Below, piece by piece: positions 1 to 64,000 of a DNA stretch of 64,000 nucleotides. The notes below the pieces were generated by a model. That model made no database searches. It saw only the letters and a program-made list of their open reading frames with translations, and was not told the DNA's origin. The DNA is from an uncultured beta proteobacterium. GTDB lineage: Bacteria > Pseudomonadota > Gammaproteobacteria > Burkholderiales > Burkholderiaceae_C. The position numbers and the translations under genes are program-made. The stretch spans positions 1-64,000 of the forward strand of contig CAILZB010000122.1 in NCBI GenBank assembly GCA_903838565.1. Direction: 5' to 3'. Each line of letters begins with the position of its first letter. Position 1 is the stretch's first letter.

Positions 1-159
1 GCTTATCTCGTTTACGCCATCGACCTCGACACTGGTCTCGAGGAAGAACCACGGCGATGACATAACCTCGGCGGCCATCCAGTATCTGGAGCCGCGCTCC
101 CTTTCAGGACTGGGGAAAGTTTTTTCGTCTTTTAGAACGGTTCGAATTTCGCGAGACAT
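1..159 (-). CDS. Hypothetical protein, N-terminal 53 residues (runs off left edge)
   Basis: An open frame begins with ATG at 157-159 and runs leftward without a stop to the edge. A GAAAGG ribosome-binding site lies six bases upstream of the start. The 53 visible residues are charged at first (starting MSREIRTVLKDEK) and then contain a tryptophan- and phenylalanine-rich stretch around SRYWMAAEV and SSPWFFLET. I do not recognise a family. The gene is divergent from the small helix-turn-helix regulator at 367-618, an arrangement seen for regulator/target pairs such as controller proteins of restriction-modification systems. That functional link is only inference. Confidence 0.5.
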   Translation of the reverse strand, partial: MSREIRTVLKDEKTFPSPERERGSRYWMAAEVMSSPWFFLETSVEVDGVNEIS

Positions 160-285
160 CGTTTGCACCTTTCGTCGGCGGGTTTGTTGGAATATTTCGC
201 TCTGTTCACTTGTCTCCGGTATCCACGCCTAAAGGCCGAGCAGGGCGTGGAGGAACTAAAGAGATGGGCGATGGCTTGAGTTATT

Positions 286-338
286 GTAGATGTATAAACA
301 GTGGACGTAAATACGGTAGACGTTCAAGCTGTAGATTT
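286..338 (+). repeat. Four direct repeats of GTRGAYGT on a 15-bp period
   Basis: GTAGATGT (286-293), GTGGACGT (301-308), GTAGACGT (316-323) and GTAGATTT (331-338) follow one another with exactly seven bases between copies. They lie in the divergent intergenic region just before the regulator gene. They could be a binding array (iteron-like operator) for that regulator. If translation instead starts at the GTG at 301, they would encode a VDV-type five-residue repeat. The non-coding reading seems likelier, because an in-frame TAA sits between the first and second copies. Confidence 0.6.
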
Positions 339-366
339 TGGGGCGGTATTTGGGCAATCTCGAGGC

Positions 367-618
367 ATGAACAACAAGGAAAAGGCACCAGACGCTCGCG
401 CTCTGTTGGCGACAAACGTCCAGCAACTTCGGTTGCACATGGGTCTATCCCAAGAAACACTGGCTGAATTAGCTGGGTTTCACCGCACATATGTCAGTCA
501 GGTCGAGCGGCGCGTGTCCAACACCACGGCTGACAACATCCAACGGCTTGCGGATGTGCTGACGGTTCCCGTTGCTCGCCTGTTTCAGGTTCCTGAGGGC
601 CAGGAAAGGGCTCTTTGA
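367..618 (+). CDS. XRE-family helix-turn-helix transcriptional regulator
   Basis: This 83-residue protein is essentially one Cro/CI-type helix-turn-helix domain. It has the hallmark LSQETLAELAG helix followed by HRTYVSQVERR, then DNIQRLADVLTVPVARLF. Proteins of this size and type act as autoregulating DNA-binding factors, and close relatives include controller proteins of restriction-modification systems. The ATG at 367 has only a GAGG very close upstream, and a GTG at 301 would add 22 residues, so the start is uncertain. It sits on the mobile element, divergent from an unknown gene and next to 15-bp-period repeats that may be its operator. What it regulates cannot be told from the window. 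Confidence 0.8.
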   Translation: MNNKEKAPDARALLATNVQQLRLHMGLSQETLAELAGFHRTYVSQVERRVSNTTADNIQRLADVLTVPVARLFQVPEGQERAL

Positions 619-643
619 GAGGGAAGAGCCCCTAAAAAAGCTG

Positions 644-972
644 GCGCAGAACCATTTGTCTGTGTGCGAAATCTGGCGCAGAACCGTTTGTCTGAAACAG
701 GCAAAAATGGCCTAAATTGCCATGTTTTTGAGATGTTGCACCGAGTTCGATAACAAGTCGGCGAACGAACCCGTTTTTTGGGGACTTTTTGTGCAGATAC
801 AAAAGTCGCAAGGGCCTGAAGCAAGAATCCAGCATTGGCGCGGGTTAGCGGGGCGCCAGCGCAGAACCATTTGTCTGTGTCAAACCCCGTTTTTACCCAC
901 TCAGCGCAGAACCATTTGTCTGAAAACGGTCAGCGCAGAACCATTTGTCTGACCGCAGAACTTTAATGTCTG
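644..972 (+). repeat. Six-copy 19-bp repeat array at the element end (transposase-binding-like)
   Basis: The motif GCGCAGAACCATTTGTCTG occurs at 644-662, 859-877, 904-922 and 933-951. There is one single-base variant at 676-694 (CCG for CCA) and a diverged copy at 953-972. All copies have the same orientation. Spacing is irregular inside and tightens toward the comEC junction, where the last two copies nearly touch. Tn7 is a known case of end arrays with crowded and dispersed TnsB sites. No open frame here is convincing. The stretch 695-858 between copies two and three shows nothing else I can name. Confidence 0.8.
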
Positions 973-2622
973 TCAGCAGATCGCGCCGACTGGGATGTCT
1001 TTCGCGCCACCGGGGTAGCGCATCTGATGAGCATTTCCGGGGTTCACATCACCATGTTCGCCTGGGGTGCGGCGTGGCTGGTGGGCTGGCTCTGGCGCCG
1101 CTCCTCACGCGTGTGCCTAGCCTATCCCGCTCCCGGCGCGGCCCTGGTGGGTGGCATCGTTCTGGCCAGCGCCTACGCGGTGTTCAGCGGCTGGGGCGTT
1201 CCATCGCAACGCACCATCTGGATGCTGTGCTCCGTCGGGCTGCTCAGGCTTTCCGGGCGCAGTTGGCCCTGGCCACAGGTGTGGCTGCTGGCGCTGGGCC
1301 TGATCGTTGCCGTCGATCCCTGGGCCTTGCTGCAAGCCGGCTTCTGGCTCAGCTTTGTTGCGGTCGGCGTGCTGTTTGCGACGGACTCCGGCGAGCGCGA
1401 CGCCGCACGGCGGGGGATTCAGTCCCGCACGCGTTCATTTTTTCGCGAACAGTGGGTCGTGACGCTGGCGCTCACGCCGCTGAGCCTGCTGCTTTTCAAC
1501 CAGGTATCGGTGATCGGGCTGCTGGCCAATGCGCTGGCCATTCCCTGGGTCACGCTGGTGCTGACGCCGCTGTGCATGTTGGGCGTGCTGTGGTCACCGT
1601 TGTGGGACGCCGCGGCCTGGGCTGTGTTGGCGATGAGCGCGCTGCTGCAGGCGCTGGCCGCCTTGCCCTTTGCCAGCGTGACTGTGGCTGCCGTGCCGCT
1701 GTGGGCGGCCGCAGTGGGCGTGGCGGGCGGCACGCTGCTGGCCATGCCGTGGCCCAGAAGCGTGCGCGTGCTGGCCTTGCCCTTGCTGCTGCCGGTGCTG
1801 TTGTGGCAGGTTGAACGCCCCGAATTGGGGCAGCTTGAACTGCTGGCGGCCGATATCGGGCAAGGTAACGCCGTTTTGGTGCGCACAGCCGGACACGCCC
1901 TGGTGTACGACGCCGGTCCGCGCTTCAGCAGCGAAAACGATGCCGGGCAGCGCGTGCTGGTGCCGCTGTTGCGCGCCCTGGGCGAGCGTGTCGACACGCT
2001 GGTGCTGAGCCATCGGGACACCGATCACACCGGTGGCGCTGCCGCGGTGCTGGCAACGCAGCCGCAGGCGCGCTTGCTCAGCTCGCTTGAATCGGACCAT
2101 CCTTTGCAGGCCCTGCGCGCTGCTCAACGCTGTGAACTGGGGCAGCGCTGGGACTGGGACGGCGTGGTTTTTGAGGTGCTGCATCCGCAGGCGCCGGACT
2201 ACGAAGCACGGCCCAAGAGCAACGCCATGAGCTGCGTGCTGCGCATCACGAACGGCGTGCACACCGCCCTGCTTGTGGGAGACATCGAGCAAGCCCAGGA
2301 GGCGCGGCTGCTGAACCGCCCCGAAGCCCTCAAGGCCGACCTGCTGCTGGTGCCGCATCATGGCAGCAAGACGTCGTCCAGCGCGGCTTTCCTGGACGCC
2401 GTGGCGCCTCGGTTTGCGCTGGTGCAGGCGGGCTACCGCAACCGCTTCGGTCATCCCGCCAGCTCGGTGATGGAGCGTTACCGTGAGCGACAGATTCAGG
2501 TCGTGGATTCGCCGCGCTGCGGCGCCATCACCTGGGAGTCGGCGCAGGCGCAGCGGGTGTTGTGCCAGCGCGATCTGGGGCGACGCTATTGGCAACATCG
2601 GGTGCCGGTGGAGCGCGAATAG
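973..2622 (+). pseudogene. comEC: ComEC/Rec2 DNA-uptake channel protein, 5' end lost
   Basis: The frame resumes as ADRADWDVFRATGVAHL and continues through the ComEC competence membrane domain, with many hydrophobic helices up to about 1800. It ends with the metallo-beta-lactamase-like domain carrying HRDTDH at 2011-2028 and PHHGS near 2353. Intact ComEC proteins are about 750-850 residues; only about 550 codons remain. An in-frame TAA at 964-966 lies inside the inserted element. The missing part is the N-terminal region with the OB-like domain and the first helices. ComEC forms the inner-membrane channel for DNA in natural transformation, so this copy is probably non-functional. An internal start at 1027 might still give a truncated product. 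Confidence 0.88.
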
Positions 2623-2679
2623 ACGCATCGGTTTTTGCTTGGTCCGGAACTTGCTATCCTAGAGGGCAGGAGAGAGCGC

Positions 2680-4137
2680 ATGCAAAAGTTCGACGAGATG
2701 TATACCCAGCTGCCCTACGAGTTCTTTACTCAGGGCAAGCAGATTCGCGACCAGTACAAGATCTATGACGAATGGTTGGCACGCCAGCCCGGCGACATGA
2801 TGGCGCGCCGGCGCGAGGAAGCCGAGATGATTTTTCGCCGCGTGGGCATCACCTTTGCTGTCTATGGCGAGAAGGACGAGGATGGCGCGGGCACGGAACG
2901 GCTGATCCCGTTTGACCTGATCCCGCGCATCATCCCTGCGCACGAGTGGTCCTTCCTCGAGCGCGGCCTGGTGCAGCGCGTCACCGCCTTGAATCGTTTC
3001 ATCCACGACGTTTATCACGATCAGGAAATCATCAAAGCCGGCGTTGTGCCGCGCGAGCAGATCGAAAACAACGCCCAGTTCCGCCCCGAGATGGTGGGCG
3101 TGGACGTGCCCAACGCGATCTATTCGCACATCAGCGGCATCGACATCGTGCGCGCCCCCAATGCTGCGGGCGAGGGAGAGTACTACGTGCTGGAGGACAA
3201 CCTGCGCGTACCCAGCGGCGTGAGCTACATGCTGGAGAACCGCAAGATGATGATGCGGCTCTTTCCGGAACTGTTCAACGCGCACCGCGTCGCGCCCGTG
3301 GCGCACTACCCCGACCTCTTGCTGGAGACCCTGCGCGCGAGCAGCCCGGCCACCACAGCCGAACCCACCGTGGTGGTGTTGACGCCGGGCATGCACAACA
3401 GCGCCTATTTCGAGCACGCCTTTCTGGCCCAGCAAATGGGCGTGGAACTGGTCGAAGGCCAGGACCTGATGGTGCGGGACAACTTTGTCTACATGCGCAC
3501 CACGCGCGGCCCCCAGCGCGTGGACGTGATCTACCGCCGTGTGGACGACGACTTCCTCGATCCCAAGGTGTTTCGTTCCACGTCCACACTGGGTTGCGCG
3601 GGTCTGATGGACGCATATCGCGCCGGCCATGTGGCGATCTGCAACGCCGTGGGAACGGGCGTGGCCGACGACAAGTCGATCTACCCCTATGTGCCCAAGA
3701 TGGTCGAGTTTTACCTGGGCGAGAAGCCGATCCTGAACAACGTGCCGACCTATATGTGCCGCAACAAGGATGACCTGGCCTACACGCTGGCCAACATGAA
3801 AGACCTGGTGGTGAAGGAGGTGCACGGCGCTGGCGGATACGGCATGCTGGTGGGCCCGGCGGCCACCGCCGCCGAGATCGAGGACTTTCGCAAGGCGGTG
3901 CTCGCGAATCCGAACGGCTATATCTCGCAGCCCACCTTGAGCCTTTCGAGCTGCCCCACCTACGTGGAGAGCGGCATCGCGCCGCGCCACATCGACCTGC
4001 GTCCCTACGTGCTCAGCGGCAAGACCGTCAAGATGGTTCCGGGGGGCCTCACGCGCGTGGCGCTCAAGGAAGGCTCGCTGGTCGTGAATTCGTCCCAGGG
4101 CGGCGGAACCAAGGACACCTGGGTGTTGGAAAGCTAA
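2680..4137 (+). CDS. Circularly permuted ATP-grasp family protein
   Basis: This 485-residue protein belongs to the circularly permuted ATP-grasp family (DUF404/407 type). That family is predicted to form amide bonds at the expense of ATP; natural substrates are unknown. Recognisable stretches are the N-terminal FDEMYTQLPYEFF, the central EDNLRVPSGVSYMLENRKM and the C-terminal KEVHGAGGYGMLVGP and RHIDLRPYVL. The ATG at 2680 is chosen because AGGAGAG lies five bases upstream; an in-frame TTG at 2635 is unlikely. It is followed after 54 bp by the alpha-E protein that accompanies this family in many bacteria, so the two probably work together. The transglutaminase-like third partner often found beside them is absent here. 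Confidence 0.93.
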   Translation: MQKFDEMYTQLPYEFFTQGKQIRDQYKIYDEWLARQPGDMMARRREEAEMIFRRVGITFAVYGEKDEDGAGTERLIPFDLIPRIIPAHEWSFLERGLVQRVTALNRFIHDVYHDQEIIKAGVVPREQIENNAQFRPEMVGVDVPNAIYSHISGIDIVRAPNAAGEGEYYVLEDNLRVPSGVSYMLENRKMMMRLFPELFNAHRVAPVAHYPDLLLETLRASSPATTAEPTVVVLTPGMHNSAYFEHAFLAQQMGVELVEGQDLMVRDNFVYMRTTRGPQRVDVIYRRVDDDFLDPKVFRSTSTLGCAGLMDAYRAGHVAICNAVGTGVADDKSIYPYVPKMVEFYLGEKPILNNVPTYMCRNKDDLAYTLANMKDLVVKEVHGAGGYGMLVGPAATAAEIEDFRKAVLANPNGYISQPTLSLSSCPTYVESGIAPRHIDLRPYVLSGKTVKMVPGGLTRVALKEGSLVVNSSQGGGTKDTWVLES

Positions 4138-4191
4138 GAATCTTGAGGGACAGGCCTTCAGCACTGTCCTCAACCGATCAAAGGAAATGTC

Positions 4192-5148
4192 ATGTTAAGC
4201 CGCACAGCCGATCACTTGTTCTGGATGTCGAGATACACGGAGCGGGCCGAGAACACCGCTCGCATGCTGGATGTGAACTACCAGACCTCGCTGCTGCCGC
4301 AGTCGGCGGAAATGGCGCAGGCGGGATGGCGCGGGTTGCTGGGCATCAGCGAACTGCTGCCGCATTACACGGCCCAGCACGAGGAGATTCGGGGCGCTCA
4401 AGTCATGGAATTCATGGTGAAGGACGAAAGCAATCCCTCATCCATCGTTTCCTGCCTGAAGGCGGCGCGGGAAAATGCGCGCGCCGTGCGCGGCACGCTC
4501 ACGACCGAGGTCTGGGAGACGCAAAACCAGACCTGGCTGGAAATCAATCGGATGTTGCGCGCGGGCGAGTTCGAGCGCGACCCGTCGCAATTTCTGGAGT
4601 GGGTCAAGTTCCGCTCCCACCTGTCGCGCGGGGTGACCCTGGGAACCATGTTGATGGACGAGGCGCTGTACTTCATGCGCCTGGGCATCTTTCTGGAGCG
4701 TGCGGACAACACGGCGCGGCTGGTGGATGTGAAATTCCACGCGCGCGAGGGCGATTATTTTGGCAACGGCAGTGACAAAAACCAGGAATACGACTTCTAC
4801 CACTGGAGTGCCATCCTGCGCAGCGTGAGCGGTTTCGAGATCTATCGAAGGGTCTATCGCGACGTCATCAAGCCCGAACGCGTGGCCGAACTGCTGATCC
4901 TGCGGCCTGACATGCCGCGCTCGCTGCACGCCAGCCTGAACGAAGTCGTGAAGAATCTGGCCCTGGTGTCGGTCGACGGGGACAGTGAAACCCAGCGCCG
5001 CGCCGGAAAACTGCGCGCCGAACTGCAATATGGGCGCATCGACGAAGTCCTGGCCACCGGGCTGCACGCCTACCTGACGCAGTTCCTGGACCGGGTGAAT
5101 GAGCTGGGTCTGCGCATCAGCCGCGACTACCTGGTTCCCGCCGCCTGA
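4192..5148 (+). CDS. Alpha-E domain-containing protein (DUF403)
   Basis: The 318-residue product is of the all-helical alpha-E family. It opens with the typical MLSRTADHLFWMSRYTERA and contains the conserved MRLGIFLERADNTARLVDVKF stretch in the middle. The family is known almost only as a partner of circularly permuted ATP-grasp proteins and is thought to assist a peptide-ligase-like reaction; no member of this pair has an established substrate to my knowledge. The start has an AAGGAA ribosome-binding site. The gene directly follows the ATP-grasp gene on the same strand and is followed by the rpsO promoter region. Confidence 0.93.
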   Translation: MLSRTADHLFWMSRYTERAENTARMLDVNYQTSLLPQSAEMAQAGWRGLLGISELLPHYTAQHEEIRGAQVMEFMVKDESNPSSIVSCLKAARENARAVRGTLTTEVWETQNQTWLEINRMLRAGEFERDPSQFLEWVKFRSHLSRGVTLGTMLMDEALYFMRLGIFLERADNTARLVDVKFHAREGDYFGNGSDKNQEYDFYHWSAILRSVSGFEIYRRVYRDVIKPERVAELLILRPDMPRSLHASLNEVVKNLALVSVDGDSETQRRAGKLRAELQYGRIDEVLATGLHAYLTQFLDRVNELGLRISRDYLVPAA

Positions 5149-5181
5149 CCTGCCGGTCAGCGCGCGGCGCCTGGCGCAGGC

Positions 5182-5312
5182 TATAATCCGAAGGCTTTGC
5201 ATAGTGCAAGGCGCACGTCAGCAGCAGTTCCAGCCGCTGACGCAAGTAACCCCCTCGGGTGCCGGTGCGTGTGTGACACGTCTGCTTGGCCCGACAATTT
5301 CTAGGAAGATCC
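5182..5312 (+). promoter_or_regulatory. rpsO promoter -10 box and untranslated leader
   Basis: A perfect TATAAT stands at 5182-5187; no good -35 box is visible at the usual distance. Transcription from it would give a leader of about 120 nt before the rpsO ATG. The leader contains a small hairpin CGTGT/ACACG near 5268-5280. In enterobacteria S15 represses its own synthesis by binding its mRNA leader; whether this leader does the same cannot be read from the sequence. Confidence 0.5.
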
Positions 5313-5579
5313 ATGATCGCATCCAGCATCAAAGCCGAAGTCGTTAAAGCCAATGCCCGCAAGGTCGGTGACACCGGCAGCCCCGAAGTGCAAGTCGCAC
5401 TGTTGACGGCTCGCATCAACGAACTCACACCCCACTTCAAGACCCATGCCAAGGACCACCACGGTCGCCGCGGCCTGCTGCGCATGGTCAACACCCGCAA
5501 GAGCCTGCTCGCCTACCTGAATCGCAAGGACCACGACCGCTACGTGGCCCTGATCGCGAAACTGGGCCTGCGCAAGTAA
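5313..5579 (+). CDS. rpsO: 30S ribosomal protein S15
   Basis: This is an 88-residue S15 of standard length. It contains the family core [20 protein letters not shown] and the C-terminal [22 protein letters not shown]15 binds the central domain of 16S rRNA early in small-subunit assembly. The start at 5313 follows AGGAAG with normal spacing; an in-frame ATG at 5286 would add nine residues not typical of the family. It stands upstream of pnp, the conserved proteobacterial order, separated by a terminator and a leader hairpin. Confidence 0.97.
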
Positions 5580-5594
5580 GCTTGAGTGAATCGG

Positions 5595-5634
5595 ATGCGC
5601 CTGAGTCGGGAAACTGATTCAAGGCGCATTTTTA
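5595..5634 (+). terminator. Rho-independent terminator after rpsO
   Basis: ATGCGCC at 5595-5601 pairs with GGCGCAT at 5623-5629. A second internal pairing of TGAGTC with a following TGATTCA segment is possible, and the stem is followed by a run of T. It lies 15 bp past the rpsO stop and would end or reduce read-through into pnp. Confidence 0.75.
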
Positions 5635-5667
5635 CTTCGGAGGCGGGAAAACGAATACGCGCTGTGT

Positions 5668-5704
5668 CATTCCAGAAGAAATTTCCATGATTTTTTCTGG
5701 AATG
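5668..5704 (+). promoter_or_regulatory. Long hairpin in the pnp leader
   Basis: The arms 5668-5681 and 5691-5704 pair over 14 positions with one G-U wobble and a nine-base apex, followed by 72 nt up to the pnp start. In E. coli a double-stranded pnp leader is cut by RNase III and then recognised by PNPase itself as autoregulation. Position and shape match that arrangement, but there is no direct evidence for cleavage here. The 3' arm includes a T run and could also act as a weak second terminator. Confidence 0.6.
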
Positions 5705-5776
5705 GCATCGTGTTCGAGCCCCACTCTGACCCTGAGCTGATAGGGATTTATCAGTTGTGCAAACAAGGAGTTCAAC

Positions 5777-7882
5777 ATGAGCATTTTCAATAAAGTCAGC
5801 AAGACCTTTCAGTGGGGTTCCAACACCGTCACGCTGGAAACCGGCGAAATTGCGCGTCAGGCCAACGGCGCCGTGCTGCTGGACATGGACGGCACCGTGG
5901 TGCTGGCCACCGTCGTCGCCAAGACCGAAGGCAAGGCCGGGCAGGATTTCTTCCCGCTGACCGTGGACTATCTGGAAAAGACCTATGCCGCAGGCAAGAT
6001 CCCCGGCAGTTTCTTCAAGCGCGAAGGCCGCCCCAGCGAATTCGAGACGCTCACCAGCCGCCTCATCGACCGCCCGATCCGCCCGCTGTTCCCGGAAGGC
6101 TTCTTCAATGAAGTGCACGTGGTCGTGCACACGCTGTCGCTCAACCCTGAAGTCGACGCCGACATCGCGGCCCTGATTGCCGTCAGCGCCGCCCTGTCCA
6201 TCAGCGGTGTCCCGTTCAGCGGCCCCATTGGCGCAGCGCGTGTGGGCTACGTCAACGGCGAATATGTGCTCAATCCGGGTCAGACCCTGCGCAAGAGCTC
6301 GACGCTGGATCTGGTCGTCGCCGGCACCGAAGCCGCCGTGCTGATGGTCGAGTCCGAAGCCCAGCAACTGAGCGAAGAGATCATGCTCGGCGCCGTGGTG
6401 TTTGGCCATGAGCAAGGCAACATCGCAATCAACGCCATCCACGAACTCGTGCGTGACGCAGGCAAGCCGGCCTGGGACTGGACCGCACCGGCCAAGGACG
6501 AGCCGCTGATCGCCAAGGTGCACGCACTGGCGAACGACCGGCTGGCCGCGGCCTATCAGATCCGCAACAAGCAGGCACGCACGCGCGCCTGCCGCGAAGC
6601 CTACGCTGTGGTGATGGCCGACCTGAAGCTCGACGGCACGCCGTTTGACAGCGTCAAGGTCGAAGGCATGCTGTTCGACATCGAAGCGCGCATCGTGCGC
6701 AGCCAGATCCTGGCCGGCGAGCCGCGCATCGACGGCCGCGACACGCGCACCGTGCGCCCGATCGAAATCCGCAACAGCGTGCTGCCCCGTACCCACGGTT
6801 CGGCACTGTTTACGCGCGGCGAAACCCAGGCGCTGGTCGTGACCACGCTCGGCACCGAGCGCGACGCACAGCGCATCGACGCGCTCGCCGGCGAATACGA
6901 AGACCGCTTCATGCTGCACTACAACATGCCTCCCTTTGCCACCGGCGAAACCGGTCGCGTGGGCACGCCCAAGCGCCGCGAAATCGGTCACGGCCGTCTG
7001 GCCAAGCGCGCTTTGATGGCGTGCCTGCCGAGCAAGGAAGACTTCCCCTACACCATGCGCGTGGTTTCGGAAATCACCGAGTCCAACGGTTCTTCCTCCA
7101 TGGCTTCGGTCTGTGGCGGCTGCCTGTCGCTGATGGATGCAGGCGTTCCGATGAAGGCGCACGTGGCAGGTATTGCCATGGGCCTGATCAAGGAAGCGAA
7201 TCGCTTTGCCGTGCTGACCGACATCCTGGGCGACGAAGATCACCTGGGCGACATGGACTTCAAGGTCGCCGGTACCACCAACGGCATCACCGCGCTGCAG
7301 ATGGACATCAAGATCCAGGGCATCACCAAGGAGATCATGCAGGTCGCTCTGGCCCAGGCCAAGGAAGCGCGCATGCACATCCTGGGCAAGATGCTCGAAG
7401 CCATGGGCGAAGCCAAGGCCGAAGTCTCCAGCTTCGCGCCCAAGCTCTACACCATGAAGATCAACCCCGAGAAGATCCGCGACGTGATCGGCAAGGGTGG
7501 CGCGGTGATCCGCGCGCTGACCGAAGAAACCGGTTGCCAGATCAACATCGAGGAAGACGGCACGATCACGATCGCTGCCACCGACAACGCCAAGGCCGAA
7601 GAAGCCAAACGCCGCATCGCCCAGATCACGGCCGAAGTCGAGATCGGCAAGGTCTACGAAGGCGCCATCACCAAGATCCTGGACTTCGGTGCCCTGGTCA
7701 ATCTGCTGCCCGGCAAGGACGGTCTGCTGCACATCAGCCAGATCGCGCACGAGCGTGTGGAAAAAGTGTCCGACTACCTGAGCGAAGGCCAGATCGTCAA
7801 GGTCAAGGTCATGGAGACGGATGAAAAGGGCCGCGTCAAGTTGTCCATGAAGGCCTTGCTGGATCGGCCCGCACAGGGTTGA
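5777..7882 (+). CDS. pnp: Polyribonucleotide nucleotidyltransferase (PNPase)
   Basis: The 701-residue enzyme degrades RNA 3' to 5' by phosphorolysis and is part of mRNA turnover, often with RNase E. Two RNase PH-like domains are visible; the second includes [13 protein letters not shown] and the catalytic-site region [15 protein letters not shown] near residues 480-495. They are followed by a KH domain with GKGG at about residue 571 and a C-terminal S1 domain ([18 protein letters not shown]). Length is normal. AAGGAG precedes the ATG by a suitable distance. It follows rpsO and is preceded by a leader hairpin that may mediate autoregulation. Confidence 0.98.
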
Positions 7883-7960
7883 AGCTGAGATGGGTTTGAA
7901 GGCGGGATGGGCCTGGCGACAGGCTTATGCCGCTTCAATTCCATTCGGTCATTGAACGCG

Positions 7961-8980
7961 ATGCAAGCTTTCGAGATCACCTCCTTTGGAGCACCTGACG
8001 TTTTGCGTCTGGGGCAGCGACCTGCGCCTGTGGCAGGCGTGGGCGAATTGCTGATCCGGGTGTCGGCCAGCGGCGTGAATCGACCCGATGTGCTGCAGCG
8101 CGCGGGCCACTATCCAGCGCCTCCCGGCGCCTCCGATATCCCGGGGCTTGAAGTCGCGGGCGAGATCGTGGGTGGCGACGAACAGGCCATTTCTGCGGCC
8201 GGCTTGAAGCTCGGCGACACCGTATGCGCCCTCGTTGCCGGAGGTGGCTACGCCGAACTCTGCGTGGCGCCGGTGGGGCAATGTCTGCCCGTGCCCAAGG
8301 GCTTGAGCCTGACGCAGGCGGCCGCTTTGCCCGAGACCTTCTTCACGGTCTGGAGCAATGTGTTCGATCGCGGTCATCTGCTGCCCGGGGAGACCCTGCT
8401 GGTGCAGGGCGGCTCCAGCGGCATTGGCGTCACGGCGATTCAGATGGCCAAGGCGCTGGGCGCGAAAGTGATCGTGACCGCGGGCAGCGACGACAAGTGC
8501 GCCGCGTGTCTGGCGCTGGGCGCGGATCACGCCATCAATTACCGCTCGCAGGACTTCGTGCAGGAAGTCAAGACCCTCACGGCCGGCAAGGGCGGGGACG
8601 TGATTCTTGACATGGTGGCCGGCGACTACGTGGCGCGCGAGCTGGAATGTCTGGCCGAAGACGGGCGTCTGGTCATCATCGCAGTGCAGGGCGGCGTCAA
8701 GAGCCAGATCAACGCCGGCCTGGTGCTGCGCCGGCGCCTGACAGTGACGGGCTCGACCCTGAGGCCGCGGCCCGTCGCCTTCAAGGAGCAGATTGCGCGC
8801 GCGCTCAAACAGCACGTTTGGCCCTTGATCGAGAGCGGCAATATCAGGCCGGTGATCCACAGCACGTTTGCGGTGGCGCAGACGGACGCGAATGCAAACA
8901 GTGCTGCCGCCCAGGCGCATCGCCTGATGGAATCGAATGAACATGTGGGAAAAATCGTTTTGACCTGGGGTGCACCATGA
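7961..8980 (+). CDS. NAD(P)H quinone oxidoreductase, PIG3/QOR-like zinc-free MDR family
   Basis: The 339-residue product is a medium-chain dehydrogenase/reductase without the zinc ligands of alcohol dehydrogenases. It has the GroES-like N-terminal part ([20 protein letters not shown]) and a Rossmann fold with [19 protein letters not shown], followed by [13 protein letters not shown]. Such enzymes reduce quinones or enones with NADPH; the exact substrate is unknown. The start [10 protein letters not shown] at 7961 fits the family; an earlier ATG at 7907 adds an unrelated 18-residue stretch. The stop overlaps the tpiA start (ATGA), so the two are translationally coupled. Confidence 0.92.
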
Positions 8981-9726
8981 AGAAGAAACTGATTGCCGGC
9001 AACTGGAAGATGAATGGCAGCCTGGCTGCCAACGAAGCCCTGGTGCGCGCGCTGCAGGCCGGCCTGGCTGCGAATGCGCCGAGCTGTGAGGTGGCGGTGT
9101 GCGTTCCGGCTCCGTATCTGGCGCAGGTGCAAGGCCTGCTTGCAGCCGGCGCCATCGCGCTGGGCGCTCAGGATGTTTCGGCCTTCGAGGCTGGCGCCTA
9201 TACCGGCGAAGTGTCGGCCTCCATGCTGAAGGAATTCGGCGCGCGCTACTGCCTGGTCGGTCACTCCGAGCGCAGGCTGTACCACGGTGAAACCGACGCG
9301 CTGGTCGCGACCAAAGCCCAGCGCGCATTGGCCGCGGGCATCACGCCCATCGTGTGCATCGGTGAGACCCTGGCCGAGCGCGAAGCCGGCAGGACCGAAG
9401 AAGTGGTGAAGCGCCAGCTCGCCGCGGTGATTGCTGCCAACGGCCACTGCGTGAGCGAAATCGTCGTGGCCTACGAGCCGGTCTGGGCCATCGGCACCGG
9501 CAAGACCGCATCGCCCGAGCAGGCGCAGCAGGTGCACGCCGTGCTGCGCGCGCAATTGCAGGCCGCCAGCGCGCACGCCGATCGCATCCAGATCTTGTAC
9601 GGCGGCAGCATGAATGCGGCCAACGCCCACCAGCTGCTCGCGCAGGCTGACATCGACGGCGGCTTGATCGGCGGCGCCGCCCTCAAGTCTGCCGACTTCT
9701 TGACCATCATCGCTGCGGCCAAGTAA
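8977..9726 (+). CDS. tpiA: Triosephosphate isomerase
   Basis: The 249-residue enzyme interconverts dihydroxyacetone phosphate and glyceraldehyde 3-phosphate in glycolysis and gluconeogenesis. All catalytic residues are present: Lys11 in GNWKMNG, His96 in VGHSERR and Glu167 in [10 protein letters not shown]. The phosphate-binding YGGSM and GGLIGGAAL loops follow near the C terminus. Its start overlaps the stop of the quinone oxidoreductase and secG follows 37 bp later, the usual order in this group. Confidence 0.98.
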
Positions 9727-9763
9727 AGCCAGTGTTTCCCGCTATCCTTTCAGGAGTTTTTGA

Positions 9764-10135
9764 ATGAATGTTTTTCTCACCGTCGTGTTGGCCCTGCAAA
9801 TGCTTGCTGCCCTGGGGATGATCGGTCTGATTCTGGTGCAGCACGGCAAGGGTGCTGACATGGGCGCGGCCTTCGGCAGCGGCGGCTCCGGCAGCCTGTT
9901 TGGCGCCAGCGGCAGCGCGAACTTCCTGTCGCGCACCACGGCTTTGCTCGCCGCCGTGTTCTTTGTCTGCACCTTGGCGCTGGCCTATTTTGGCAACCTG
10001 CGTCCCAGCAGCACCGGCAGTGTGCTGGAGTCGGCTGCGGTTTCTGCGCCAGCGGCAGCGGCATCGGGATCGACGCCTGCTGCGGCCGCACCCGCAGCGC
10101 CCGCATCGGGTGCGGCGCAAATCCCGACTCGTTGA
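9764..10135 (+). CDS. secG: Protein-export membrane protein SecG
   Basis: The 123-residue protein is the small SecYEG translocon subunit. Two transmembrane segments are seen (about residues 3-22 and 57-77) around the conserved GKGADMGAAFGSGGSGSLFG loop. The alanine/proline-rich C-terminal tail is longer than in E. coli and of low complexity, as in other betaproteobacteria. CAGGAG precedes the ATG. The tail end is followed by 119 bp without a gene up to tRNA-Leu, containing a small CTTGGC/GCCAAG hairpin near 10152-10168. Confidence 0.95.
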   Translation: MNVFLTVVLALQMLAALGMIGLILVQHGKGADMGAAFGSGGSGSLFGASGSANFLSRTTALLAAVFFVCTLALAYFGNLRPSSTGSVLESAAVSAPAAAASGSTPAAAAPAAPASGAAQIPTR

Positions 10136-10254
10136 TATGTGTCAACTTTCACCTTGGCTTCAGGCCAAGTTCAGGGTGATTCAAGGGTAAACTCAACGCT
10201 TGTCTGGAGAGCAACGCCTGCAAAGGTTCCTCACGCCATCTGGACAAAAAAACC

Positions 10255-10339
10255 GCCGTCGTGGTGAAATTGGTAGACACGCTATCTTGAGGGGGTAGTG
10301 GCGAAAGCTGTGCGAGTTCGAGTCTCGCCGACGGCACCA
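10255..10339 (+). tRNA. tRNA-Leu (anticodon GAG)
   Basis: The 5' acceptor strand GCCGTCG pairs with CGACGGC at 10329-10335, followed by discriminator A and an encoded CCA. The anticodon loop TTGAGGG at 10287-10293 gives GAG at 10289-10291. A long variable arm and GTTCGAGTC T-arm support a class II leucine tRNA. It stands 60 bp before nuoA, so processing from a common nuo transcript is possible. Confidence 0.97.
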
Positions 10340-10399
10340 ATCAATTCAGCTTGCGGTGACAGTGGTGTTGCAAGTTCAACTGGTGAAGAGATCCTTTTG

Positions 10400-10759
10400 A
10401 TGAATATCGACCAGTATCTCCCGGTCCTGCTATTTATTTTTGTGGGCTTGGGCGTGGGCGTCGCGCCTCAGGCGTTGGGTTGGTTCCTCGGCCCCAACCG
10501 CCCTGACGCCGCCAAGAATTCACCCTACGAGTGCGGCTTCGAAGCGTTCGAAGATGCGCGCATGAAGTTTGATGTGCGCTACTACCTCGTCGCCATCCTG
10601 TTCATCCTTTTCGACCTGGAAATCGCGTTTCTCGTTCCGTGGGCCGCAGCGCTCAAGGATCTGGGCATCGTCGGCTTCTGGGAGGTGATGGTGTTCCTCG
10701 CAATTCTCGTCCTGGGATTTGTTTATATGTGGAAAAAAGGCGCCCTGGACTGGGAGTAA
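10400..10759 (+). CDS. nuoA: NADH-quinone oxidoreductase subunit A
   Basis: The 119-residue membrane subunit of complex I has three hydrophobic helices and the conserved segments [19 protein letters not shown] and [22 protein letters not shown]. It lies at the interface of the quinone module and membrane arm. The start MNIDQYLPV at 10400 is preceded by GAAGAG; in-frame upstream sequence overlaps the tRNA and is not coding. This is the first gene of a 14-gene nuo operon, four bases before nuoB. Confidence 0.97.
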
Positions 10760-10763
10760 CACA

Positions 10764-11243
10764 ATGATCGAAGGCGTACTCAAAGAAGGTTTCATCACCA
10801 CCAATTACGACACGGTGATGAATTGGGCCAAGACCGGCTCTCTGTGGCCGATGTCGTTTGGTCTGGCCTGTTGTGCCGTGGAGATGATGCACGCGGCCAA
10901 CGCCCGCTACGACATCAGTCGCTTTGGCGCAGAGGTGTTTCGCGCCAGCCCGCGGCAGTCCGATCTGATCATCGTGGCCGGCACGCTGTGCAACAAGATG
11001 GCGCCCGCGTTCCGCAAGGTCTATGACCAGATGAGCGAGCCGCGCTGGGTGATTTCCATGGGCTCCTGCGCCAATGGTGGCGGCTATTACCACTACAGCT
11101 ACTCGGTGGTGCGGGGCTGCGATCGCATCGTCCCGGTGGACATCTACGTGCCGGGTTGCCCGCCCACGGCGGAGGCCTTGCTGTACGGCATCATTCAACT
11201 GCAGCACAAGATCCGCCGCACCCAAACCATTGCGCGCGCCTGA
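10764..11243 (+). CDS. nuoB: NADH-quinone oxidoreductase subunit B
   Basis: The 159-residue subunit carries the terminal [4Fe-4S] cluster N2 that reduces quinone. Cysteines for the cluster are seen in [12 protein letters not shown], in [10 protein letters not shown] and in [14 protein letters not shown]. The start at 10764 gives the normal N terminus [13 protein letters not shown]. It is tightly packed between nuoA and nuoC and is cotranscribed with them. Confidence 0.98.
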
Positions 11244-11252
11244 GGAAAAGCA

Positions 11253-11861
11253 ATGACTTCTTATGCTGTAAATCCCCAGACCCTCAAAGCTCAGGTCGAT
11301 GCTGCCCTGGGTGACATGCTTGTCAGCAGCGTGGTTCGTCTGGACGAACTCACGATCGTGGTCGACGCCAAGAATTACCTGCAGGCGGCCAGGGTTTTGC
11401 GTGACGATCCCCGCTGCCGCTTCGAGCAATTGATGGACCTGTGCGGCGTCGATTACTCAGCCTACAAGGATCAACCCCAAGTCGGCCTGCGCTATTGCGT
11501 GGTGTCGCACCTGCTGTCGGTGAGTTTGAATCAGCGCGTTCGCCTCAAGGTGTATGCGGCTGACGACGCCTTTCCGGTGCTGCCCTCGCTGGGCGACATC
11601 TGGAGTTCCACCAACTGGTTTGAGCGCGAAGCCTTCGACCTGTTCGGCATCGTGTTCGAAGGGCATTCGGACCTGCGCCGCATCCTGACCGATTACGGCT
11701 TCATCGGCCACCCGTTCCGCAAGGACTTCCCCACGTCGGGTCACGTGGAAATGCGCTACGACGCGGAGCAAAAGCGCGTCGTCTATCAGCCCATCACGAT
11801 TGAGCCGCGTGAAATCACGCCGCGCATCATCCGTGAACCAAACTACGGCGGGTCGCACTGA
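11253..11861 (+). CDS. nuoC: NADH-quinone oxidoreductase subunit C
   Basis: The 202-residue hydrophilic subunit corresponds to the mitochondrial 30-kDa subunit. The conserved C-terminal signature is [17 protein letters not shown] and [18 protein letters not shown]. It is a separate protein here, not fused to NuoD as in enterobacteria. GAGGAAAAG precedes the ATG. One base separates its stop from nuoD. Confidence 0.97.
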
Positions 11862-11862
11862 C

Positions 11863-13116
11863 ATGGCAGACATCAAGAATTACACCCTGAACTTCGGGCC
11901 ACAGCATCCGGCGGCGCACGGGGTCCTTCGCCTGGTGCTGGAACTTGACGGCGAAGTGATTCAGCGCGCGGACCCGCATATCGGACTGTTGCATCGCGCG
12001 ACCGAAAAGCTGGCCGAGAGCAAGACCTATATCCAGGCATTGCCGTATATGGACCGTCTCGACTACATGTCGATGATGTGCAACGAGAACGCCTACTGTC
12101 TTGCGCTGGAAAAGATGCTGGGACTGGAAGTGCCGATTCGCGCCCAGTACATCCGCGTCATGTTCTCCGAAATCACGCGCATGCTGAATCACCTGCTGTG
12201 GGTGGGTGCGCACGGCATCGACTGCGGCGCCATGACGGTCATGCTGTACGCGTTTCGAGAGCGCGAAGACCTGCTCGATATGTACGAGGCCGTCAGCGGC
12301 GCGCGCATGCACGCGGCCTATTTCCGTCCGGGCGGCGTGTACCGCGATCTGCCCGAAACCATGGCGCGGCATGAGCCCAACAAGATTCGCAGCGCCAAGT
12401 CCACGGCCAACCTGAATCGCAATCGCGACGGAAGCCTGCTCGATTTCATCGACGACTTCACACAGCGTTTCCCGACCTATCTGGCCGAGTACCACACGCT
12501 GCTGACCGACAACCGCATCTGGAAGCAGCGCACTGTGGGCATTGGCGTCGTCACGCCCGAGCGCGCGCTCAATCTGGGCTTCACCGGCCCGATGCTGCGT
12601 GGCTCCGGCATCGCCTGGGATCTGCGCAAGACCCAGCCTTACGATGCCTACGCACACATGGACTTCGACGTCCCGGTGGGAAAGACCGGCGACAGCTACG
12701 ACCGCTATCTGGTGCGCATGGAAGAGATGAAGCAGTCCAACCGCATCATCAAGCAATGCGTGGACTGGTTGCGCGTGAATCCGGGCCCGGTCATCACCGA
12801 CAACCACAAGATCGCGCCACCGGACCGTGAATCCATGAAGTCCAACATGGAAGACCTGATCCACCACTTCAAGCTCTTTTCCGAGGGGTTTGCCGTGCCC
12901 GAGGGCGAAGCCTACGCCGCGATCGAACACCCCAAGGGAGAGTTTGGCATCTACATGGTGAGCGACGGCGCGAACAAGCCTTATCGCATGAAGATTCGCC
13001 CGCCCGCCTTCGTGCACTTGGCGGCGCTGGACGAAATGGGCAAGGGCCACATGATCGCCGACGCTGTCGCCATCATCGGCACGATGGATATTGTGTTTGG
13101 AGAAGTGGACCGATGA
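11863..13116 (+). CDS. nuoD: NADH-quinone oxidoreductase subunit D
   Basis: The 417-residue 49-kDa-type subunit forms the quinone-binding site with NuoB. Typical segments are [22 protein letters not shown] near the N terminus, [14 protein letters not shown], and [13 protein letters not shown] near the C terminus, ending in FGEVDR. The start [16 protein letters not shown] is the family form; an in-frame upstream ATG at 11800 lies within nuoC and is ignored. Its last four bases overlap nuoE. Confidence 0.98.
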
Positions 13117-13604
13117 TTTCCGAAGAATCCAAAGCGCGCTTCGCTCAGGAAGTCGCCAAATACCCCGCAGATCAGAAGCAGTCAGCCGTCATGGCCTGCC
13201 TGGCCATTGCGCAACAGCAACTGGGCCACGTCAGCGCCGAAACCGAGCGTGAGATTGCTGCGTACCTGGGCATGGCGCCGATGGCGGTGCACGAAGTCAC
13301 AAGCTTCTACAACATGTACAACCAGCAGCCGGTGGGCAAGTTCAAGCTCAACGTCTGCACCAACCTGTCGTGTCAGGTGCGGGGCGGCGATCACGCGCTG
13401 GCGCACCTCGAGAAGAAGCTCGGTGTCAGCATGGGTGAGACCACGGCCGACGGCATGTTCACCCTACAGCAGTGCGAGTGCCTGGGCGCCTGTGCCGATG
13501 CACCAGTGCTGCTGGTGAATGACCGCAACATGTGCAGCTTCATGAGCGACGACAAGCTCGATCAGTTGGTGGACGGCCTGCGCGCCGCGGAGGGCAAGGC
13601 ATGA
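13113..13604 (+). CDS. nuoE: NADH-quinone oxidoreductase subunit E
   Basis: The 163-residue 24-kDa-type subunit binds the [2Fe-2S] cluster N1a through a thioredoxin-like fold. The four cysteine ligands are in CTNLSC and CECLGAC. The [10 protein letters not shown] segment is also typical. It overlaps nuoD and nuoF by four bases each (ATGA), indicating translational coupling, and forms the NADH-dehydrogenase module with NuoF and NuoG. Confidence 0.98.
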
Positions 13605-14956
13605 ATGCGCAACAAGTGCTGGCGCAATTCCAGGCCACAGGCAAGGAAACTTCGTTTCATGGTCGGCATATCGAGCCGCAGATCATGGCCGGACTCGACG
13701 GCGCCAACTGGCACCTGTCGGACTACCAGGCGCGCGGTGGCTACCAGGCCTTGCGCAAGATGTTGGGGCAGGACGGCGCTACCGCCATGACCCAGGACGA
13801 CGTGATCGCCACGGTCAAGGCTTCGGCGCTGCGCGGTCGTGGCGGCGCGGGTTTTCCCACCGGGCTCAAATGGAGCTTCATGCCCCGAAAATATGCGGGT
13901 GACAAGTATCTGGTCTGCAACTCGGACGAGGGCGAGCCTGGAACCTGCAAGGACCGCGACATTCTGCAGTTCAATCCGCACATCGTGATCGAAGGCATGA
14001 TCATCGCCGCCTATGCCATGGGCACGGCGGTGGGATACAACTACATCCACGGCGAAATCTTCCAGACCTACGAGCGCTTTGAAGAGGCGCTGCGCGAGGC
14101 GCGCTCCGCCGGCCTGCTGGGTGACAACATCCTGGGCAGCGGATTCAATTTCCAGCTGCACGCGGCCCATGGTTTTGGCGCATATATCTGCGGCGAAGAG
14201 ACCGCCTTGCTCGAGTCGCTCGAAGGCAAGAAAGGGCAGCCGCGCTACAAGCCGCCGTTCCCGGCCAGCTTTGGCATGTACGGCAAACCCACGACCATCA
14301 ACAACACCGAAACCTTTGCGGCCGTTCCCTGGATCATCCGCAACGGCGCACAGGCGTATCTGGAGTGCGGCAAGCCGAACAACGGCGGCACCAAGATCTT
14401 CTCCGTCAGCGGTGACGTGCAGCGCCCCGGAAACTACGAAGTTCCCATGGGAACGCCTTTTGCCAAGCTGCTGGAACTGGCGGGGGGAGTGACGGCCGGG
14501 CGCAAGCTCAAGGCAGTGATTCCCGGCGGGTCTTCCTCTCCCATCCTGCCTGCGGCCCTCATCATGGACTGCACCATGGACTACGACTCCATCGCCAAGG
14601 CGGGCTCGATGCTGGGTTCGGGCGCGGTGATCGTGCTCGATGACAGCCGTTGCATGGTCAGCAGTCTGAAGCGCCTGAGCTACTTCTACATGCACGAATC
14701 CTGCGGCCAGTGCACGCCCTGCCGCGAAGGCACGGGCTGGCTGTCGCGCATCGTGGACCGGATCGAGACCGGCCAGGGCCGCCCCGACGACATGGACCTG
14801 CTGGACAGCGTGGCCGAAGACATCATGGGACGCACGATCTGCGCGCTGGGCGATGCGGCTGCCATGCCGGTGCGCGCCATGATCAAGCACTTCCGACCTG
14901 AATTTGAATATCACGTAGCGCACAAGACCTGCCCGGTCCGGCCTGCATCTGAGTGA
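13601..14956 (+). CDS. nuoF: NADH-quinone oxidoreductase subunit F
   Basis: The 451-residue 51-kDa-type subunit binds NADH, FMN and the [4Fe-4S] cluster N3. The FMN/NADH site is marked by [17 protein letters not shown] and the cluster by [12 protein letters not shown], with a fourth cysteine in [12 protein letters not shown]. The start [10 protein letters not shown] at 13601 overlaps the nuoE stop; longer frames read through nuoE sequence. Length is normal. Confidence 0.98.
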
Positions 14957-14966
14957 GCCCTGCACC

Positions 14967-17099
14967 ATGATTGAAATAGAACTCGACGGCAAAAAGGTGG
15001 AAGTGGCTGAAGGCAGCACGGTGATGCACGCCGCCGAGAAGGTGGGCACCTACATTCCGCACTTCTGCTACCACAAGAAGCTGAGCATCGCGGCCAGTTG
15101 CCGCATGTGCCTGGTGGACATCGAAAAGGCCCCCAAGCCGATGCCGGCCTGCGCCACGCCCGTGGCCCAGGGGATGATCGTTCGCACCAAGAGCGACAAG
15201 GCGGTCAAGGCGCAACAGTCGGTGATGGAGTTCCTGCTCATCAACCATCCGCTGGATTGCCCGATTTGCGACCAGGGTGGCGAGTGCCAGTTGCAGGATC
15301 TGGCTGTCGGCTATGGCGGCACGAAGTCGCGCTACGAAGAAGAAAAACGCGTGGTTGCCCCAAAGGACGTGGGGCCGCTGATTTCGATGCAGGAAATGAG
15401 CCGCTGCATCCACTGCACACGCTGCGTGCGCTTTGGCCAGGAAGTGGCCGGCGTGATGGAGCTGGGCATGTCCCATCGCGGCGAGCATGCGGAAATTGAA
15501 ACCATGGTGGGTCAGACGATCGACTCCGAACTGTCGGGCAACATGATCGACCTGTGTCCGGTGGGCGCTCTCACCAGCAAGCCGTTTCGCTACAGCGCCC
15601 GCACCTGGGAACTGTCGCGCCGCAAGTCGGTCAGCCCGCATGATTCGACCGGCGCCAATCTGATTGTCCAGGTCAAGAACGCCCAGGTGTTGCGCGTCGT
15701 GCCACTCGAAAACGAAGCCGTGAATGAATGCTGGATCGCCGACCGCGACCGCTTTTCCTATGAGGCGCTGAATTCGGCTGAGCGTCTGACGGCGCCCATG
15801 CTCAAGCAGGGCGGGGAGTGGAAGACGGTGGATTGGCAGACCGCGCTGGAATACGTGGCCAACGGCCTGACACAGGTGCAGGTCGAGCACGGTGCTGCCA
15901 GCATCGGCCTGCTGGCCAGCCCGCACAGCACGCTGGAAGAATTGCATCTGGCCGCTGCATTGATGAAGGGCCTGGGCTCGAGCAACATCGATTCGCGCCT
16001 GCGCCATGCCGAATTTGCAGCGCCAGAAGGTGTGCGTTACCTTGGCACCTCGATCGCTTCGCTGTCGGAACTGCAAAGTGTGCTGGTCGTGGGATCGAGC
16101 CTGCGCAAGGACCATCCCTTGTTTGCGCAAAGAATTCGGCAAGCGGCGCGCAAGGGCTGCGTCGTGAGTTCGCTGCAAGAGCAGGCCCAGGATTGGGCCA
16201 TGCCGGTGACGAACCGGCTGCTGGCCGACGCCACCGTCTGGGTGCAGGCGCTGGCCGACGTGGCTGCCGCCGTGGCCGCAGAAAAGAATGTGGCAGCGCC
16301 CGCTGCCGGCACGGCAAGCGCTGTGGCCAAGGCCATTGCGCAGTCGCTGCTCTCAGGTGAGCGCAAGGCGGTGCTGCTGGGTAACGCCGCCGCGCACCAC
16401 GCCAAGGCGTCGAGCCTGCTGGCTCTGGCGAACTGGATTGGCGCACAGACCGGCGCCAGCGTGGGCTATCTGACCGAGGCCGCGAACACCGTGGGCGCGC
16501 AGCTTGCGGGCGCGCTGCCTGGCGCAGCGGGCCTGAATGCCGCGCAGATGCTGGGCGGCGGCTTGAAGGCCGTGCTCCTGCTGAACAACGAACCCGAGTT
16601 CGATTCCGCCGCCGGTGCCAAGGCCCGCGCCGGACTGTCAACAGCGGACATGGTGGTGAGCCTGAGCCCGTTCAAGGCAAACATGGATGTGGCCGACGTG
16701 CTGCTGCCGATCGCGCCCTTCACCGAAACCTCGGGCAGCTTCGTCAACGCCGAAGGGCGCTTGCAAAGCTTCCACGCCGTGGTCAAACCGCTGGCTGAAA
16801 CCCGACCGGCCTGGAAGGTGTTGCGCGTGCTGGCCAACCTGCTGGACGTCGAAGGCTTCGAGTTCGAGTCCTCGCAGCAGGTATTGCTGGCGGTGCCGGG
16901 TGTTCAAGCCTCGCCGCAGGGGCCGATGGTAGAGGCCGGGCGCTTGAGCAATGCCACGCGCGCTGGCATTGACCTGGCGGCGGCGCAGACGAAGCCGGTG
17001 ACGGCGGCGATCTATCAGCTCGATGGGCTGGTGCGGCGTTCCAGTTCGCTGCAAATGACGGCGGACGCCAAACTCACAGCGCAAGAGGTGGTTGCATGA
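14967..17099 (+). CDS. nuoG: NADH-quinone oxidoreductase subunit G
   Basis: The 710-residue 75-kDa-type subunit relays electrons from NuoF. An N-terminal ferredoxin-like domain has [15 protein letters not shown], and further cluster ligands lie in [22 protein letters not shown] and [14 protein letters not shown]. The rest is a molybdopterin-oxidoreductase-like domain that carries no cofactor in complex I, with the C-terminal [21 protein letters not shown]. The middle part is alanine-rich and poorly conserved. The stop overlaps nuoH. Confidence 0.98.
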
Positions 17100-18172
17100 T
17101 TGACGCGATTTTCAATTACGGGCAGGGACTGCTGGCCGCATCATGGTGGACCGGCCTGGCCTGGCCCGCGGCCTGGGCGCTGATCAAGATCGTCGTGGTG
17201 CTGATGCCTCTGATGGGCATCGTTGCCTACACCACGCTGTGGGAACGCAAGCTGCTGGGCTGGGTGCAGATCCGCCTCGGGCCGAATCGCGTGGGACCCT
17301 GGGGCCTGCTGCAGCCCATGGCGGACGCCATGAAGCTGATGACCAAGGAAATTCTGGTCCCCGCCAAGTCGAACAAGGTGCTGTTCCTGATGGGGCCGGT
17401 CATGACCATCATGCCGGCACTGGCGGCCTGGGCGGTCGTTCCTTTCGGCCCGGATCTGGCGCTGTCCAACATCAACGCCGGCCTGCTGTTTGTCATGGCG
17501 ATTGCCTCGCTTGAGGTCTACGGCGTGATCATTTCGGGTTGGGCGTCCAATTCCAAATATGCGTTTCTCGGTGCCCTGCGTGCCTCTGCGCAAATGGTGA
17601 GCTATGAGCTGGCCATGGGCTTTTGCCTGGTGATCGTGCTGATGGTCTCAGCCAGTCTGAACCTGACCGACATCGTTATGGGGCAGGCCAAGGGCATGTT
17701 TGTAGACCGCGGACTGGGCTTTCTGTCCTGGAACTGGCTGCCGCTGCTGCCGATCTTCTTTATCTACTTCATCTCGGGTTTGGCGGAAACGAACCGCCTG
17801 CCGTTTGACGTGATCGAAGGTGAATCGGAGATCGTGGCCGGCCACATGGTGGAGTACTCGGGCATGTCCTGGGCCATGTTCCAGTTGGCGGAATACGCCA
17901 ACATCTGGATGATCTCGATTCTGTCCACCATCATGTTCCTGGGCGGATGGCTGTCGCCCGTCGGCTTCCTCGACTGGATTCCGGGATGGATCTGGCTGGG
18001 CCTGAAAGCCTCCTTCGTGATGACGCTCTTTATCTGGGTGCGCGTGACGTTTCCACGGTTTCGCTATGACCAGATCATGCGCCTGGGCTGGAAGATCTTC
18101 ATACCCGTGACCCTGGTGTGGCTGGTCCTGGTGGCGGTCTGGATGCAGACCCCCTGGAATATTTGGAAATAA
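17096..18172 (+). CDS. nuoH: NADH-quinone oxidoreductase subunit H
   Basis: The 358-residue membrane subunit (ND1 type) has about eight hydrophobic helices and builds the quinone chamber next to NuoB/D. Diagnostic segments are [20 protein letters not shown] and [18 protein letters not shown] followed by [16 protein letters not shown]. It overlaps nuoG by four bases and precedes nuoI by twelve. Confidence 0.98.
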
Positions 18173-18184
18173 TTCGAGCCGTCT

Positions 18185-18718
18185 ATGTCTACCCCAACCA
18201 CCAGCGCCATGGCCACTCGCGTCGAGCCCGATTTCTCGCTCAAGGACTTTCTGTCCAGCTTTCTGCTGGCCGAGTTCTTCAAGGGGATGTTGCTCACCGG
18301 AAAATATGCCTTCCGCAGCAAGATCACGCTCGAGTACCCGGAAGAGAAAACGCCTCTGTCGCCCCGGTTTCGCGGCCTGCACGCGCTGCGCCGCTACGAG
18401 AACGGCGAGGAGCGCTGCATCGCCTGCAAGCTGTGCGAAGCGGTCTGTCCCGCTATGGCGATCACGATCGAGTCCGAAGAGCGCGCCGACGGCTCGCGCC
18501 GCACCACGCGCTACGACATCGACCTGAACAAATGCATTTTTTGCGGATTCTGCGAGGAAAGCTGCCCGGTGGATTCGATCGTGGAAACCCACATCCTGGA
18601 GTACCACGGCGAATCCCGCGGAGATCTGTATTTCACCAAAGAGATGTTGCTCGCGGTGGGGGATCGCTATGAACCCCAGATTGCAGCGGCCAGGGCGGCC
18701 GACGCCAAGTACCGCTGA
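18185..18718 (+). CDS. nuoI: NADH-quinone oxidoreductase subunit I
   Basis: The 177-residue subunit carries two [4Fe-4S] clusters (N6a, N6b) bound by [12 protein letters not shown] and [12 protein letters not shown], passing electrons to NuoB. The start at 18185 could also be the ATG ten codons on (MATRVEPDF); both lie before the conserved amphipathic N terminus. It sits between nuoH and nuoJ. Confidence 0.97.
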
Positions 18719-18764
18719 CCGTCTCCTGACCGATTAACCCAGAACACCGAAAAAGAAACGACAC

Positions 18765-19436
18765 ATGGACGTCAAATCAGGTCTCTTCTATTTCTTTTCG
18801 ATCGTGCTGTTGTTCGCCGCATTCCGGGTGATCACGGCGCGCAACCCGGTCTACGCCGTGCTCTATCTGGTGCTGGCTTTCTTCCAGGCCTCGGCGCTGT
18901 GGATCCTGCTGCAGGCGGAATTCCTGGCGATCGCCCTGGTGCTGGTCTACGTGGGGGCTGTGATGGTGCTGTTCCTGTTCGTGGTGATGATGCTGGACAT
19001 CAATGTGGACAGCCTGAGAGAGGGATTCTGGAAGCACTTTCCTCTGGCCGCCGCGGTCGGCGTGCTGATCGCGCTGGAGATGGCCGCGGTCCTGATGGGA
19101 GGCTTTCGCATCTCCGAAGAGCCCAAGGCGGTGGCAGCCCTGGGACAGGCGGCGCACCAATATTCGAACACCCGTGAACTGGGCAAGCTGCTCTATACGC
19201 AGTATCAGTACCCGCTTGAAATCGCGGCCATGATTCTGCTGGTGGCCATCATCGCCGCCATCGCCTTGACGCTGCGCCAGCGCAAGGACGTCAAGTATGT
19301 GAATCCGGCGGATCAGGTGCGAGCCCGATCCAAGGACCGGTTGGAAGTCGTGAAGATGGAAGCTACTCAATCATTTGCCGCGCACGAAACGGCGCAGGCC
19401 GCTGCAGCCGCAGCAGCTTCGGAGAAACAGGCATGA
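18765..19436 (+). CDS. nuoJ: NADH-quinone oxidoreductase subunit J
   Basis: The 223-residue subunit is the ND6-type membrane component with five hydrophobic helices; [17 protein letters not shown] and [18 protein letters not shown] are characteristic. After the last helix comes a hydrophilic C-terminal tail ending in an alanine-rich stretch. GAAAAAGAAACG precedes the start. Its stop overlaps the nuoK start by four bases. Confidence 0.97.
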
Positions 19437-19741
19437 ACATCACGCTGGGACACTTTCTTTCCCTTGGTGCAATGCTGTTTGCACTGTCCATCATCGGGAT
19501 CTTCCTGAACCGCAAGAACCTGATCGTGCTGCTGATGGCGATCGAGCTCATGCTGCTCGCGGTCAACATGAATTTCGTCGCGTTTTCCCACTACCTGGGC
19601 GATCTGAACGGACAGGTTTTTGTGTTTTTCATTCTGACCGTGGCTGCGGCCGAGTCAGCCATTGGTCTGGCCATTCTGGTGCTGCTGTTCCGTAACAAGT
19701 CCAGCATCAATGTGGACGAGTTGAATTCGTTGAAGGGTTAA
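19433..19741 (+). CDS. nuoK: NADH-quinone oxidoreductase subunit K
   Basis: The 102-residue ND4L-type subunit has three helices and the conserved glutamates in [13 protein letters not shown] and [13 protein letters not shown] that take part in proton pumping. It is coupled to nuoJ by an ATGA overlap and followed five bases later by nuoL. Confidence 0.98.
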
Positions 19742-19746
19742 TAAAA

Positions 19747-21789
19747 ATGAGTCAAACCCTTTCCGCCGCAAGCCTGTTGACGGTCGCATTGGCCCCACTG
19801 GCGGGCGCTGTCCTGGCGGGTGTGTTCGGTACCAAATTCGGTGGCAACGTGATCGGCCGGCGCCTGACGCACACGCTGGCGATCTCGGGCGTGCTGCTGG
19901 CCTTCGTTCTTTCCGCCATGACGCTCAACAGCGTGCTGGCAGGAGCCCGCTTCAACGAGACCCTGTACACCTGGATGGTCGTGGGCAACCTTCGCATGGA
20001 GGTCGGCTTCCTGATCGATGGCCTCACGGCGATGATGATGTGCGTCGTGACTTTCGTCTCGCTCATGGTGCATATCTACACCGTGGGCTACATGGAAGAG
20101 GACGAGGGCTACAACCGCTTCTTCTCCTACATCTCGCTGTTCACGTTCTCGATGCTGATGCTGGTGATGAGCAACAACATGCTGCAGCTGTTCTTTGGCT
20201 GGGAGGCCGTGGGCCTGGTGTCGTACCTGCTGATCGGATTCTGGTTCAACAAGCCCAGCGCGATCTTCGCCAACATGAAGGCCTTCCTGGTGAACCGCGT
20301 CGGCGACTTCGGCTTCATCCTGGGCATCGGCCTGCTCGCGGCCTACAGCGGCAGCCTGAACTACACCCAGGTGTTCGCGCATTCGGCAGATCTGGCCAAA
20401 ATCACCTTCCCTGGCACCGACTGGATGCTGATCACCGTCATCTGCATCTGCCTGTTCATCGGCGCCATGGGCAAGAGCGCGCAGTTCCCGCTGCACGTCT
20501 GGTTGCCGGATTCGATGGAAGGCCCGACACCTATCTCCGCACTGATCCACGCTGCGACCATGGTCACCGCCGGCATCTTCATGGTGGCGCGCATGTCGCC
20601 GCTGTTTGAGCTGAGCGAGACGGCGCTGAACTTCGTCATGGTGATCGGCGCCATCACGGCCCTGTTCATGGGTTTCCTGGGCATCATCCAGAACGACATC
20701 AAGCGCATCGTCGCCTACTCCACACTCTCGCAACTCGGCTACATGACGGTGGCTCTGGGCGCATCGGCCTATTCCGTGGCCGTGTTCCACCTGATGACGC
20801 ACGCCTTCTTCAAGGCGCTGTTATTCCTCGCTGCGGGCTCGGTCATCATGGGCCTGCACCACAACCAGGACATCCGCTGGATGGGTGGCGTGCGCAAGTA
20901 CATGCCCATCACCTGGATCACCTCGCTGCTGGGCTCGCTGGCATTGATCGGCACACCTTTCTTTGCCGGCTTCTATTCCAAGGACAGCATCATCGAGGCC
21001 GTCCACGCCAGCCAATTGCCGGCAGCGGGCTTCGCCAGCTTTGCCGTGCTCGCCGGTGTCTTCGTGACGGCGTTCTATTCCTTCCGCCTGTACTTCCTGG
21101 TGTTCCATGGCAAGGAGCGCTACGACCAGAACCCGGACGCGCACCATGACGCCAAGCACGGCGACCACCACGCCGCGCATGACGAGCATCCGCATGAATC
21201 GCCCTGGGTGGTGACGGTGCCGCTGGTGTTGCTGGCGATCCCATCGGTGTTGATCGGCTACATGACGATCGGTCCGATGCTGTTCGGCGAGTTCTTCAAA
21301 GACTCGATCTTCATCGACCTGGCACGTCACGCCGGCATGAAGGAGCTGGAAGAGACTTTCCATGGGCCGGTGCAGATGGCGGTGCACGCCTTCACCACCC
21401 TGCCGTTCTGGCTGGCATTGGCCGGCGTGGCCACGTCCTATTACATGTACATGGTGAACCCGGCGCTGCCCGCGGCCATCAAGCGGACCTTCATGCCGAT
21501 CTACACGCTGCTGGAAAACAAATATTACCTTGACTGGTTCAACGAAAACGTTCTTGCGCGCGGCGCACGGGCGCTCGGAACGGGCCTGTGGAAGGGTGGC
21601 GACCAGGCCGTGATCGACGGTGTTCTGGTCAATGGATCATGGAAGCTTGTGGCTCGGGTGGCGGGAGCGGTGCGCCGGGTGCAAACGGGCTATCTCTACC
21701 ACTATGCCCTGGCCATGGCGGCGGGTGTGCTGTTGCTGATGACGTACTTCGTCACCTGGCCGACCGTGCGCGAATTGCTCAGCAAATAA
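19747..21789 (+). CDS. nuoL: NADH-quinone oxidoreductase subunit L
   Basis: The 680-residue ND5-type antiporter-like subunit is the distal proton pump of complex I. It has the proton-channel core LFFGWEAVGLVSYLLIGFW and SAQFPLHVWLPDSMEGPTP, and ends with the long lateral helix region. A histidine-rich loop (HHDAKHGDHHAAHDEHPHE) interrupts the C-terminal half; such loops vary between species. Start and spacing fit the operon. Confidence 0.98.
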   Translation: MSQTLSAASLLTVALAPLAGAVLAGVFGTKFGGNVIGRRLTHTLAISGVLLAFVLSAMTLNSVLAGARFNETLYTWMVVGNLRMEVGFLIDGLTAMMMCVVTFVSLMVHIYTVGYMEEDEGYNRFFSYISLFTFSMLMLVMSNNMLQLFFGWEAVGLVSYLLIGFWFNKPSAIFANMKAFLVNRVGDFGFILGIGLLAAYSGSLNYTQVFAHSADLAKITFPGTDWMLITVICICLFIGAMGKSAQFPLHVWLPDSMEGPTPISALIHAATMVTAGIFMVARMSPLFELSETALNFVMVIGAITALFMGFLGIIQNDIKRIVAYSTLSQLGYMTVALGASAYSVAVFHLMTHAFFKALLFLAAGSVIMGLHHNQDIRWMGGVRKYMPITWITSLLGSLALIGTPFFAGFYSKDSIIEAVHASQLPAAGFASFAVLAGVFVTAFYSFRLYFLVFHGKERYDQNPDAHHDAKHGDHHAAHDEHPHESPWVVTVPLVLLAIPSVLIGYMTIGPMLFGEFFKDSIFIDLARHAGMKELEETFHGPVQMAVHAFTTLPFWLALAGVATSYYMYMVNPALPAAIKRTFMPIYTLLENKYYLDWFNENVLARGARALGTGLWKGGDQAVIDGVLVNGSWKLVARVAGAVRRVQTGYLYHYALAMAAGVLLLMTYFVTWPTVRELLSK

Positions 21790-21802
21790 GGAGAAAAAGA
21801 AT

Positions 21803-23278
21803 ATGGGATTGTTGAGCCTTGCCATCTGGACGCCAATTTTCTTTGGCGTCGTGCTGCTGGCCCTGGGTCGGGATGACCAGCCTCGTGCGGTGCGCTGGAT
21901 TGCGCTGATCGGATCCGTCATCAGCCTGGCGGTGACCCTGCCGCTGTACGGCGGCTTCAAGCTGGGTACATCGGCGATGCAGTTCGTCGAAAACGGCGCC
22001 TGGATCGAGCGCTTCAACGTCAACTACCACCTGGGCGTGGATGGCATTTCCCTGTGGTTCGTGCTGCTCACGGCGTTCATCAACCTGGTGGTCGTGATCG
22101 CCTCGTGGGAATCGATCACGCAGCGGGTGAATCAGTACATGGGCGCTTTCCTGATCCTCAGCGGCCTGATGATCGGTGTCTTCTGCGCCATCGACGGCAT
22201 GCTGTTCTACGTCTTCTTCGAAGCGACGCTGATCCCGATGTACCTGATCATCGGCATCTGGGGCGGCCCGAACAAGATTTACGCCGCCTTCAAGTTCTTC
22301 CTCTACACGCTGCTCGGCTCACTGCTGATGCTGATTGCGCTGATCTATCTGTACACCAAGTCCGGTGGCAGTTTTGATCTGGCCGTGTGGCAGAAGATGC
22401 CGCTGGGCGCGACCGCGCAGACCCTGCTGTTCTTCGCCTTCTTCGCCGCCTTTGCGGTCAAGGTCCCGATGTGGCCGGTGCATACCTGGCTGCCCGACGT
22501 GCACGTGGAGGCGCCCACCGGCGGCTCCGCGGTGCTGGCCGCCATCATGCTCAAGCTGGGCGCCTACGGCTTCCTGCGCTTCTCGCTGCCGATCGCGCCG
22601 GATGCGGCGCACGAGTGGTCCGGCTTCATGATTGCGCTGTCGCTGATCGCCGTGGTCTACGTGGGACTGGTGGCGATGGTGCAGCAGGACATGAAAAAGC
22701 TGGTGGCCTACTCGTCGGTGGCGCACATGGGCTTCGTGACGCTGGGCTTCTTCATCTTCAACGATCTGGGCATGTCAGGCGGCGTCATTCAGATGATCGC
22801 CCACGGCTTCGTTTCGGCGGCGATGTTCCTCTCCATCGGCGTCCTGTACGACCGCATGCACTCGCGTGAAATCGCCAGCTACGGCGGCGTGGTCAACACC
22901 ATGCCCAAGTTCACGGCCTTTGCGCTGCTGTTCGCCATGGCCAATTGCGGCCTGCCGGGAACAGCCGGCTTTGTGGGCGAGTGGATGGTGATTCTGGGTG
23001 CGATCCGCGCGAATTTCTGGCTCGGCTTCGCCGCAGCCTCGGCGTTGATCTTTGGCGCCGCGTATACGCTGTGGATGTTCAAGCGGGTCTACTTGGGACC
23101 GGTGGGCAATGCCAAGGTCAAGGCGCTGGCCGACATCAATGCGCGTGAGTTCCTCGTGATGAGCCTGCTGGCGGTCACCGTGCTCTTCATGGGCCTGTAC
23201 CCCAAGCCGCTGACGGACGTGATGAACACCTCGGTCGTGGATCTGCTCAAGCACGTCGCGATATCCAAACTGATTTAA
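21803..23278 (+). CDS. nuoM: NADH-quinone oxidoreductase subunit M
   Basis: The 491-residue ND4-type antiporter-like subunit contains [18 protein letters not shown] and [19 protein letters not shown] with the key glutamate and lysine of the proton path. AAGGAGAAAAAG before the ATG is a strong ribosome-binding site. It lies 13 bases after nuoL. Confidence 0.98.
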
Positions 23279-23288
23279 GAGTATTCCC

Positions 23289-24776
23289 ATGATTGACAAA
23301 CTCAGCTGGATCTCGGTTTACCCGGAAGTCATTTTGGCGGTGATGGCCTGTGCCATCGCCCTTCTTGACCTTGGCGTCAAGGGCACACTGCGAACAGCAA
23401 CCTACGTGATGACGCTGCTGACGCTGGGCGGCGTGGCGGTCATGCAGTATTTTTACGCGGTCGGCGACAACACGATCTACGGCTTCGGCAACATGGTGGT
23501 GAGCGACCCCATGGGCAACTGGCTCAAGTTCTTTGCAGCGATCGCGATGATGGTCACGCTGGTCTATGGGCGACCCTATGCGGCCGCGCGCGGCATGCTG
23601 CGCGGCGGTGAGATGTTCACGCTCAGCCTGTTCTCGCTGCTGGGCATGTTCGTCATGATTTCCGGCAACAACTTCCTGGTGATCTACCTCGGTCTGGAGC
23701 TGCTCACGCTGTCAAGCTACGCGCTGGTGGCGCTGCGCCGCGACGACGCGACCGCCACCGAGGCGTCGATGAAGTATTTCGTGCTCGGCGCCATGGCCAG
23801 CGGCTTCCTGCTGTACGGGATTTCCATGCTGTACGGCGCCACCGGTTCGCTGGACATTGGCGCGGTGTTCCAGGCGGTCAACTCGGGGCAGGTGAAGCAC
23901 CAGGTGCTGGTGTTCGGTCTGGTGTTCATCGTTGCGGGACTGGGTTTCAAGCTGGGCGTGGTGCCGTTTCACATGTGGATCCCCGACGTCTACCAGGGTG
24001 CTCCGACCTCGGTCACGCTGCTCATCGGCGGCGCACCCAAGCTGGCGGCATTCGCCATGGCGATGCGCCTGCTGGTGGAGGGTCTGTTGCCGCTGGCGAT
24101 CGACTGGCAGCAGATGCTGGTGGTATTGGCCGTGGGCTCGTTGCTGGTGGGTAATCTGGCGGCCATCGCGCAGACCAACATGAAGCGCATGCTGGCCTTC
24201 TCCACCATTTCGCAAATGGGTTTCGTGCTGCTCGGCCTGCTGGCCGGCGTGGTCAACGGCAACACGCTGTCGGTGGCGAACGCCTACAGCTCGTCCATGT
24301 TCTATGTGCTGACTTACGTGCTCACCACGCTTGCCAGCTTCGGCGTCATCATGCTGCTGGCGCGTGAAGGCTTCGAGAGCGAAGAGATAACCGATTTCGC
24401 CGGCCTCAACGAACGCAGCCCGCTGTACGCCGGCGTGATGGCGATCTGCATGTTCTCGCTGGCCGGCGTTCCTCCGCTGGTCGGGTTCTACGCCAAGCTG
24501 TCGGTGCTGCAAGCGTTGATCTCCTCAGGCCAGACTGCCTACATCGTGCTCGCGCTGTTTGCCGTGATGATGTCGCTGATTGGCGCCTTCTACTACCTGC
24601 GCGTGGTCAAGGTGATGTACTTCGACAAGGGCACATCCACCGCGCCGATCACCGCCGCCATGGATGTGCGCGCCGTGCTGTCGATCAACGGCGCGCTGGT
24701 GCTGCTCCTGGGGCTGCTTCCCGGCGGCCTGATGGCCCTGTGCGCCAACGCCATCGTCAAGATGCTGACGACCTGA
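23289..24776 (+). CDS. nuoN: NADH-quinone oxidoreductase subunit N
   Basis: The 495-residue ND2-type subunit closes the operon. Its antiporter-like core shows [19 protein letters not shown] and [20 protein letters not shown]. With this gene all fourteen separate subunits A to N are present in canonical order, so the organism respires with a proton-pumping complex I. Confidence 0.98.
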
Positions 24777-24801
24777 AGCCCCTGCTGAACGGGGTCTTCC
24801 C

Positions 24802-25248
24802 GTGAAAGTCCTGGATCTTGAGTGCTCGCATCAGCACCGGTTCGAAGGCTGGTTCGCCAGCGAAGACGAGTTTCAGCGGCAACTGCAAAGTGAATTGCTG
24901 GCGTGCCCCCTGTGTGGCACGACCTCGGTGCGCAAGCGTCTGAGCGCCCCGCACCTGAACCTCTCCTCGGTGCGAACTACTACGTCAATCCAGCCGGATG
25001 AATCGGTCGTGGCGGCCTCTGGCGAACCGGCGGCGCAAGCCCAGTGGCTCACGGCCCTGCGTCAGCTGGTGGCCAACACCGAAGACGTGGGCGAGAAATT
25101 TCCCGAAGAGGCGCGAAGAATGCACTACGGCGAGGCCAAGGAGCGCAGCATCCGCGGCCAGGCGAGCGCCTTACAGACGCGCGAACTGCTGGACGAAGGC
25201 ATTGTGGTCCTGCCCCTGCCGAATCTGCTGAAGGATCCGCTGCACTGA
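24802..25248 (+). CDS. DUF1178 family zinc-ribbon protein
   Basis: The 148-residue protein starts with GTG at 24802 and has the family pattern MKVLDLECSHQHRFEGWF followed by LLACPLCGTTSVRKRLSAP, whose cysteines suggest a zinc ribbon. The C-terminal half is helical and ends GIVVLPLPNLLKD. It is commonly found right after nuoN in Burkholderiales. Its function is unknown, and the position may only reflect cotranscription with complex I genes. Confidence 0.9.
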   Translation: MKVLDLECSHQHRFEGWFASEDEFQRQLQSELLACPLCGTTSVRKRLSAPHLNLSSVRTTTSIQPDESVVAASGEPAAQAQWLTALRQLVANTEDVGEKFPEEARRMHYGEAKERSIRGQASALQTRELLDEGIVVLPLPNLLKDPLH

Positions 25249-25308
25249 AGTCACTGGAGCCCGCCCGCCGCCCTGGCCGGATTCGGGACCCCGTTCTTTT
25301 CAAAGCCC

Positions 25309-25343
25309 CAAAACGACTGTGCGCCACAAGTGGCGCACAGTCG
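25309..25343 (-). terminator. Terminator hairpin between DUF1178 gene and rne
   Basis: A perfect 14-bp inverted repeat (25314-25327 with 25330-25343) lies between the convergent genes. On the minus strand it is followed by TTTT and so fits the end of the rne transcript. On the plus strand no T run follows, but the hairpin may still block the nuo transcript. Confidence 0.75.
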
Positions 25344-25386
25344 GTCTCGAAGAACTGGCCGGCGACGGCCAGTCCTATTTCAGCGC

Positions 25387-28251
25387 TCAGGCATCCTGCC
25401 CCAGATGGCGTCTGGTCTCCACCAGAACCAGCGGTCCGGCATCCACGGCCACAACCGCTGGCCGTTCACGCGGAACATGTGCGGGTGCCGGCGTCGCCGC
25501 GATCGCAGCCTGCACGGCTGCAATCTTTTCAGCGTCGGAATTGACCCACACCAGACCGGCTTGCTGCGCCACATCGGCCAGCGTGTCCAGGGGCAGCACA
25601 AAGCTTTCAGCGGGCGGCAGGATCTGGGCTACGGGCGCTTCCACGACCGGCGCTGGCGCGGGTTGTCGCGTGGGCTGCGGCGCGGGAACAAACACGGCAG
25701 GCGCCTCAGCCACGGCTTCGGGTTCGGGTTCGGGTTCCTGGCGTGTGTCCGCAGCCATCACGGCGGCTTCGGTCACTTCCGCACGGGGCAGCTCGGCTGC
25801 AGCTTCCTGCGGGGCAAACAGCTCGCGCGATGCGCCTTCCTCGCTGGGGCGATCAGCGCGATCGCGGCCGCCGCGATTGCGGGGGCGGCGCTCACGGCGA
25901 CCACCTTCGCGCGGCATGTCGTTCTGTGCTCCGGCTTCGTCGATGTTGCCAGACGCTGCCGCTGACTGCGGCGTTTCCGACAGATCCTGCGCTGCGTCCG
26001 CGGTGGCGGCTTCGCCCATCGGCAGCCGTTGTTCGCGCACGGCCTCGGTGCCTGCGGGAGCGCTGCCCTCAGCCATATCGCTGCGCGGTCCGCGCTCGCC
26101 ACGGCCACGACCACGTCCGCCGCGCTCACCACGTTCACCACGCTCGGCGCCACGTGCCGGGCGATCCTGACGCTGTGCTGCACCGCGTCCTTCGTCCTCG
26201 GTCACGGCAACCGCCGCCTGGGCGTCGCTGCCGGACGCGGGCTGGGCATTCAGCGGCCGGACTTCGCCGTCGCGCTCATTGCGCGGACCCTGACCGCCAC
26301 GTGGGCCGCGGCCACCGCGGCCGCCGCGGGCTGGGCCCTGTCCTTCGCCCCGGGGGGCTTCATCGCGTCCACCACGACCACCACGACCTTCGCCGCGACC
26401 TTCGCCGCGTCCGTCACCACGGCCTTCGCCGCGACCGCTGCGGGGTGGACGCTGCTCGCGCTGCGCGTCCTTGGGCGTGCCCTCACTCACCTTGGGTGCG
26501 ACAGGAGCCGCTTGCGGGCTTGCGGCAAACAGGCTCTTGATCCAGCCGAAAAAGCCGGTCTGCGCCACTGGCGCCGGTGCTGCAGGCTTGACCGCGACCG
26601 GGGCTGGTGCCACAGGCTTGACCACAGGCGGCGGTGCTTGCGGTGCCGGCTCGTCCGGCAGCACGCCCTTGATGATGGGCTCCTGCTTGTTGGCGCGTTC
26701 CTGCGAGCGGCGCGTCACCGTGGTGGGGTCCTCCATCACCTCGGCGAGCTTGTAGCTGGCCTCGATGTTGTCCAGGCGCGGGTCGTCGTGCTTGAGGCGC
26801 TCGAGCTTGTAGTTGGGCGTTTCCAGCGACTTGTTCGGAACCATCAGCACGTTGATGCGCTGCTTCATCTCAATCTTGGAGATCTCGGCGCGCTTCTCGT
26901 TCAGCAGGAAGGAGGCGACCTCGACCGGCACCTGGCACAGCACGGAGGCTGTGCTGTCCTTGAGCGACTCTTCCTGGATCACGCGCAGGATCTGCAGCGC
27001 CGAGCTCTCGGTATCGCGGATATGGCCGGAACCACCGCAGCGTGGGCAGGGAATGGAAGCGCCTTCGCTCAGCGCCGGGCGCAGACGCTGGCGGCTCATT
27101 TCCATCAGGCCGAACTTGCTGATGGTGCCGAACTGCACGCGGGCGCGGTCCTGGCGCAGCGAGTCGCGCAGGCAGTTTTCCACGTCGCGGCGGTTGCGGC
27201 TTTCTTCCATGTCGATAAAGTCGATCACGATCAGGCCACCCAGGTCGCGCAAGCGCATCTGGCGCGCCACTTCTTCGGCGGCTTCCAGGTTGGTGCGCGT
27301 GGCGGTTTCCTCGATGTCGCCGCCACGAATGGCGCGCGCCGAGTTCACGTCCACCGACACCAGGGCTTCGGTGTGGTCGATCACGATCGCGCCGCCGCTG
27401 GGCAATTGCACCGTGCGGGCATAGGCGGATTCGATCTGGTGTTCGATCTGGAAGCGGCTGAACAGCGGCGCGTCATCGCGGTAGCGCTTCACGCGCGCTG
27501 CGTGTTCGGGCATGACGTGCGCCATGAACTGCTGCGCCTGCTCGTACACGTCGTCGGTGTCGATCAGGATGTCGCCGATGTCGTGGTTGAAGTAGTCGCG
27601 GATGGCGCGGATCACCAGGCTCGATTCCTGATAGATCAGGAACGCGCCCTTGCCCGCCTTGGCCGCGCCGTCGATGGCGTTCCACAGCTTGAGCAGATAG
27701 TTCAGGTCCCACTGCAGTTCGGGCGCGCTGCGGCCGATGCCGGCGGTGCGCGCAATGATGCTCATGCCGTTGGGGTATTCCAACTGGTCCATGGCTTCCT
27801 TCAGATCCGCACGGTCGTCGCCTTCGATGCGGCGACTCACGCCACCGCCGCGCGGGTTGTTCGGCATCAGCACGACATAGCGACCGGCCAGCGAAACGAA
27901 GGTGGTGAGCGCCGCACCCTTGTTGCCGCGCTCTTCTTTTTCCACCTGCACCAGCAGCGACTGGCCTTCGCGGATCGCGTCCTGGATGCGCGCCTGGCTC
28001 GGTGCCACACCGGGAGCGAAGAACTGGCGCGAAATTTCCTTGAACGGCAGGAAGCCGTGGCGGTCTTCGCCGTAGTCGACGAAGCAGGCCTCCAGCGAGG
28101 GCTCGACGCGTGTCACCACGGCCATGTAGATATTGCCCTTGCGCTGCTCGCGGCCTTCGATCTCGATCTCGTAGTCGAGCAGCTTTTGTCCATCCACAAT
28201 CGCCAGGCGGCGTTCTTCAGCCTGGGTTGCGTTAATCAGCATCCGTTTCAT
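25387..28251 (-). CDS. rne: Ribonuclease E
   Basis: The 954-residue endonuclease starts rRNA, tRNA and mRNA processing. The N-terminal half carries the S1 domain (after [20 protein letters not shown]), the DNase I-like catalytic part with [11 protein letters not shown] and [18 protein letters not shown], and the zinc-link [10 protein letters not shown]. The C-terminal half (from about residue 530) is disordered, proline/alanine-rich and has an arginine/glycine-rich arm around residues 600-690, presumably for RNA and partner binding. It ends in a short conserved motif with [16 protein letters not shown] lies before the ATG. It is divergent from rluC, as in E. coli, with a long structured leader. 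Confidence 0.97.
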
Positions 28252-28777
28252 GGTGCATTACCTTTTCAATTCAAATCATCACCTGCCCAATGCGGGCAAA
28301 CGACGCCAGAACTGACGCTTTGAAACGAAGGGAATTGCCGGTGGGCCGCGACTCAAATGATGAGTCGTGGCGCAGGCGCGTGGAGTGGGGCGAGAACTGG
28401 TAGCGCGTGATGCGCCAGCAAATGAATCGTTTCATGTTCAGATTCTGTGGAATCTGCAGGCCGATCCGCGCCCAATCGCGCAGCGAATACGCTGCGCGGG
28501 CACAGTTGGATCAGGCACATCAACACAAACATTTCTTCTCTTTCTCGCCGTTGTTCCGCATCAGAGATGGGATCTCTGTTGCTTTGGGTATTCCGTATCG
28601 GTGTTTCAACGCGTCGGTGTTCCGTATGAACTCCACGCCAGCGCAAGCATTTGGCTTGCGGTTTGCGTGTCAGAACATCCGGTGGCATCGACCTACTGGC
28701 GCGCGCATCTTCGTAAAAGGTGGTGAGGTGTGGACTAAACTCCAGACTAATCAACCACTTACAGCGCAACGCTAGTG
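28252..28777 (-). promoter_or_regulatory. rne 5' leader with stem-loops
   Basis: About 525 nt separate the predicted rne promoter from its start codon, with no convincing gene on either strand. Two compact hairpins stand in tandem: a 9-bp stem with a 4-nt loop at 28477-28498, and a 7-bp stem with a 4-nt loop at 28439-28456. Closer to the promoter the motifs ATACGGAA and AACACCGA each occur twice. In E. coli a 361-nt rne leader with hairpins lets RNase E control its own mRNA; a similar role is inferred here. Confidence 0.6.
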
Positions 28778-29875
28778 AAACACATTATAGAGGCAGGTTC
28801 GGTCGACAGGGAAACCCGGGTTCAGCCCGTCGCTTCCGGCGCCTTGCCGCAGGTCACGCAGATCACCGTGGACGAAGAATCTTCGGGCCAGCGCCTGGAC
28901 AATTTCCTGATGCGCCACCTCAAGGGCGTGCCCAAGACCCATGTCTACCGCATCATCCGCAGCGCCGAGGTGCGGGTGAACAAGGGCCGGGTCTCGGCCG
29001 ACACCAGGGTGCAGACGGGCGACATCGTGCGCCTTCCGCCGGTTCGGGTGTCGCAGAGCATGGTGGAGAAAGAGCAAGCCATGGCCGAGCGGGTGGCCAG
29101 CGCCGCGCCGGCGCGGCAGTTTCCGATCCTGTTTGAAGACGACGAGCTGATTGCCATCGACAAGCCCGCCGGTGTTGCGGTGCACGGCGGCTCTGGCGTG
29201 AGCTTTGGCGTGATCGAGCAGTTGCGCATGGCCCGACCCGGCGCGCCTTTCCTGGAACTGGTGCACCGGCTGGACCGCGACACCAGCGGCGTGCTGCTGG
29301 TGGCCAAGAAGCGCAGCGCGCTCAAGGCCCTGCAGGACCAGTTTCGCGGGCGCGAAACCGGCAAGACCTATCTGGCACTGGTGGCAGGAACCTGGCCCGC
29401 CAACAAGAAGGTGCTGGACAAGCCACTGCACAAGTATCTCGACGCCGCCGGCGAACGGCGCGTGAAGGTGGTGTCGCGCGACGACCCCGACGGCATGAAG
29501 TCGGTCACGCTGGTCAAGGTGAGTCAGTCTGTCATCGGTCCGCCGGGCGCCCCCGCGTCCGCGCCCCCATTCAGCCTGCTGGAAGTGACGATCAAGACCG
29601 GACGCACGCACCAGATCCGCGTGCATCTGGCGAGCGAAGGTTTCCCGATCGTGGGCGACGACAAATATGGCGACTTTGAATTGAACAAGGCGCTGCACAA
29701 GAGCGGCTTCAAACGCATGTTCCTGCATGCCTGGCGCCTGTGCCTTGTGCACCCCCGGACGAAGCAGGAACTGGTATTCACTGCCGTGCTCCCGCCGGAA
29801 CTCATGCCCTGGCTCAAATCGCAGCCGGTTGCGCCAGCCATCCCTCACTCACCCACTGAATCACTCCATGACTGA
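28775..29875 (+). CDS. rluC: 23S rRNA pseudouridine synthase RluC
   Basis: The product of up to 366 residues modifies uridines in 23S rRNA. It has an N-terminal S4 RNA-binding domain (SSGQRLDNFLMRHLKGVPKTHVYRIIR) and the catalytic aspartate in ELVHRLDRDTSGVLLVAKK, with TGRTHQIRVHLAS downstream. The GTG at 28775 is the longest start, but the first 30 residues are not conserved and translation may begin later, for example at GTG 28868. It is divergent from rne as in many proteobacteria. The stop overlaps the next gene. Confidence 0.94.
   Translation: MKHIIEAGSVDRETRVQPVASGALPQVTQITVDEESSGQRLDNFLMRHLKGVPKTHVYRIIRSAEVRVNKGRVSADTRVQTGDIVRLPPVRVSQSMVEKEQAMAERVASAAPARQFPILFEDDELIAIDKPAGVAVHGGSGVSFGVIEQLRMARPGAPFLELVHRLDRDTSGVLLVAKKRSALKALQDQFRGRETGKTYLALVAGTWPANKKVLDKPLHKYLDAAGERRVKVVSRDDPDGMKSVTLVKVSQSVIGPPGAPASAPPFSLLEVTIKTGRTHQIRVHLASEGFPIVGDDKYGDFELNKALHKSGFKRMFLHAWRLCLVHPRTKQELVFTAVLPPELMPWLKSQPVAPAIPHSPTESLHD
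28784..28789 (-). promoter_or_regulatory. Predicted -10 box of the rne promoter
   Basis: On the minus strand these bases read TATAAT, a perfect -10 hexamer, located inside the first codons of rluC. A convincing -35 hexamer at 16-18 bp is not visible. Its position gives the long rne leader. The overlap implies that rne and rluC transcription initiation may interfere. Confidence 0.45.
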
Positions 29876-30542
29876 CTCTGCCGACCGCGCGCGCCAATTC
29901 GACCTGGTGGTCTTTGACTGGGACGGCACGCTGTCCGATTCGACCGCCATCATCGTGCGCTGCATCCAGGCGGCGGTACTCGACGTGGGGGGCGCCAGGC
30001 CCAGCGACACTGCGGCGTCGTATGTGATCGGCCTGGGGCTGATGCAGGCACTGGCGCATGCGGCCCCCGATGTGCCGGTCGAAAAGTATCCGCAGCTGGG
30101 TGCGCGCTACCGCCATCACTACCAGGCGCACCAGCACGACATCAGCCTGTTTGAAGGGGTGCTTCCGTTGCTGTCGGAACTGAAAACGCGGGGCCATCAA
30201 CTCGCCGTGGCCACCGGCAAGTCGCGTCGCGGCCTGAATGACGCCTTGCAGGCGGCAGAGCTCAAGGGCGTGTTTGACGGCTCGCGCACGGCTGACGAAA
30301 CCGCAGGCAAGCCGGACCCCCGCATGTTGCAGGAACTGATGGCGGAGTTCGATGTTCGACCTGAGCGGCTGCTGATGATTGGCGACACCACGCACGACCT
30401 GCAGATGGCGCTGAACGCCGGCTGCGCCAGCGTCGGCGTCAGCTACGGCGCCCATGAGCAGCAGGCGCTGCACCCGCTGGCGCCGCGCTTCGTCGCACCC
30501 AGCGTGGCGCAGTTACACGACTGGCTGTTGCGCCACGCCTAG
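29868..30542 (+). CDS. HAD-family phosphatase, phosphoglycolate phosphatase-like
   Basis: The 224-residue hydrolase has the HAD nucleophile motif FDWDGTL (Asp17, Asp19), a helical cap, the lysine in ETAGKPDPRML, and the acidic motif MIGDTTHDLQMALNAG. This is the Gph/PGP-like subfamily; the substrate could be 2-phosphoglycolate or another small phosphate ester. The start MTDSADRARQ at 29868 overlaps the rluC stop by eight bases. It probably forms an operon rluC-HAD-Rieske-sppA. Confidence 0.92.
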   Translation: MTDSADRARQFDLVVFDWDGTLSDSTAIIVRCIQAAVLDVGGARPSDTAASYVIGLGLMQALAHAAPDVPVEKYPQLGARYRHHYQAHQHDISLFEGVLPLLSELKTRGHQLAVATGKSRRGLNDALQAAELKGVFDGSRTADETAGKPDPRMLQELMAEFDVRPERLLMIGDTTHDLQMALNAGCASVGVSYGAHEQQALHPLAPRFVAPSVAQLHDWLLRHA

Positions 30543-30550
30543 CTTCAACG

Positions 30551-30928
30551 ATGTCGAATTCCGCCATCCGTCTTTGCGCGTCCTGTGAGCTGCTGGAGTC
30601 GGGGCAGGCCTTCCCCTTTGAGGTGAAGTACCACGGGCAGGATGGCAGGGGTTTTGCGATCCGCTACCAGGGGCAGGTCTACGCCTATCTGAATCGGTGC
30701 ACGCACGTACCGATCGAACTGGATTACCAGCCGGGACGCGTCTTTGACCACAGCGGCCAGTGGCTGATGTGCTCCACGCACGGCGCCACCTATGCGCCCA
30801 GAACGGGCGACTGCATGGGCGGACCCTGCCGCGGTGGCCTGGTCAAGATCGAGTTGTCCGAGCGTGCTGGCGTGGTGCACTGGCATACTTCTTCCAAACT
30901 TCAACCTCCCGAACATCCCCATGAATGA
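30551..30928 (+). CDS. Rieske [2Fe-2S] domain protein
   Basis: The 125-residue protein consists of one Rieske domain with both cluster-binding boxes, CTHVPIELDY and CSTHGATYAPRTGDCMGGPC. It lacks any oxygenase catalytic domain, so it is a ferredoxin-type or accessory electron carrier of unknown partner. In related genomes a similar gene stands between the HAD phosphatase and sppA. Its end overlaps sppA by eight bases. Confidence 0.92.
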   Translation: MSNSAIRLCASCELLESGQAFPFEVKYHGQDGRGFAIRYQGQVYAYLNRCTHVPIELDYQPGRVFDHSGQWLMCSTHGATYAPRTGDCMGGPCRGGLVKIELSERAGVVHWHTSSKLQPPEHPHE

Positions 30929-31922
30929 TCCCGTGCCAGCCAGCCATGAATCCGATCCGCCTGCAAGCCTGCCGCCGCCGCTGAAGGACGCCGACACGCC
31001 GGGTTGGGAACGCGCCACGCTGGAGCGCCTGGCCTTTGCCGCGCTGAATGAACAAAAAGCCGCGCGGCGCTGGACCCTGTTCTTTCGCATGGCGTGGTTG
31101 CTGCTGTTTGTGGTCGCCGCCTGGACCTTATTGCACCGCGCAACGACCGGCGCCGACAAGAGCACGCCGCACACGGCGGTGGTGGAAATCAAGGGCGAGA
31201 TCGCCTCGGGGGGCGATGCGAGTGCCGACCTGATCGTGACCGCGCTGCGCAGCGCCTTTGAGGACGAGGGCGCGCAGGCGGTGGTGCTGCTGATCAACTC
31301 GCCCGGTGGCAGCCCGGTCCAGGCCGGCATCGTCAACGACGAAATCCTGCGCCTCAAGGCCAAGCACAAGAAGCCGGTGTACGCGGTGGTGGAGGAATCC
31401 TGCGCCTCGGCCGCCTACTACATTGCCGTGGCGGCCGACAAAATCTACGTGGACAAGGCCAGCATCGTCGGCAGCATCGGCGTGCTCATGGACGGATTCG
31501 GCTTCACCGGTCTCATGGACAAGCTTGGCATCGAGCGCCGCCTCATGACCGCGGGCGTGAACAAGGGATTTCTCGACCCCTACAGCCCGCAGACCGAAAC
31601 CCAGCGCGCCTATGCCCAGGTGATGCTGGACCAGATCCACAAGCAGTTCATCGACGTCGTCAAGGCGGGTCGCGGCGCGCGCCTGAAGCAGACGCCGGAG
31701 ACCTTCAGCGGTCTGTTCTGGAGCGGAGAGCAGGCGGTCACGCTCGGTCTGGCCGACGAGTTCGGCAGCCTCGATTTTGTGGCGCGCGAAGTCGTCAAGG
31801 CCGAGGATCTGGTGGATTACACGGTTCGCGACAACGTCGCCGAACGTCTGGCCAAGCGCTTTGGCGCGGCCATGGGTGAGGCGGCAGTGCACGCGCTGCA
31901 GACCGTGCCGGCGCTGCGCTAG
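30921..31922 (+). CDS. sppA: Signal peptide peptidase SppA, S49 family (36K type)
   Basis: The 333-residue protease has an N-terminal cytoplasmic tail, a transmembrane helix around residues 55-72 (FFRMAWLLLFVVAAWTLL) and one S49 domain. The serine region is VEESCASAAYYIAVAADKIY and the catalytic lysine is probably in GFTGLMDKLGIERR. SppA digests cleaved signal peptides and membrane protein fragments. It is the short single-domain form. A strong hairpin follows directly at its stop codon. Confidence 0.95.
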   Translation: MNDPVPASHESDPPASLPPPLKDADTPGWERATLERLAFAALNEQKAARRWTLFFRMAWLLLFVVAAWTLLHRATTGADKSTPHTAVVEIKGEIASGGDASADLIVTALRSAFEDEGAQAVVLLINSPGGSPVQAGIVNDEILRLKAKHKKPVYAVVEESCASAAYYIAVAADKIYVDKASIVGSIGVLMDGFGFTGLMDKLGIERRLMTAGVNKGFLDPYSPQTETQRAYAQVMLDQIHKQFIDVVKAGRGARLKQTPETFSGLFWSGEQAVTLGLADEFGSLDFVAREVVKAEDLVDYTVRDNVAERLAKRFGAAMGEAAVHALQTVPALR

Positions 31923-31972
31923 CCGCCTGTCGGACTTTGTTCGCGCCCACGCCCAAAGTCCGACACGCGGCT
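31921..31972. terminator. Bidirectional terminator between sppA and the methyltransferase gene
   Basis: AGCCGC (31921-31926) pairs with GCGGCT (31967-31972), and an 11-bp inner stem pairs 31929-31939 with 31954-31964, separated by a two-base internal loop. It begins within the sppA stop codon and lies 16 bp from the end of the convergent gene. No strong T run follows on either side. Confidence 0.65.
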
Positions 31973-31988
31973 AGCACGCGACAGGCGC

Positions 31989-32771
31989 TCAGGCGCCGAT
32001 GGCAAACACCGCGGGCGTGTGCTTATCCAGCGGCTTGGCGCGCTGTTTCCAGGCGCTCGCCGGATCGCTTCTGACCTGTGCATTGGATAGCGTCAGGCCG
32101 CTGCTGATGGACAGCCGAGTCGAGGGTTTGAGTGCCTGCAGCAGCGCCTCGAGCATGGCGGCGTTGCGGTAGGGCGTTTCAATGAAGAGTTGTGTCTGCC
32201 CCGTTTTCAACGCCAGGCTTTCGAGTTCGCGGATGCGCTGGCTGCGCTGCGCCGCGTCCTGCGGCAGGTAGCCGACAAAGGCAAAGTTCTGCCCGTTCAG
32301 GCCGCTCGCGGCCAGCGCCAGCAGCAGCGACACCGGCCCCACCAGCGGCACGACCTTCAGTCCCAGCGCGTGCGCGGCACGCACCACGGACGAGCCCGGA
32401 TCGGCCACGGCGGGCATGCCGGCTTCGCTGATGAGGCCGATGTCGTGGCCATGCAGCGCGGCGCTCAACAAGCCGCTGGCGTCGAAGTCGCCCGTGTGGT
32501 CGCCCTTCTTGTGCACCTTGTGCGGCAGTTCCGCCATCTGCTGTTCCTGCAGCGCCACCGCCAGCGGGTAGAACTCGTGCACGCGCTTCAGGAAGGCGCG
32601 CGTGGACTTGGCGTTTTCACAAACCCAATGACTCAATCCGGCCGCGATCTGCAAGGTGTGGGCTGGCAGGACGTCCTGCAACGGCGTAGGGTTGGCAACC
32701 CCAAAATCCAGCGTCGCGGGGACGAGGTAGAGCGTGCCGCGAGCGATCGGTGTTGGAGCTTCCATCATCAC
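31989..32771 (-). CDS. SAM-dependent methyltransferase of the RsmI/tetrapyrrole methylase fold
   Basis: The 260-residue protein has the class III methyltransferase pattern: GTLYLVPATLDFG at the N terminus, IGLISEAGMPAVADPGSSVVRAA for the cofactor loop, VVPLVGPVSLLLALAASGLNGQ, and QLFIETPYRNAAMLEAL. RsmI methylates C1402 of 16S rRNA, but this protein belongs to a shorter, diverged branch and its target is uncertain. Its start overlaps the maf stop by four bases, so the pair is one operon. Confidence 0.85.
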   Translation of the reverse strand: MMMEAPTPIARGTLYLVPATLDFGVANPTPLQDVLPAHTLQIAAGLSHWVCENAKSTRAFLKRVHEFYPLAVALQEQQMAELPHKVHKKGDHTGDFDASGLLSAALHGHDIGLISEAGMPAVADPGSSVVRAAHALGLKVVPLVGPVSLLLALAASGLNGQNFAFVGYLPQDAAQRSQRIRELESLALKTGQTQLFIETPYRNAAMLEALLQALKPSTRLSISSGLTLSNAQVRSDPASAWKQRAKPLDKHTPAVFAIGA

Positions 32772-33364
32772 AGCAGGCGCGCTCCGGCGGCGCGCAGCAT
32801 CGCACAGGTGCGGATCAGTGGCAGTCCGACCAGGGCCGTCGGATCGTCGCTCTGAATCGAGTCCAGCAATGCGATTCCGAGGCCTTCGCTCTTGGCGCTG
32901 CCGGCGCAGTCGTAGGGCGTTTCACGCAGCAGGTAGCTTTCGATCTCCGCATCAGAGAGATCGCGAAACTTCACCACCACCGGCGCCAGTTCCACCTGTT
33001 CAAAGTTCAATTCCCTGCACACCACGGCCACGGCCGTCTGAAAGATCACGGTCTGGCCGCGCATGCGCTGCAGCTGTTCGGTGGCACGGGCGTGGTTGCC
33101 CGGCTTGCCAAGCGCCTGTCCATGCAGGTCGGCAACCTGGTCCGAGCCGATGACGAGCGCACGCGGATGAAGCCGCGCCACGGCCTTTGCCTTGGCCAGA
33201 GCCAGCCGCTTGGCCATGGCGTCAGTTGCTTCATCGGGCAGCGCGGTTTCCTCCACCTCGGGCGCGATGATGTCGAAGCGAAATCCCAGTCGTTGCAGCA
33301 ACTCGCTGCGGTAGCGGGAGGTGGATCCCAAAATGATGGGGCGGCCAGAATCAAAGGAGCTCAT
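32768..33364 (-). CDS. Maf family nucleotide pyrophosphatase (YceF-like)
   Basis: The 198-residue enzyme has the Maf signature ILGSTSRYRSELLQRLGF, followed by VIGSDQVADLHG with the catalytic aspartate, and GLPLIRT near the C terminus. Maf/YceF proteins hydrolyse m7GTP or other modified nucleotides to keep them out of nucleic acids. In enterobacteria yceF also lies next to yceD-rpmF-plsX, as here. Its start codon overlaps that of the divergent yceD. Confidence 0.93.
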   Translation of the reverse strand: MSSFDSGRPIILGSTSRYRSELLQRLGFRFDIIAPEVEETALPDEATDAMAKRLALAKAKAVARLHPRALVIGSDQVADLHGQALGKPGNHARATEQLQRMRGQTVIFQTAVAVVCRELNFEQVELAPVVVKFRDLSDAEIESYLLRETPYDCAGSAKSEGLGIALLDSIQSDDPTALVGLPLIRTCAMLRAAGARLL

Positions 33365-33935
33365 GCAGCGATTCTCTTACACTGCGGGCATGAGCCAACA
33401 ATACGACCCGAAAAGACTGGATGTGAATGCCTTCGCCCGCGATGGCGGCGTGTTGCGCGGCGATGACTTGCTCGCTGACTTCAAGCGACTGGCTGTCGAC
33501 GCGCAGGGACTGGGCGACGACCTTCGCGTCGTCTGGGAAGCGCGGGGCGAGTTGAAGGCCGAACTCGGGGTGATGCCGCAGGTATGGCTGCACTTGCAGG
33601 CGCACACGACCTTGCCCATGAATTGTCAGCGCTGCCTGGAATTGGCCAGGATCAACGTCAGCGCGAACCGCTCGTTCAGGTTTGCCGCAGACGAGGAGCA
33701 GGCTGCGGCGCTGGACGAGGAAAGCGAGGAGGACGTGTTGGTCTACGAGCGCGACTTCAACCTGCATGATCTGGTGGAGGACGAACTGCTGCTGGCGATG
33801 CCGCTGGTGCCGCTGCACGAGGTCTGCCCGCAGCAACCCAGGATGCAGGTGGCGGACGCCGATTTCCGCGATGAACCCGAGGTCAAGCCGAATCCGTTCG
33901 GCCTGCTGGCCGGCCTGAAGACCGGGAAAATATAG
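33363..33935 (+). CDS. yceD: DUF177 (YceD) family protein, 23S rRNA accumulation protein
   Basis: The protein of 190 residues (181 if translation starts at ATG 33390, [12 protein letters not shown]) belongs to DUF177. It has the [23 protein letters not shown] segment with paired cysteines and a conserved acidic stretch before the C terminus. YceD is linked to 23S rRNA accumulation in E. coli and to plants' Duf177A. I prefer the ATG at 33363 because AAAGGAG stands five bases before it, although homologs begin nearer the second ATG. It precedes rpmF, the conserved yceD-rpmF order. Confidence 0.9.
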
Positions 33936-33940
33936 CCGGC

Positions 33941-33969
33941 TTCCGGGAAAGCCAGCGATGTCATATAAT
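33941..33969 (+). promoter_or_regulatory. Predicted rpmF promoter
   Basis: A perfect -10 TATAAT lies at 33964-33969 with a weak -35 TTCCGG at 33941-33946, 17 bp apart. The predicted start is about 70 nt before the rpmF ATG. It would add a ribosomal-protein-level promoter inside the yceD-rpmF unit. Confidence 0.5.
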
Positions 33970-34045
33970 CCAGGGCTTCGCGTGGGCGGTCCTTCATGCC
34001 TCAAGCCACGCCCACCCGTTAACCCTATTCAAGCAGGATGAGATC

Positions 34046-34228
34046 ATGGCAGTTCAACAAAACAAAAAGTCCCCCTCCAAGCGCGGCATGCACCGCTCGC
34101 ACAATGCGCTGGTTGTTCCCGGCATTGCGGTGGAACCCACCACGGGCGAAACCCACCTGCGTCACCACATCAGCCCCACCGGCTTTTACCGTGGCCGCCA
34201 GGTTCTGAAGAACAAGACTGAACCCTGA
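34046..34228 (+). CDS. rpmF: 50S ribosomal protein L32
   Basis: The 60-residue basic protein starts [20 protein letters not shown], the standard L32 N terminus, and ends with [12 protein letters not shown]. It has no cysteine at all, so it is the zinc-independent form. It binds the large subunit near the tunnel side of 23S rRNA. A strong terminator follows, which separates it from plsX. Confidence 0.97.
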
Positions 34229-34244
34229 TTCGGTTTCATAGTCC

Positions 34245-34284
34245 AAGGCCCTCGCTACGAAGTCGTAGCCGGGCCTTTGTTTTT
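34245..34284 (+). terminator. Rho-independent terminator after rpmF
   Basis: The outer stem AAGGCCC/GGGCCTT (34245-34251 with 34271-34277) encloses a second stem, GCTACG/CGTAGC, and is followed by a T run. It lies 16 bp past rpmF and 50 bp before plsX, so it may attenuate fatty-acid gene expression relative to rpmF. Confidence 0.85.
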
Positions 34285-34334
34285 ATGTTCGCAGTCATTG
34301 CCCCTTCCCTACCGTGCGTCTGCACTGAGTTCGC

Positions 34335-35357
34335 ATGATCACGATCGCTGTCGATTGCATGGGCGGGGATCACGGCCCCAGCGTCACGCTGCCTGCGTGC
34401 CGCCACTTTCTCGACAAACACCCCGACGTTTCACTGTTGCTGGTCGGCCTGCCGCAGGCCTTGGCCGGCTTCTCGCATGCGCGCGTCAAATTGGTGAAGG
34501 CCAGCGAAGTCGTGGCCATGGACGACCCTCTGGAAGTGGCACTGCGGCGCAAGAAGGATTCGTCCATGCGCGTGGCGATTGAGCAGGTCAAGGACGGTAC
34601 GGCGCAGGTCGCTGTATCCGCGGGCAACACCGCGGCGCTGATGGCGATCGCGCGATACGTGCTCAAGACGCTGGACGGCATCGATCGCCCTGCCATCGCC
34701 GCGCAGGTGCCCAACGCCAAAGGCGCGGGAACCACCATGCTGGATCTGGGCGCCAACGTCGACTGCAGCGCCGAGCATCTGCTGAAATTTGCCGTGATGG
34801 GGTCGGCGTTCGTGTCGGTGTTGACGCAGAACGACAACCCCACGGTGGGCCTGCTGAACATCGGTGAAGAGGCCATCAAGGGCAGCGAAACCATCAAGAA
34901 GGCGGGCGAACTGCTGCGCGCTGCGGGCGCCGCAGGGGATCTGAACTTCTTCGGCAATGTCGAGGGCAATGACATCTTCAAGGGCACCGTGGACCTGGTG
35001 GTGTGCGACGGGTTTGTCGGCAACGTGATGCTCAAAAGCAGCGAAGGCCTGGCCAGCATGATCCTGGGGTTCCTCAAGGCCGAGTTCTCGCGCAATCTCT
35101 TCACCAAGATGGCCGCGTTGATGGCCTATCCGGTGCTGATGGCACTGAAGAACCGGGTCGACCACCGTCGCTACAACGGCGCCGTGCTGCTGGGTTTGCG
35201 CGGCCTGGTGTTCAAAAGCCATGGCTCAGCGGACGCCATGGCGTTCGAAACCGCGTTGACCCGCGCCTACGATTCCGCCCGTAACCACCTGCTGGAACGC
35301 GTCGTGGCACGCATCGCTCACGCCGCCCCGCTGTTGGGTGCTCCTGCCGACGCATGA
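34335..35357 (+). CDS. plsX: Phosphate acyltransferase PlsX
   Basis: The 340-residue enzyme makes acyl-phosphate from acyl-ACP for phospholipid synthesis. It opens with [14 protein letters not shown] and contains [18 protein letters not shown] and [15 protein letters not shown], all family hallmarks. The frame ends normally. The ATG at 34335 gives the standard N terminus. It heads the fab cluster, as in E. coli and most betaproteobacteria. Confidence 0.97.
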
Positions 35358-35411
35358 GGATTGCGGCGAGCTTGCGCTCCTGTTCCTGAAGTTACCGCTA
35401 CGATCGCGAGC

Positions 35412-36389
35412 ATGACACGATATTCAAAAATCACTGGCACCGGCAGCTACCTGCCTCCGAATCGGCTCAGCAATGCCGATCTCGTGGCCGAGTTGGCGCA
35501 GCAGGGCGTCGAAAGCTCCGACGAGTGGATCGTTGCTCGCACCGGAATTCAGGCCCGCCATTTTGCGGCACCCGATGTCTGCAGCAGCGACCTGGGACTC
35601 AAGGCGGCACAGCAGGCGCTGCAGGCGGCAGGCTTACAGGCCAGCGACATCGACCTGATCATCGTGGCCACGTCCACGCCCGACATGGTTTTTCCATCGA
35701 CCGCGTGCATCCTGCAGAACAAGCTCGGCGCCAACGGTTGTCCTGCATTTGACGTGCAGGCAGTCTGTGCCGGATTCATTTACGCCCTGACCGTGGCTGA
35801 CGCCATGATCAAGACCGGTGCCGCAAGCAAGGCGCTGGTGGTGGGCGCCGAGGTCTTTTCGCGCATACTGGATTTCAAGGACCGCACGACCTGCGTGCTG
35901 TTTGGCGATGGCGCGGGTGCGGTGGTGCTGCAGGCGTCGAAGCAGCCGGGCATATTGGCCACGGACCTTCACGCCGACGGCAAGCACGTGGATATTCTCT
36001 GTGTGCCCGGGCACGTGAGGGGAGGTCAGGTGTTGGGTAACCCGCTGCTCAGGATGGACGGACAGGCGGTGTTCAAGCTGGCCGTGGGCGTGCTCGAGCA
36101 CACGGCAAATGCGGTCCTGGCAAAGGCCGGGATGACGGCGGCCGACATCGACTGGCTGATACCGCATCAGGCGAATCTGCGCATCATGCATGGAACGGTG
36201 CGCAAGCTCAAAATTCCCTTGGCAAAATTGATCGTGACTGTGGATCAGCATGGCAACACCTCGGCGGCATCGATCCCGCTGGCGCTCGACACCGCGGTGC
36301 GCGCGGGCAAGGTCAAGAGCGGCGACACGATCATGCTCGAAGGCGTGGGTGGAGGGTTTACCTGGGGTTCGGTGCTGCTCAAGATGTAG
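35412..36389 (+). CDS. fabH: 3-oxoacyl-ACP synthase III (KAS III)
   Basis: The 325-residue enzyme starts fatty-acid synthesis by condensing acetyl-CoA with malonyl-ACP. The triad is visible: Cys119 in [12 protein letters not shown], His in [10 protein letters not shown] and Asn in [13 protein letters not shown]. The start [15 protein letters not shown] is the family form; an upstream in-frame start at 35361 adds unrelated residues. It lies 54 bp after plsX and 56 bp before fabD. Confidence 0.97.
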
Positions 36390-36445
36390 AGAAAAATGCA
36401 AGGCTCGGCGGGCGAGCGATGGATGCGGATGGATTGGAAAAGAAT

Positions 36446-37392
36446 ATGAAAAATTTTGCCTTTGTCTTTCCCGGCCAGGGATCCCAGTCGGTGGGCATGC
36501 TCGATGCCTGGGGCGGGCACCCGGTGGTGGCGCAGACCCTGCAGGAAGCCTCCGAAGCGCTGGGCGAAGACCTGGCGAAGCTCATTGCACAGGGTCCCAA
36601 AGAAGACCTGGCGCTGACCACCAATACCCAGCCCGTGATGCTGGTGGCGGGGGTGGCGGCGTACCGGGTCTGGATGGCCGAGGTGGGCGTGGCGCCCGCG
36701 CTGGTGGCAGGGCATTCGCTGGGTGAATACTCGGCTCTGGTGGCCGCCGGCGTACTGACGCTGGCGCAGGCTGCGCCGCTGGTGCGCTTTCGCGCCCAGG
36801 CGATGCAGCAGGCCGTGCCGGTGGGCGTCGGCGCCATGGCGGCGATCCTGGGCATGGACTCGGCCAAAGTCGTCGAGGCCTGTGTCCAGGCTCAGTCCAG
36901 TTTTGGCGCGGGCAGCGCCGAAGTGGTGGAAGCGGCAAATTTCAACGACCCGGCGCAGACCGTGATTTCCGGCAGCAAGGCCGCGGTGGAAAAAGCCTGC
37001 GAACTGCTCAAGGCCATGGGCGCGAAAAGGACCCTGCCGCTGCCGGTTTCTGCACCGTTTCACTCCAGCCTGATGAAGCCGGCGGCCGAGCAACTCAAGG
37101 CGCGCCTCGAATCCGTGGAATTTTCCGCGCCGCAAATCCCCGTGCTGAACAATGTCGATGTCGCGATCGAATCGGACGTGAAAAGAATCCGCGATGCGCT
37201 CGTGCGTCAGGCCTTCGGCCCGGTACGCTGGGTGGAGTGCGTGCGCGCCATGCAGGCTGTCGGACTGGTGGATGTGATCGAGTGCGGCCCGGGCAAGGTG
37301 CTGGCCGGCCTGACCAAACGCATTGACTCCGGTCTGAACGGCTGGCCGCTGTTCGACCCGGCGAGTCTGACTCAAGTGAAGGAGCAACTGGC

Positions 37393-37396
<4 letters not shown>
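36446..37396 (+). CDS. fabD: Malonyl-CoA:ACP transacylase
   Basis: The 316-residue transferase loads malonyl onto ACP. The nucleophile is Ser91 in VAGHSLGEYSALV; FPGQGSQSVGML opens the protein and GAKRTLPLPVSAPFHSSLM holds the catalytic histidine. An in-frame ATG at 36419 would add nine residues; the start at 36446 fits the family better. It overlaps fabG by four bases. Confidence 0.97.
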
Positions 37397-38474
<1,078 letters not shown>

Positions 38475-38481
38475 CAAGCGC

Positions 38482-39729
38482 ATGAGCCGTCGCCGCGTTG
38501 TTGTGACTGGTCTGGGTTGCGTCAGCCCCGTGGGCAACACGGTGACGCAGGCTTGGGCCAACGTGCTTGCCGGGCAATCCGGCGTCGCGCTGATCACCAA
38601 ATTTGATGCCAGCAACTTCGCCTGCAAAATTGCCGGTGAGGTCAAGGGCTTTGAGGTCGAGTCGTACATGTCCGCGAAAGAGGCGCGGGCCATGGACAGG
38701 TTCATCCACTATGGCATCGCCGCTGCGGTCCAGGCGGTGACGGACGCGGGGCTGGCCACGGGGGCCGAACTGGACGACGAACAGGCGGCCCGCATCGGCT
38801 GCGTGATCGGATCCGGGATCGGTGGTTTGCCCATGATCGAAGAGTCCATGACGGAGCTCATCAGCCGGGGGCCGCGCCGCATCTCTCCCTTTTTTGTTCC
38901 TTCCACCATCATCAACATGATATCGGGCCACGTTTCCATTCGCTATGGATTCAAGGGACCCAACATCGCCGTGGTCACGGCTTGCACCACGGGTTTGCAC
39001 AGCATTGGTCAGGCCGGTCGCATGATCGAATACGGCGACGCCGATGTGATGGTGGCAGGCGGTGCCGAAGCCTGCGTCTCACCTCTGGGCATTGGCGGCT
39101 TCGCGGCCATGCGCGCGCTCTCCACGCGCAATGACGATCCCGCCACGGCGTCGCGTCCCTGGGACCGAGATCGCGACGGTTTCGTTCTGGGCGAAGGCGC
39201 CGGCGTCATGGTGCTGGAGGAATACGAGCACGCCAAGGCTCGAGGTGCGCGCATTTACGCCGAGCTGGCCGGTTTCGGCATGAGCGCCGATGCGGGCCAC
39301 ATGACCGCGCCCAACATGGACGGACCCAGGCGCGCCATGATGAGCGCGATGCGCAATGCGGGTGTGAACCCGGATCAGGTGAATTACCTGAACGCGCACG
39401 GCACCTCCACCCCGCTGGGCGACAAGAACGAGACCAACGCCATCAAGGCAGCGCTCGGTGAGCACGCGCACAAGGTGGTGGTCAACTCCACCAAGTCCAT
39501 GACGGGTCATCTGCTGGGTGGCGCCGGTGGTCTGGAGTCGGTGTTCACGGTGCTGGCCCTGCACCATCAGGTGAGCCCGCCCACCATCAACATCTTCAAT
39601 CAGGATCCGGATTGCGATCTGGATTACTGTGCCAACACGGCGCGCGACATGCGGATGGATGTGGCGCTGAAAAACAACTTCGGCTTTGGTGGCACCAACG
39701 GCTCCCTGGTGTTCAAGCGCCTGAGCTAG
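38482..39729 (+). CDS. fabF: 3-oxoacyl-ACP synthase II (KAS II)
   Basis: The 415-residue elongating condensing enzyme has catalytic Cys168 in [15 protein letters not shown] and the two histidines in [11 protein letters not shown] and [12 protein letters not shown]. The start [18 protein letters not shown] is typical; the in-frame sequence upstream belongs to acpP in another frame. It lies seven bases after acpP and ends the fab cluster. Confidence 0.98.
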
Positions 39730-39737
39730 TTTGCTCC

Positions 39738-40190
39738 ATGCATCACGCCCCAGCGGTCAGCTTTCCGTTGGGGCGTTCTCGTTTCCTGGCAGCGCTGTTG
39801 TTGATCCTCTGGTGCGTCGGTGCGGCCGTGATTGCGCTGTGGTCCATTCAGCAAGCGCATTGGCGCTGGCCTCAGTCGCTGGGCGTGCTCGCCGTGCTGG
39901 CTGGCGGCTGGGTCGCGCTGCGCTGGTGGCGAGGGCAACGCGAGGGCGTGCTGGAATGGGATGGCGCGCGCTGGCAGGCCTGCTTTGAAGGATCGAGCAT
40001 GAAGGGAAGTGTGACGGTCCATCTGGATCTGCAGCGCCATCTCTGGTTGAAGCTGCACTGCAACGCAACTGCTTCGGACCATTGGCTCTGGCTGGAGCGC
40101 GACGCCGACCCTTGGGCCTGGGCTGATTTGAGGCGTGCGGTATATTCGCGCGCCAGCGCCGACTCCGCAGCGGACACGCCGGCAGTCTGA
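39738..40190 (+). CDS. Hypothetical small membrane protein (possibly YgfX-like)
   Basis: The 150-residue product has two adjacent N-terminal transmembrane segments (about residues 15-38 and 45-62) followed by a tryptophan-rich soluble part (VLEWDGARWQACF, HWLWLERD). Topology and tryptophan pattern resemble the YgfX/CptA family of inner-membrane proteins, but the match is by eye and weak. It sits eight bases after fabF and seven before rpoE, so it is likely cotranscribed with the envelope-stress genes. No function is assigned. Confidence 0.7.
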   Translation: MHHAPAVSFPLGRSRFLAALLLILWCVGAAVIALWSIQQAHWRWPQSLGVLAVLAGGWVALRWWRGQREGVLEWDGARWQACFEGSSMKGSVTVHLDLQRHLWLKLHCNATASDHWLWLERDADPWAWADLRRAVYSRASADSAADTPAV

Positions 40191-40197
40191 CCCCTCC

Positions 40198-40830
40198 ATG
40201 AACGACAGAGAACCCACCAGCCCATCCCTGCCCGACGTCGACACGATGCTGGTGCAGCGCGCCGTGGCCGGCGACCAGCGCGCCTTCGAGTTGCTGGTGG
40301 TCAAGTACCAAAGGAGGATCCAGCGACTGATCGCACGCATGGTGCGCGATGTCGACCTGGTGGAGGACATCGCCCAGGAAACCTTTATCCGTGCCTATCG
40401 CGCGCTGCATCAGTTCCGTGGCGACGCCCAGTTCTACACCTGGCTCTACCGGATCGCCGTGAACACCGCCAAGAAGACACTGCTGGAAATGAAGCGCGAC
40501 CCCACGGTGTCCGAAGCGGCGATGCGCGGGTCGCAGGACGACGATGAAACTTCCCCGCCAGGATGGGAACTAATCAGCCCGGAAACACCCGAAACGGTGT
40601 TGGCGGCCAAAGACGTTGCCAATGCGGTGAACACGGCGCTGGACGCGTTGCCCGAGGATTTGCGTCAGGCGCTGACGCTGCGGGAACTGGATGGATTGAG
40701 TTACGAAGAGATTTCCGAATTGATGAACTGCCCGATTGGCACCGTGCGCTCCCGAATTTTCCGGGCACGTGAGGCGATTTCGCTCAAGGTCAAGCCGCTG
40801 CTGGAGCGCAGCCTGGGTAAGCGCTGGTAG
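40198..40830 (+). CDS. rpoE: RNA polymerase sigma-E factor (RpoE/AlgU type)
   Basis: The 210-residue ECF sigma factor contains region 2 (DQRAFELLVVKYQRRIQRLIARMVRD, DLVEDIAQETFIRAYRAL) and region 4 (LPEDLRQALTLRELDGLSYEEISELM, CPIGTVRSRIFRARE). It directs the envelope-stress response. It is followed by its anti-sigma factor, rseB and mucD, the classical order. The start MNDREPTSPSLPDVD at 40198 is preferred over 40135, which lies in the previous gene. Confidence 0.97.
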   Translation: MNDREPTSPSLPDVDTMLVQRAVAGDQRAFELLVVKYQRRIQRLIARMVRDVDLVEDIAQETFIRAYRALHQFRGDAQFYTWLYRIAVNTAKKTLLEMKRDPTVSEAAMRGSQDDDETSPPGWELISPETPETVLAAKDVANAVNTALDALPEDLRQALTLRELDGLSYEEISELMNCPIGTVRSRIFRAREAISLKVKPLLERSLGKRW

Positions 40831-40885
40831 CCGTGACGATGAAGCAGCAGTTCATCTGGCAACGATTTTGAGAAGGTGAAACGAA

Positions 40886-41512
40886 ATGGATGATTCCTGG
40901 CGCACGGGCGAAGTGGTGTCCGATCTGATGGACGGCCGCTTGAGCGGGAGCGCGTTTTCCGAGGCTGCGCACAAGGTCGCGACCGACGCCCAGGCGCGCG
41001 AACTCTGGCGCAGCTACCACGTGGTGGGCGACGTGCTGCGCTCGGCTGATCTGGCGCCACGCGCCGATGATGCGGGTTTTCTGAGCCGCTTCCAGCAGCG
41101 CCTGAACGACGAGGTGGCGCTGCATCCTGTTCCCGATTCCTCGATCCTGTTGTCCGCTGCGGTCCTTGCACCGCAGACCGAGGCCCGCAGGGCCGCCAAC
41201 GATGCGCACACTTCATGGAAATGGGTCGCCGGATTGGGCGCGATGGTGATCGTCGCCGCAGCGGGTTGGAACATGGCGGGCGATAACCACGGGGCGAGTT
41301 CAGCGCCGCAGCTGGCCAAGGCCGATCCGTCCGCAACCAGCGCGGTCGTGGTTGAAAGTTTGACCGAGGGACCGGTGATGATTCGCGATCCGCGACTCGA
41401 TCGCCTGCTCATGGCGCACCGGCAATCCGCTGGTCAATCGGCACTTCAGGTTTCATCGGGATTCTTGCGCAATGCCACTTTTGAAGTCTCCAGCCACCCT
41501 GCCGGGAATTGA
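40886..41512 (+). CDS. rseA: Anti-sigma-E factor (RseA/MucA type)
   Basis: The 208-residue protein has the N-terminal RseA sigma-binding domain (VVSDLMDGRLSG, LWRSYHVVGDVLRSADL), one central transmembrane helix (WVAGLGAMVIVAAAGWNM, about residues 112-130) and a periplasmic tail. It would hold sigma-E at the membrane until proteolysis. AAGGTGAAACG precedes the ATG. It lies 55 bp after rpoE. Confidence 0.93.
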   Translation: MDDSWRTGEVVSDLMDGRLSGSAFSEAAHKVATDAQARELWRSYHVVGDVLRSADLAPRADDAGFLSRFQQRLNDEVALHPVPDSSILLSAAVLAPQTEARRAANDAHTSWKWVAGLGAMVIVAAAGWNMAGDNHGASSAPQLAKADPSATSAVVVESLTEGPVMIRDPRLDRLLMAHRQSAGQSALQVSSGFLRNATFEVSSHPAGN

Positions 41513-41516
41513 CGCC

Positions 41517-42551
41517 ATGATCCTGAAACTGGCGCGCCTTGCGGCGTGGTTGTGTGCCGCGGCGCTGGCGTCGATCGCCGCTGCCCAGAACGTCCCTGCG
41601 GGCGCCATGGCTCCCGAGATGACGCAGAGTGGCGGGCGCAGCATTGACCAGTGGCTCACGCGCATGCACGAGGCATCGCGCCACGGCTCTTACGTGGGAA
41701 CCTTTGTCGTCTCTTCTGCCACCGGCGGCATGTCGAGTTCGCGCATCTGGCATGTGTGCGATGGCGCGCAGCAGGTGGAGCGGGTCGATGCGCTCACGGG
41801 CGCACCGCGTTCGACCTATCGGCACAACGACAGGGTCGTGACCTTTCTGCCGCAGAGCGGGCTGGTGTTGCAGGAGCGGCGCGACTCGCTGCGCCTGTTT
41901 TCCGATCTGCTGAAGAATCAGGATGCCGCGATTTCAGAGTTCTACGCGGCGCGCCTCGTCGGCACTGAACGGGTCGCGGGCGTGAACGCGGAAGTCCTGG
42001 TGCTGGAGCCGCACGACCGGATGCGTTTTGGATACCGCGTCTGGAGTGAAAAGACAAGCGGCCTGGTGGTGAAACTGCAGACCTTGGACCCGGACGGCCG
42101 GGCCCTGGAGCAAGCGGCTTTTTCCGATCTGCAACTGAACGCACGTGTCAATCGGGACCAGTTGATCGAGGCCATGGGGAAAACCCAGGGTTACCGCGTT
42201 GAAAGGCTGGAGCCGGTGCCGACCACGGCGATTGCCGAAGGCTGGGTGCTCAAGCCGACGGTGCCTGGATTCAAGCTGATGAGTTGTTTGCGCCGCTCCT
42301 TTTCCAGCCCTGACGCACAGGGTGAAGGCGCACTGCGCGCCGTGCAATGGATTCTGTCGGATGGATTGGCGTCCGTGTCGCTGTTCGTGGAACCGCTGGA
42401 TCGCCAAAGCCCTGCCAGGGAGGTCTCGATGGTGATGGGCGCCACGCACCTGCTGTCGCGGAGAGTTCAGGATGCCTGGCTCACGGTGTTGGGGGAGGTG
42501 CCCCAGCAGACCCTGCAGGCGCTGTCGCTGAGCCTGGAGCGTGCGCGCTGA
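41517..42551 (+). CDS. rseB: Periplasmic sigma-E regulator RseB/MucB
   Basis: The 344-residue protein has a signal peptide (LARLAAWLCAAALASIAAAQ) and the two MucB/RseB domains, with YVGTFVVSSATGGMSSSRIWH in the first and SCLRRSFSS plus LVEPLDR-like segments in the second. RseB protects RseA from cleavage and senses mislocalised lipid or lipoprotein components. The start MILKLARLA at 41517 gives a proper signal peptide; the in-frame ATG at 41472 would not. Confidence 0.94.
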   Translation: MILKLARLAAWLCAAALASIAAAQNVPAGAMAPEMTQSGGRSIDQWLTRMHEASRHGSYVGTFVVSSATGGMSSSRIWHVCDGAQQVERVDALTGAPRSTYRHNDRVVTFLPQSGLVLQERRDSLRLFSDLLKNQDAAISEFYAARLVGTERVAGVNAEVLVLEPHDRMRFGYRVWSEKTSGLVVKLQTLDPDGRALEQAAFSDLQLNARVNRDQLIEAMGKTQGYRVERLEPVPTTAIAEGWVLKPTVPGFKLMSCLRRSFSSPDAQGEGALRAVQWILSDGLASVSLFVEPLDRQSPAREVSMVMGATHLLSRRVQDAWLTVLGEVPQQTLQALSLSLERAR

Positions 42552-42700
42552 AACAGGTGTCCACAGGTGGCGATGTGCTGGTGTGCGCGTTCAGTATTGA
42601 ATTTTTTGTCCGGGAACGGATCTAGAGCCTTCGGGCTGGAATGCCTGGTTGTCAGCGAACGGCGGCCCAGCGTGAAAATCATTTTTTTGATGAAAGGTCG

Positions 42701-44164
42701 ATGATGTTGCAACTCCATTGGAAGAAAGTGTGTTCCCTGATGCTGGTCGCCGCCATGGGGGCTGCATCCAGCTTGGCCCTGAGCCCATTGACGCCGGCGC
42801 TGGCGCAGGTTCGCGGCTTGCCGGATTTCACCGAGCTGGTGGAACAGGTGGGCCCGTCAGTGGTGAATATCCGCACCTCCGAGAAGGTGTCGAGCCGCGG
42901 CGCTGGCGATAACGGCATGGACGAGCAGATGCAGGAATTCTTTCGCCGCTTCGGCATTCCCATGCCGGACGGAGCACGCCCGCATGGCCAGCGGCCCCAG
43001 CCGCAGCCTGAGGATCAGCCGCGCGGTGTCGGCTCGGGCTTCATACTGACCAGCGACGGTTTCATCATGACCAACGCGCATGTCGTGGACAGCGCGGACG
43101 AAGTGATCGTGACCTTGACCGACAAGCGCGAATTCAAGGCCAGGATCGTCGGCGCAGACAAGCGCAGCGATGTGGCCGTGGTCAAGATCGAAGCCACCGG
43201 ACTGCCTGCGGTGAAGCTGGGCGACGTGAGCCGTCTCAAGGTGGGTGAGTGGGTCATGGCCATAGGCTCGCCGTTCGGACTGGAAAACAGCGTCACCGCG
43301 GGCATCGTCAGTGCCAAGCAGCGCGACACCGGCGAACTGTTGCCGCTGATCCAGACCGATGTCGCGATCAACCCCGGCAATTCCGGCGGTCCGCTCATCA
43401 ACATGCGCGGCGAGGTGGTGGGCATCAACAGCCAGATCTACTCCCGGTCCGGCGGCTACATGGGCATCTCCTTTGCGATACCGATCGACGAGGCGGCGCG
43501 CGTGAGCGATCAGCTGCGCGCCTCAGGCCGCGTGTCGCGCGGGCGCTTGGGCGTCCAGATCGGCCCCGTGAGCAAGGAATTGGCCGAATCGCTTGGCTTG
43601 GGCAAGGCACGCGGAGCACTCGTGGCCAGCGTGGAGCCGGGTGCGCCAGCGGAGAAGGCGGGAGTCGAGGCCGGCGACATCATCGTCAAGTTTGACGGCA
43701 AGCCGATCGACAAGGCCAACGATCTGCCGCTGGCCGTTGGCAACACCAAGCCGGGAACGCACAGCACTGTGACCGTGTTTCGTCGCGGAAGCATGAAGGA
43801 CCTGAGCATCGCCATTGGCGAATTCGATCCGCCCAAACCGGGCAAGAAGGCCGGCGCCAAGGAGAGCAAGCCCAAGGCCGGGTCCGCGGCGCAGGCACTG
43901 GGTCTGACGGTGAGCGAGCTCAGCGAGGCGCAAAAGAAGGAGCTAAAGATCGAAGGCGGCGTGCGGGTGGATGCGGCCACCGAAGGCGCGGCACGCGCCG
44001 GGTTGCGCGAGGGCGATGTGATCGTGGGATTGGGCAACAGCGAGGTGGCCGGCGTGAAGGAGTTCGAGGCGGCAGCGGCCAAGGTCGACAAGAGCAAGAC
44101 CGTCAGTGTGCTGGTGCGCCGGGGTGAAATGGCGCAGTACCTGCTGATTCGACCGGCCCACTGA
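42701..44164 (+). CDS. mucD: Periplasmic serine protease, HtrA/DegP (MucD) family
   Basis: The 487-residue protease has a signal peptide ending near TPALAQV. Its trypsin-like triad is His127 (NAHVVD), Asp157 (SDVAVVKIE) and Ser228 (NPGNSGGP), followed by two PDZ domains (about residues 290-385 and 405-480) joined by a lysine-rich linker. It degrades or refolds damaged envelope proteins. AAAGG lies before the paired ATGs at 42701 and 42704. The 149-bp gap after rseB shows no clear promoter. Confidence 0.95.
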   Translation: MMLQLHWKKVCSLMLVAAMGAASSLALSPLTPALAQVRGLPDFTELVEQVGPSVVNIRTSEKVSSRGAGDNGMDEQMQEFFRRFGIPMPDGARPHGQRPQPQPEDQPRGVGSGFILTSDGFIMTNAHVVDSADEVIVTLTDKREFKARIVGADKRSDVAVVKIEATGLPAVKLGDVSRLKVGEWVMAIGSPFGLENSVTAGIVSAKQRDTGELLPLIQTDVAINPGNSGGPLINMRGEVVGINSQIYSRSGGYMGISFAIPIDEAARVSDQLRASGRVSRGRLGVQIGPVSKELAESLGLGKARGALVASVEPGAPAEKAGVEAGDIIVKFDGKPIDKANDLPLAVGNTKPGTHSTVTVFRRGSMKDLSIAIGEFDPPKPGKKAGAKESKPKAGSAAQALGLTVSELSEAQKKELKIEGGVRVDAATEGAARAGLREGDVIVGLGNSEVAGVKEFEAAAAKVDKSKTVSVLVRRGEMAQYLLIRPAH

Positions 44165-44180
44165 AAAGGCCTGACTGACT

Positions 44181-44212
44181 GAAAAGCCCGACCGCAGGCC
44201 GGGCTTTTCTTT
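44181..44212 (+). terminator. Rho-independent terminator after mucD
   Basis: A perfect 10-bp stem pairs GAAAAGCCCG (44181-44190) with CGGGCTTTTC (44200-44209), followed by TTT. It closes the rpoE-rseA-rseB-mucD unit. Confidence 0.85.
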
Positions 44213-44220
44213 GGGGCAAG

Positions 44221-44500
44221 TACAACGAAAAAAATATAAATCCAAAAATATTTTTCTCAAGAACAGATCTTGAAAAATGTTAGTGAGCGCAAACATCGTT
44301 ACTTGCATGCAGCAAAATTGTTTAGAATCAGCACAAGCGTCAGCCGATTTTCGACATATAGGAAGCCATGAATTCACGATGTGGGATGTTCACAAGGAAC
44401 GGATCCTTGATCCACAGATCGCCCACAAGTTGTTCAGATAGAACCAATGAATAACTGTGAATAAACTGTGAATACATTTCATGTTGCTGCATTGCAACGA
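44221..44500. other. AT-rich gap with DnaA-box-like sites (origin-like)
   Basis: No gene is supported here. The left part (44221-44300) is strongly AT-rich. TCAAGAACAGATC at 44257-44269 reads, on the other strand, as an oriC 13-mer-like GATCTGTTCTTGA (11 of 13 to GATCTNTTNTTTT). DnaA-box-like sites are TGATCCACA (44408-44416, 8 of 9), TGTGAATAA (44456-44464, perfect on the minus strand) and TGTGAATAC (44467-44475, 8 of 9). Four GATC sites lie between 44266 and 44420. The chromosomal origin in this group is normally beside dnaA, so the role is uncertain. Confidence 0.45.
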
Positions 44501-44591
44501 CTCGCTTTTGCCGGTTTTGCCGCTATACGCCGATGCATTTTTGCCTACAATGAAGTTCCAACTATCGCAGTTGCCAATGATTGTTGGTTCT

Positions 44592-44621
44592 GGGCGCGTC
44601 GTTTTCGACGCGCCCTTTTTT
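44592..44621 (+). terminator. Strong stand-alone terminator before lepA
   Basis: GGGCGCGTCG (44592-44601) pairs perfectly with CGACGCGCCC (44606-44615) around a TTTT loop, followed by six T. There is no protein gene directly upstream of it. It ends either a small RNA (a TACAAT -10 at 44546-44551 would give about 65 nt) or works as an attenuator 45 bp before the lepA start. Confidence 0.85.
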
Positions 44622-44665
44622 CTTGTTCGCGCCGTTTGAATTCAATTACTTAAAGCTCTTCGTTG

Positions 44666-46477
44666 ATGAATCACATCAGAAATTTTTCGATCATTGCGCA
44701 CATCGACCACGGCAAGTCCACGCTCGCCGACCGCCTGATTCAACGCTGCGGTGGCCTCGCTGAACGCGAGATGGAAGCTCAGGTGCTGGACTCGATGGAC
44801 ATCGAGAAAGAGCGTGGGATAACCATCAAGGCACAGACCGCTGCACTGCGCTACAAGGCACTCGACGGACAGATCTACAACCTCAATCTGATCGACACAC
44901 CCGGTCACGTTGACTTCTCCTACGAAGTCTCGCGCTCGCTGTCGGCGTGCGAAGGCGCCTTGCTCGTGGTCGACGCGAGCCAGGGCGTGGAAGCGCAGAC
45001 GGTGGCCAACTGCTACACGGCACTGGAGCTCGGCGTGGAGGTGGTGCCGGTGCTCAACAAGATGGACTTGCCCAACGCCGATCCGGAAAACGCGAAGTCG
45101 GAAATCGAAGATGTGATCGGCATCGACGCGACCGATGCGATTCCCTGCTCGGCCAAGACCGGCATGGGCATCGACGAAATTCTGGAAGCGGTGGTCGCAC
45201 GCATTCCGGCGCCAAAGGGCAACCCCGATGGCGCGCTGCGCGCCATGATCGTGGACAGCTGGTTTGACAACTATGTGGGCGTGGTGATGCTGGTGCGCGT
45301 GGTCGACGGGCGCGTGGCCAAGGGTGAACGCATCAAGATGATGGCGTCGGGGGCGACCTATAACGCCGACAGCCTGGGCGTGTTCACGCCAGCGAACGAG
45401 CCGCGCCAATCGCTCGAGGCGGGCGAGGTGGGCTACATCATCGCCGGCATCCGCGAGCTGCAGGCGGCCAAGGTGGGCGACACCATCACGCTCATCAAGC
45501 CCGGCACCGGCGGCGCAGCCTTCACGGCCACCGAGGCGTTGCCGGGTTTCAAGGAAATCCAGCCGCAGGTGTTTGCCGGTCTGTATCCGACCGAGGCGAA
45601 CCAGTACGAGGGGCTGCGCGACAGCCTGGAAAAGCTCAAGCTCAACGACTCGTCGCTGCACTACGAGCCCGAGGTGTCGCAAGCGCTGGGCTTCGGCTTT
45701 CGCTGCGGCTTCCTGGGACTGCTGCACATGGAGATCGTGCAGGAGCGCCTGGAGCGCGAGTTTGACCAGGATCTCATCACCACCGCGCCCAGCGTGGTCT
45801 ACCAGGTGGTCAAGGCCGATGGCGATGTCGTGATGGTGGAGAACCCGTCCAAGATGCCGGACCAGGGCCGGACCGAAGAGGTGCGCGAGCCCATCGTCAC
45901 GGTGCACCTGTATATGCCGCAGGAATACGTGGGCGCGGTCATGACGCTGGCGAATCAGAAGCGCGGCGTGCAGATGAACATGGCCTACCACGGGCGCCAG
46001 GTGATGCTCACCTACGAGATGCCGCTGGGCGAGATCGTGCTCGACTTCTTCGACAAGCTCAAGTCCGTGAGCCGCGGCTACGCCTCCATGGACTACGAGT
46101 TCAAGGAGTACCGAACGGCCGACGTGGTCAAGGTCGACATTCTGCTCAACGGCGAGAAGGTCGACGCCCTGTCCATCATCGTGCACCGCAGCCAGTCGGT
46201 GTACAGGGGGCGCGCCGTGGTGGGGAAGATGCGCGAGATCATTTCGCGCCAGATGTACGACGTGGCGATCCAGGCGGCGATCGGCGCCAACATCATCGCG
46301 CGTGAGACAATCAAGGCGCTGCGCAAGAATGTGCTCGCCAAGTGCTACGGCGGCGATATCTCGCGCAAGAAGAAACTCCTTGAAAAGCAAAAAGCAGGCA
46401 AAAAACGCATGAAGCAAATCGGCTCGGTGGAAGTTCCCCAAGAGGCTTTTCTGGCCATTTTGCAGGTGGAAGATTGA
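44666..46477 (+). CDS. lepA: Elongation factor 4 (LepA)
   Basis: The 603-residue translational GTPase has G1 [15 protein letters not shown]3 [12 protein letters not shown] and G4 NKMD, followed by EF-G-like domains and the LepA-specific C terminus ([22 protein letters not shown]). It acts on ribosomes during elongation or assembly. The start is the ATG at 44666 ([16 protein letters not shown]); the TTG before it is unlikely. The ribosome-binding site is weak. It overlaps lepB by one base. Confidence 0.98.
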
Positions 46478-47439
46478 TGCAGGTTCTCACCGCCTTCATT
46501 TTGGCCGCTTTCGTTGGCTACGCCGCGAGCTGGTACTTTGGCGTGATCGACGGCAACTTCGCGCTGCTGCTGTTCATGGCCACGGTCATCACCGGCATCT
46601 ATTGGCTGGCCGAGCGCTATCACTTCCTGCCGCAACGGCTGGCTGCCGCAGCACGGTTGGAGGAATCGGCCGCAGCGCAGCGCGCCGAACACGAGCGCAA
46701 GGGTTTGCAGTCGGACAACGTCGACCTGGCACAGGCGCGCGAACGCCTCATCATGCAACCGTGGTGGCTGGACTGGACTGCGGGCATGTTCCCGGTGATC
46801 GTGGCGGTGTTTGTGCTGCGCTCCTTCCTGTTCGAACCCTTCAAGATTCCCTCGGGCTCGATGATCCCGACACTGCTGGTGGGTGACCTGATCCTGGTGA
46901 ACAAATTCGAGTACGGGCTGCGTCTGCCGGTCCTGCACACCAAGATCACCCAGGGCCATGCGCCGCAGCGTGGCGACGTGATGGTGTTTCGCTACCCGCC
47001 CAATCCGAGCCAGGATTACATCAAGCGCGTGGTCGGATTGCCGGGCGACGAAGTGGCCTACCTGAACAAGAAACTGACCATCAACGGCCAGCCGGTGAGC
47101 AAGAGCGCGATGCCCAGCTTCCTGGAAGAGGACAGCATGCAGTACCGCACCCAGTTTGAAGAAGAGTTGGGTGGCAAGAAGCACGCACTGCTGAACTACG
47201 AGGAACGTCCAGCCTACATCCAGACAGGGGCCTTCCCGGGAAGCGACAACTGCCGCTACAGCATCGAGGGCGTGGTCTGCAAGGTGCCAGCCGGGCACTA
47301 CTTCATGATGGGCGACAATCGCGACAATTCTCTGGATTCGCGCTATTGGGGCTTTGTGCCGGATGAGAACATTGTCGGTCGCGCGTTTTTCATCTGGATG
47401 AATTTTGGGGACATCAAGCGCTTCGGCTCATTTCGATAG
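46477..47439 (+). CDS. lepB: Signal peptidase I
   Basis: The 320-residue membrane protease removes Sec signal peptides. Two transmembrane helices lie at the N terminus and a third-like stretch precedes the catalytic Ser128 (IPSGSMIPTLLVGD); the general base is Lys183 (DYIKRVVGLPGD). GDNRDNSLDSRYWG near the C terminus is the family box. Coupled to lepA (TGATG). Confidence 0.97.
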   Translation: MQVLTAFILAAFVGYAASWYFGVIDGNFALLLFMATVITGIYWLAERYHFLPQRLAAAARLEESAAAQRAEHERKGLQSDNVDLAQARERLIMQPWWLDWTAGMFPVIVAVFVLRSFLFEPFKIPSGSMIPTLLVGDLILVNKFEYGLRLPVLHTKITQGHAPQRGDVMVFRYPPNPSQDYIKRVVGLPGDEVAYLNKKLTINGQPVSKSAMPSFLEEDSMQYRTQFEEELGGKKHALLNYEERPAYIQTGAFPGSDNCRYSIEGVVCKVPAGHYFMMGDNRDNSLDSRYWGFVPDENIVGRAFFIWMNFGDIKRFGSFR

Positions 47440-47475
47440 ACAGATGGTGAAATTCTTGAAAACAGGGGAACGACA

Positions 47476-47829
47476 ATGAAGCTTCAATTCCAGGCAAGGC
47501 AGCGCGGCCTGTCGCTTGTCAGCATGCTGGTCGTGGGCATCGTTCTGGCTGGAGCTGGCGTCGTGGGGGCGCAGATCTTTCCGACGGTGCTGGAGTACGC
47601 CGCCGTCGGCAAGGCCGTGAACAAGGCCAAGGAAGGCTCAACAGTGGCCGAAGTCCGCAGCATCTTTGACAAGGCCGCTTCCATTGACGCGATCACGTCC
47701 ATCTCCGGCAAGGACCTGGAGATCTCCAAGGAAGCCGATCAGGTCGTCGTCGCCTTCTCGTACCAGCGGGAAATTCATCTGACGGGACCGGCCTGGCTGG
47801 TGCTCAAGTACGCCGGGCGATCGAAATAG
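47476..47829 (+). CDS. DUF4845 domain-containing pilin-like membrane protein
   Basis: The 117-residue protein has a short basic N terminus (KLQFQARQRGLSLVSM) and one hydrophobic helix (LVVGIVLAGAGVVGAQ), then a small soluble domain. The RGLSLVSMLVVG segment resembles a type IV pilin-like leader, but it is not a proven pilin. The gene is conserved between lepB and rnc in betaproteobacteria; function unknown. One base separates it from rnc. Confidence 0.9.
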   Translation: MKLQFQARQRGLSLVSMLVVGIVLAGAGVVGAQIFPTVLEYAAVGKAVNKAKEGSTVAEVRSIFDKAASIDAITSISGKDLEISKEADQVVVAFSYQREIHLTGPAWLVLKYAGRSK

Positions 47830-47830
47830 C

Positions 47831-48514
47831 GTGGACGAGGGGCTGCTCGCACTGCAACGCCGCTTGCAGCACCGTTTCACGGATCCGCAGCTACTGGTGC
47901 GCTCGGTCACGCACCGCAGTTTCTCGGCAGACCACAACGAACGGCTGGAGTTTCTGGGCGACTCGGTATTGAACTTGGCCGTGGCCGCGCTTCTGTACGA
48001 GCGATTGCGCGAAGCGCCTGAAGGTGACCTGTCGCGCGTTCGCGCCAATCTGGTCAAGCAGGACACGCTGCACACCCTTTCCGTCTCCCTTGGTCTGCCC
48101 GACGTGCTGCGCCTGGGCGAGGGCGAGTCCCGCTCCGGCGGACAAAAGCGCCCCTCCATTCTGGCGGATGCGCTGGAAGCCGTCATCGGAGCGGTCTATC
48201 TGGACGCCGGCTACGAGGCGGCGCAAGCCTTGGTGCACCGTTTGTTTGAATCCGTGGAAATCAATCCCCAGATGCAGGCCATCGGCAAAGACCCCAAGAC
48301 CGAACTGCAGGAGTGGCTGCAGGGGCGCAAGATGAAACTGCCCCAGTACCGCGTCGTCGGAACGCTGGGCGCTGCGCACAAGCAGAGCTTTGACGTGGAA
48401 TGTGAAATTGAAGAACTCAGTCTGATCGAGCGCGGCATCGGAGGCTCGCGTCGTTCCGGTGAGCAGGCCGCCGCGGCCGCGATGCTGCTCAGACTTCCTG
48501 TGAAAGCAACCTGA
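47831..48514 (+). CDS. rnc: Ribonuclease III
   Basis: The 227-residue double-strand-specific endonuclease has the catalytic box [17 protein letters not shown] and a second acidic site in [16 protein letters not shown], followed by a C-terminal double-stranded RNA-binding domain ([20 protein letters not shown]). The start is a GTG at 47831. It processes rRNA precursors and may cut the pnp leader hairpin in this window. It is coupled to era by a one-base overlap. Confidence 0.97.
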
Positions 48515-49491
48515 TGAACTCTATGAACAACGACGCGCCTGGCGCTGATGCGACCCAACCTGGGGAGACCGCCCAATCTGTTCCCGAAGGGGAGCAGCGC
48601 TGCGGCACGATCGCCATCGTGGGCAAGCCCAATGTGGGCAAGTCCACGCTGCTCAACGCGCTGGTGGGCCAGAAGATCAGCATCACCTCGCGCAAGGCGC
48701 AGACCACGCGCCACCGCATCACCGGCATGCGCACGATCGGGCCGACGCAGTTCGTGTTCGTGGATACGCCGGGCTTTCAGACGATCCACAACAATGCGCT
48801 GAACCGGGCGCTGAACAAGACCGTGCAGGGCGCTGTCGGCGACGTCGATCTGGTGCTGTTTGTGGTGGAGGCCGGCAGCTTCACGCCCGCCGATGCACGG
48901 GTGTTGTCGCTGATCCAGAAGGGCACGCCCACGCTGCTGGTGGCGAACAAGCTGGACAACATCCATCGCCGCGGCGACATCGCACCCTGGCTGCAGACCA
49001 TGCAGGAGCGCCACAAGTTCGCCGAGTTCGTTCCCATGTCGGCGACGAACGCCAAGGACGTGGAGCGCCTCTTCGCCATCTGCGCACCCTACCTGCCCCA
49101 GCAGCCCTGGATCTACGCCGAGGACGAACTCACCGACCGCAGCGAAAGATTCCTCGCGGCCGAGATCGTGCGCGAGAAGCTGTTCCGCCTCACCGGCGAC
49201 GAGCTGCCCTACACCTCGACCGTCATCATCGACAAGTTCGAGGAGGAGCCGCCGGCGCGCAAGGGCCAGAAGCGCCTGCTCAAGATCGCCGCGACGATCG
49301 TGGTCGAGCGCGACGGGCACAAGGCCATGATCATCGGCGACAAGGGCGAGCGCATCAAACGCATGGGCACCGAGGCCCGGGTCGAGCTGGAAAAGCTCAT
49401 GGACGCCAAGGTGTTCATCGAACTGTGGGTCAAGGTGCGTGGCGGCTGGGCTGACGACGAGGCCAGGGTCAGGTCGTTCGGATACGAGTAG
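48514..49491 (+). CDS. era: GTPase Era
   Basis: The 325-residue GTPase binds 16S rRNA during small-subunit assembly. It shows G1 [17 protein letters not shown]3 DTPGFQ and G4 NKLD, and a C-terminal KH domain ([18 protein letters not shown]). The first 30 residues are a non-conserved extension; ATG 48523 is an alternative start. The rnc-era-recO order is conserved. Confidence 0.97.
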
Positions 49492-49494
49492 GCC

Positions 49495-50244
49495 GTGGCC
49501 ACCAAGCGGATCAGCGATGAGCCGGCCTATGTGCTGCACCGCTACGACTGGAGCGAGTCCAGCCTGATCCTGGACGTGTTCACGCGCCATCACGGCCGCG
49601 TGGCGCTGGTGGCCAAGGGCGCGAAACGCCCCAGTTCCAGCTTTCGTCCGATCCTGCTGCCGCTGCAGCCGCTGCAGGTCAGCTTTGGTGGTGACACCGA
49701 AATCCGCACGCTCAAGGGCGCCGAGTGGATGGGCGGACACGTCATGCCCACCGGTGACGCGCTGCTCTCGGGCTACTACCTGAATGAGCTGCTGCTGCGC
49801 CTGCTGGCGCGCGACGATCCGCACCCGCGCCTGTTCGACGTTTACGCCGCCGTGGTGCAGGTGCTGGCCTCGGAGCACGGCGAGGCGCTGCAGTCGGCAC
49901 TGCGCACTTTCGAGCTGCTGCTGCTGCGCGAGATCGGCCTGCTGCCCGCGCTCGATGCACAGACCATGACGCTGGCAAGCTTGGACGCCAGCGAGCGCTA
50001 CACGCTGGTGCCCGAGGGCGGCCTGCGCCAGGCGCACGACGACGACCGCGCCAGCCTGAGCGGCACGCAGTGGATGCTGCTGCAGCGCGCGGTGGACGAC
50101 GCGGCCCCCTTCACCACGACGCTGCGCGCCTGCTCCGAGGTGATGTCCGAACTGAAAGCCCAGTTGCGCACGCTGCTGCACTACCATTGCGGGGTCTCCA
50201 ACCTGCGCACGCGTCAGATGATGATGGATCTGCAAAACTTATGA
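49495..50244 (+). CDS. recO: DNA repair protein RecO
   Basis: The 249-residue protein of the RecFOR pathway has the N-terminal OB fold ([35 protein letters not shown]) and a helical C-terminal domain. It starts with GTG three bases after era. RecO loads RecA onto single-stranded DNA coated by SSB. It is of normal length. Confidence 0.95.
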
Positions 50245-50278
50245 ATATGAGCCCCACGCTTGTCACGTTATGTATTAC

Positions 50279-50422
50279 GCTGTACAGACCACTGCCAGAG
50301 GCAGTGGCTCTGCGCCGCGTCCTTGCCTGCGCAGGCAGGCAAGGCGCTGCGCGCCTCAGCCCCAGGGGGGCGCATTTTGCCTTGGGGCGACGCTGCGCAG
50401 CGCGGTGCGCGAAGCTGTACAG
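50279..50422. repeat. GC-rich hairpin element flanked by CTGTACAG
   Basis: In the 253-bp gap between recO and pdxJ, three hairpins stand in a row: an 8-bp stem at 50289-50307 with a 3-nt loop, a 10-bp stem at 50321-50344 with a 4-nt loop, and GCCCCA/TGGGGC at 50359-50388. The palindrome CTGTACAG occurs on both sides (50280-50287 and 50415-50422). No gene is convincing here. It looks like an intergenic repeat family of the REP or MITE sort, or an RNA processing site in the operon. Confidence 0.55.
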
Positions 50423-50497
50423 CGAAACAGCGTCAATGCCGCCCTTTGCCTGGTTCGCTTCGCAGACCAACGGCGCCGGGCGGCCCGGCGGCAAAAC

Positions 50498-51250
50498 ATG
50501 ACTGCGTCACCTACTTCCCTTTCCGTCAACCTGAACAAGGTGGCCCTGGTGCGCAACACCCGGCACCTGGGCATTCCCAGCGTCACGCGCGCGGCCACGC
50601 TGTGCCTGCAGGCGGGGGCTCAGGGCATCACGGTGCATCCGCGGCCGGACGAGCGCCACATCCGCGCCAGCGACGTGCGCGAACTCTCCGTGCTGATGCA
50701 GGACTGGCCCGGACGTGAGTTCAACATCGAAGGCAATCCGCTGCACAACCTGATGGACTTCGTGCGCGAGTTGCGCCCCGATCAGGCGACCTTTGTGCCC
50801 GACAGCGAGGGCCAGTTCACCAGCGACCACGGCTGGCGCTTTCCACAGGACGCCGAGGTGCTGCGACCCCTGATCGCGCAGGCGAGGGCGCTGGGCGTGC
50901 GCGTGAGCCTGTTCATGGACCCGATTCCCGAAGCCATGGCCGCAGCGCGCGCCGTCGGCGCCGATCGGGTCGAACTCTATACCGAACCCTATGCGCAGGC
51001 CTGGGGCACGGAACAACAGACGTTCCAGCTGGGCCGCTACGCCGCCGCTGCTCGTGCCGCGCAGGCCGTGGGCCTGGGCGTGAACGCGGGCCACGATCTG
51101 AACCGCGACAACCTCACGACCTTCCTGCGGGAAGTTCCCGGCGTGAGCGAAGTGTCCATCGGCCACGCCCTGATCGCCGATGCGCTGGAACTGGGCTATG
51201 GCGCCACCGTGCAGGACTATCGACGCTGCATCGACGAGGCTCAGGCTTGA
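50498..51250 (+). CDS. pdxJ: Pyridoxine 5'-phosphate synthase
   Basis: The 250-residue TIM-barrel enzyme closes the pyridoxine ring in vitamin B6 synthesis. Conserved segments are [28 protein letters not shown] and [15 protein letters not shown], ending with the phosphate-binding [13 protein letters not shown]. The start [10 protein letters not shown] at 50498 is chosen because the in-frame stretch upstream is the hairpin element. It is coupled to acpS. Confidence 0.97.
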
Positions 51251-51648
51251 TCTACGGCATCGGCACCGACATCTGCGACATCCGCCGCATTCGCGCTTCA
51301 CTGGAGCGCCACGGTGAGCGCTTTGCGCAAAAGATTCTGAGCGCGGCCGAATTCGCGCACTGGCAGTCGCGCAGCCAGCGCTGGCCCGAGCGCGGCGTGC
51401 GCTACCTGGCCACGCGCTTCAGCGCCAAGGAAGCCTTCAGCAAGGCCATCGGTCTGGGCATGGTCATGCCCATGACCTGGAAGTCCTGCGAGGTCAGCAA
51501 TCTGTCCAGCGGCAAACCCCAGATCGTGCTGCACGGCGCGCTCAAGGACTGGTTTGAAGCACGCTCATTGAGCGCGCAGGTGTCAGTCAGCGACGAAACC
51601 GATTACGCCGCCAGCTTCGTGGTGGTGGAACAGCAAGGAAAACCATGA
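51247..51648 (+). CDS. acpS: Holo-[acyl-carrier-protein] synthase
   Basis: The 133-residue enzyme attaches the phosphopantetheine arm to ACP. It has [14 protein letters not shown] with the metal-binding aspartate, and [13 protein letters not shown] with the catalytic glutamate. The start is a TTG at 51247 overlapping the pdxJ stop by four bases. It overlaps nagZ by four bases too, so the three genes are translationally coupled. Confidence 0.96.
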
Positions 51649-52727
51649 ACGTACAAGCCCCCGTCATCATCGACATCGCCGGCACCTCGTTGACAAGGGT
51701 CGATCGTCAGCGCCTTCGGCACCCGCTGACCGGCGGCATCATCCTGTTTGCGCGCAACTGGCAGGACCGCGCGCAGCTGACAGCCCTGTGCCGTGACATC
51801 AAGAAACAGCGCGCCGATCTGCTGATCTGCGTGGACCATGAAGGCGGTCGGGTGCAGCGCTTCAAGACCGACGGCTTCACCCATTTACCGCCCATGAGGG
51901 CGCTGGGCGAGCTCTGGTTCAACGACGGCAAGGGCGCCCAGGGGTCTGGTGCGATGCAGGCCAGCAACGCCGCCACGGCCTGCGGCTACATCCTGGGCGC
52001 GGAGCTGCGCGCCTGCGGCGTGGACCTGAGCTTCACCCCGGTGCTCGATCTGGACCACGGCGCCTCCGGCGTCATTGGCGACCGCTCCTTCGGGCGCGAT
52101 CCTCGGATGGTCAGCGTGCTGGCCAGGAGCCTGATGCACGGATTGCTGCAAAGCGGCATGGCCAACTGCGGCAAGCACTTCCCAGGCCACGGCTTCGTCA
52201 AGGCCGATTCGCACACCGAGATTCCCGTGGACAAACGCAGTCTTAAGGTCATTCTGGCCGACGACGCTGCCCCCTACCCATGGCTCAGCACCGCCTTGGC
52301 CGCCGTCATGCCCGCGCACGTGATCTACCCCAAGGTCGATGCGCGGCCTGCAGGTTTTTCCAGCAAGTGGCTGAACGACATCCTGCGCAGTCAGCTGGGC
52401 TTTGGCGGCGCCATCTTCAGCGACGACCTGAGCATGGCGGGCGCGCGCGTGCTCGGCGGTCGGGCGGTGAGCTACGCCGAGGGTGCCATCGCAGCCCTGG
52501 GTGCAGGCTGCGACATGGTGTTGCTGTGCAACCAGAGCCTGGACGGCGGCCATGCGGTGGACGAGCTGCTGGCGGGCCTGGCCGAGGCTCAGGTCAAGGG
52601 CCATTGGCAGCCGCTGGAGGCAAGCGAGGAGCGCCGCCTGGCGCTGCTGCCGCGCCAGCCGGCGCTGGACTGGGATGCGCTGATGGTGCAGGGCGCCTAC
52701 ATGCGCGCGCTGAGCCTGATGCCTTGA
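51645..52727 (+). CDS. nagZ: Beta-N-acetylhexosaminidase NagZ
   Basis: The 360-residue family 3 glycosidase removes N-acetylglucosamine from muropeptides in cell-wall recycling. Signature segments are [33 protein letters not shown] with the catalytic histidine loop, and [11 protein letters not shown] with the nucleophilic aspartate. It ends the lepA-to-nagZ run. A convergent esterase gene follows after 33 bp. Confidence 0.96.
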
Positions 52728-52760
52728 GCACCCACAGGTGATTTCGCGGGGCGGGAGGCC

Positions 52761-53612
52761 TCAGCTCAAGCTTCGCACGTGATGCGCCAGGTGGTCAGCC
52801 ACGAAGGTCGAGATGAAGTAGTAACCGTGGTCATAGCCCGCATGGCGGCGCAATGTCAGCGGCTGGCCCGCCTTGGCGCAGGCCGCCTCGAACAGTTCCG
52901 AATGCAACTGTTCGGGCAGGAATTTGTCGGCCAGTCCCTGGTCGATGAGGATGCCTGCGGGATAAGGCGCGGTGCGGCATTGGCTCATGAGCGCGCTGGC
53001 ATCGTGGGCCGTCCAGGCGCCTTGATCTGCGCCCAGATAACCTCCAAACGCCTTGTGTCCCCAGAGGCACTGCGTGGGTGCGCAGATAGGCGCCAGCGCC
53101 GACACCGACCTGAACAGGCCCGGATGCCGCAGTGCCAGCGTCAGTGCACCGTGCCCGCCCATGGAGTGGCCAAAGATGCCCATGCGCTCGATGTCCACGG
53201 GCAATGCAAGCGCCAGCAGCGGCAGCAGCTCGGCCGTGAGGTAACTCTCCATGCGGTAGTGCTGCGACCAGGGTGCAACGGTGGCGTCCAGATAGAAACC
53301 GGCACCGACGCCGAAGTCCCAGCTCTCGGTCTCGCCTTGCACGCCGGCGCCGCGCGGACTCGTGTCTGGTGAAATCAACGCCAGTCCCAGCTCGGCCGCA
53401 AGGCGCTGCGCGCCTGCCTTCATCATGAATGTTTCTTCGGTGCAGGTCAGGCCCGCCAGATAGATCAGCGCCGGTACTTTGGCGTGCTGCGCCTGCGGCG
53501 GAAGAAACACCGAAAACCGCATTGGCAAACCTATTTCCTTCGACGCGTGCTGGTAGAAGCGCTGCAAGCCGCCAAAGCAGGCGTGCTCGCTCAACAACTC
53601 AGGCGCGGCCAT
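52761..53612 (-). CDS. fghA: S-formylglutathione hydrolase
   Basis: The 283-residue esterase D-type enzyme releases formate and glutathione in formaldehyde detoxification. The nucleophile elbow is GHSMGGHGALTLAL, the oxyanion region LAGLTCTEETFMMKAG, and the histidine lies in HAGYDHGYYFI. The usual partner, glutathione-dependent formaldehyde dehydrogenase, is not in the window. Its start overlaps the stop of the upstream lipoprotein gene by one base. Confidence 0.95.
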   Translation of the reverse strand: MAAPELLSEHACFGGLQRFYQHASKEIGLPMRFSVFLPPQAQHAKVPALIYLAGLTCTEETFMMKAGAQRLAAELGLALISPDTSPRGAGVQGETESWDFGVGAGFYLDATVAPWSQHYRMESYLTAELLPLLALALPVDIERMGIFGHSMGGHGALTLALRHPGLFRSVSALAPICAPTQCLWGHKAFGGYLGADQGAWTAHDASALMSQCRTAPYPAGILIDQGLADKFLPEQLHSELFEAACAKAGQPLTLRRHAGYDHGYYFISTFVADHLAHHVRSLS

Positions 53613-54994
53613 CAGTAGGTCAGTTCCAGCACCACCACGTGCTTGTCTGCAGCGTTCCAGGTGCGACCGGTCAGGCGCTCGCCGTTGAACTCCGCTTGGA
53701 CGGCCCGGTCCGCTGCCTGGGTCAGTTTGAGGGTCGAGCTGGCAACGCCCGCACCCGTTGGCGGCACGCCCGGCGGCGGCGTCTGGCCGTCAAAACTCAT
53801 CTTGTCGCGCTCGGCGTCGAAATAGCCGCGGGGACGGCTGAAGACCACGATGGCTTTCACCTCCCGGTCTGCGTCGGCCATCCGTTCCGGGTGCATGTTC
53901 ACGACGCCGCTGGAGCGCGCAAACGGGCTGCGGTAGATGTGCGTGATGGCATAACCCGGCGCGGTGATCTCGAACTCGTAGGCGGCACCGGCCCTGGCAG
54001 CGAACGGTCCCCAGATGCCATCGGTTCCGACCTTCTTCGCGTAGGCTGCAGCGCCGATGCGCGAGCCATTGGCAGGATCGGTCTCGTAAATCGCCAGATG
54101 GGCCCCGGCAAGCGCCAGGTTGTTGACGAAGTTGCCTGTTTTGGGGTCCAGCGGATCGACGCCCATGCCGGTGATGTTGCCGCTCAAGGTGATGTGCGAT
54201 TCGGGCGCAATGCCGCCTGTGGCCGGGGCCTTGCCCGTGATGAAGGCGTAGGCAGCGGCGAACGCGGCGGGTGAGAACGAAGTCTCCCGATGGTCGATCG
54301 CCGGGATCACGACATTGCTCGCGCCCCTGAGTTCAGGGCCCGCAAAAGTGACGTTGGTCGCCGTTCCCTTGGCGCCGATCCACAGGCCGTCGGGCTGGGC
54401 AAACTTGTCGTTGCGCTCGCTGCGGATGGTCAGCCACTGCACCGGGCCCGTGACCTCATCGCCATTCGCGTTTTTGGGTGCGTTCAGCGCCGTGAGGAAG
54501 GGGCCGGTGCCGGAAAATTCATTGGCTTCGCGAAAGCCCTTCATGGCCCATACGCCGTGATTCGGGGCGCCGCCCAGGATCGCGTGCGAGACGGTGGCAT
54601 CGCCGCCGCCATTCTGGATGTAGTTGCGAACCGCGTAGCCGCCGCGCGAATTGGCATACAGCACGACCTTGCTGGCGCCGGTTTCCCTGCGCACTTTCTC
54701 GACCTGGGCCTTGAGGTACGCCATCGCCTGCGCGGTAGAGGTGCGCCCGGCTTGCTCCTTGCTGTCGTCGTCGCGTGCGAGCGGATAGGGCAGCTCGATC
54801 GCGTGCAGACGCTCGCGCGGCCAGCCATTGGATTCAAAGCGCCAGATCGTCGTCTGCCAAAGGGCTGCGGTGTCCCCATTGCCATGCACGAAGACGATGG
54901 GTGGCGCCTGCTCCAGCGTGGGCTGGGTGGCGCAGCCCGTCAGCAGGGCCAAGCTGGCGGCGACACCGACGAAGAAAGAACGGCGTGACGGCAT
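53612..54994 (-). CDS. Exported alpha/beta-hydrolase, probable lipoprotein
   Basis: The 460-residue protein begins MPSRRSFFVGVAASLALLTG with a lipobox cysteine at residue 21; the SRRSFF pattern also suggests Tat export. An alpha/beta-hydrolase core follows with IVFVHGNGDTAALWQ and the nucleophile region VVLYANSRGGYAV, where the elbow is N-S-R-G-G. The C-terminal third (from about residue 270) is a beta-rich region of unknown type. It may be a lipase or polyhydroxyalkanoate-related esterase, but the substrate cannot be told. It forms an operon with fghA. Confidence 0.85.
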   Translation of the reverse strand: MPSRRSFFVGVAASLALLTGCATQPTLEQAPPIVFVHGNGDTAALWQTTIWRFESNGWPRERLHAIELPYPLARDDDSKEQAGRTSTAQAMAYLKAQVEKVRRETGASKVVLYANSRGGYAVRNYIQNGGGDATVSHAILGGAPNHGVWAMKGFREANEFSGTGPFLTALNAPKNANGDEVTGPVQWLTIRSERNDKFAQPDGLWIGAKGTATNVTFAGPELRGASNVVIPAIDHRETSFSPAAFAAAYAFITGKAPATGGIAPESHITLSGNITGMGVDPLDPKTGNFVNNLALAGAHLAIYETDPANGSRIGAAAYAKKVGTDGIWGPFAARAGAAYEFEITAPGYAITHIYRSPFARSSGVVNMHPERMADADREVKAIVVFSRPRGYFDAERDKMSFDGQTPPPGVPPTGAGVASSTLKLTQAADRAVQAEFNGERLTGRTWNAADKHVVVLELTY

Positions 54995-55077
54995 GAGACT
55001 CTCCTTTGATTTGGCGCTGCCAATTGCAGCTCAGGCGGGGGTGCCGACTGTGTTGGCCATGCTACCCGATGTTCATG

Positions 55078-56442
55078 TCAGGCGGGCCAGGTGGAGCCGT
55101 GCTCGGGTACCAGCGCGCGCCACCCCAGCTCATGCTGAATGCGCTTGCGCAGTTCGTCCGACGGCCCCGGGTCGCCGTGCACCACGTAGACCTGGTCCGG
55201 CGCCGTGGGCATGGAGCGCAGCCACTGCACCAGCTGCTTGGCGTCGGCGTGGGCCGAGGCCGATTCCAGCTGCACCACTTCGGCGTTGACGGCCACGTCC
55301 TGGCCGTGAATGCGCACGCTCTTGTTGCCGCTGGCGAGCGTGGCGCCGCGCGTGCCGGGGGGCTGGTAGCCGGTGAGGACCACCATGTTGCGGTGGTCCG
55401 GAAGGTATTGCTTCAGATGGTGCAGCACGCGCCCGCCGGTGGCCATGCCGCTGGCCGCCAGAATCACCATCGGGCCGTGGCGGCTGGCCAGCGCACGCGA
55501 CTCGTCGGGCGTGCGCAGCATGGTGGCGTGCTGCGTCATGGCGTGCACTTCGCGCGCGTTCAAACGATGCTCGCCCATGTGGCGCGCGAACATTTCGGTG
55601 GTGTGGATCGCCATTGGGCTGTCCAGAAAAACCGGCAGGCCTTTTGCCACCACGCCGCTGGCCTTGAGCAGGCCGATGGCGTGCAGAATGGCTTGGGCGC
55701 GCCCCACGGCAAACACCGGCAGCACGGCGACGCCGCCGCGCGCTGCGGCGCGTTGCAGCGCCGGGCCGAGTTCGGCCAGCAGATCCTCGCGCGGATGTTC
55801 GCGGTCGCCATAGGTCGATTCGATCAGCACCGTGTCGGCGGCCGGCGGCGCTTCCGGCGGCTTCATGATCAGGTCGTCGGGCCGACCGACATCACCCGAG
55901 AACAGGATGCGTCTGCCTGCGAGCTCCAGCAACACGCTGCTGGCGCCCAGGATGTGGCCTGCCGAGCTGAGGGTCACGCGCCAGCCTGGCAGCGGCTCGA
56001 AGGCCTTGTTCCAGGCCTGCGCCTTGATGTGCGGCAGGCAGTCCAGCGCGTCCTGGCGCGTGTAAAGGGGCAGGGCAGGTTCGTGCTTGGAGAGCTTGTG
56101 GCGATTCAGGAACGCCGCGTCCTCTTCCTGGATGTGGCCGCTGTCGGGCAGCAGGATCGCGCACAGATCGCGCGTGCCGCTGGAGGCGTAGACCTTGCCT
56201 GAATAGCCGTCGCGCACCAGCAGCGGCAGGTGGCCGCTGTGGTCCAGATGGGCATGGGTCAGGACCACGGCACCGATCTTGTCCAGAGCGACCGGCAGCG
56301 GCTGCCAGTTGCGCAGGCGCAGCTGCTTGTAGCCCTGGAACAGGCCGCAATCCAGCAGCAGGCTTTGGCCCTGATGCTGCACCAGGAATTTGGAACCAGT
56401 GACGGTTCCCGTGCCACCGAGGAAAGTGATGTTGACGCTCAT
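55078..56442 (-). CDS. MBL-fold metallohydrolase with beta-CASP domain (RNase-like)
   Basis: The 454-residue protein has the metallo-beta-lactamase motif LTHAHLDHSGHLPLL, further metal ligands in SAGHILGASSVLLEL and ILFSGDVGR, a beta-CASP insert, and the C-terminal RMMBL part with ESASAHADAKQL and VVHGDP. This is the CPSF/YbcI-type family of RNA-processing or nuclease enzymes; the bacterial members have no firm role. The start at 56442 follows AGGAGG. Gene neighbours give no further hint. Confidence 0.9.
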   Translation of the reverse strand: MSVNITFLGGTGTVTGSKFLVQHQGQSLLLDCGLFQGYKQLRLRNWQPLPVALDKIGAVVLTHAHLDHSGHLPLLVRDGYSGKVYASSGTRDLCAILLPDSGHIQEEDAAFLNRHKLSKHEPALPLYTRQDALDCLPHIKAQAWNKAFEPLPGWRVTLSSAGHILGASSVLLELAGRRILFSGDVGRPDDLIMKPPEAPPAADTVLIESTYGDREHPREDLLAELGPALQRAAARGGVAVLPVFAVGRAQAILHAIGLLKASGVVAKGLPVFLDSPMAIHTTEMFARHMGEHRLNAREVHAMTQHATMLRTPDESRALASRHGPMVILAASGMATGGRVLHHLKQYLPDHRNMVVLTGYQPPGTRGATLASGNKSVRIHGQDVAVNAEVVQLESASAHADAKQLVQWLRSMPTAPDQVYVVHGDPGPSDELRKRIQHELGWRALVPEHGSTWPA

Positions 56443-56522
56443 GGAGATGCCTCCTTGCTTTGCATGGTATTCCTTTTGGCAGCGGTTGGAGCTTGTCTGT
56501 TTGCCGCTGGATTGACGCGCAG

Positions 56523-56557
56523 CAAAAAGCCGCGAAGTCCTGGCAGACAACGCGGCT
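56523..56557 (-). terminator. Rho-independent terminator after dnaJ
   Basis: On the minus strand, 22 bp past the dnaJ stop, AGCCGCG pairs with CGCGGCT (plus coordinates 56551-56557 and 56528-56534) and is followed by five to six T. It ends the grpE-dnaK-dnaJ transcript. Confidence 0.85.
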
Positions 56558-56578
56558 CTTTGTTGGGGACGCTGACGC

Positions 56579-57712
56579 TCAGCTGAAGAACTTCTTCAAG
56601 CGGTCGGTCCAGCTGTCGCCGCTGGGGGAGTGCTTGCCGCCGCCCTTCTTGAAGGACTCGTCGAGTTCGCGCAGCAGCTTGCGCTGGTGCTCGGTGAGCT
56701 TGACCGGCGTCTCCACGTTGATGTGGCAATACAGGTCGCCAGGGTAGCTGGCGCGCACCCCCTTGATGCCCTTGCCGCGCAGGCGGAACTGCTTGCCGGT
56801 TTGCGTGCCCTCGGGGATGTCGATCGACACCTTGCCGGCGAGTGTGGGCACGTCGATCTCGCCGCCCAGAGCGGCAGTCACAAAACTGACCGGCACCGAG
56901 CAATGGATGTCGTCACCATCGCGCTCGAAGATGTCATGCTTTTGCATGCGGATTTCGATGTACAGGTCGCCCGCCGGTCCGCCGTTGGTGCCGGGCTCGC
57001 CGTTGCCGGTGCTGCGAATGCGCATGCCGTCGTCGATGCCGGCGGGGATCTTGACTTCCAGCGTCTTCTGTTTCTTGATCTTGCCCTGACCCTGGCAGGC
57101 CGTGCAGGGCTCGGGGATGATCTTTCCGCTGCCGCGACACTGCGGACAGGTCTGCTGCACGCTGAAGAAGCCCTGGCGCATCTGCACCGTGCCCGCACCT
57201 GCACACGAGGTGCAGGTCTTGGCCTGGGTCCCGACCTTGGCGCCGCTGCCGTGACAGGTGCCGCAGGATTCCCAAGTGGGAATACGGATCTGCGCATCCT
57301 TGCCGCGGGCCGCCTCTTCCAGGGTGATTTCCATGGCGTAGCTCAGGTCGCTGCCGCGATAGACCTGGCGCGCGCCGCCCGCGCGACCGCGCTGCTGGCC
57401 GAACATGTCGCCGAAGATGTCGCCAAAGGCCTCGGCGAAACCGCCAAAACCTTCCGCACCGGGGCCACCGCGCATGTTCGGATCGACGCCGGCAAAACCG
57501 TGCTGGTCGTAGGCGGCGCGCTTTTGCGCGTCCGAAAGCATCTCGTAGGCCTCCTTGGCCTCCTTGAACTTGGCTTCGGCGTTGCTGGTCGTGTCGCCCT
57601 GATTGCGGTCAGGGTGGTGCTTCATCGCGAGCTTGCGATAGGCTTTCTTGATCTCTTCGTCAGACGCGTTTTTCGGCACGCCCAGAGTTTCGTAATAGTC
57701 TTTTTTGGCCAT
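56579..57712 (-). CDS. dnaJ: Chaperone protein DnaJ
   Basis: The 377-residue cochaperone has a J domain with His33-Pro34-Asp35, a glycine/phenylalanine-rich linker ([18 protein letters not shown]), four zinc-binding repeats ([32 protein letters not shown]) and the C-terminal substrate domains. It stimulates the DnaK ATPase. It is the last gene of the heat-shock operon. Confidence 0.98.
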
Positions 57713-57857
57713 CGTCTTCTTCGATTAACGTGAAAGCACTAACTTTCATGCCTCGGAGCGCTCAGCGCGCGAAGCATGAAAGTTAGAACACAAACGCCGC
57801 GTGGCTGATCTTGCGGACCATGCCAACGCGGCGCATCAAGGCGCGTACAGGCGCCGC
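57713..57857 (-). other. dnaK-dnaJ spacer with strong hairpins
   Basis: The 145-bp gap contains a perfect 13-bp inverted repeat, 57739-57751 with 57774-57786. A second imperfect pairing of GCCGCG-type arms lies at about 57795-57835. A competing GCGGCGC/GCGCCGC stem is possible beside the dnaK stop. No T run follows, so they are not typical terminators. They may stabilise or process the dnaK mRNA so that DnaK exceeds DnaJ. Confidence 0.55.
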
Positions 57858-59819
57858 TCAACCCTTCTTGACTTCCTTCACTTCGGCGTCCACGACGTTG
57901 TCGTCGTCGGGCTTGGCTGATGACGATTGCGCGCCGCCCTGCGGACCCTGCGACGCGGTTGCGCCCTGAGCCGCTTCTTCAGCCGCCTGCTTGGCCTGCT
58001 GATCGGCGTACATCTTTTCGCCCAGTTTCTGGCTGGCTTCCATCAGCACCGCGGTCTTGGCCTCGATGTCGGCCTTGTCCTCGCCCTTGAGCGTTTCTTC
58101 CATGCTCTTGATGGCGGCTTCGATCTTTTCCTTCTCGCCCGCGTCCAGCTTGTCGCCGTACTCGGTCATGCTCTTCTTCACGCTGTGCACCGTGGCCTCA
58201 CCCTGGTTGCGCGCCTGCACCAGCTCCAGCTTCTTCTTGTCGTCCGCGGCGTTGAGCTCGGCGTCCTTCACCATCTGCTGGATCTCGTCTTCCGTCAGAC
58301 CGGAGTTGGCCTTGATGGTGATCTTGTTTTCCTTGCCCGTGCCCTTGTCCTTGGCTCCCACATGCAGGATGCCGTTGGCGTCGATGTCGAACGACACCTC
58401 GATCTGCGGCGTGCCGCGCGACGAGGGCGGGATGCCTTCCAGGTTGAACTCGCCCAGCAGCTTGTTGCCGGCAGCGATGTCACGCTCGCCCTGGAACACC
58501 TTGATCGTGACCGCAGGCTGGTTGTCCTCGGCGGTGGAGAAAGTCTGCGCGAACTTGGTCGGGATGGTGGTGTTCTTCTTGATCATCTTGGTCATGACCC
58601 CGCCCATGGTTTCGATGCCCAGCGACAGCGGCGTCACATCCAGCAGCAGCACGTCCTTGCGGTCGCCCGAGAGCACCTGGCCCTGAATCGCGGCGCCCAC
58701 GGCCACGGCCTCGTCCGGGTTCACGTCCTTGCGCGGTTCACGTCCGAACAGTTCCTTGACCTTCTCCTGCACCTTGGGCATGCGTGACATACCGCCCACC
58801 AGGATCACGTCGTTGATGTCGGCGACGTTCACGCCGGCATCCTTGATCGCCGTGCGGCAAGGAGCGATCGTGCGCTCGATCAGTTCGTCCACCAGCGACT
58901 CAAGCTTGGCGCGCGTGAGCTTGATGTTCAGATGCTTCGGGCCGGAGGCGTCAGCCGTCACGTAGGGCAGGTTGATGTCGGTCTGCGCGCTGTTGGAGAG
59001 CTCGATCTTGGCCTTTTCTGCCGCTTCCTTGAGGCGCTGCAATGCCAGCACGTCCTTGCCCAGATCCACGCCCTGTTCCTTCTTGAACTCGGCAATGATG
59101 TAGTCGATGATGCGCTGGTCGAAGTCTTCGCCGCCGAGGAAAGTGTCGCCGTTGGTGGAGAGCACTTCAAACTGCTTTTCGCCATCGACGTCGGCAATCT
59201 CGATGATGGAGATGTCAAAGGTGCCGCCGCCCAGGTCATACACGGCGATCTTGCGGTCGCCCTTTTCGTTCTTGTCCAGGCCGAAGGCCAGAGCCGCCGC
59301 AGTGGGCTCGTTGATGATGCGCTTCACGTCCAGACCGGCTATGCGCCCGGCGTCCTTGGTGGCTTGACGCTGGGCGTCATTAAAGTACGCCGGCACCGTG
59401 ATCACGGCCTCGGTCACGGCTTCGCCCAGGTAGTCTTCGGCGGTCTTCTTCATCTTGCGCAGCACATCGGCGCTGACCTGCTGCGGCGCCATGCGCGTGC
59501 CGCGCACCTCGACCCAAGCGTCGCCGTTGTCGGCGGCAGCGATCTTGTAGGGCATCAGGTCGATGTCCTTCTGCACTTCTTTCTCGGTGAACTTGCGCCC
59601 GATCAGGCGCTTCACGGCGTACAGCGTGTTGCGCGGGTTGGTCACTGCCTGGCGCTTGGCCGACGCGCCCACCAGCACTTCACCGTCTTCCTGGTAGGCG
59701 ATGATGGACGGCGTCGTGCGCGCGCCCTCAGAGTTCTCGATCACGCGGGCGGTGTTTCCCTCCATGATGGCCACGCAGCTGTTGGTCGTGCCCAGATCGA
59801 TGCCGATGATTCTTCCCAT
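57858..59819 (-). CDS. dnaK: Molecular chaperone DnaK (Hsp70)
   Basis: The 653-residue chaperone starts [21 protein letters not shown] and carries the Hsp70 ATPase signatures ([29 protein letters not shown]) and the substrate-binding domain, ending in the acidic [13 protein letters not shown] tail. CAGGAG precedes the ATG at 59819. It works with DnaJ and GrpE encoded beside it. Confidence 0.99.
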
Positions 59820-59905
59820 GATTTTCTCCTGCAAACTAAATAATTGAGATGCTGACTACGTGTGGATCAGCTCGGCCGTTTCAAGGGCCGGGCAAACCCT
59901 GGCCC

Positions 59906-60466
59906 TTATTTGGGCGCAGTGACCGTGACCAGGGCCGGACGCAACACACGCTCGGCGATGGAGTAGCCCTTTTGCAGGACCGACACCACCGTGTTGGCTT
60001 CCTGCTCGGCCGGGACGACGCTGATGGCTTGGTGCTGGTGCGGGTCGAACTTGGTACCTGAGGGCGGATTGATGGCGATCACCTTGTTGCGCTCCAGAGC
60101 GGCGACGAGTTGGCGCAGCGTGGCCTGGGCACCTTCGCGAATCTGCTCGGCACTGGCGTCGGCAATGGCCAAGCCGGCTTCCAGACTGTCGGCCACCGGC
60201 AGCAGGCTCTCGGCGAAATTCTCCACGCCAAACTTGCGTGCCTTGGAGACCTCCTCCTCGGCACGGCGACGGGCGTTTTCTGCGTCTGCCTTGGCGCGCA
60301 GATACTGGTCAGCCAGATCGGCGCTCTTGGCCTTGAGGCTGGCCAGATCGGCCAAAGCCTGTGTCAGTGCATCGGCCTCATTTGCGGCCATCGCCGCTTC
60401 CTGTTCTTCAGGGCTGACATAGTCGCCCAGGGGCGCGCTTTCGGTGGGGTTTTTATTCTCGGACAT
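59906..60466 (-). CDS. grpE: Nucleotide exchange factor GrpE
   Basis: The 186-residue protein has an N-terminal acidic coiled-coil region and the C-terminal beta domain ([37 protein letters not shown]). It releases ADP from DnaK. It is the first gene behind the heat-shock promoter. The start [10 protein letters not shown] at 60466 is preferred; the in-frame extension overlaps the promoter. Confidence 0.97.
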
Positions 60467-60502
60467 ACAGTGGGTGAAAAGTAAAGCAAATGGATGCGCT
60501 CC

Positions 60503-60530
60503 ATCTGGGGCCCAGACCGCGCATTTCAAG
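60503..60530 (-). promoter_or_regulatory. Sigma-32 heat-shock promoter of grpE-dnaK-dnaJ
   Basis: On the minus strand CTTGAAA (60524-60530) and CCCCAGAT (60503-60510) are separated by 13 bp, close to the RpoH consensus CTTGAAA and CCCCATNT. The predicted start lies about 30 nt before the grpE ATG. No CIRCE element is seen, so control is by sigma-32 and not HrcA. Confidence 0.8.
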
Positions 60531-60538
60531 GGTGCTAC

Positions 60539-60892
60539 TTATCCCTTGACGGCCAGCAGTTCCACGTCGAACTTGAGCGTGGCGTTGGGCGGGATCACGC
60601 CGCCGGCGCCGCGCGCACCGTAGCCCAGCGCGGCCGGAATGATGAGCGTGCGCGCACCACCGATCTGCATGCCCGCCACGCCTTCGTCCCAGCCCTTGAT
60701 CACCATGCCGGCACCGAGCGAGAACTCGAACGCGTCATTGCGGTCCTTGCTGGAGTCGAACTTGGCGCCCTGCACGCCGTCCTGGTACAGCCAGCCAGTG
60801 TAGTGCACGCTCACGTACTGACCCTTTTGCGCGGTGGCGCCAACGCCTACGATCGTGTCTTCGTATTGCAGTCCGGATGGGGTGGTAATCAT
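60539..60892 (-). CDS. FKBP-type peptidyl-prolyl isomerase
   Basis: The 117-residue single-domain FKBP has SVHYTGWLYQDG, FEFSLGAGMVIKGWDEGVAGMQ and RTLIIPAALGYGARGAG, the classical binding-pocket segments. It has no signal peptide and is therefore cytoplasmic. It lies upstream of grpE on the same strand, with the heat-shock promoter between them. Confidence 0.95.
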   Translation of the reverse strand: MITTPSGLQYEDTIVGVGATAQKGQYVSVHYTGWLYQDGVQGAKFDSSKDRNDAFEFSLGAGMVIKGWDEGVAGMQIGGARTLIIPAALGYGARGAGGVIPPNATLKFDVELLAVKG

Positions 60893-61031
60893 GTGAATTT
60901 CTTTGCGATGTAAAGGGTAGCGAGGGATACGCGCCCGCAGAATGCGGTGAGCGTGGACAACCCGAAATTATGCCAGCAGCCAGCGCCTGGCAGCACTTTG
61001 GCACAATCGGGCGCCACTGCAAGGAATCCAC

Positions 61032-61589
61032 ATGACTGTCCGCGCCATCCTAAAAATGGGCGACCCGCGTTTGCTGCGCATCGCCAAGATCGTGACCGAG
61101 TTCGACACCGACGAGCTGCATCTGCTGCTCAGCGACATGCTCGACACCATGGTCGCGGCCGGCGGTGTGGGCCTGGCGGCGCCGCAGATCGGCGTCGATC
61201 TGCAACTGGTGATCTTCGGCACGGGTGAGCCCAGCGCGCGCTATCCGGACGCGCCGCCTGTGCCCAGGACCGTGCTCATCAACCCCCACATCACGCCGCT
61301 GCCGCGATCTGCGGCTGATGCAACGCTGGTCGAGGAAGACGACTGGGAGGGCTGCCTGTCGGTGCCGGGGTTGCGCGGACTGGTGCCGCGCCACGCCCGC
61401 ATCCGCTACACCGGTCAGGATCAGTTTGGCGATGCGATTGACCGCATTGCCGAAGGCTTTCATGCCCGAGTGGTGCAGCACGAGTGCGATCATCTGATCG
61501 GCAGGCTCTACCCCACGCGCATGCGCGACCTCACGCGTTTTGGTTTCACCGACGTGCTTTTTCCCGGGGTCGAGGTGGACGACGAGTGA
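61032..61589 (+). CDS. def: Peptide deformylase
   Basis: The 185-residue metalloprotease removes the formyl group from nascent proteins. All three motifs are present: [21 protein letters not shown] and QHECDHLIG. It is not next to fmt as def1 usually is, so this is probably a second deformylase. It is divergent from the FKBP gene with a 139-bp gap in which I see no clear promoter. Confidence 0.96.
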
Positions 61590-61742
61590 GAATTTGGGGT
61601 TGTCCCGATTGATTGAGGCCATTCGCACCCCGATTTCTGCATTCCGTCACCGGGCACTTGGCGACAGCGCGGGGGCTGCGTATTCTTGGGGTGGCAGGGC
61701 GTAGACAGCCCTGGCGTTTCAACTCCAACCTCGGGCACCACC

Positions 61743-63764
61743 ATGTTCAAACCGCTCAGCCTCCTGATCTTCAAGACCCCCTGGTGGGGCATGCTGCTGG
61801 GGGGAGTGGTGATCTTGCTGACGCTGGTGATGTTTGCGCTGCCGTTCCAGGTGCTGCGGCTGTCCGAGAGCGCGGGCACTCCGCAGGAGAAGCAGGCAAT
61901 CCAGTTCGAGATCAACCAGGCGTTCAAGAATGGCGGCCTGAGCGTGGCTGAGGGCATCGTCAGCGCCATGAAGGACCGCTCGCCGGACCCGGACCGAAAG
62001 CGCGAACTGGAACGAGCCCTGGCCGAGATTGAACGCGCCCGCCATGAAGTGGGGCAGGCCGGGGACGAAGCCGCTCAGGCCGTGCGCGAGGCCGCCATGG
62101 AAGCACTGGACAGCGCACACGAGGCCGCGCAAAGCGCGCTTGAAGTCGCGCAGGAAGCACGCGAAACGATTGAAGAGTCCAGGCAGGAGGCGCTGCAGCG
62201 CTTGCGTTCCAAGGGTCTGGATGTGAGCGCCACGGAAAAGTCGCTCGACGATTTGCTGGCGGCGGCCAAGGCGAAGGAGGCCGCGGCGCAGGCGGCGCTG
62301 GACGAGATCGCCAAGTCGCGCGAGCGCCTGCGCGACTCGGCGCCGCCGAGCTCACCGCCAGCCATCAACATCGCGATCCCCTCGGGCGCGGTCGCGACCA
62401 CGGCGATCAAGATCGACGTGCCGGCATTGCCGCAGCCGCCAGGAGCGCCGCTGGCGCCGCAGATGCGCGACAGCATTCGCGCCACGGTGGCCAGCGGCAT
62501 GTGGCGGGTGGGCGTGGGCTCGGCGCTGATCCTGGTCTTCATTCCGCTGTTCGTGATGCTGCTGATCGCCAAGTTCTTCATCGACCGCTCGCATCGTGCA
62601 CTGGCCTTCGCAGAGGAGAAGGAAGAAGAGGCGCAGCTCAGCGACATGCGCCGCCAGATGACCGAAGCGCGCTTGCAGGCATTGCAGGCGCAGGTGGAGC
62701 CGCACTTCCTGTACAACACACTGGCGAACGTGCAGGCGTTGACGGAGGTCGATCCTCCCGCGGCGCATCGTCTGGTGGGGCACTTGATCGAATACCTGCG
62801 CGCGGCTCTGCCCAAGATGCGCGAAAGCAGTTCCACCGTGGGCCAGGAAGTCGAGCGCGTGCGCGCCTACCTGAATATCCTGAAGATGCGCATGGGCGAG
62901 CGGCTGGCCTTTGATATCCGGGTTCCGGAGGATCTGCTGACCCTGCCTTTTCCTCCCATGATGCTGCCCACGCTGGTGGAAAACGCCATCAAGCACGGCC
63001 TGGAGCCGCGGCGCGAAGGCGGACGCATCGACCTGCTGGTCAAGCGCGAACTGCGCGACGGCCAGGAGCGTCTGCTGCTGCAAGTCAGCGACACCGGGGT
63101 CGGTCTGTCCGAACAGGATGTCCAGACTGGCGGCGGCGTGGGCTTGAGCAACCTGCGCGAGCGCTTGCGCGCGCTCTACGGCGAGCGCGGCCGCTTCACC
63201 CTCGAAGCCAACGAACCCAGCGGCGCTGTCGCCACGCTGGACCTGCCGCTGCAGTTGCGCGCCAGCAGCGCCGACGCATCACAAGACGCAGGCGGCGCGA
63301 TGCCTTTCGTCAAGCCCGCGGCCAGCGGCTGGCGCCGTGTCTTGAGCGCCACCCGCAAGACCCATGGCATGTGGGCGACCGTGGTGTCACGCACCTTCAT
63401 CATCCTGATGCTGCTGCTGGTGGTGGGATTCTTTCTCGGGCTGGTGGGGCTGTTCACCGGCTGGCTGCCGGTGCAGATCAATCAGTTCCAGCTCGATGGA
63501 ATCGAGGGCATGGCCGTGGGTTCACTGGGCCTGCTGGTCGCCTTTGGCGCGCTGGCGCTGGTGGTGGGCTTGCTGGTGCTGCTGATGTACGGCATGGGAT
63601 TCCTGTTTGCGGGACTGCTGCTCTTCATCCCCGCGGCGATTCTCATCTCGCTGTTTCCGGTGCTGTCGCCGTTCATCCTGATCGGTTTGGTGATCTACTG
63701 GATCCTTTGGAAAAGACGCAGGAATGCCATGAATGGACACCGCAACAGCAACCACAGGCCCTGA
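61743..63764 (+). CDS. LytS-type sensor histidine kinase with C-terminal membrane segments
   Basis: The 673-residue protein has a first transmembrane helix (about 15-37) and a long alanine/glutamate-rich coiled coil (85-205). A proline-rich linker and a second helix (256-280) follow. The His_kinase domain has His321 in VEPHFLYNTLANVQAL, and the HATPase domain has LVENAIKHGLEPR (near 412), DTGVGL (near 450) and GVGLSNLRERL. About 100 further residues contain three or four hydrophobic helices (548-578, 595-656). LytS-like kinases normally keep their membrane part at the N terminus, so this tail is unusual. The start at 61743 gives a clean first helix. It probably pairs with the response regulator that follows. 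Confidence 0.88.
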   Translation: MFKPLSLLIFKTPWWGMLLGGVVILLTLVMFALPFQVLRLSESAGTPQEKQAIQFEINQAFKNGGLSVAEGIVSAMKDRSPDPDRKRELERALAEIERARHEVGQAGDEAAQAVREAAMEALDSAHEAAQSALEVAQEARETIEESRQEALQRLRSKGLDVSATEKSLDDLLAAAKAKEAAAQAALDEIAKSRERLRDSAPPSSPPAINIAIPSGAVATTAIKIDVPALPQPPGAPLAPQMRDSIRATVASGMWRVGVGSALILVFIPLFVMLLIAKFFIDRSHRALAFAEEKEEEAQLSDMRRQMTEARLQALQAQVEPHFLYNTLANVQALTEVDPPAAHRLVGHLIEYLRAALPKMRESSSTVGQEVERVRAYLNILKMRMGERLAFDIRVPEDLLTLPFPPMMLPTLVENAIKHGLEPRREGGRIDLLVKRELRDGQERLLLQVSDTGVGLSEQDVQTGGGVGLSNLRERLRALYGERGRFTLEANEPSGAVATLDLPLQLRASSADASQDAGGAMPFVKPAASGWRRVLSATRKTHGMWATVVSRTFIILMLLLVVGFFLGLVGLFTGWLPVQINQFQLDGIEGMAVGSLGLLVAFGALALVVGLLVLLMYGMGFLFAGLLLFIPAAILISLFPVLSPFILIGLVIYWILWKRRRNAMNGHRNSNHRP

Positions 63765-63767
63765 ACC

Positions 63768-64000
63768 ATGACACTGCACGCCATCATTGCCGAGGACGAA
63801 CCGATACTTCGTGCGCAGCTCAAGTCCAAGCTGGGCAAGCTCTGGCCTGAACTGCAGATCGTGGCCGACGTGGGTGACGGCGAGGCCGCGCTCGAAGCGA
63901 TCGACGCACACCGGCCCGACTTGGCCTTCCTGGACATCCGCATGCCCGAGATGACGGGCGTGGAGGTGGCGCGCAGCATCGCCGCCAACCCCGATCTGAA
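63768..64000 (+). CDS. Response regulator, receiver domain (cut by right edge)
   Basis: The 77 visible residues form the start of a receiver domain: acidic pocket in HAIIAEDEPILRAQL and phospho-acceptor aspartate in DLAFLDIRMPEMTGVEVA. Regulators paired with LytS-type kinases usually end in a LytTR DNA-binding domain, but that part is outside the window. It starts three bases after the kinase stop and is surely cotranscribed. Confidence 0.9.
   Translation, partial: MTLHAIIAEDEPILRAQLKSKLGKLWPELQIVADVGDGEAALEAIDAHRPDLAFLDIRMPEMTGVEVARSIAANPDL

Follow-up and report, generated by a model that had tools for sequence, protein, structure and literature searches.

What kind of mobile DNA ends in front of the interrupted comEC gene at the start of this contig, and how did it come to lie there? 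The window (the whole stretch of 64,000 nucleotides that was analysed) opens with the first base of contig C122 in assembly G000, which comprises 141 contigs. An earlier note, made from the letters of the window, had claimed six co-oriented copies of a 19-bp motif close to the point where comEC resumes, and had taken them for the transposase-site-like array of a mobile-element end. Our answer, given with high confidence, is that the array forms the right end of a Tn7-like transposon from a lineage that homes into comEC. The evidence consists of both element ends, the interruption of comEC, an empty site, and seven further tnsABC-tniQ elements located in comEC. The features at the start of the window are as follows.

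1–159, minus strand: beginning of a cargo gene that is cut off, 53 codons, its frame open to the contig start
367–618, plus strand: XRE-type (HTH_3) regulator at the element's right end (Pfam HTH_3, E 7.9e-13)
644–662, minus strand: putative TnsB site 6, 317 bp inward of the terminus
676–694, minus strand: putative TnsB site 5, 285 bp inward of the terminus
859–877, minus strand: putative TnsB site 4, 102 bp inward of the terminus
904–922, minus strand: putative TnsB site 3, 57 bp inward of the terminus
933–951, minus strand: putative TnsB site 2, 28 bp inward of the terminus
953–970, minus strand: putative terminal TnsB site 1, GACATTAAAGTTCTGCGG, its core also found at the opposite element end on contig C69
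971–978, minus strand: terminal 8 bp of the right end, TGCTGACA (counterpart at the left end, TGGTGACA)
979–982, plus strand: right copy of the 4-bp target-site duplication GATC (empty site in G173, same genus)
979–2622, plus strand: comEC beyond the interruption (3' part), with Competence and metallo-beta-lactamase domains; its frame is open from 1027

The motif GCGCAGAACCATTTGTCTG occurs in five copies, all on the plus strand (644–662, 676–694, 859–877, 904–922 and 933–951 of the window), of which that at 676–694 carries one mismatch; 100 shuffles gave a mean of 0.07 matches and a maximum of 1, as compared to the five observed. The sixth copy claimed, at about 953–972, is divergent: its core is one base longer than in the other five, and it resembles the sites of the element's opposite end more than they do. 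Measured from the terminus (978) into the element, the distances of the six sites are 7, 28, 57, 102, 285, and 317. Position 978 is the last base of the element; comEC resumes mid-gene at 979, and the frame 1027–2622 carries Pfam Competence and Lactamase_B. The regulator that the earlier note had placed at this end is the HTH_3 protein encoded at 367–618, and the cargo-gene start at 1–159 gave no match in a Pfam search. A plasmid collection searched with the array DNA yielded no match. An exact-motif scan of a collection of genome contigs returned six single matches, about the number estimated for chance, and these were dropped because a rescan of the loci found no second site with fewer than four mismatches. 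A single copy of the motif close to the end of contig C32 was likewise taken as chance.

The missing 5' part of comEC was located on contig C69 of the same assembly as a 281-aa frame with DUF4131, which the inverse of the array interrupts at the corresponding position. The left end found there begins TGGTGACA GACATTAAAGTTCTGC and has further sites 69 and 114 bp on, the one at 69 bp being the weaker (4 mismatches); the right end, read inward, begins TGCTGACA GACATTAAAGTTCTGC. The two ends are one inverted-repeat pair, and their TnsB-site-like arrays, six sites on the right in the window and three on the left on C69, are inverted relative to each other. All four other genomes of the genus that were examined have an uninterrupted comEC frame (815–904 codons from stop to stop, as far as the loci reach), and the terminal motif at one mismatch had no match in any of them. 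In G173, with 85% identical DNA, the site is exactly the left flank of G000 joined to its right flank, sharing GATC; to the left of the break, collinearity with G173 extends over 1.5 kb at 86% identity. Two things for which the earlier note had said to look, an inverted array at the other end and a target-site duplication relative to the intact comEC of a close relative, were found, and the repeats, whose presence in relatives with intact comEC would by the note have refuted its reading, were not seen in these four genomes. A link through a shared IS between C69 and contig C37, which carries istAB-like genes, a WYL-type gene and unknown genes (named by eye), was weighed and rejected, since the sequences flanking the IS at either end do not, by eye, form a matching duplication. 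The IS at the end of C69 is itself a putative assignment, drawn from repeats at its termini noted by eye and from no more than eight codons.

The earlier note had also asked for a transposase within about 100 kb, and for the window copy this failed: none was found in its own genome. Pfam and profile searches of the G000 assembly returned no TnsB and no TniQ. Pfam Mu-transpos_C and Pfam TniQ gave no match in G000, and control genomes were equally without match; the TnsB profile search of G000 had no positive control in the same run; and a TniQ profile matched 8 of 399 family genomes, G000 not among them. G000 retains only the DUF4096 end of a TnsE-like gene, on C69. With no TnsB or TniQ in its own assembly, the copy looks decayed or incompletely assembled, its transposase genes probably having been lost or left unassembled; no contig of the assembly connects its interior to the two ends.

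Complete relatives supply these genes. In a pattern search of 399 family genomes, only G167 matched besides G000. Its contig C57 carries an element of ∼29.5 kb at the same point of comEC, encoding TnsA, a 698-aa TnsB, TnsC (TniB domain), and a 439-aa TniQ, between ends very similar to those of the window. A wider survey, with either the G167 TniQ or a profile of four TniQ as query, recovered TniQ at the set thresholds in 7 of 399 order, 8 of 399 family, and 2 of 369 class genomes (16 genomes in total, the frequencies being those of sampled genomes), and 15 of the 16 were inspected, G367 being left out. Seven elements lie in comEC (G167, G455, G088, G630, G751, G243, and G341), one (G658) has an undecidable target because its contig ends in an apparent IS, and seven were not seen in comEC: no comEC was present in the stretches examined of G375 (215 kb), G702 and G742 (60 kb each), G032, G949, and G1130 (40 kb each), and G312 (21.6 kb). 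The hosts of the seven comEC elements represent seven genera of four families, and the elements share nearly the same insertion point and the same orientation. The left end adjoins the 5' part of comEC in 7 of 7, and the right end adjoins the 3' part in all five that have a right end on the contig (G243 and G341 show only the left junction). The five elements with both ends measure approximately 21.8–49.1 kb. All seven carry a core of TnsA, TnsB, TnsC, and TniQ, although the TniQ of G630 (L056:9310-9972) is truncated and lacks the C-terminal domain, another end piece lying outside the open frame. The G630 element is in comEC nonetheless, and its TniQ probably decayed after insertion.

In G167, a SIR2-HerA defence pair forms part of the cargo between the right end and tnsA (C57; L034:7153-10118; PADLOC SIR2 9.4e-80, HerA 4e-169). 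Elsewhere on this contig (C57:33843-34691; L035:14843-15691) is a gene for a 282-aa cargo protein whose first ∼150 residues match the PADLOC short-Argonaute-associated REase family (2.4e-28), and adjoining it is a 1344-aa protein without a PADLOC match. Beside tnsA of G375 (C6, ∼101–106 kb), an ATP-binding OLD-like gene is followed by a UvrD-like helicase gene, an arrangement that is Gabija-like by eye.

Terminal site arrays are also borne by Tn5053/TniABQ and IS21-type elements, a 4-bp duplication is also known for IS21, and G000 has IS21-type genes (four Mu-transpos_C_2, istA-type, matches, all on other contigs), so the array might be the end of another such DDE element that landed in comEC by chance. 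However, the closely similar ends in G167 enclose tnsA-tnsB-tnsC-tniQ, and TnsA is not known from Tn5053 or IS21; nor would a chance landing be expected to recur at nearly the same point in seven other genomes. The complete relatives in effect refute this explanation, to which we give hardly any credence. Tn5053/TniABQ elements consist of TniA, TniB, and TniQ without TnsA, and the presence of TnsA in all seven comEC relatives therefore places the element outside that family. In IS21 the transposition genes are istA and istB; because the relatives carry TnsABC-TniQ and the istA-type matches of G000 are on other contigs, membership in IS21 does not hold either. The mobile-element end of the earlier note is accordingly a Tn7-like right end, and of the families it had named as candidates, Tn7 stands, the TnsB being closest to Tn7 TnsB among solved chains, and TniABQ and IS21 fall.

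The ends of the comEC relatives are similarly organized, although some of their sites are weak. In 6 of 8 elements the left end has three sites, near 9, 67–86, and 112–131 (G243 and G341 with one additional weak match); G630 and G088 have two at the threshold used. Right ends have a terminal group plus sites 254–317 bp inward in G000, G167, G455, G088, and G751, and the G630 right end is without the further inward sites. Several end sites have 5–6 mismatches to site 1, and single weak sites may be chance, since shuffled ends give 0.2–0.4 matches each. The right end of Tn7 has a terminal site group only; the inner sites, ∼250–320 bp from the terminus (644–694 in the window), are present in five diverged elements, though some are weak.

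Among the six comEC elements with both junctions, four show an exact 4-bp duplication (GATC, GATT, GCAC, and CAGG), and in those four a 4-bp overlap is the only one that both matches and preserves the comEC frame. Three of four duplication bases match in G088, and G455 has no duplication. When eleven elements were scanned for inverted ends with a duplication, each gave 10–153 candidates, mostly chance. The scan placed the true ends with 4 bp at rank 1 in G167, rank 2 in G751, and rank 3 in G630; the best-ranked candidate in G702, G742, G949, and G1130 had 5 bp and TGT...ACA ends, Tn7-like by eye; and nothing convincing emerged for G455, G088, G032, and G375. Outside comEC, a 5-bp duplication was thus seen in the four delimitable Tn7-like elements of six scanned.

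The proteins of the relatives point to Tn7 as well. Against solved chains, a TnsB profile from five elements matched Tn7 TnsB (7pik) over nearly its full length with E 5e-124, the second-best chain being Tn6677 TnsB (6e-22). The TniQ profile matched Tn7 TnsD (8glu, E 5.2e-28) in its N-terminal part (profile 16–301 of 423; chain of 318 residues). The C-terminal part of TniQ is common to 6 of the 7 comEC elements and G658. Its profile was built from four comEC elements, and G243 (1e-31) and G341 (1.5e-17), both in comEC, and G658 (1.6e-23) are independent matches; no match was obtained in G375, in G630 with its truncated TniQ, or in seven outgroups, one of which is a named Alteromonas plasmid element. 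One TGA was flagged within the match in the TniQ of G243 and of G341, yet frames of 391 and 448 codons are open.

The protein encoded downstream of tniQ appears, by sequence comparison, to be a TnsE-like N-domain fused to DUF4096, which would replace the C-terminal half of TnsE. Pfam identified the C-terminal DUF4096 in 6 of 6 such proteins (G167, G455, G088, G658, G751, and G630), and a profile of the six found counterparts in G243, G341, and G375. For the N-terminal part, matches were obtained to the gene that follows tnsD in five outgroups (G742 1.2e-16, G312, G949, G032, and G702 1.3e-5), and none in G1130 or the named plasmid loci L106 and L107. The G949 counterpart in turn matches 25 plasmid records (∼25–33% identity in the matches listed), and 10 of the 12 matches listed are annotated as TnsE. 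Aligned by hhalign to a TnsE alignment built from two proteins annotated as TnsE and three from outgroups, the DUF4096-protein profile matched in its N-terminal part with probability 96.5 and E 8.5e-10, as against 0.1 for the negative control TniQ. Residues 336–520 of one annotated TnsE match the solved Tn7 TnsE C-terminal domain and lie outside the part aligned by hhalign; the sole PDB match of the TnsE-DUF4096 profile had E 1.1. TnsE is described as almost universal in glmS- and comM-targeting members in the part of a review that treats it (PMC11406308), and the protein of the comEC elements has an N-domain related to TnsE but a C-terminal part that is DUF4096 instead.

The seven comEC elements group with G658 and G375 (support 99/99) in a tree of 15 TnsB rows. 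On this tree the comEC label needs two changes, and bootstrap trees unite it in one group in 16% of cases; comEC homing may therefore have had more than one origin. The similar position and same orientation of all the insertions, and their place in one well supported TnsB group alongside G658 and G375, would also fit one ancient insertion that was inherited, or spread with comEC by recombination, in place of repeated homing. However, the hosts belong to different genera and families, the four other genus genomes are empty, TnsB of the comEC elements is only 37–48% identical to that of G167, and the insertion points lie a few bases apart with duplicated 4-mers that differ, which makes a single ancient event highly unlikely.

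How would such an element find its site? The insertion point lies between two conserved comEC motifs, AGVxAALVxGDQxAI and W..F...G..H....ISG.H.T, in which the invariant bases occupy almost only codon positions 1 and 2 (left, 19 of 20 in 12 sequences; right, 25 of 27 in 10 sequences). With conserved motifs on both sides of the point, TnsD might read either; since the TnsD site of Tn7 is faced by its right end, the second motif would be the likelier one. By analogy with Tn7, the putative TnsB would bind the terminal repeats and pair the element ends; TniQ/TnsD, through its own C-terminal domain, would recognise the conserved comEC coding DNA beside the insertion point and recruit TnsC and TnsAB, with TnsC as the link. 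Insertion would then place the right end next to the 3' part of comEC and use a 4-bp stagger, and the TnsE-DUF4096 protein would probably serve a second, plasmid-seeking pathway. The passages on Tn7 in a review assign these roles to its proteins, TnsB pairing the ends, TniQ/TnsD binding the attachment gene, and TnsC connecting them (PMC11406308). Against this account stand G630, in comEC with its truncated TniQ, and G375, of the same TnsB group, with no comEC within the 215 kb examined; the lack of TnsB and TniQ matches in G000, the absent duplication of G455 and the imperfect one of G088 also count against it. The G375 element (C6, ∼92–100 kb) has the TnsE-DUF4096 protein, but its TniQ is shorter and lacks the C-terminal part of the comEC type; it is the relative to compare for target choice.

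Loss of comEC would abolish DNA uptake, and the element might thereby be protected from removal by transformation. Where tested, comEC loss abolishes or strongly lowers transformation, according to excerpts of two studies (PMC12955456, PMC11472951). Alternatively, comEC may be merely a tolerated site and the loss of transformation a by-product from which the element gains nothing. The site used by Tn7 itself is a harmless one, and an attachment gene need only be conserved and dispensable; on the other hand, comM-targeting Tn7-like elements likewise disrupt a gene needed for transformation, and such elements are predicted by models to benefit, as portions of two papers have it (PMC10293859, PMC4774983). 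We regard the tolerated site as a possible but rather unlikely account. That the comEC elements form a separate Tn7-like lineage across several families of one order, combining a comEC-homing TniQ/TnsD, a 4-bp stagger, a TnsE rebuilt with an IS5-type DUF4096, and host uptake loss that blocks removal, is a composite reading whose chances we judge to be even.

If these interpretations are true, comEC joins comM as a transformation-gene attachment site of Tn7-like elements and, being the channel through which DNA is taken up, would be the stricter target of the two. A site-specific element would then allow a direct test of the idea that mobile DNA disarms transformation so as not to be removed. 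The 4-bp duplication would conflict with the statement that 5 bp are duplicated by all relatives of Tn7, and both the TnsE chimera and the C-terminal part of TnsD would be natural variants for the study of target choice and for site-specific integration tools. In the literature matches listed, comEC is not reported as an attachment site of Tn7-like elements, although supplementary tables may hold such a report; the word comEC is absent from the main texts, as far as these were available, of papers on Tn7 target selectors (PMC10293859) and cargo (PMC8649781) and of the review (PMC11406308), whose element table, in the portion available, gives glmS, yhiN, comM, parE, tRNA sites, and plasmid resolution sites.

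Among known systems, the comEC elements are most readily set beside Tn7, which targets glmS. They share with it TnsA/B/C and TniQ/TnsD, a left end of about three sites and a multi-site right end, a fixed orientation at a conserved coding sequence, and a TnsE-like protein downstream of tniQ (Tn7's own layout being a left end of about three sites, a multi-site right end, and tnsE downstream). Unlike Tn7, the comEC elements insert inside the target gene and interrupt it, make a 4-bp rather than a 5-bp duplication, and have TGG/TGC/TGA rather than TGT termini; their TnsD is shorter with another C-terminal part, the C-terminal half of their TnsE is DUF4096, and of the five comEC elements with both ends, all but G630 (4 of 5) have cargo between tnsA and the right end.

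Closer in its effect on the host is Tn6022/AbaR, as characterised in parts of two papers (PMC10293859, PMC11406308), which is likewise Tn7-like and inserts into and inactivates a natural-transformation gene. Its target, however, is comM, which sets the comEC elements apart from it. It uses TniQ with TnsF; the comEC elements have one TniQ/TnsD of ∼400–440 aa with its own C-terminal part. Mobile DNA that interrupts comEC has precedents in the mef(A) island of Streptococcus pneumoniae (PMC4774983) and in various TEs of Piscirickettsia salmonis (PMC12955456), although the relevant sections of these papers describe both as other elements. The P. salmonis TEs are placed there at non-identical comEC positions, in contrast to the one narrow site occupied here by a lineage with its own TniQ.
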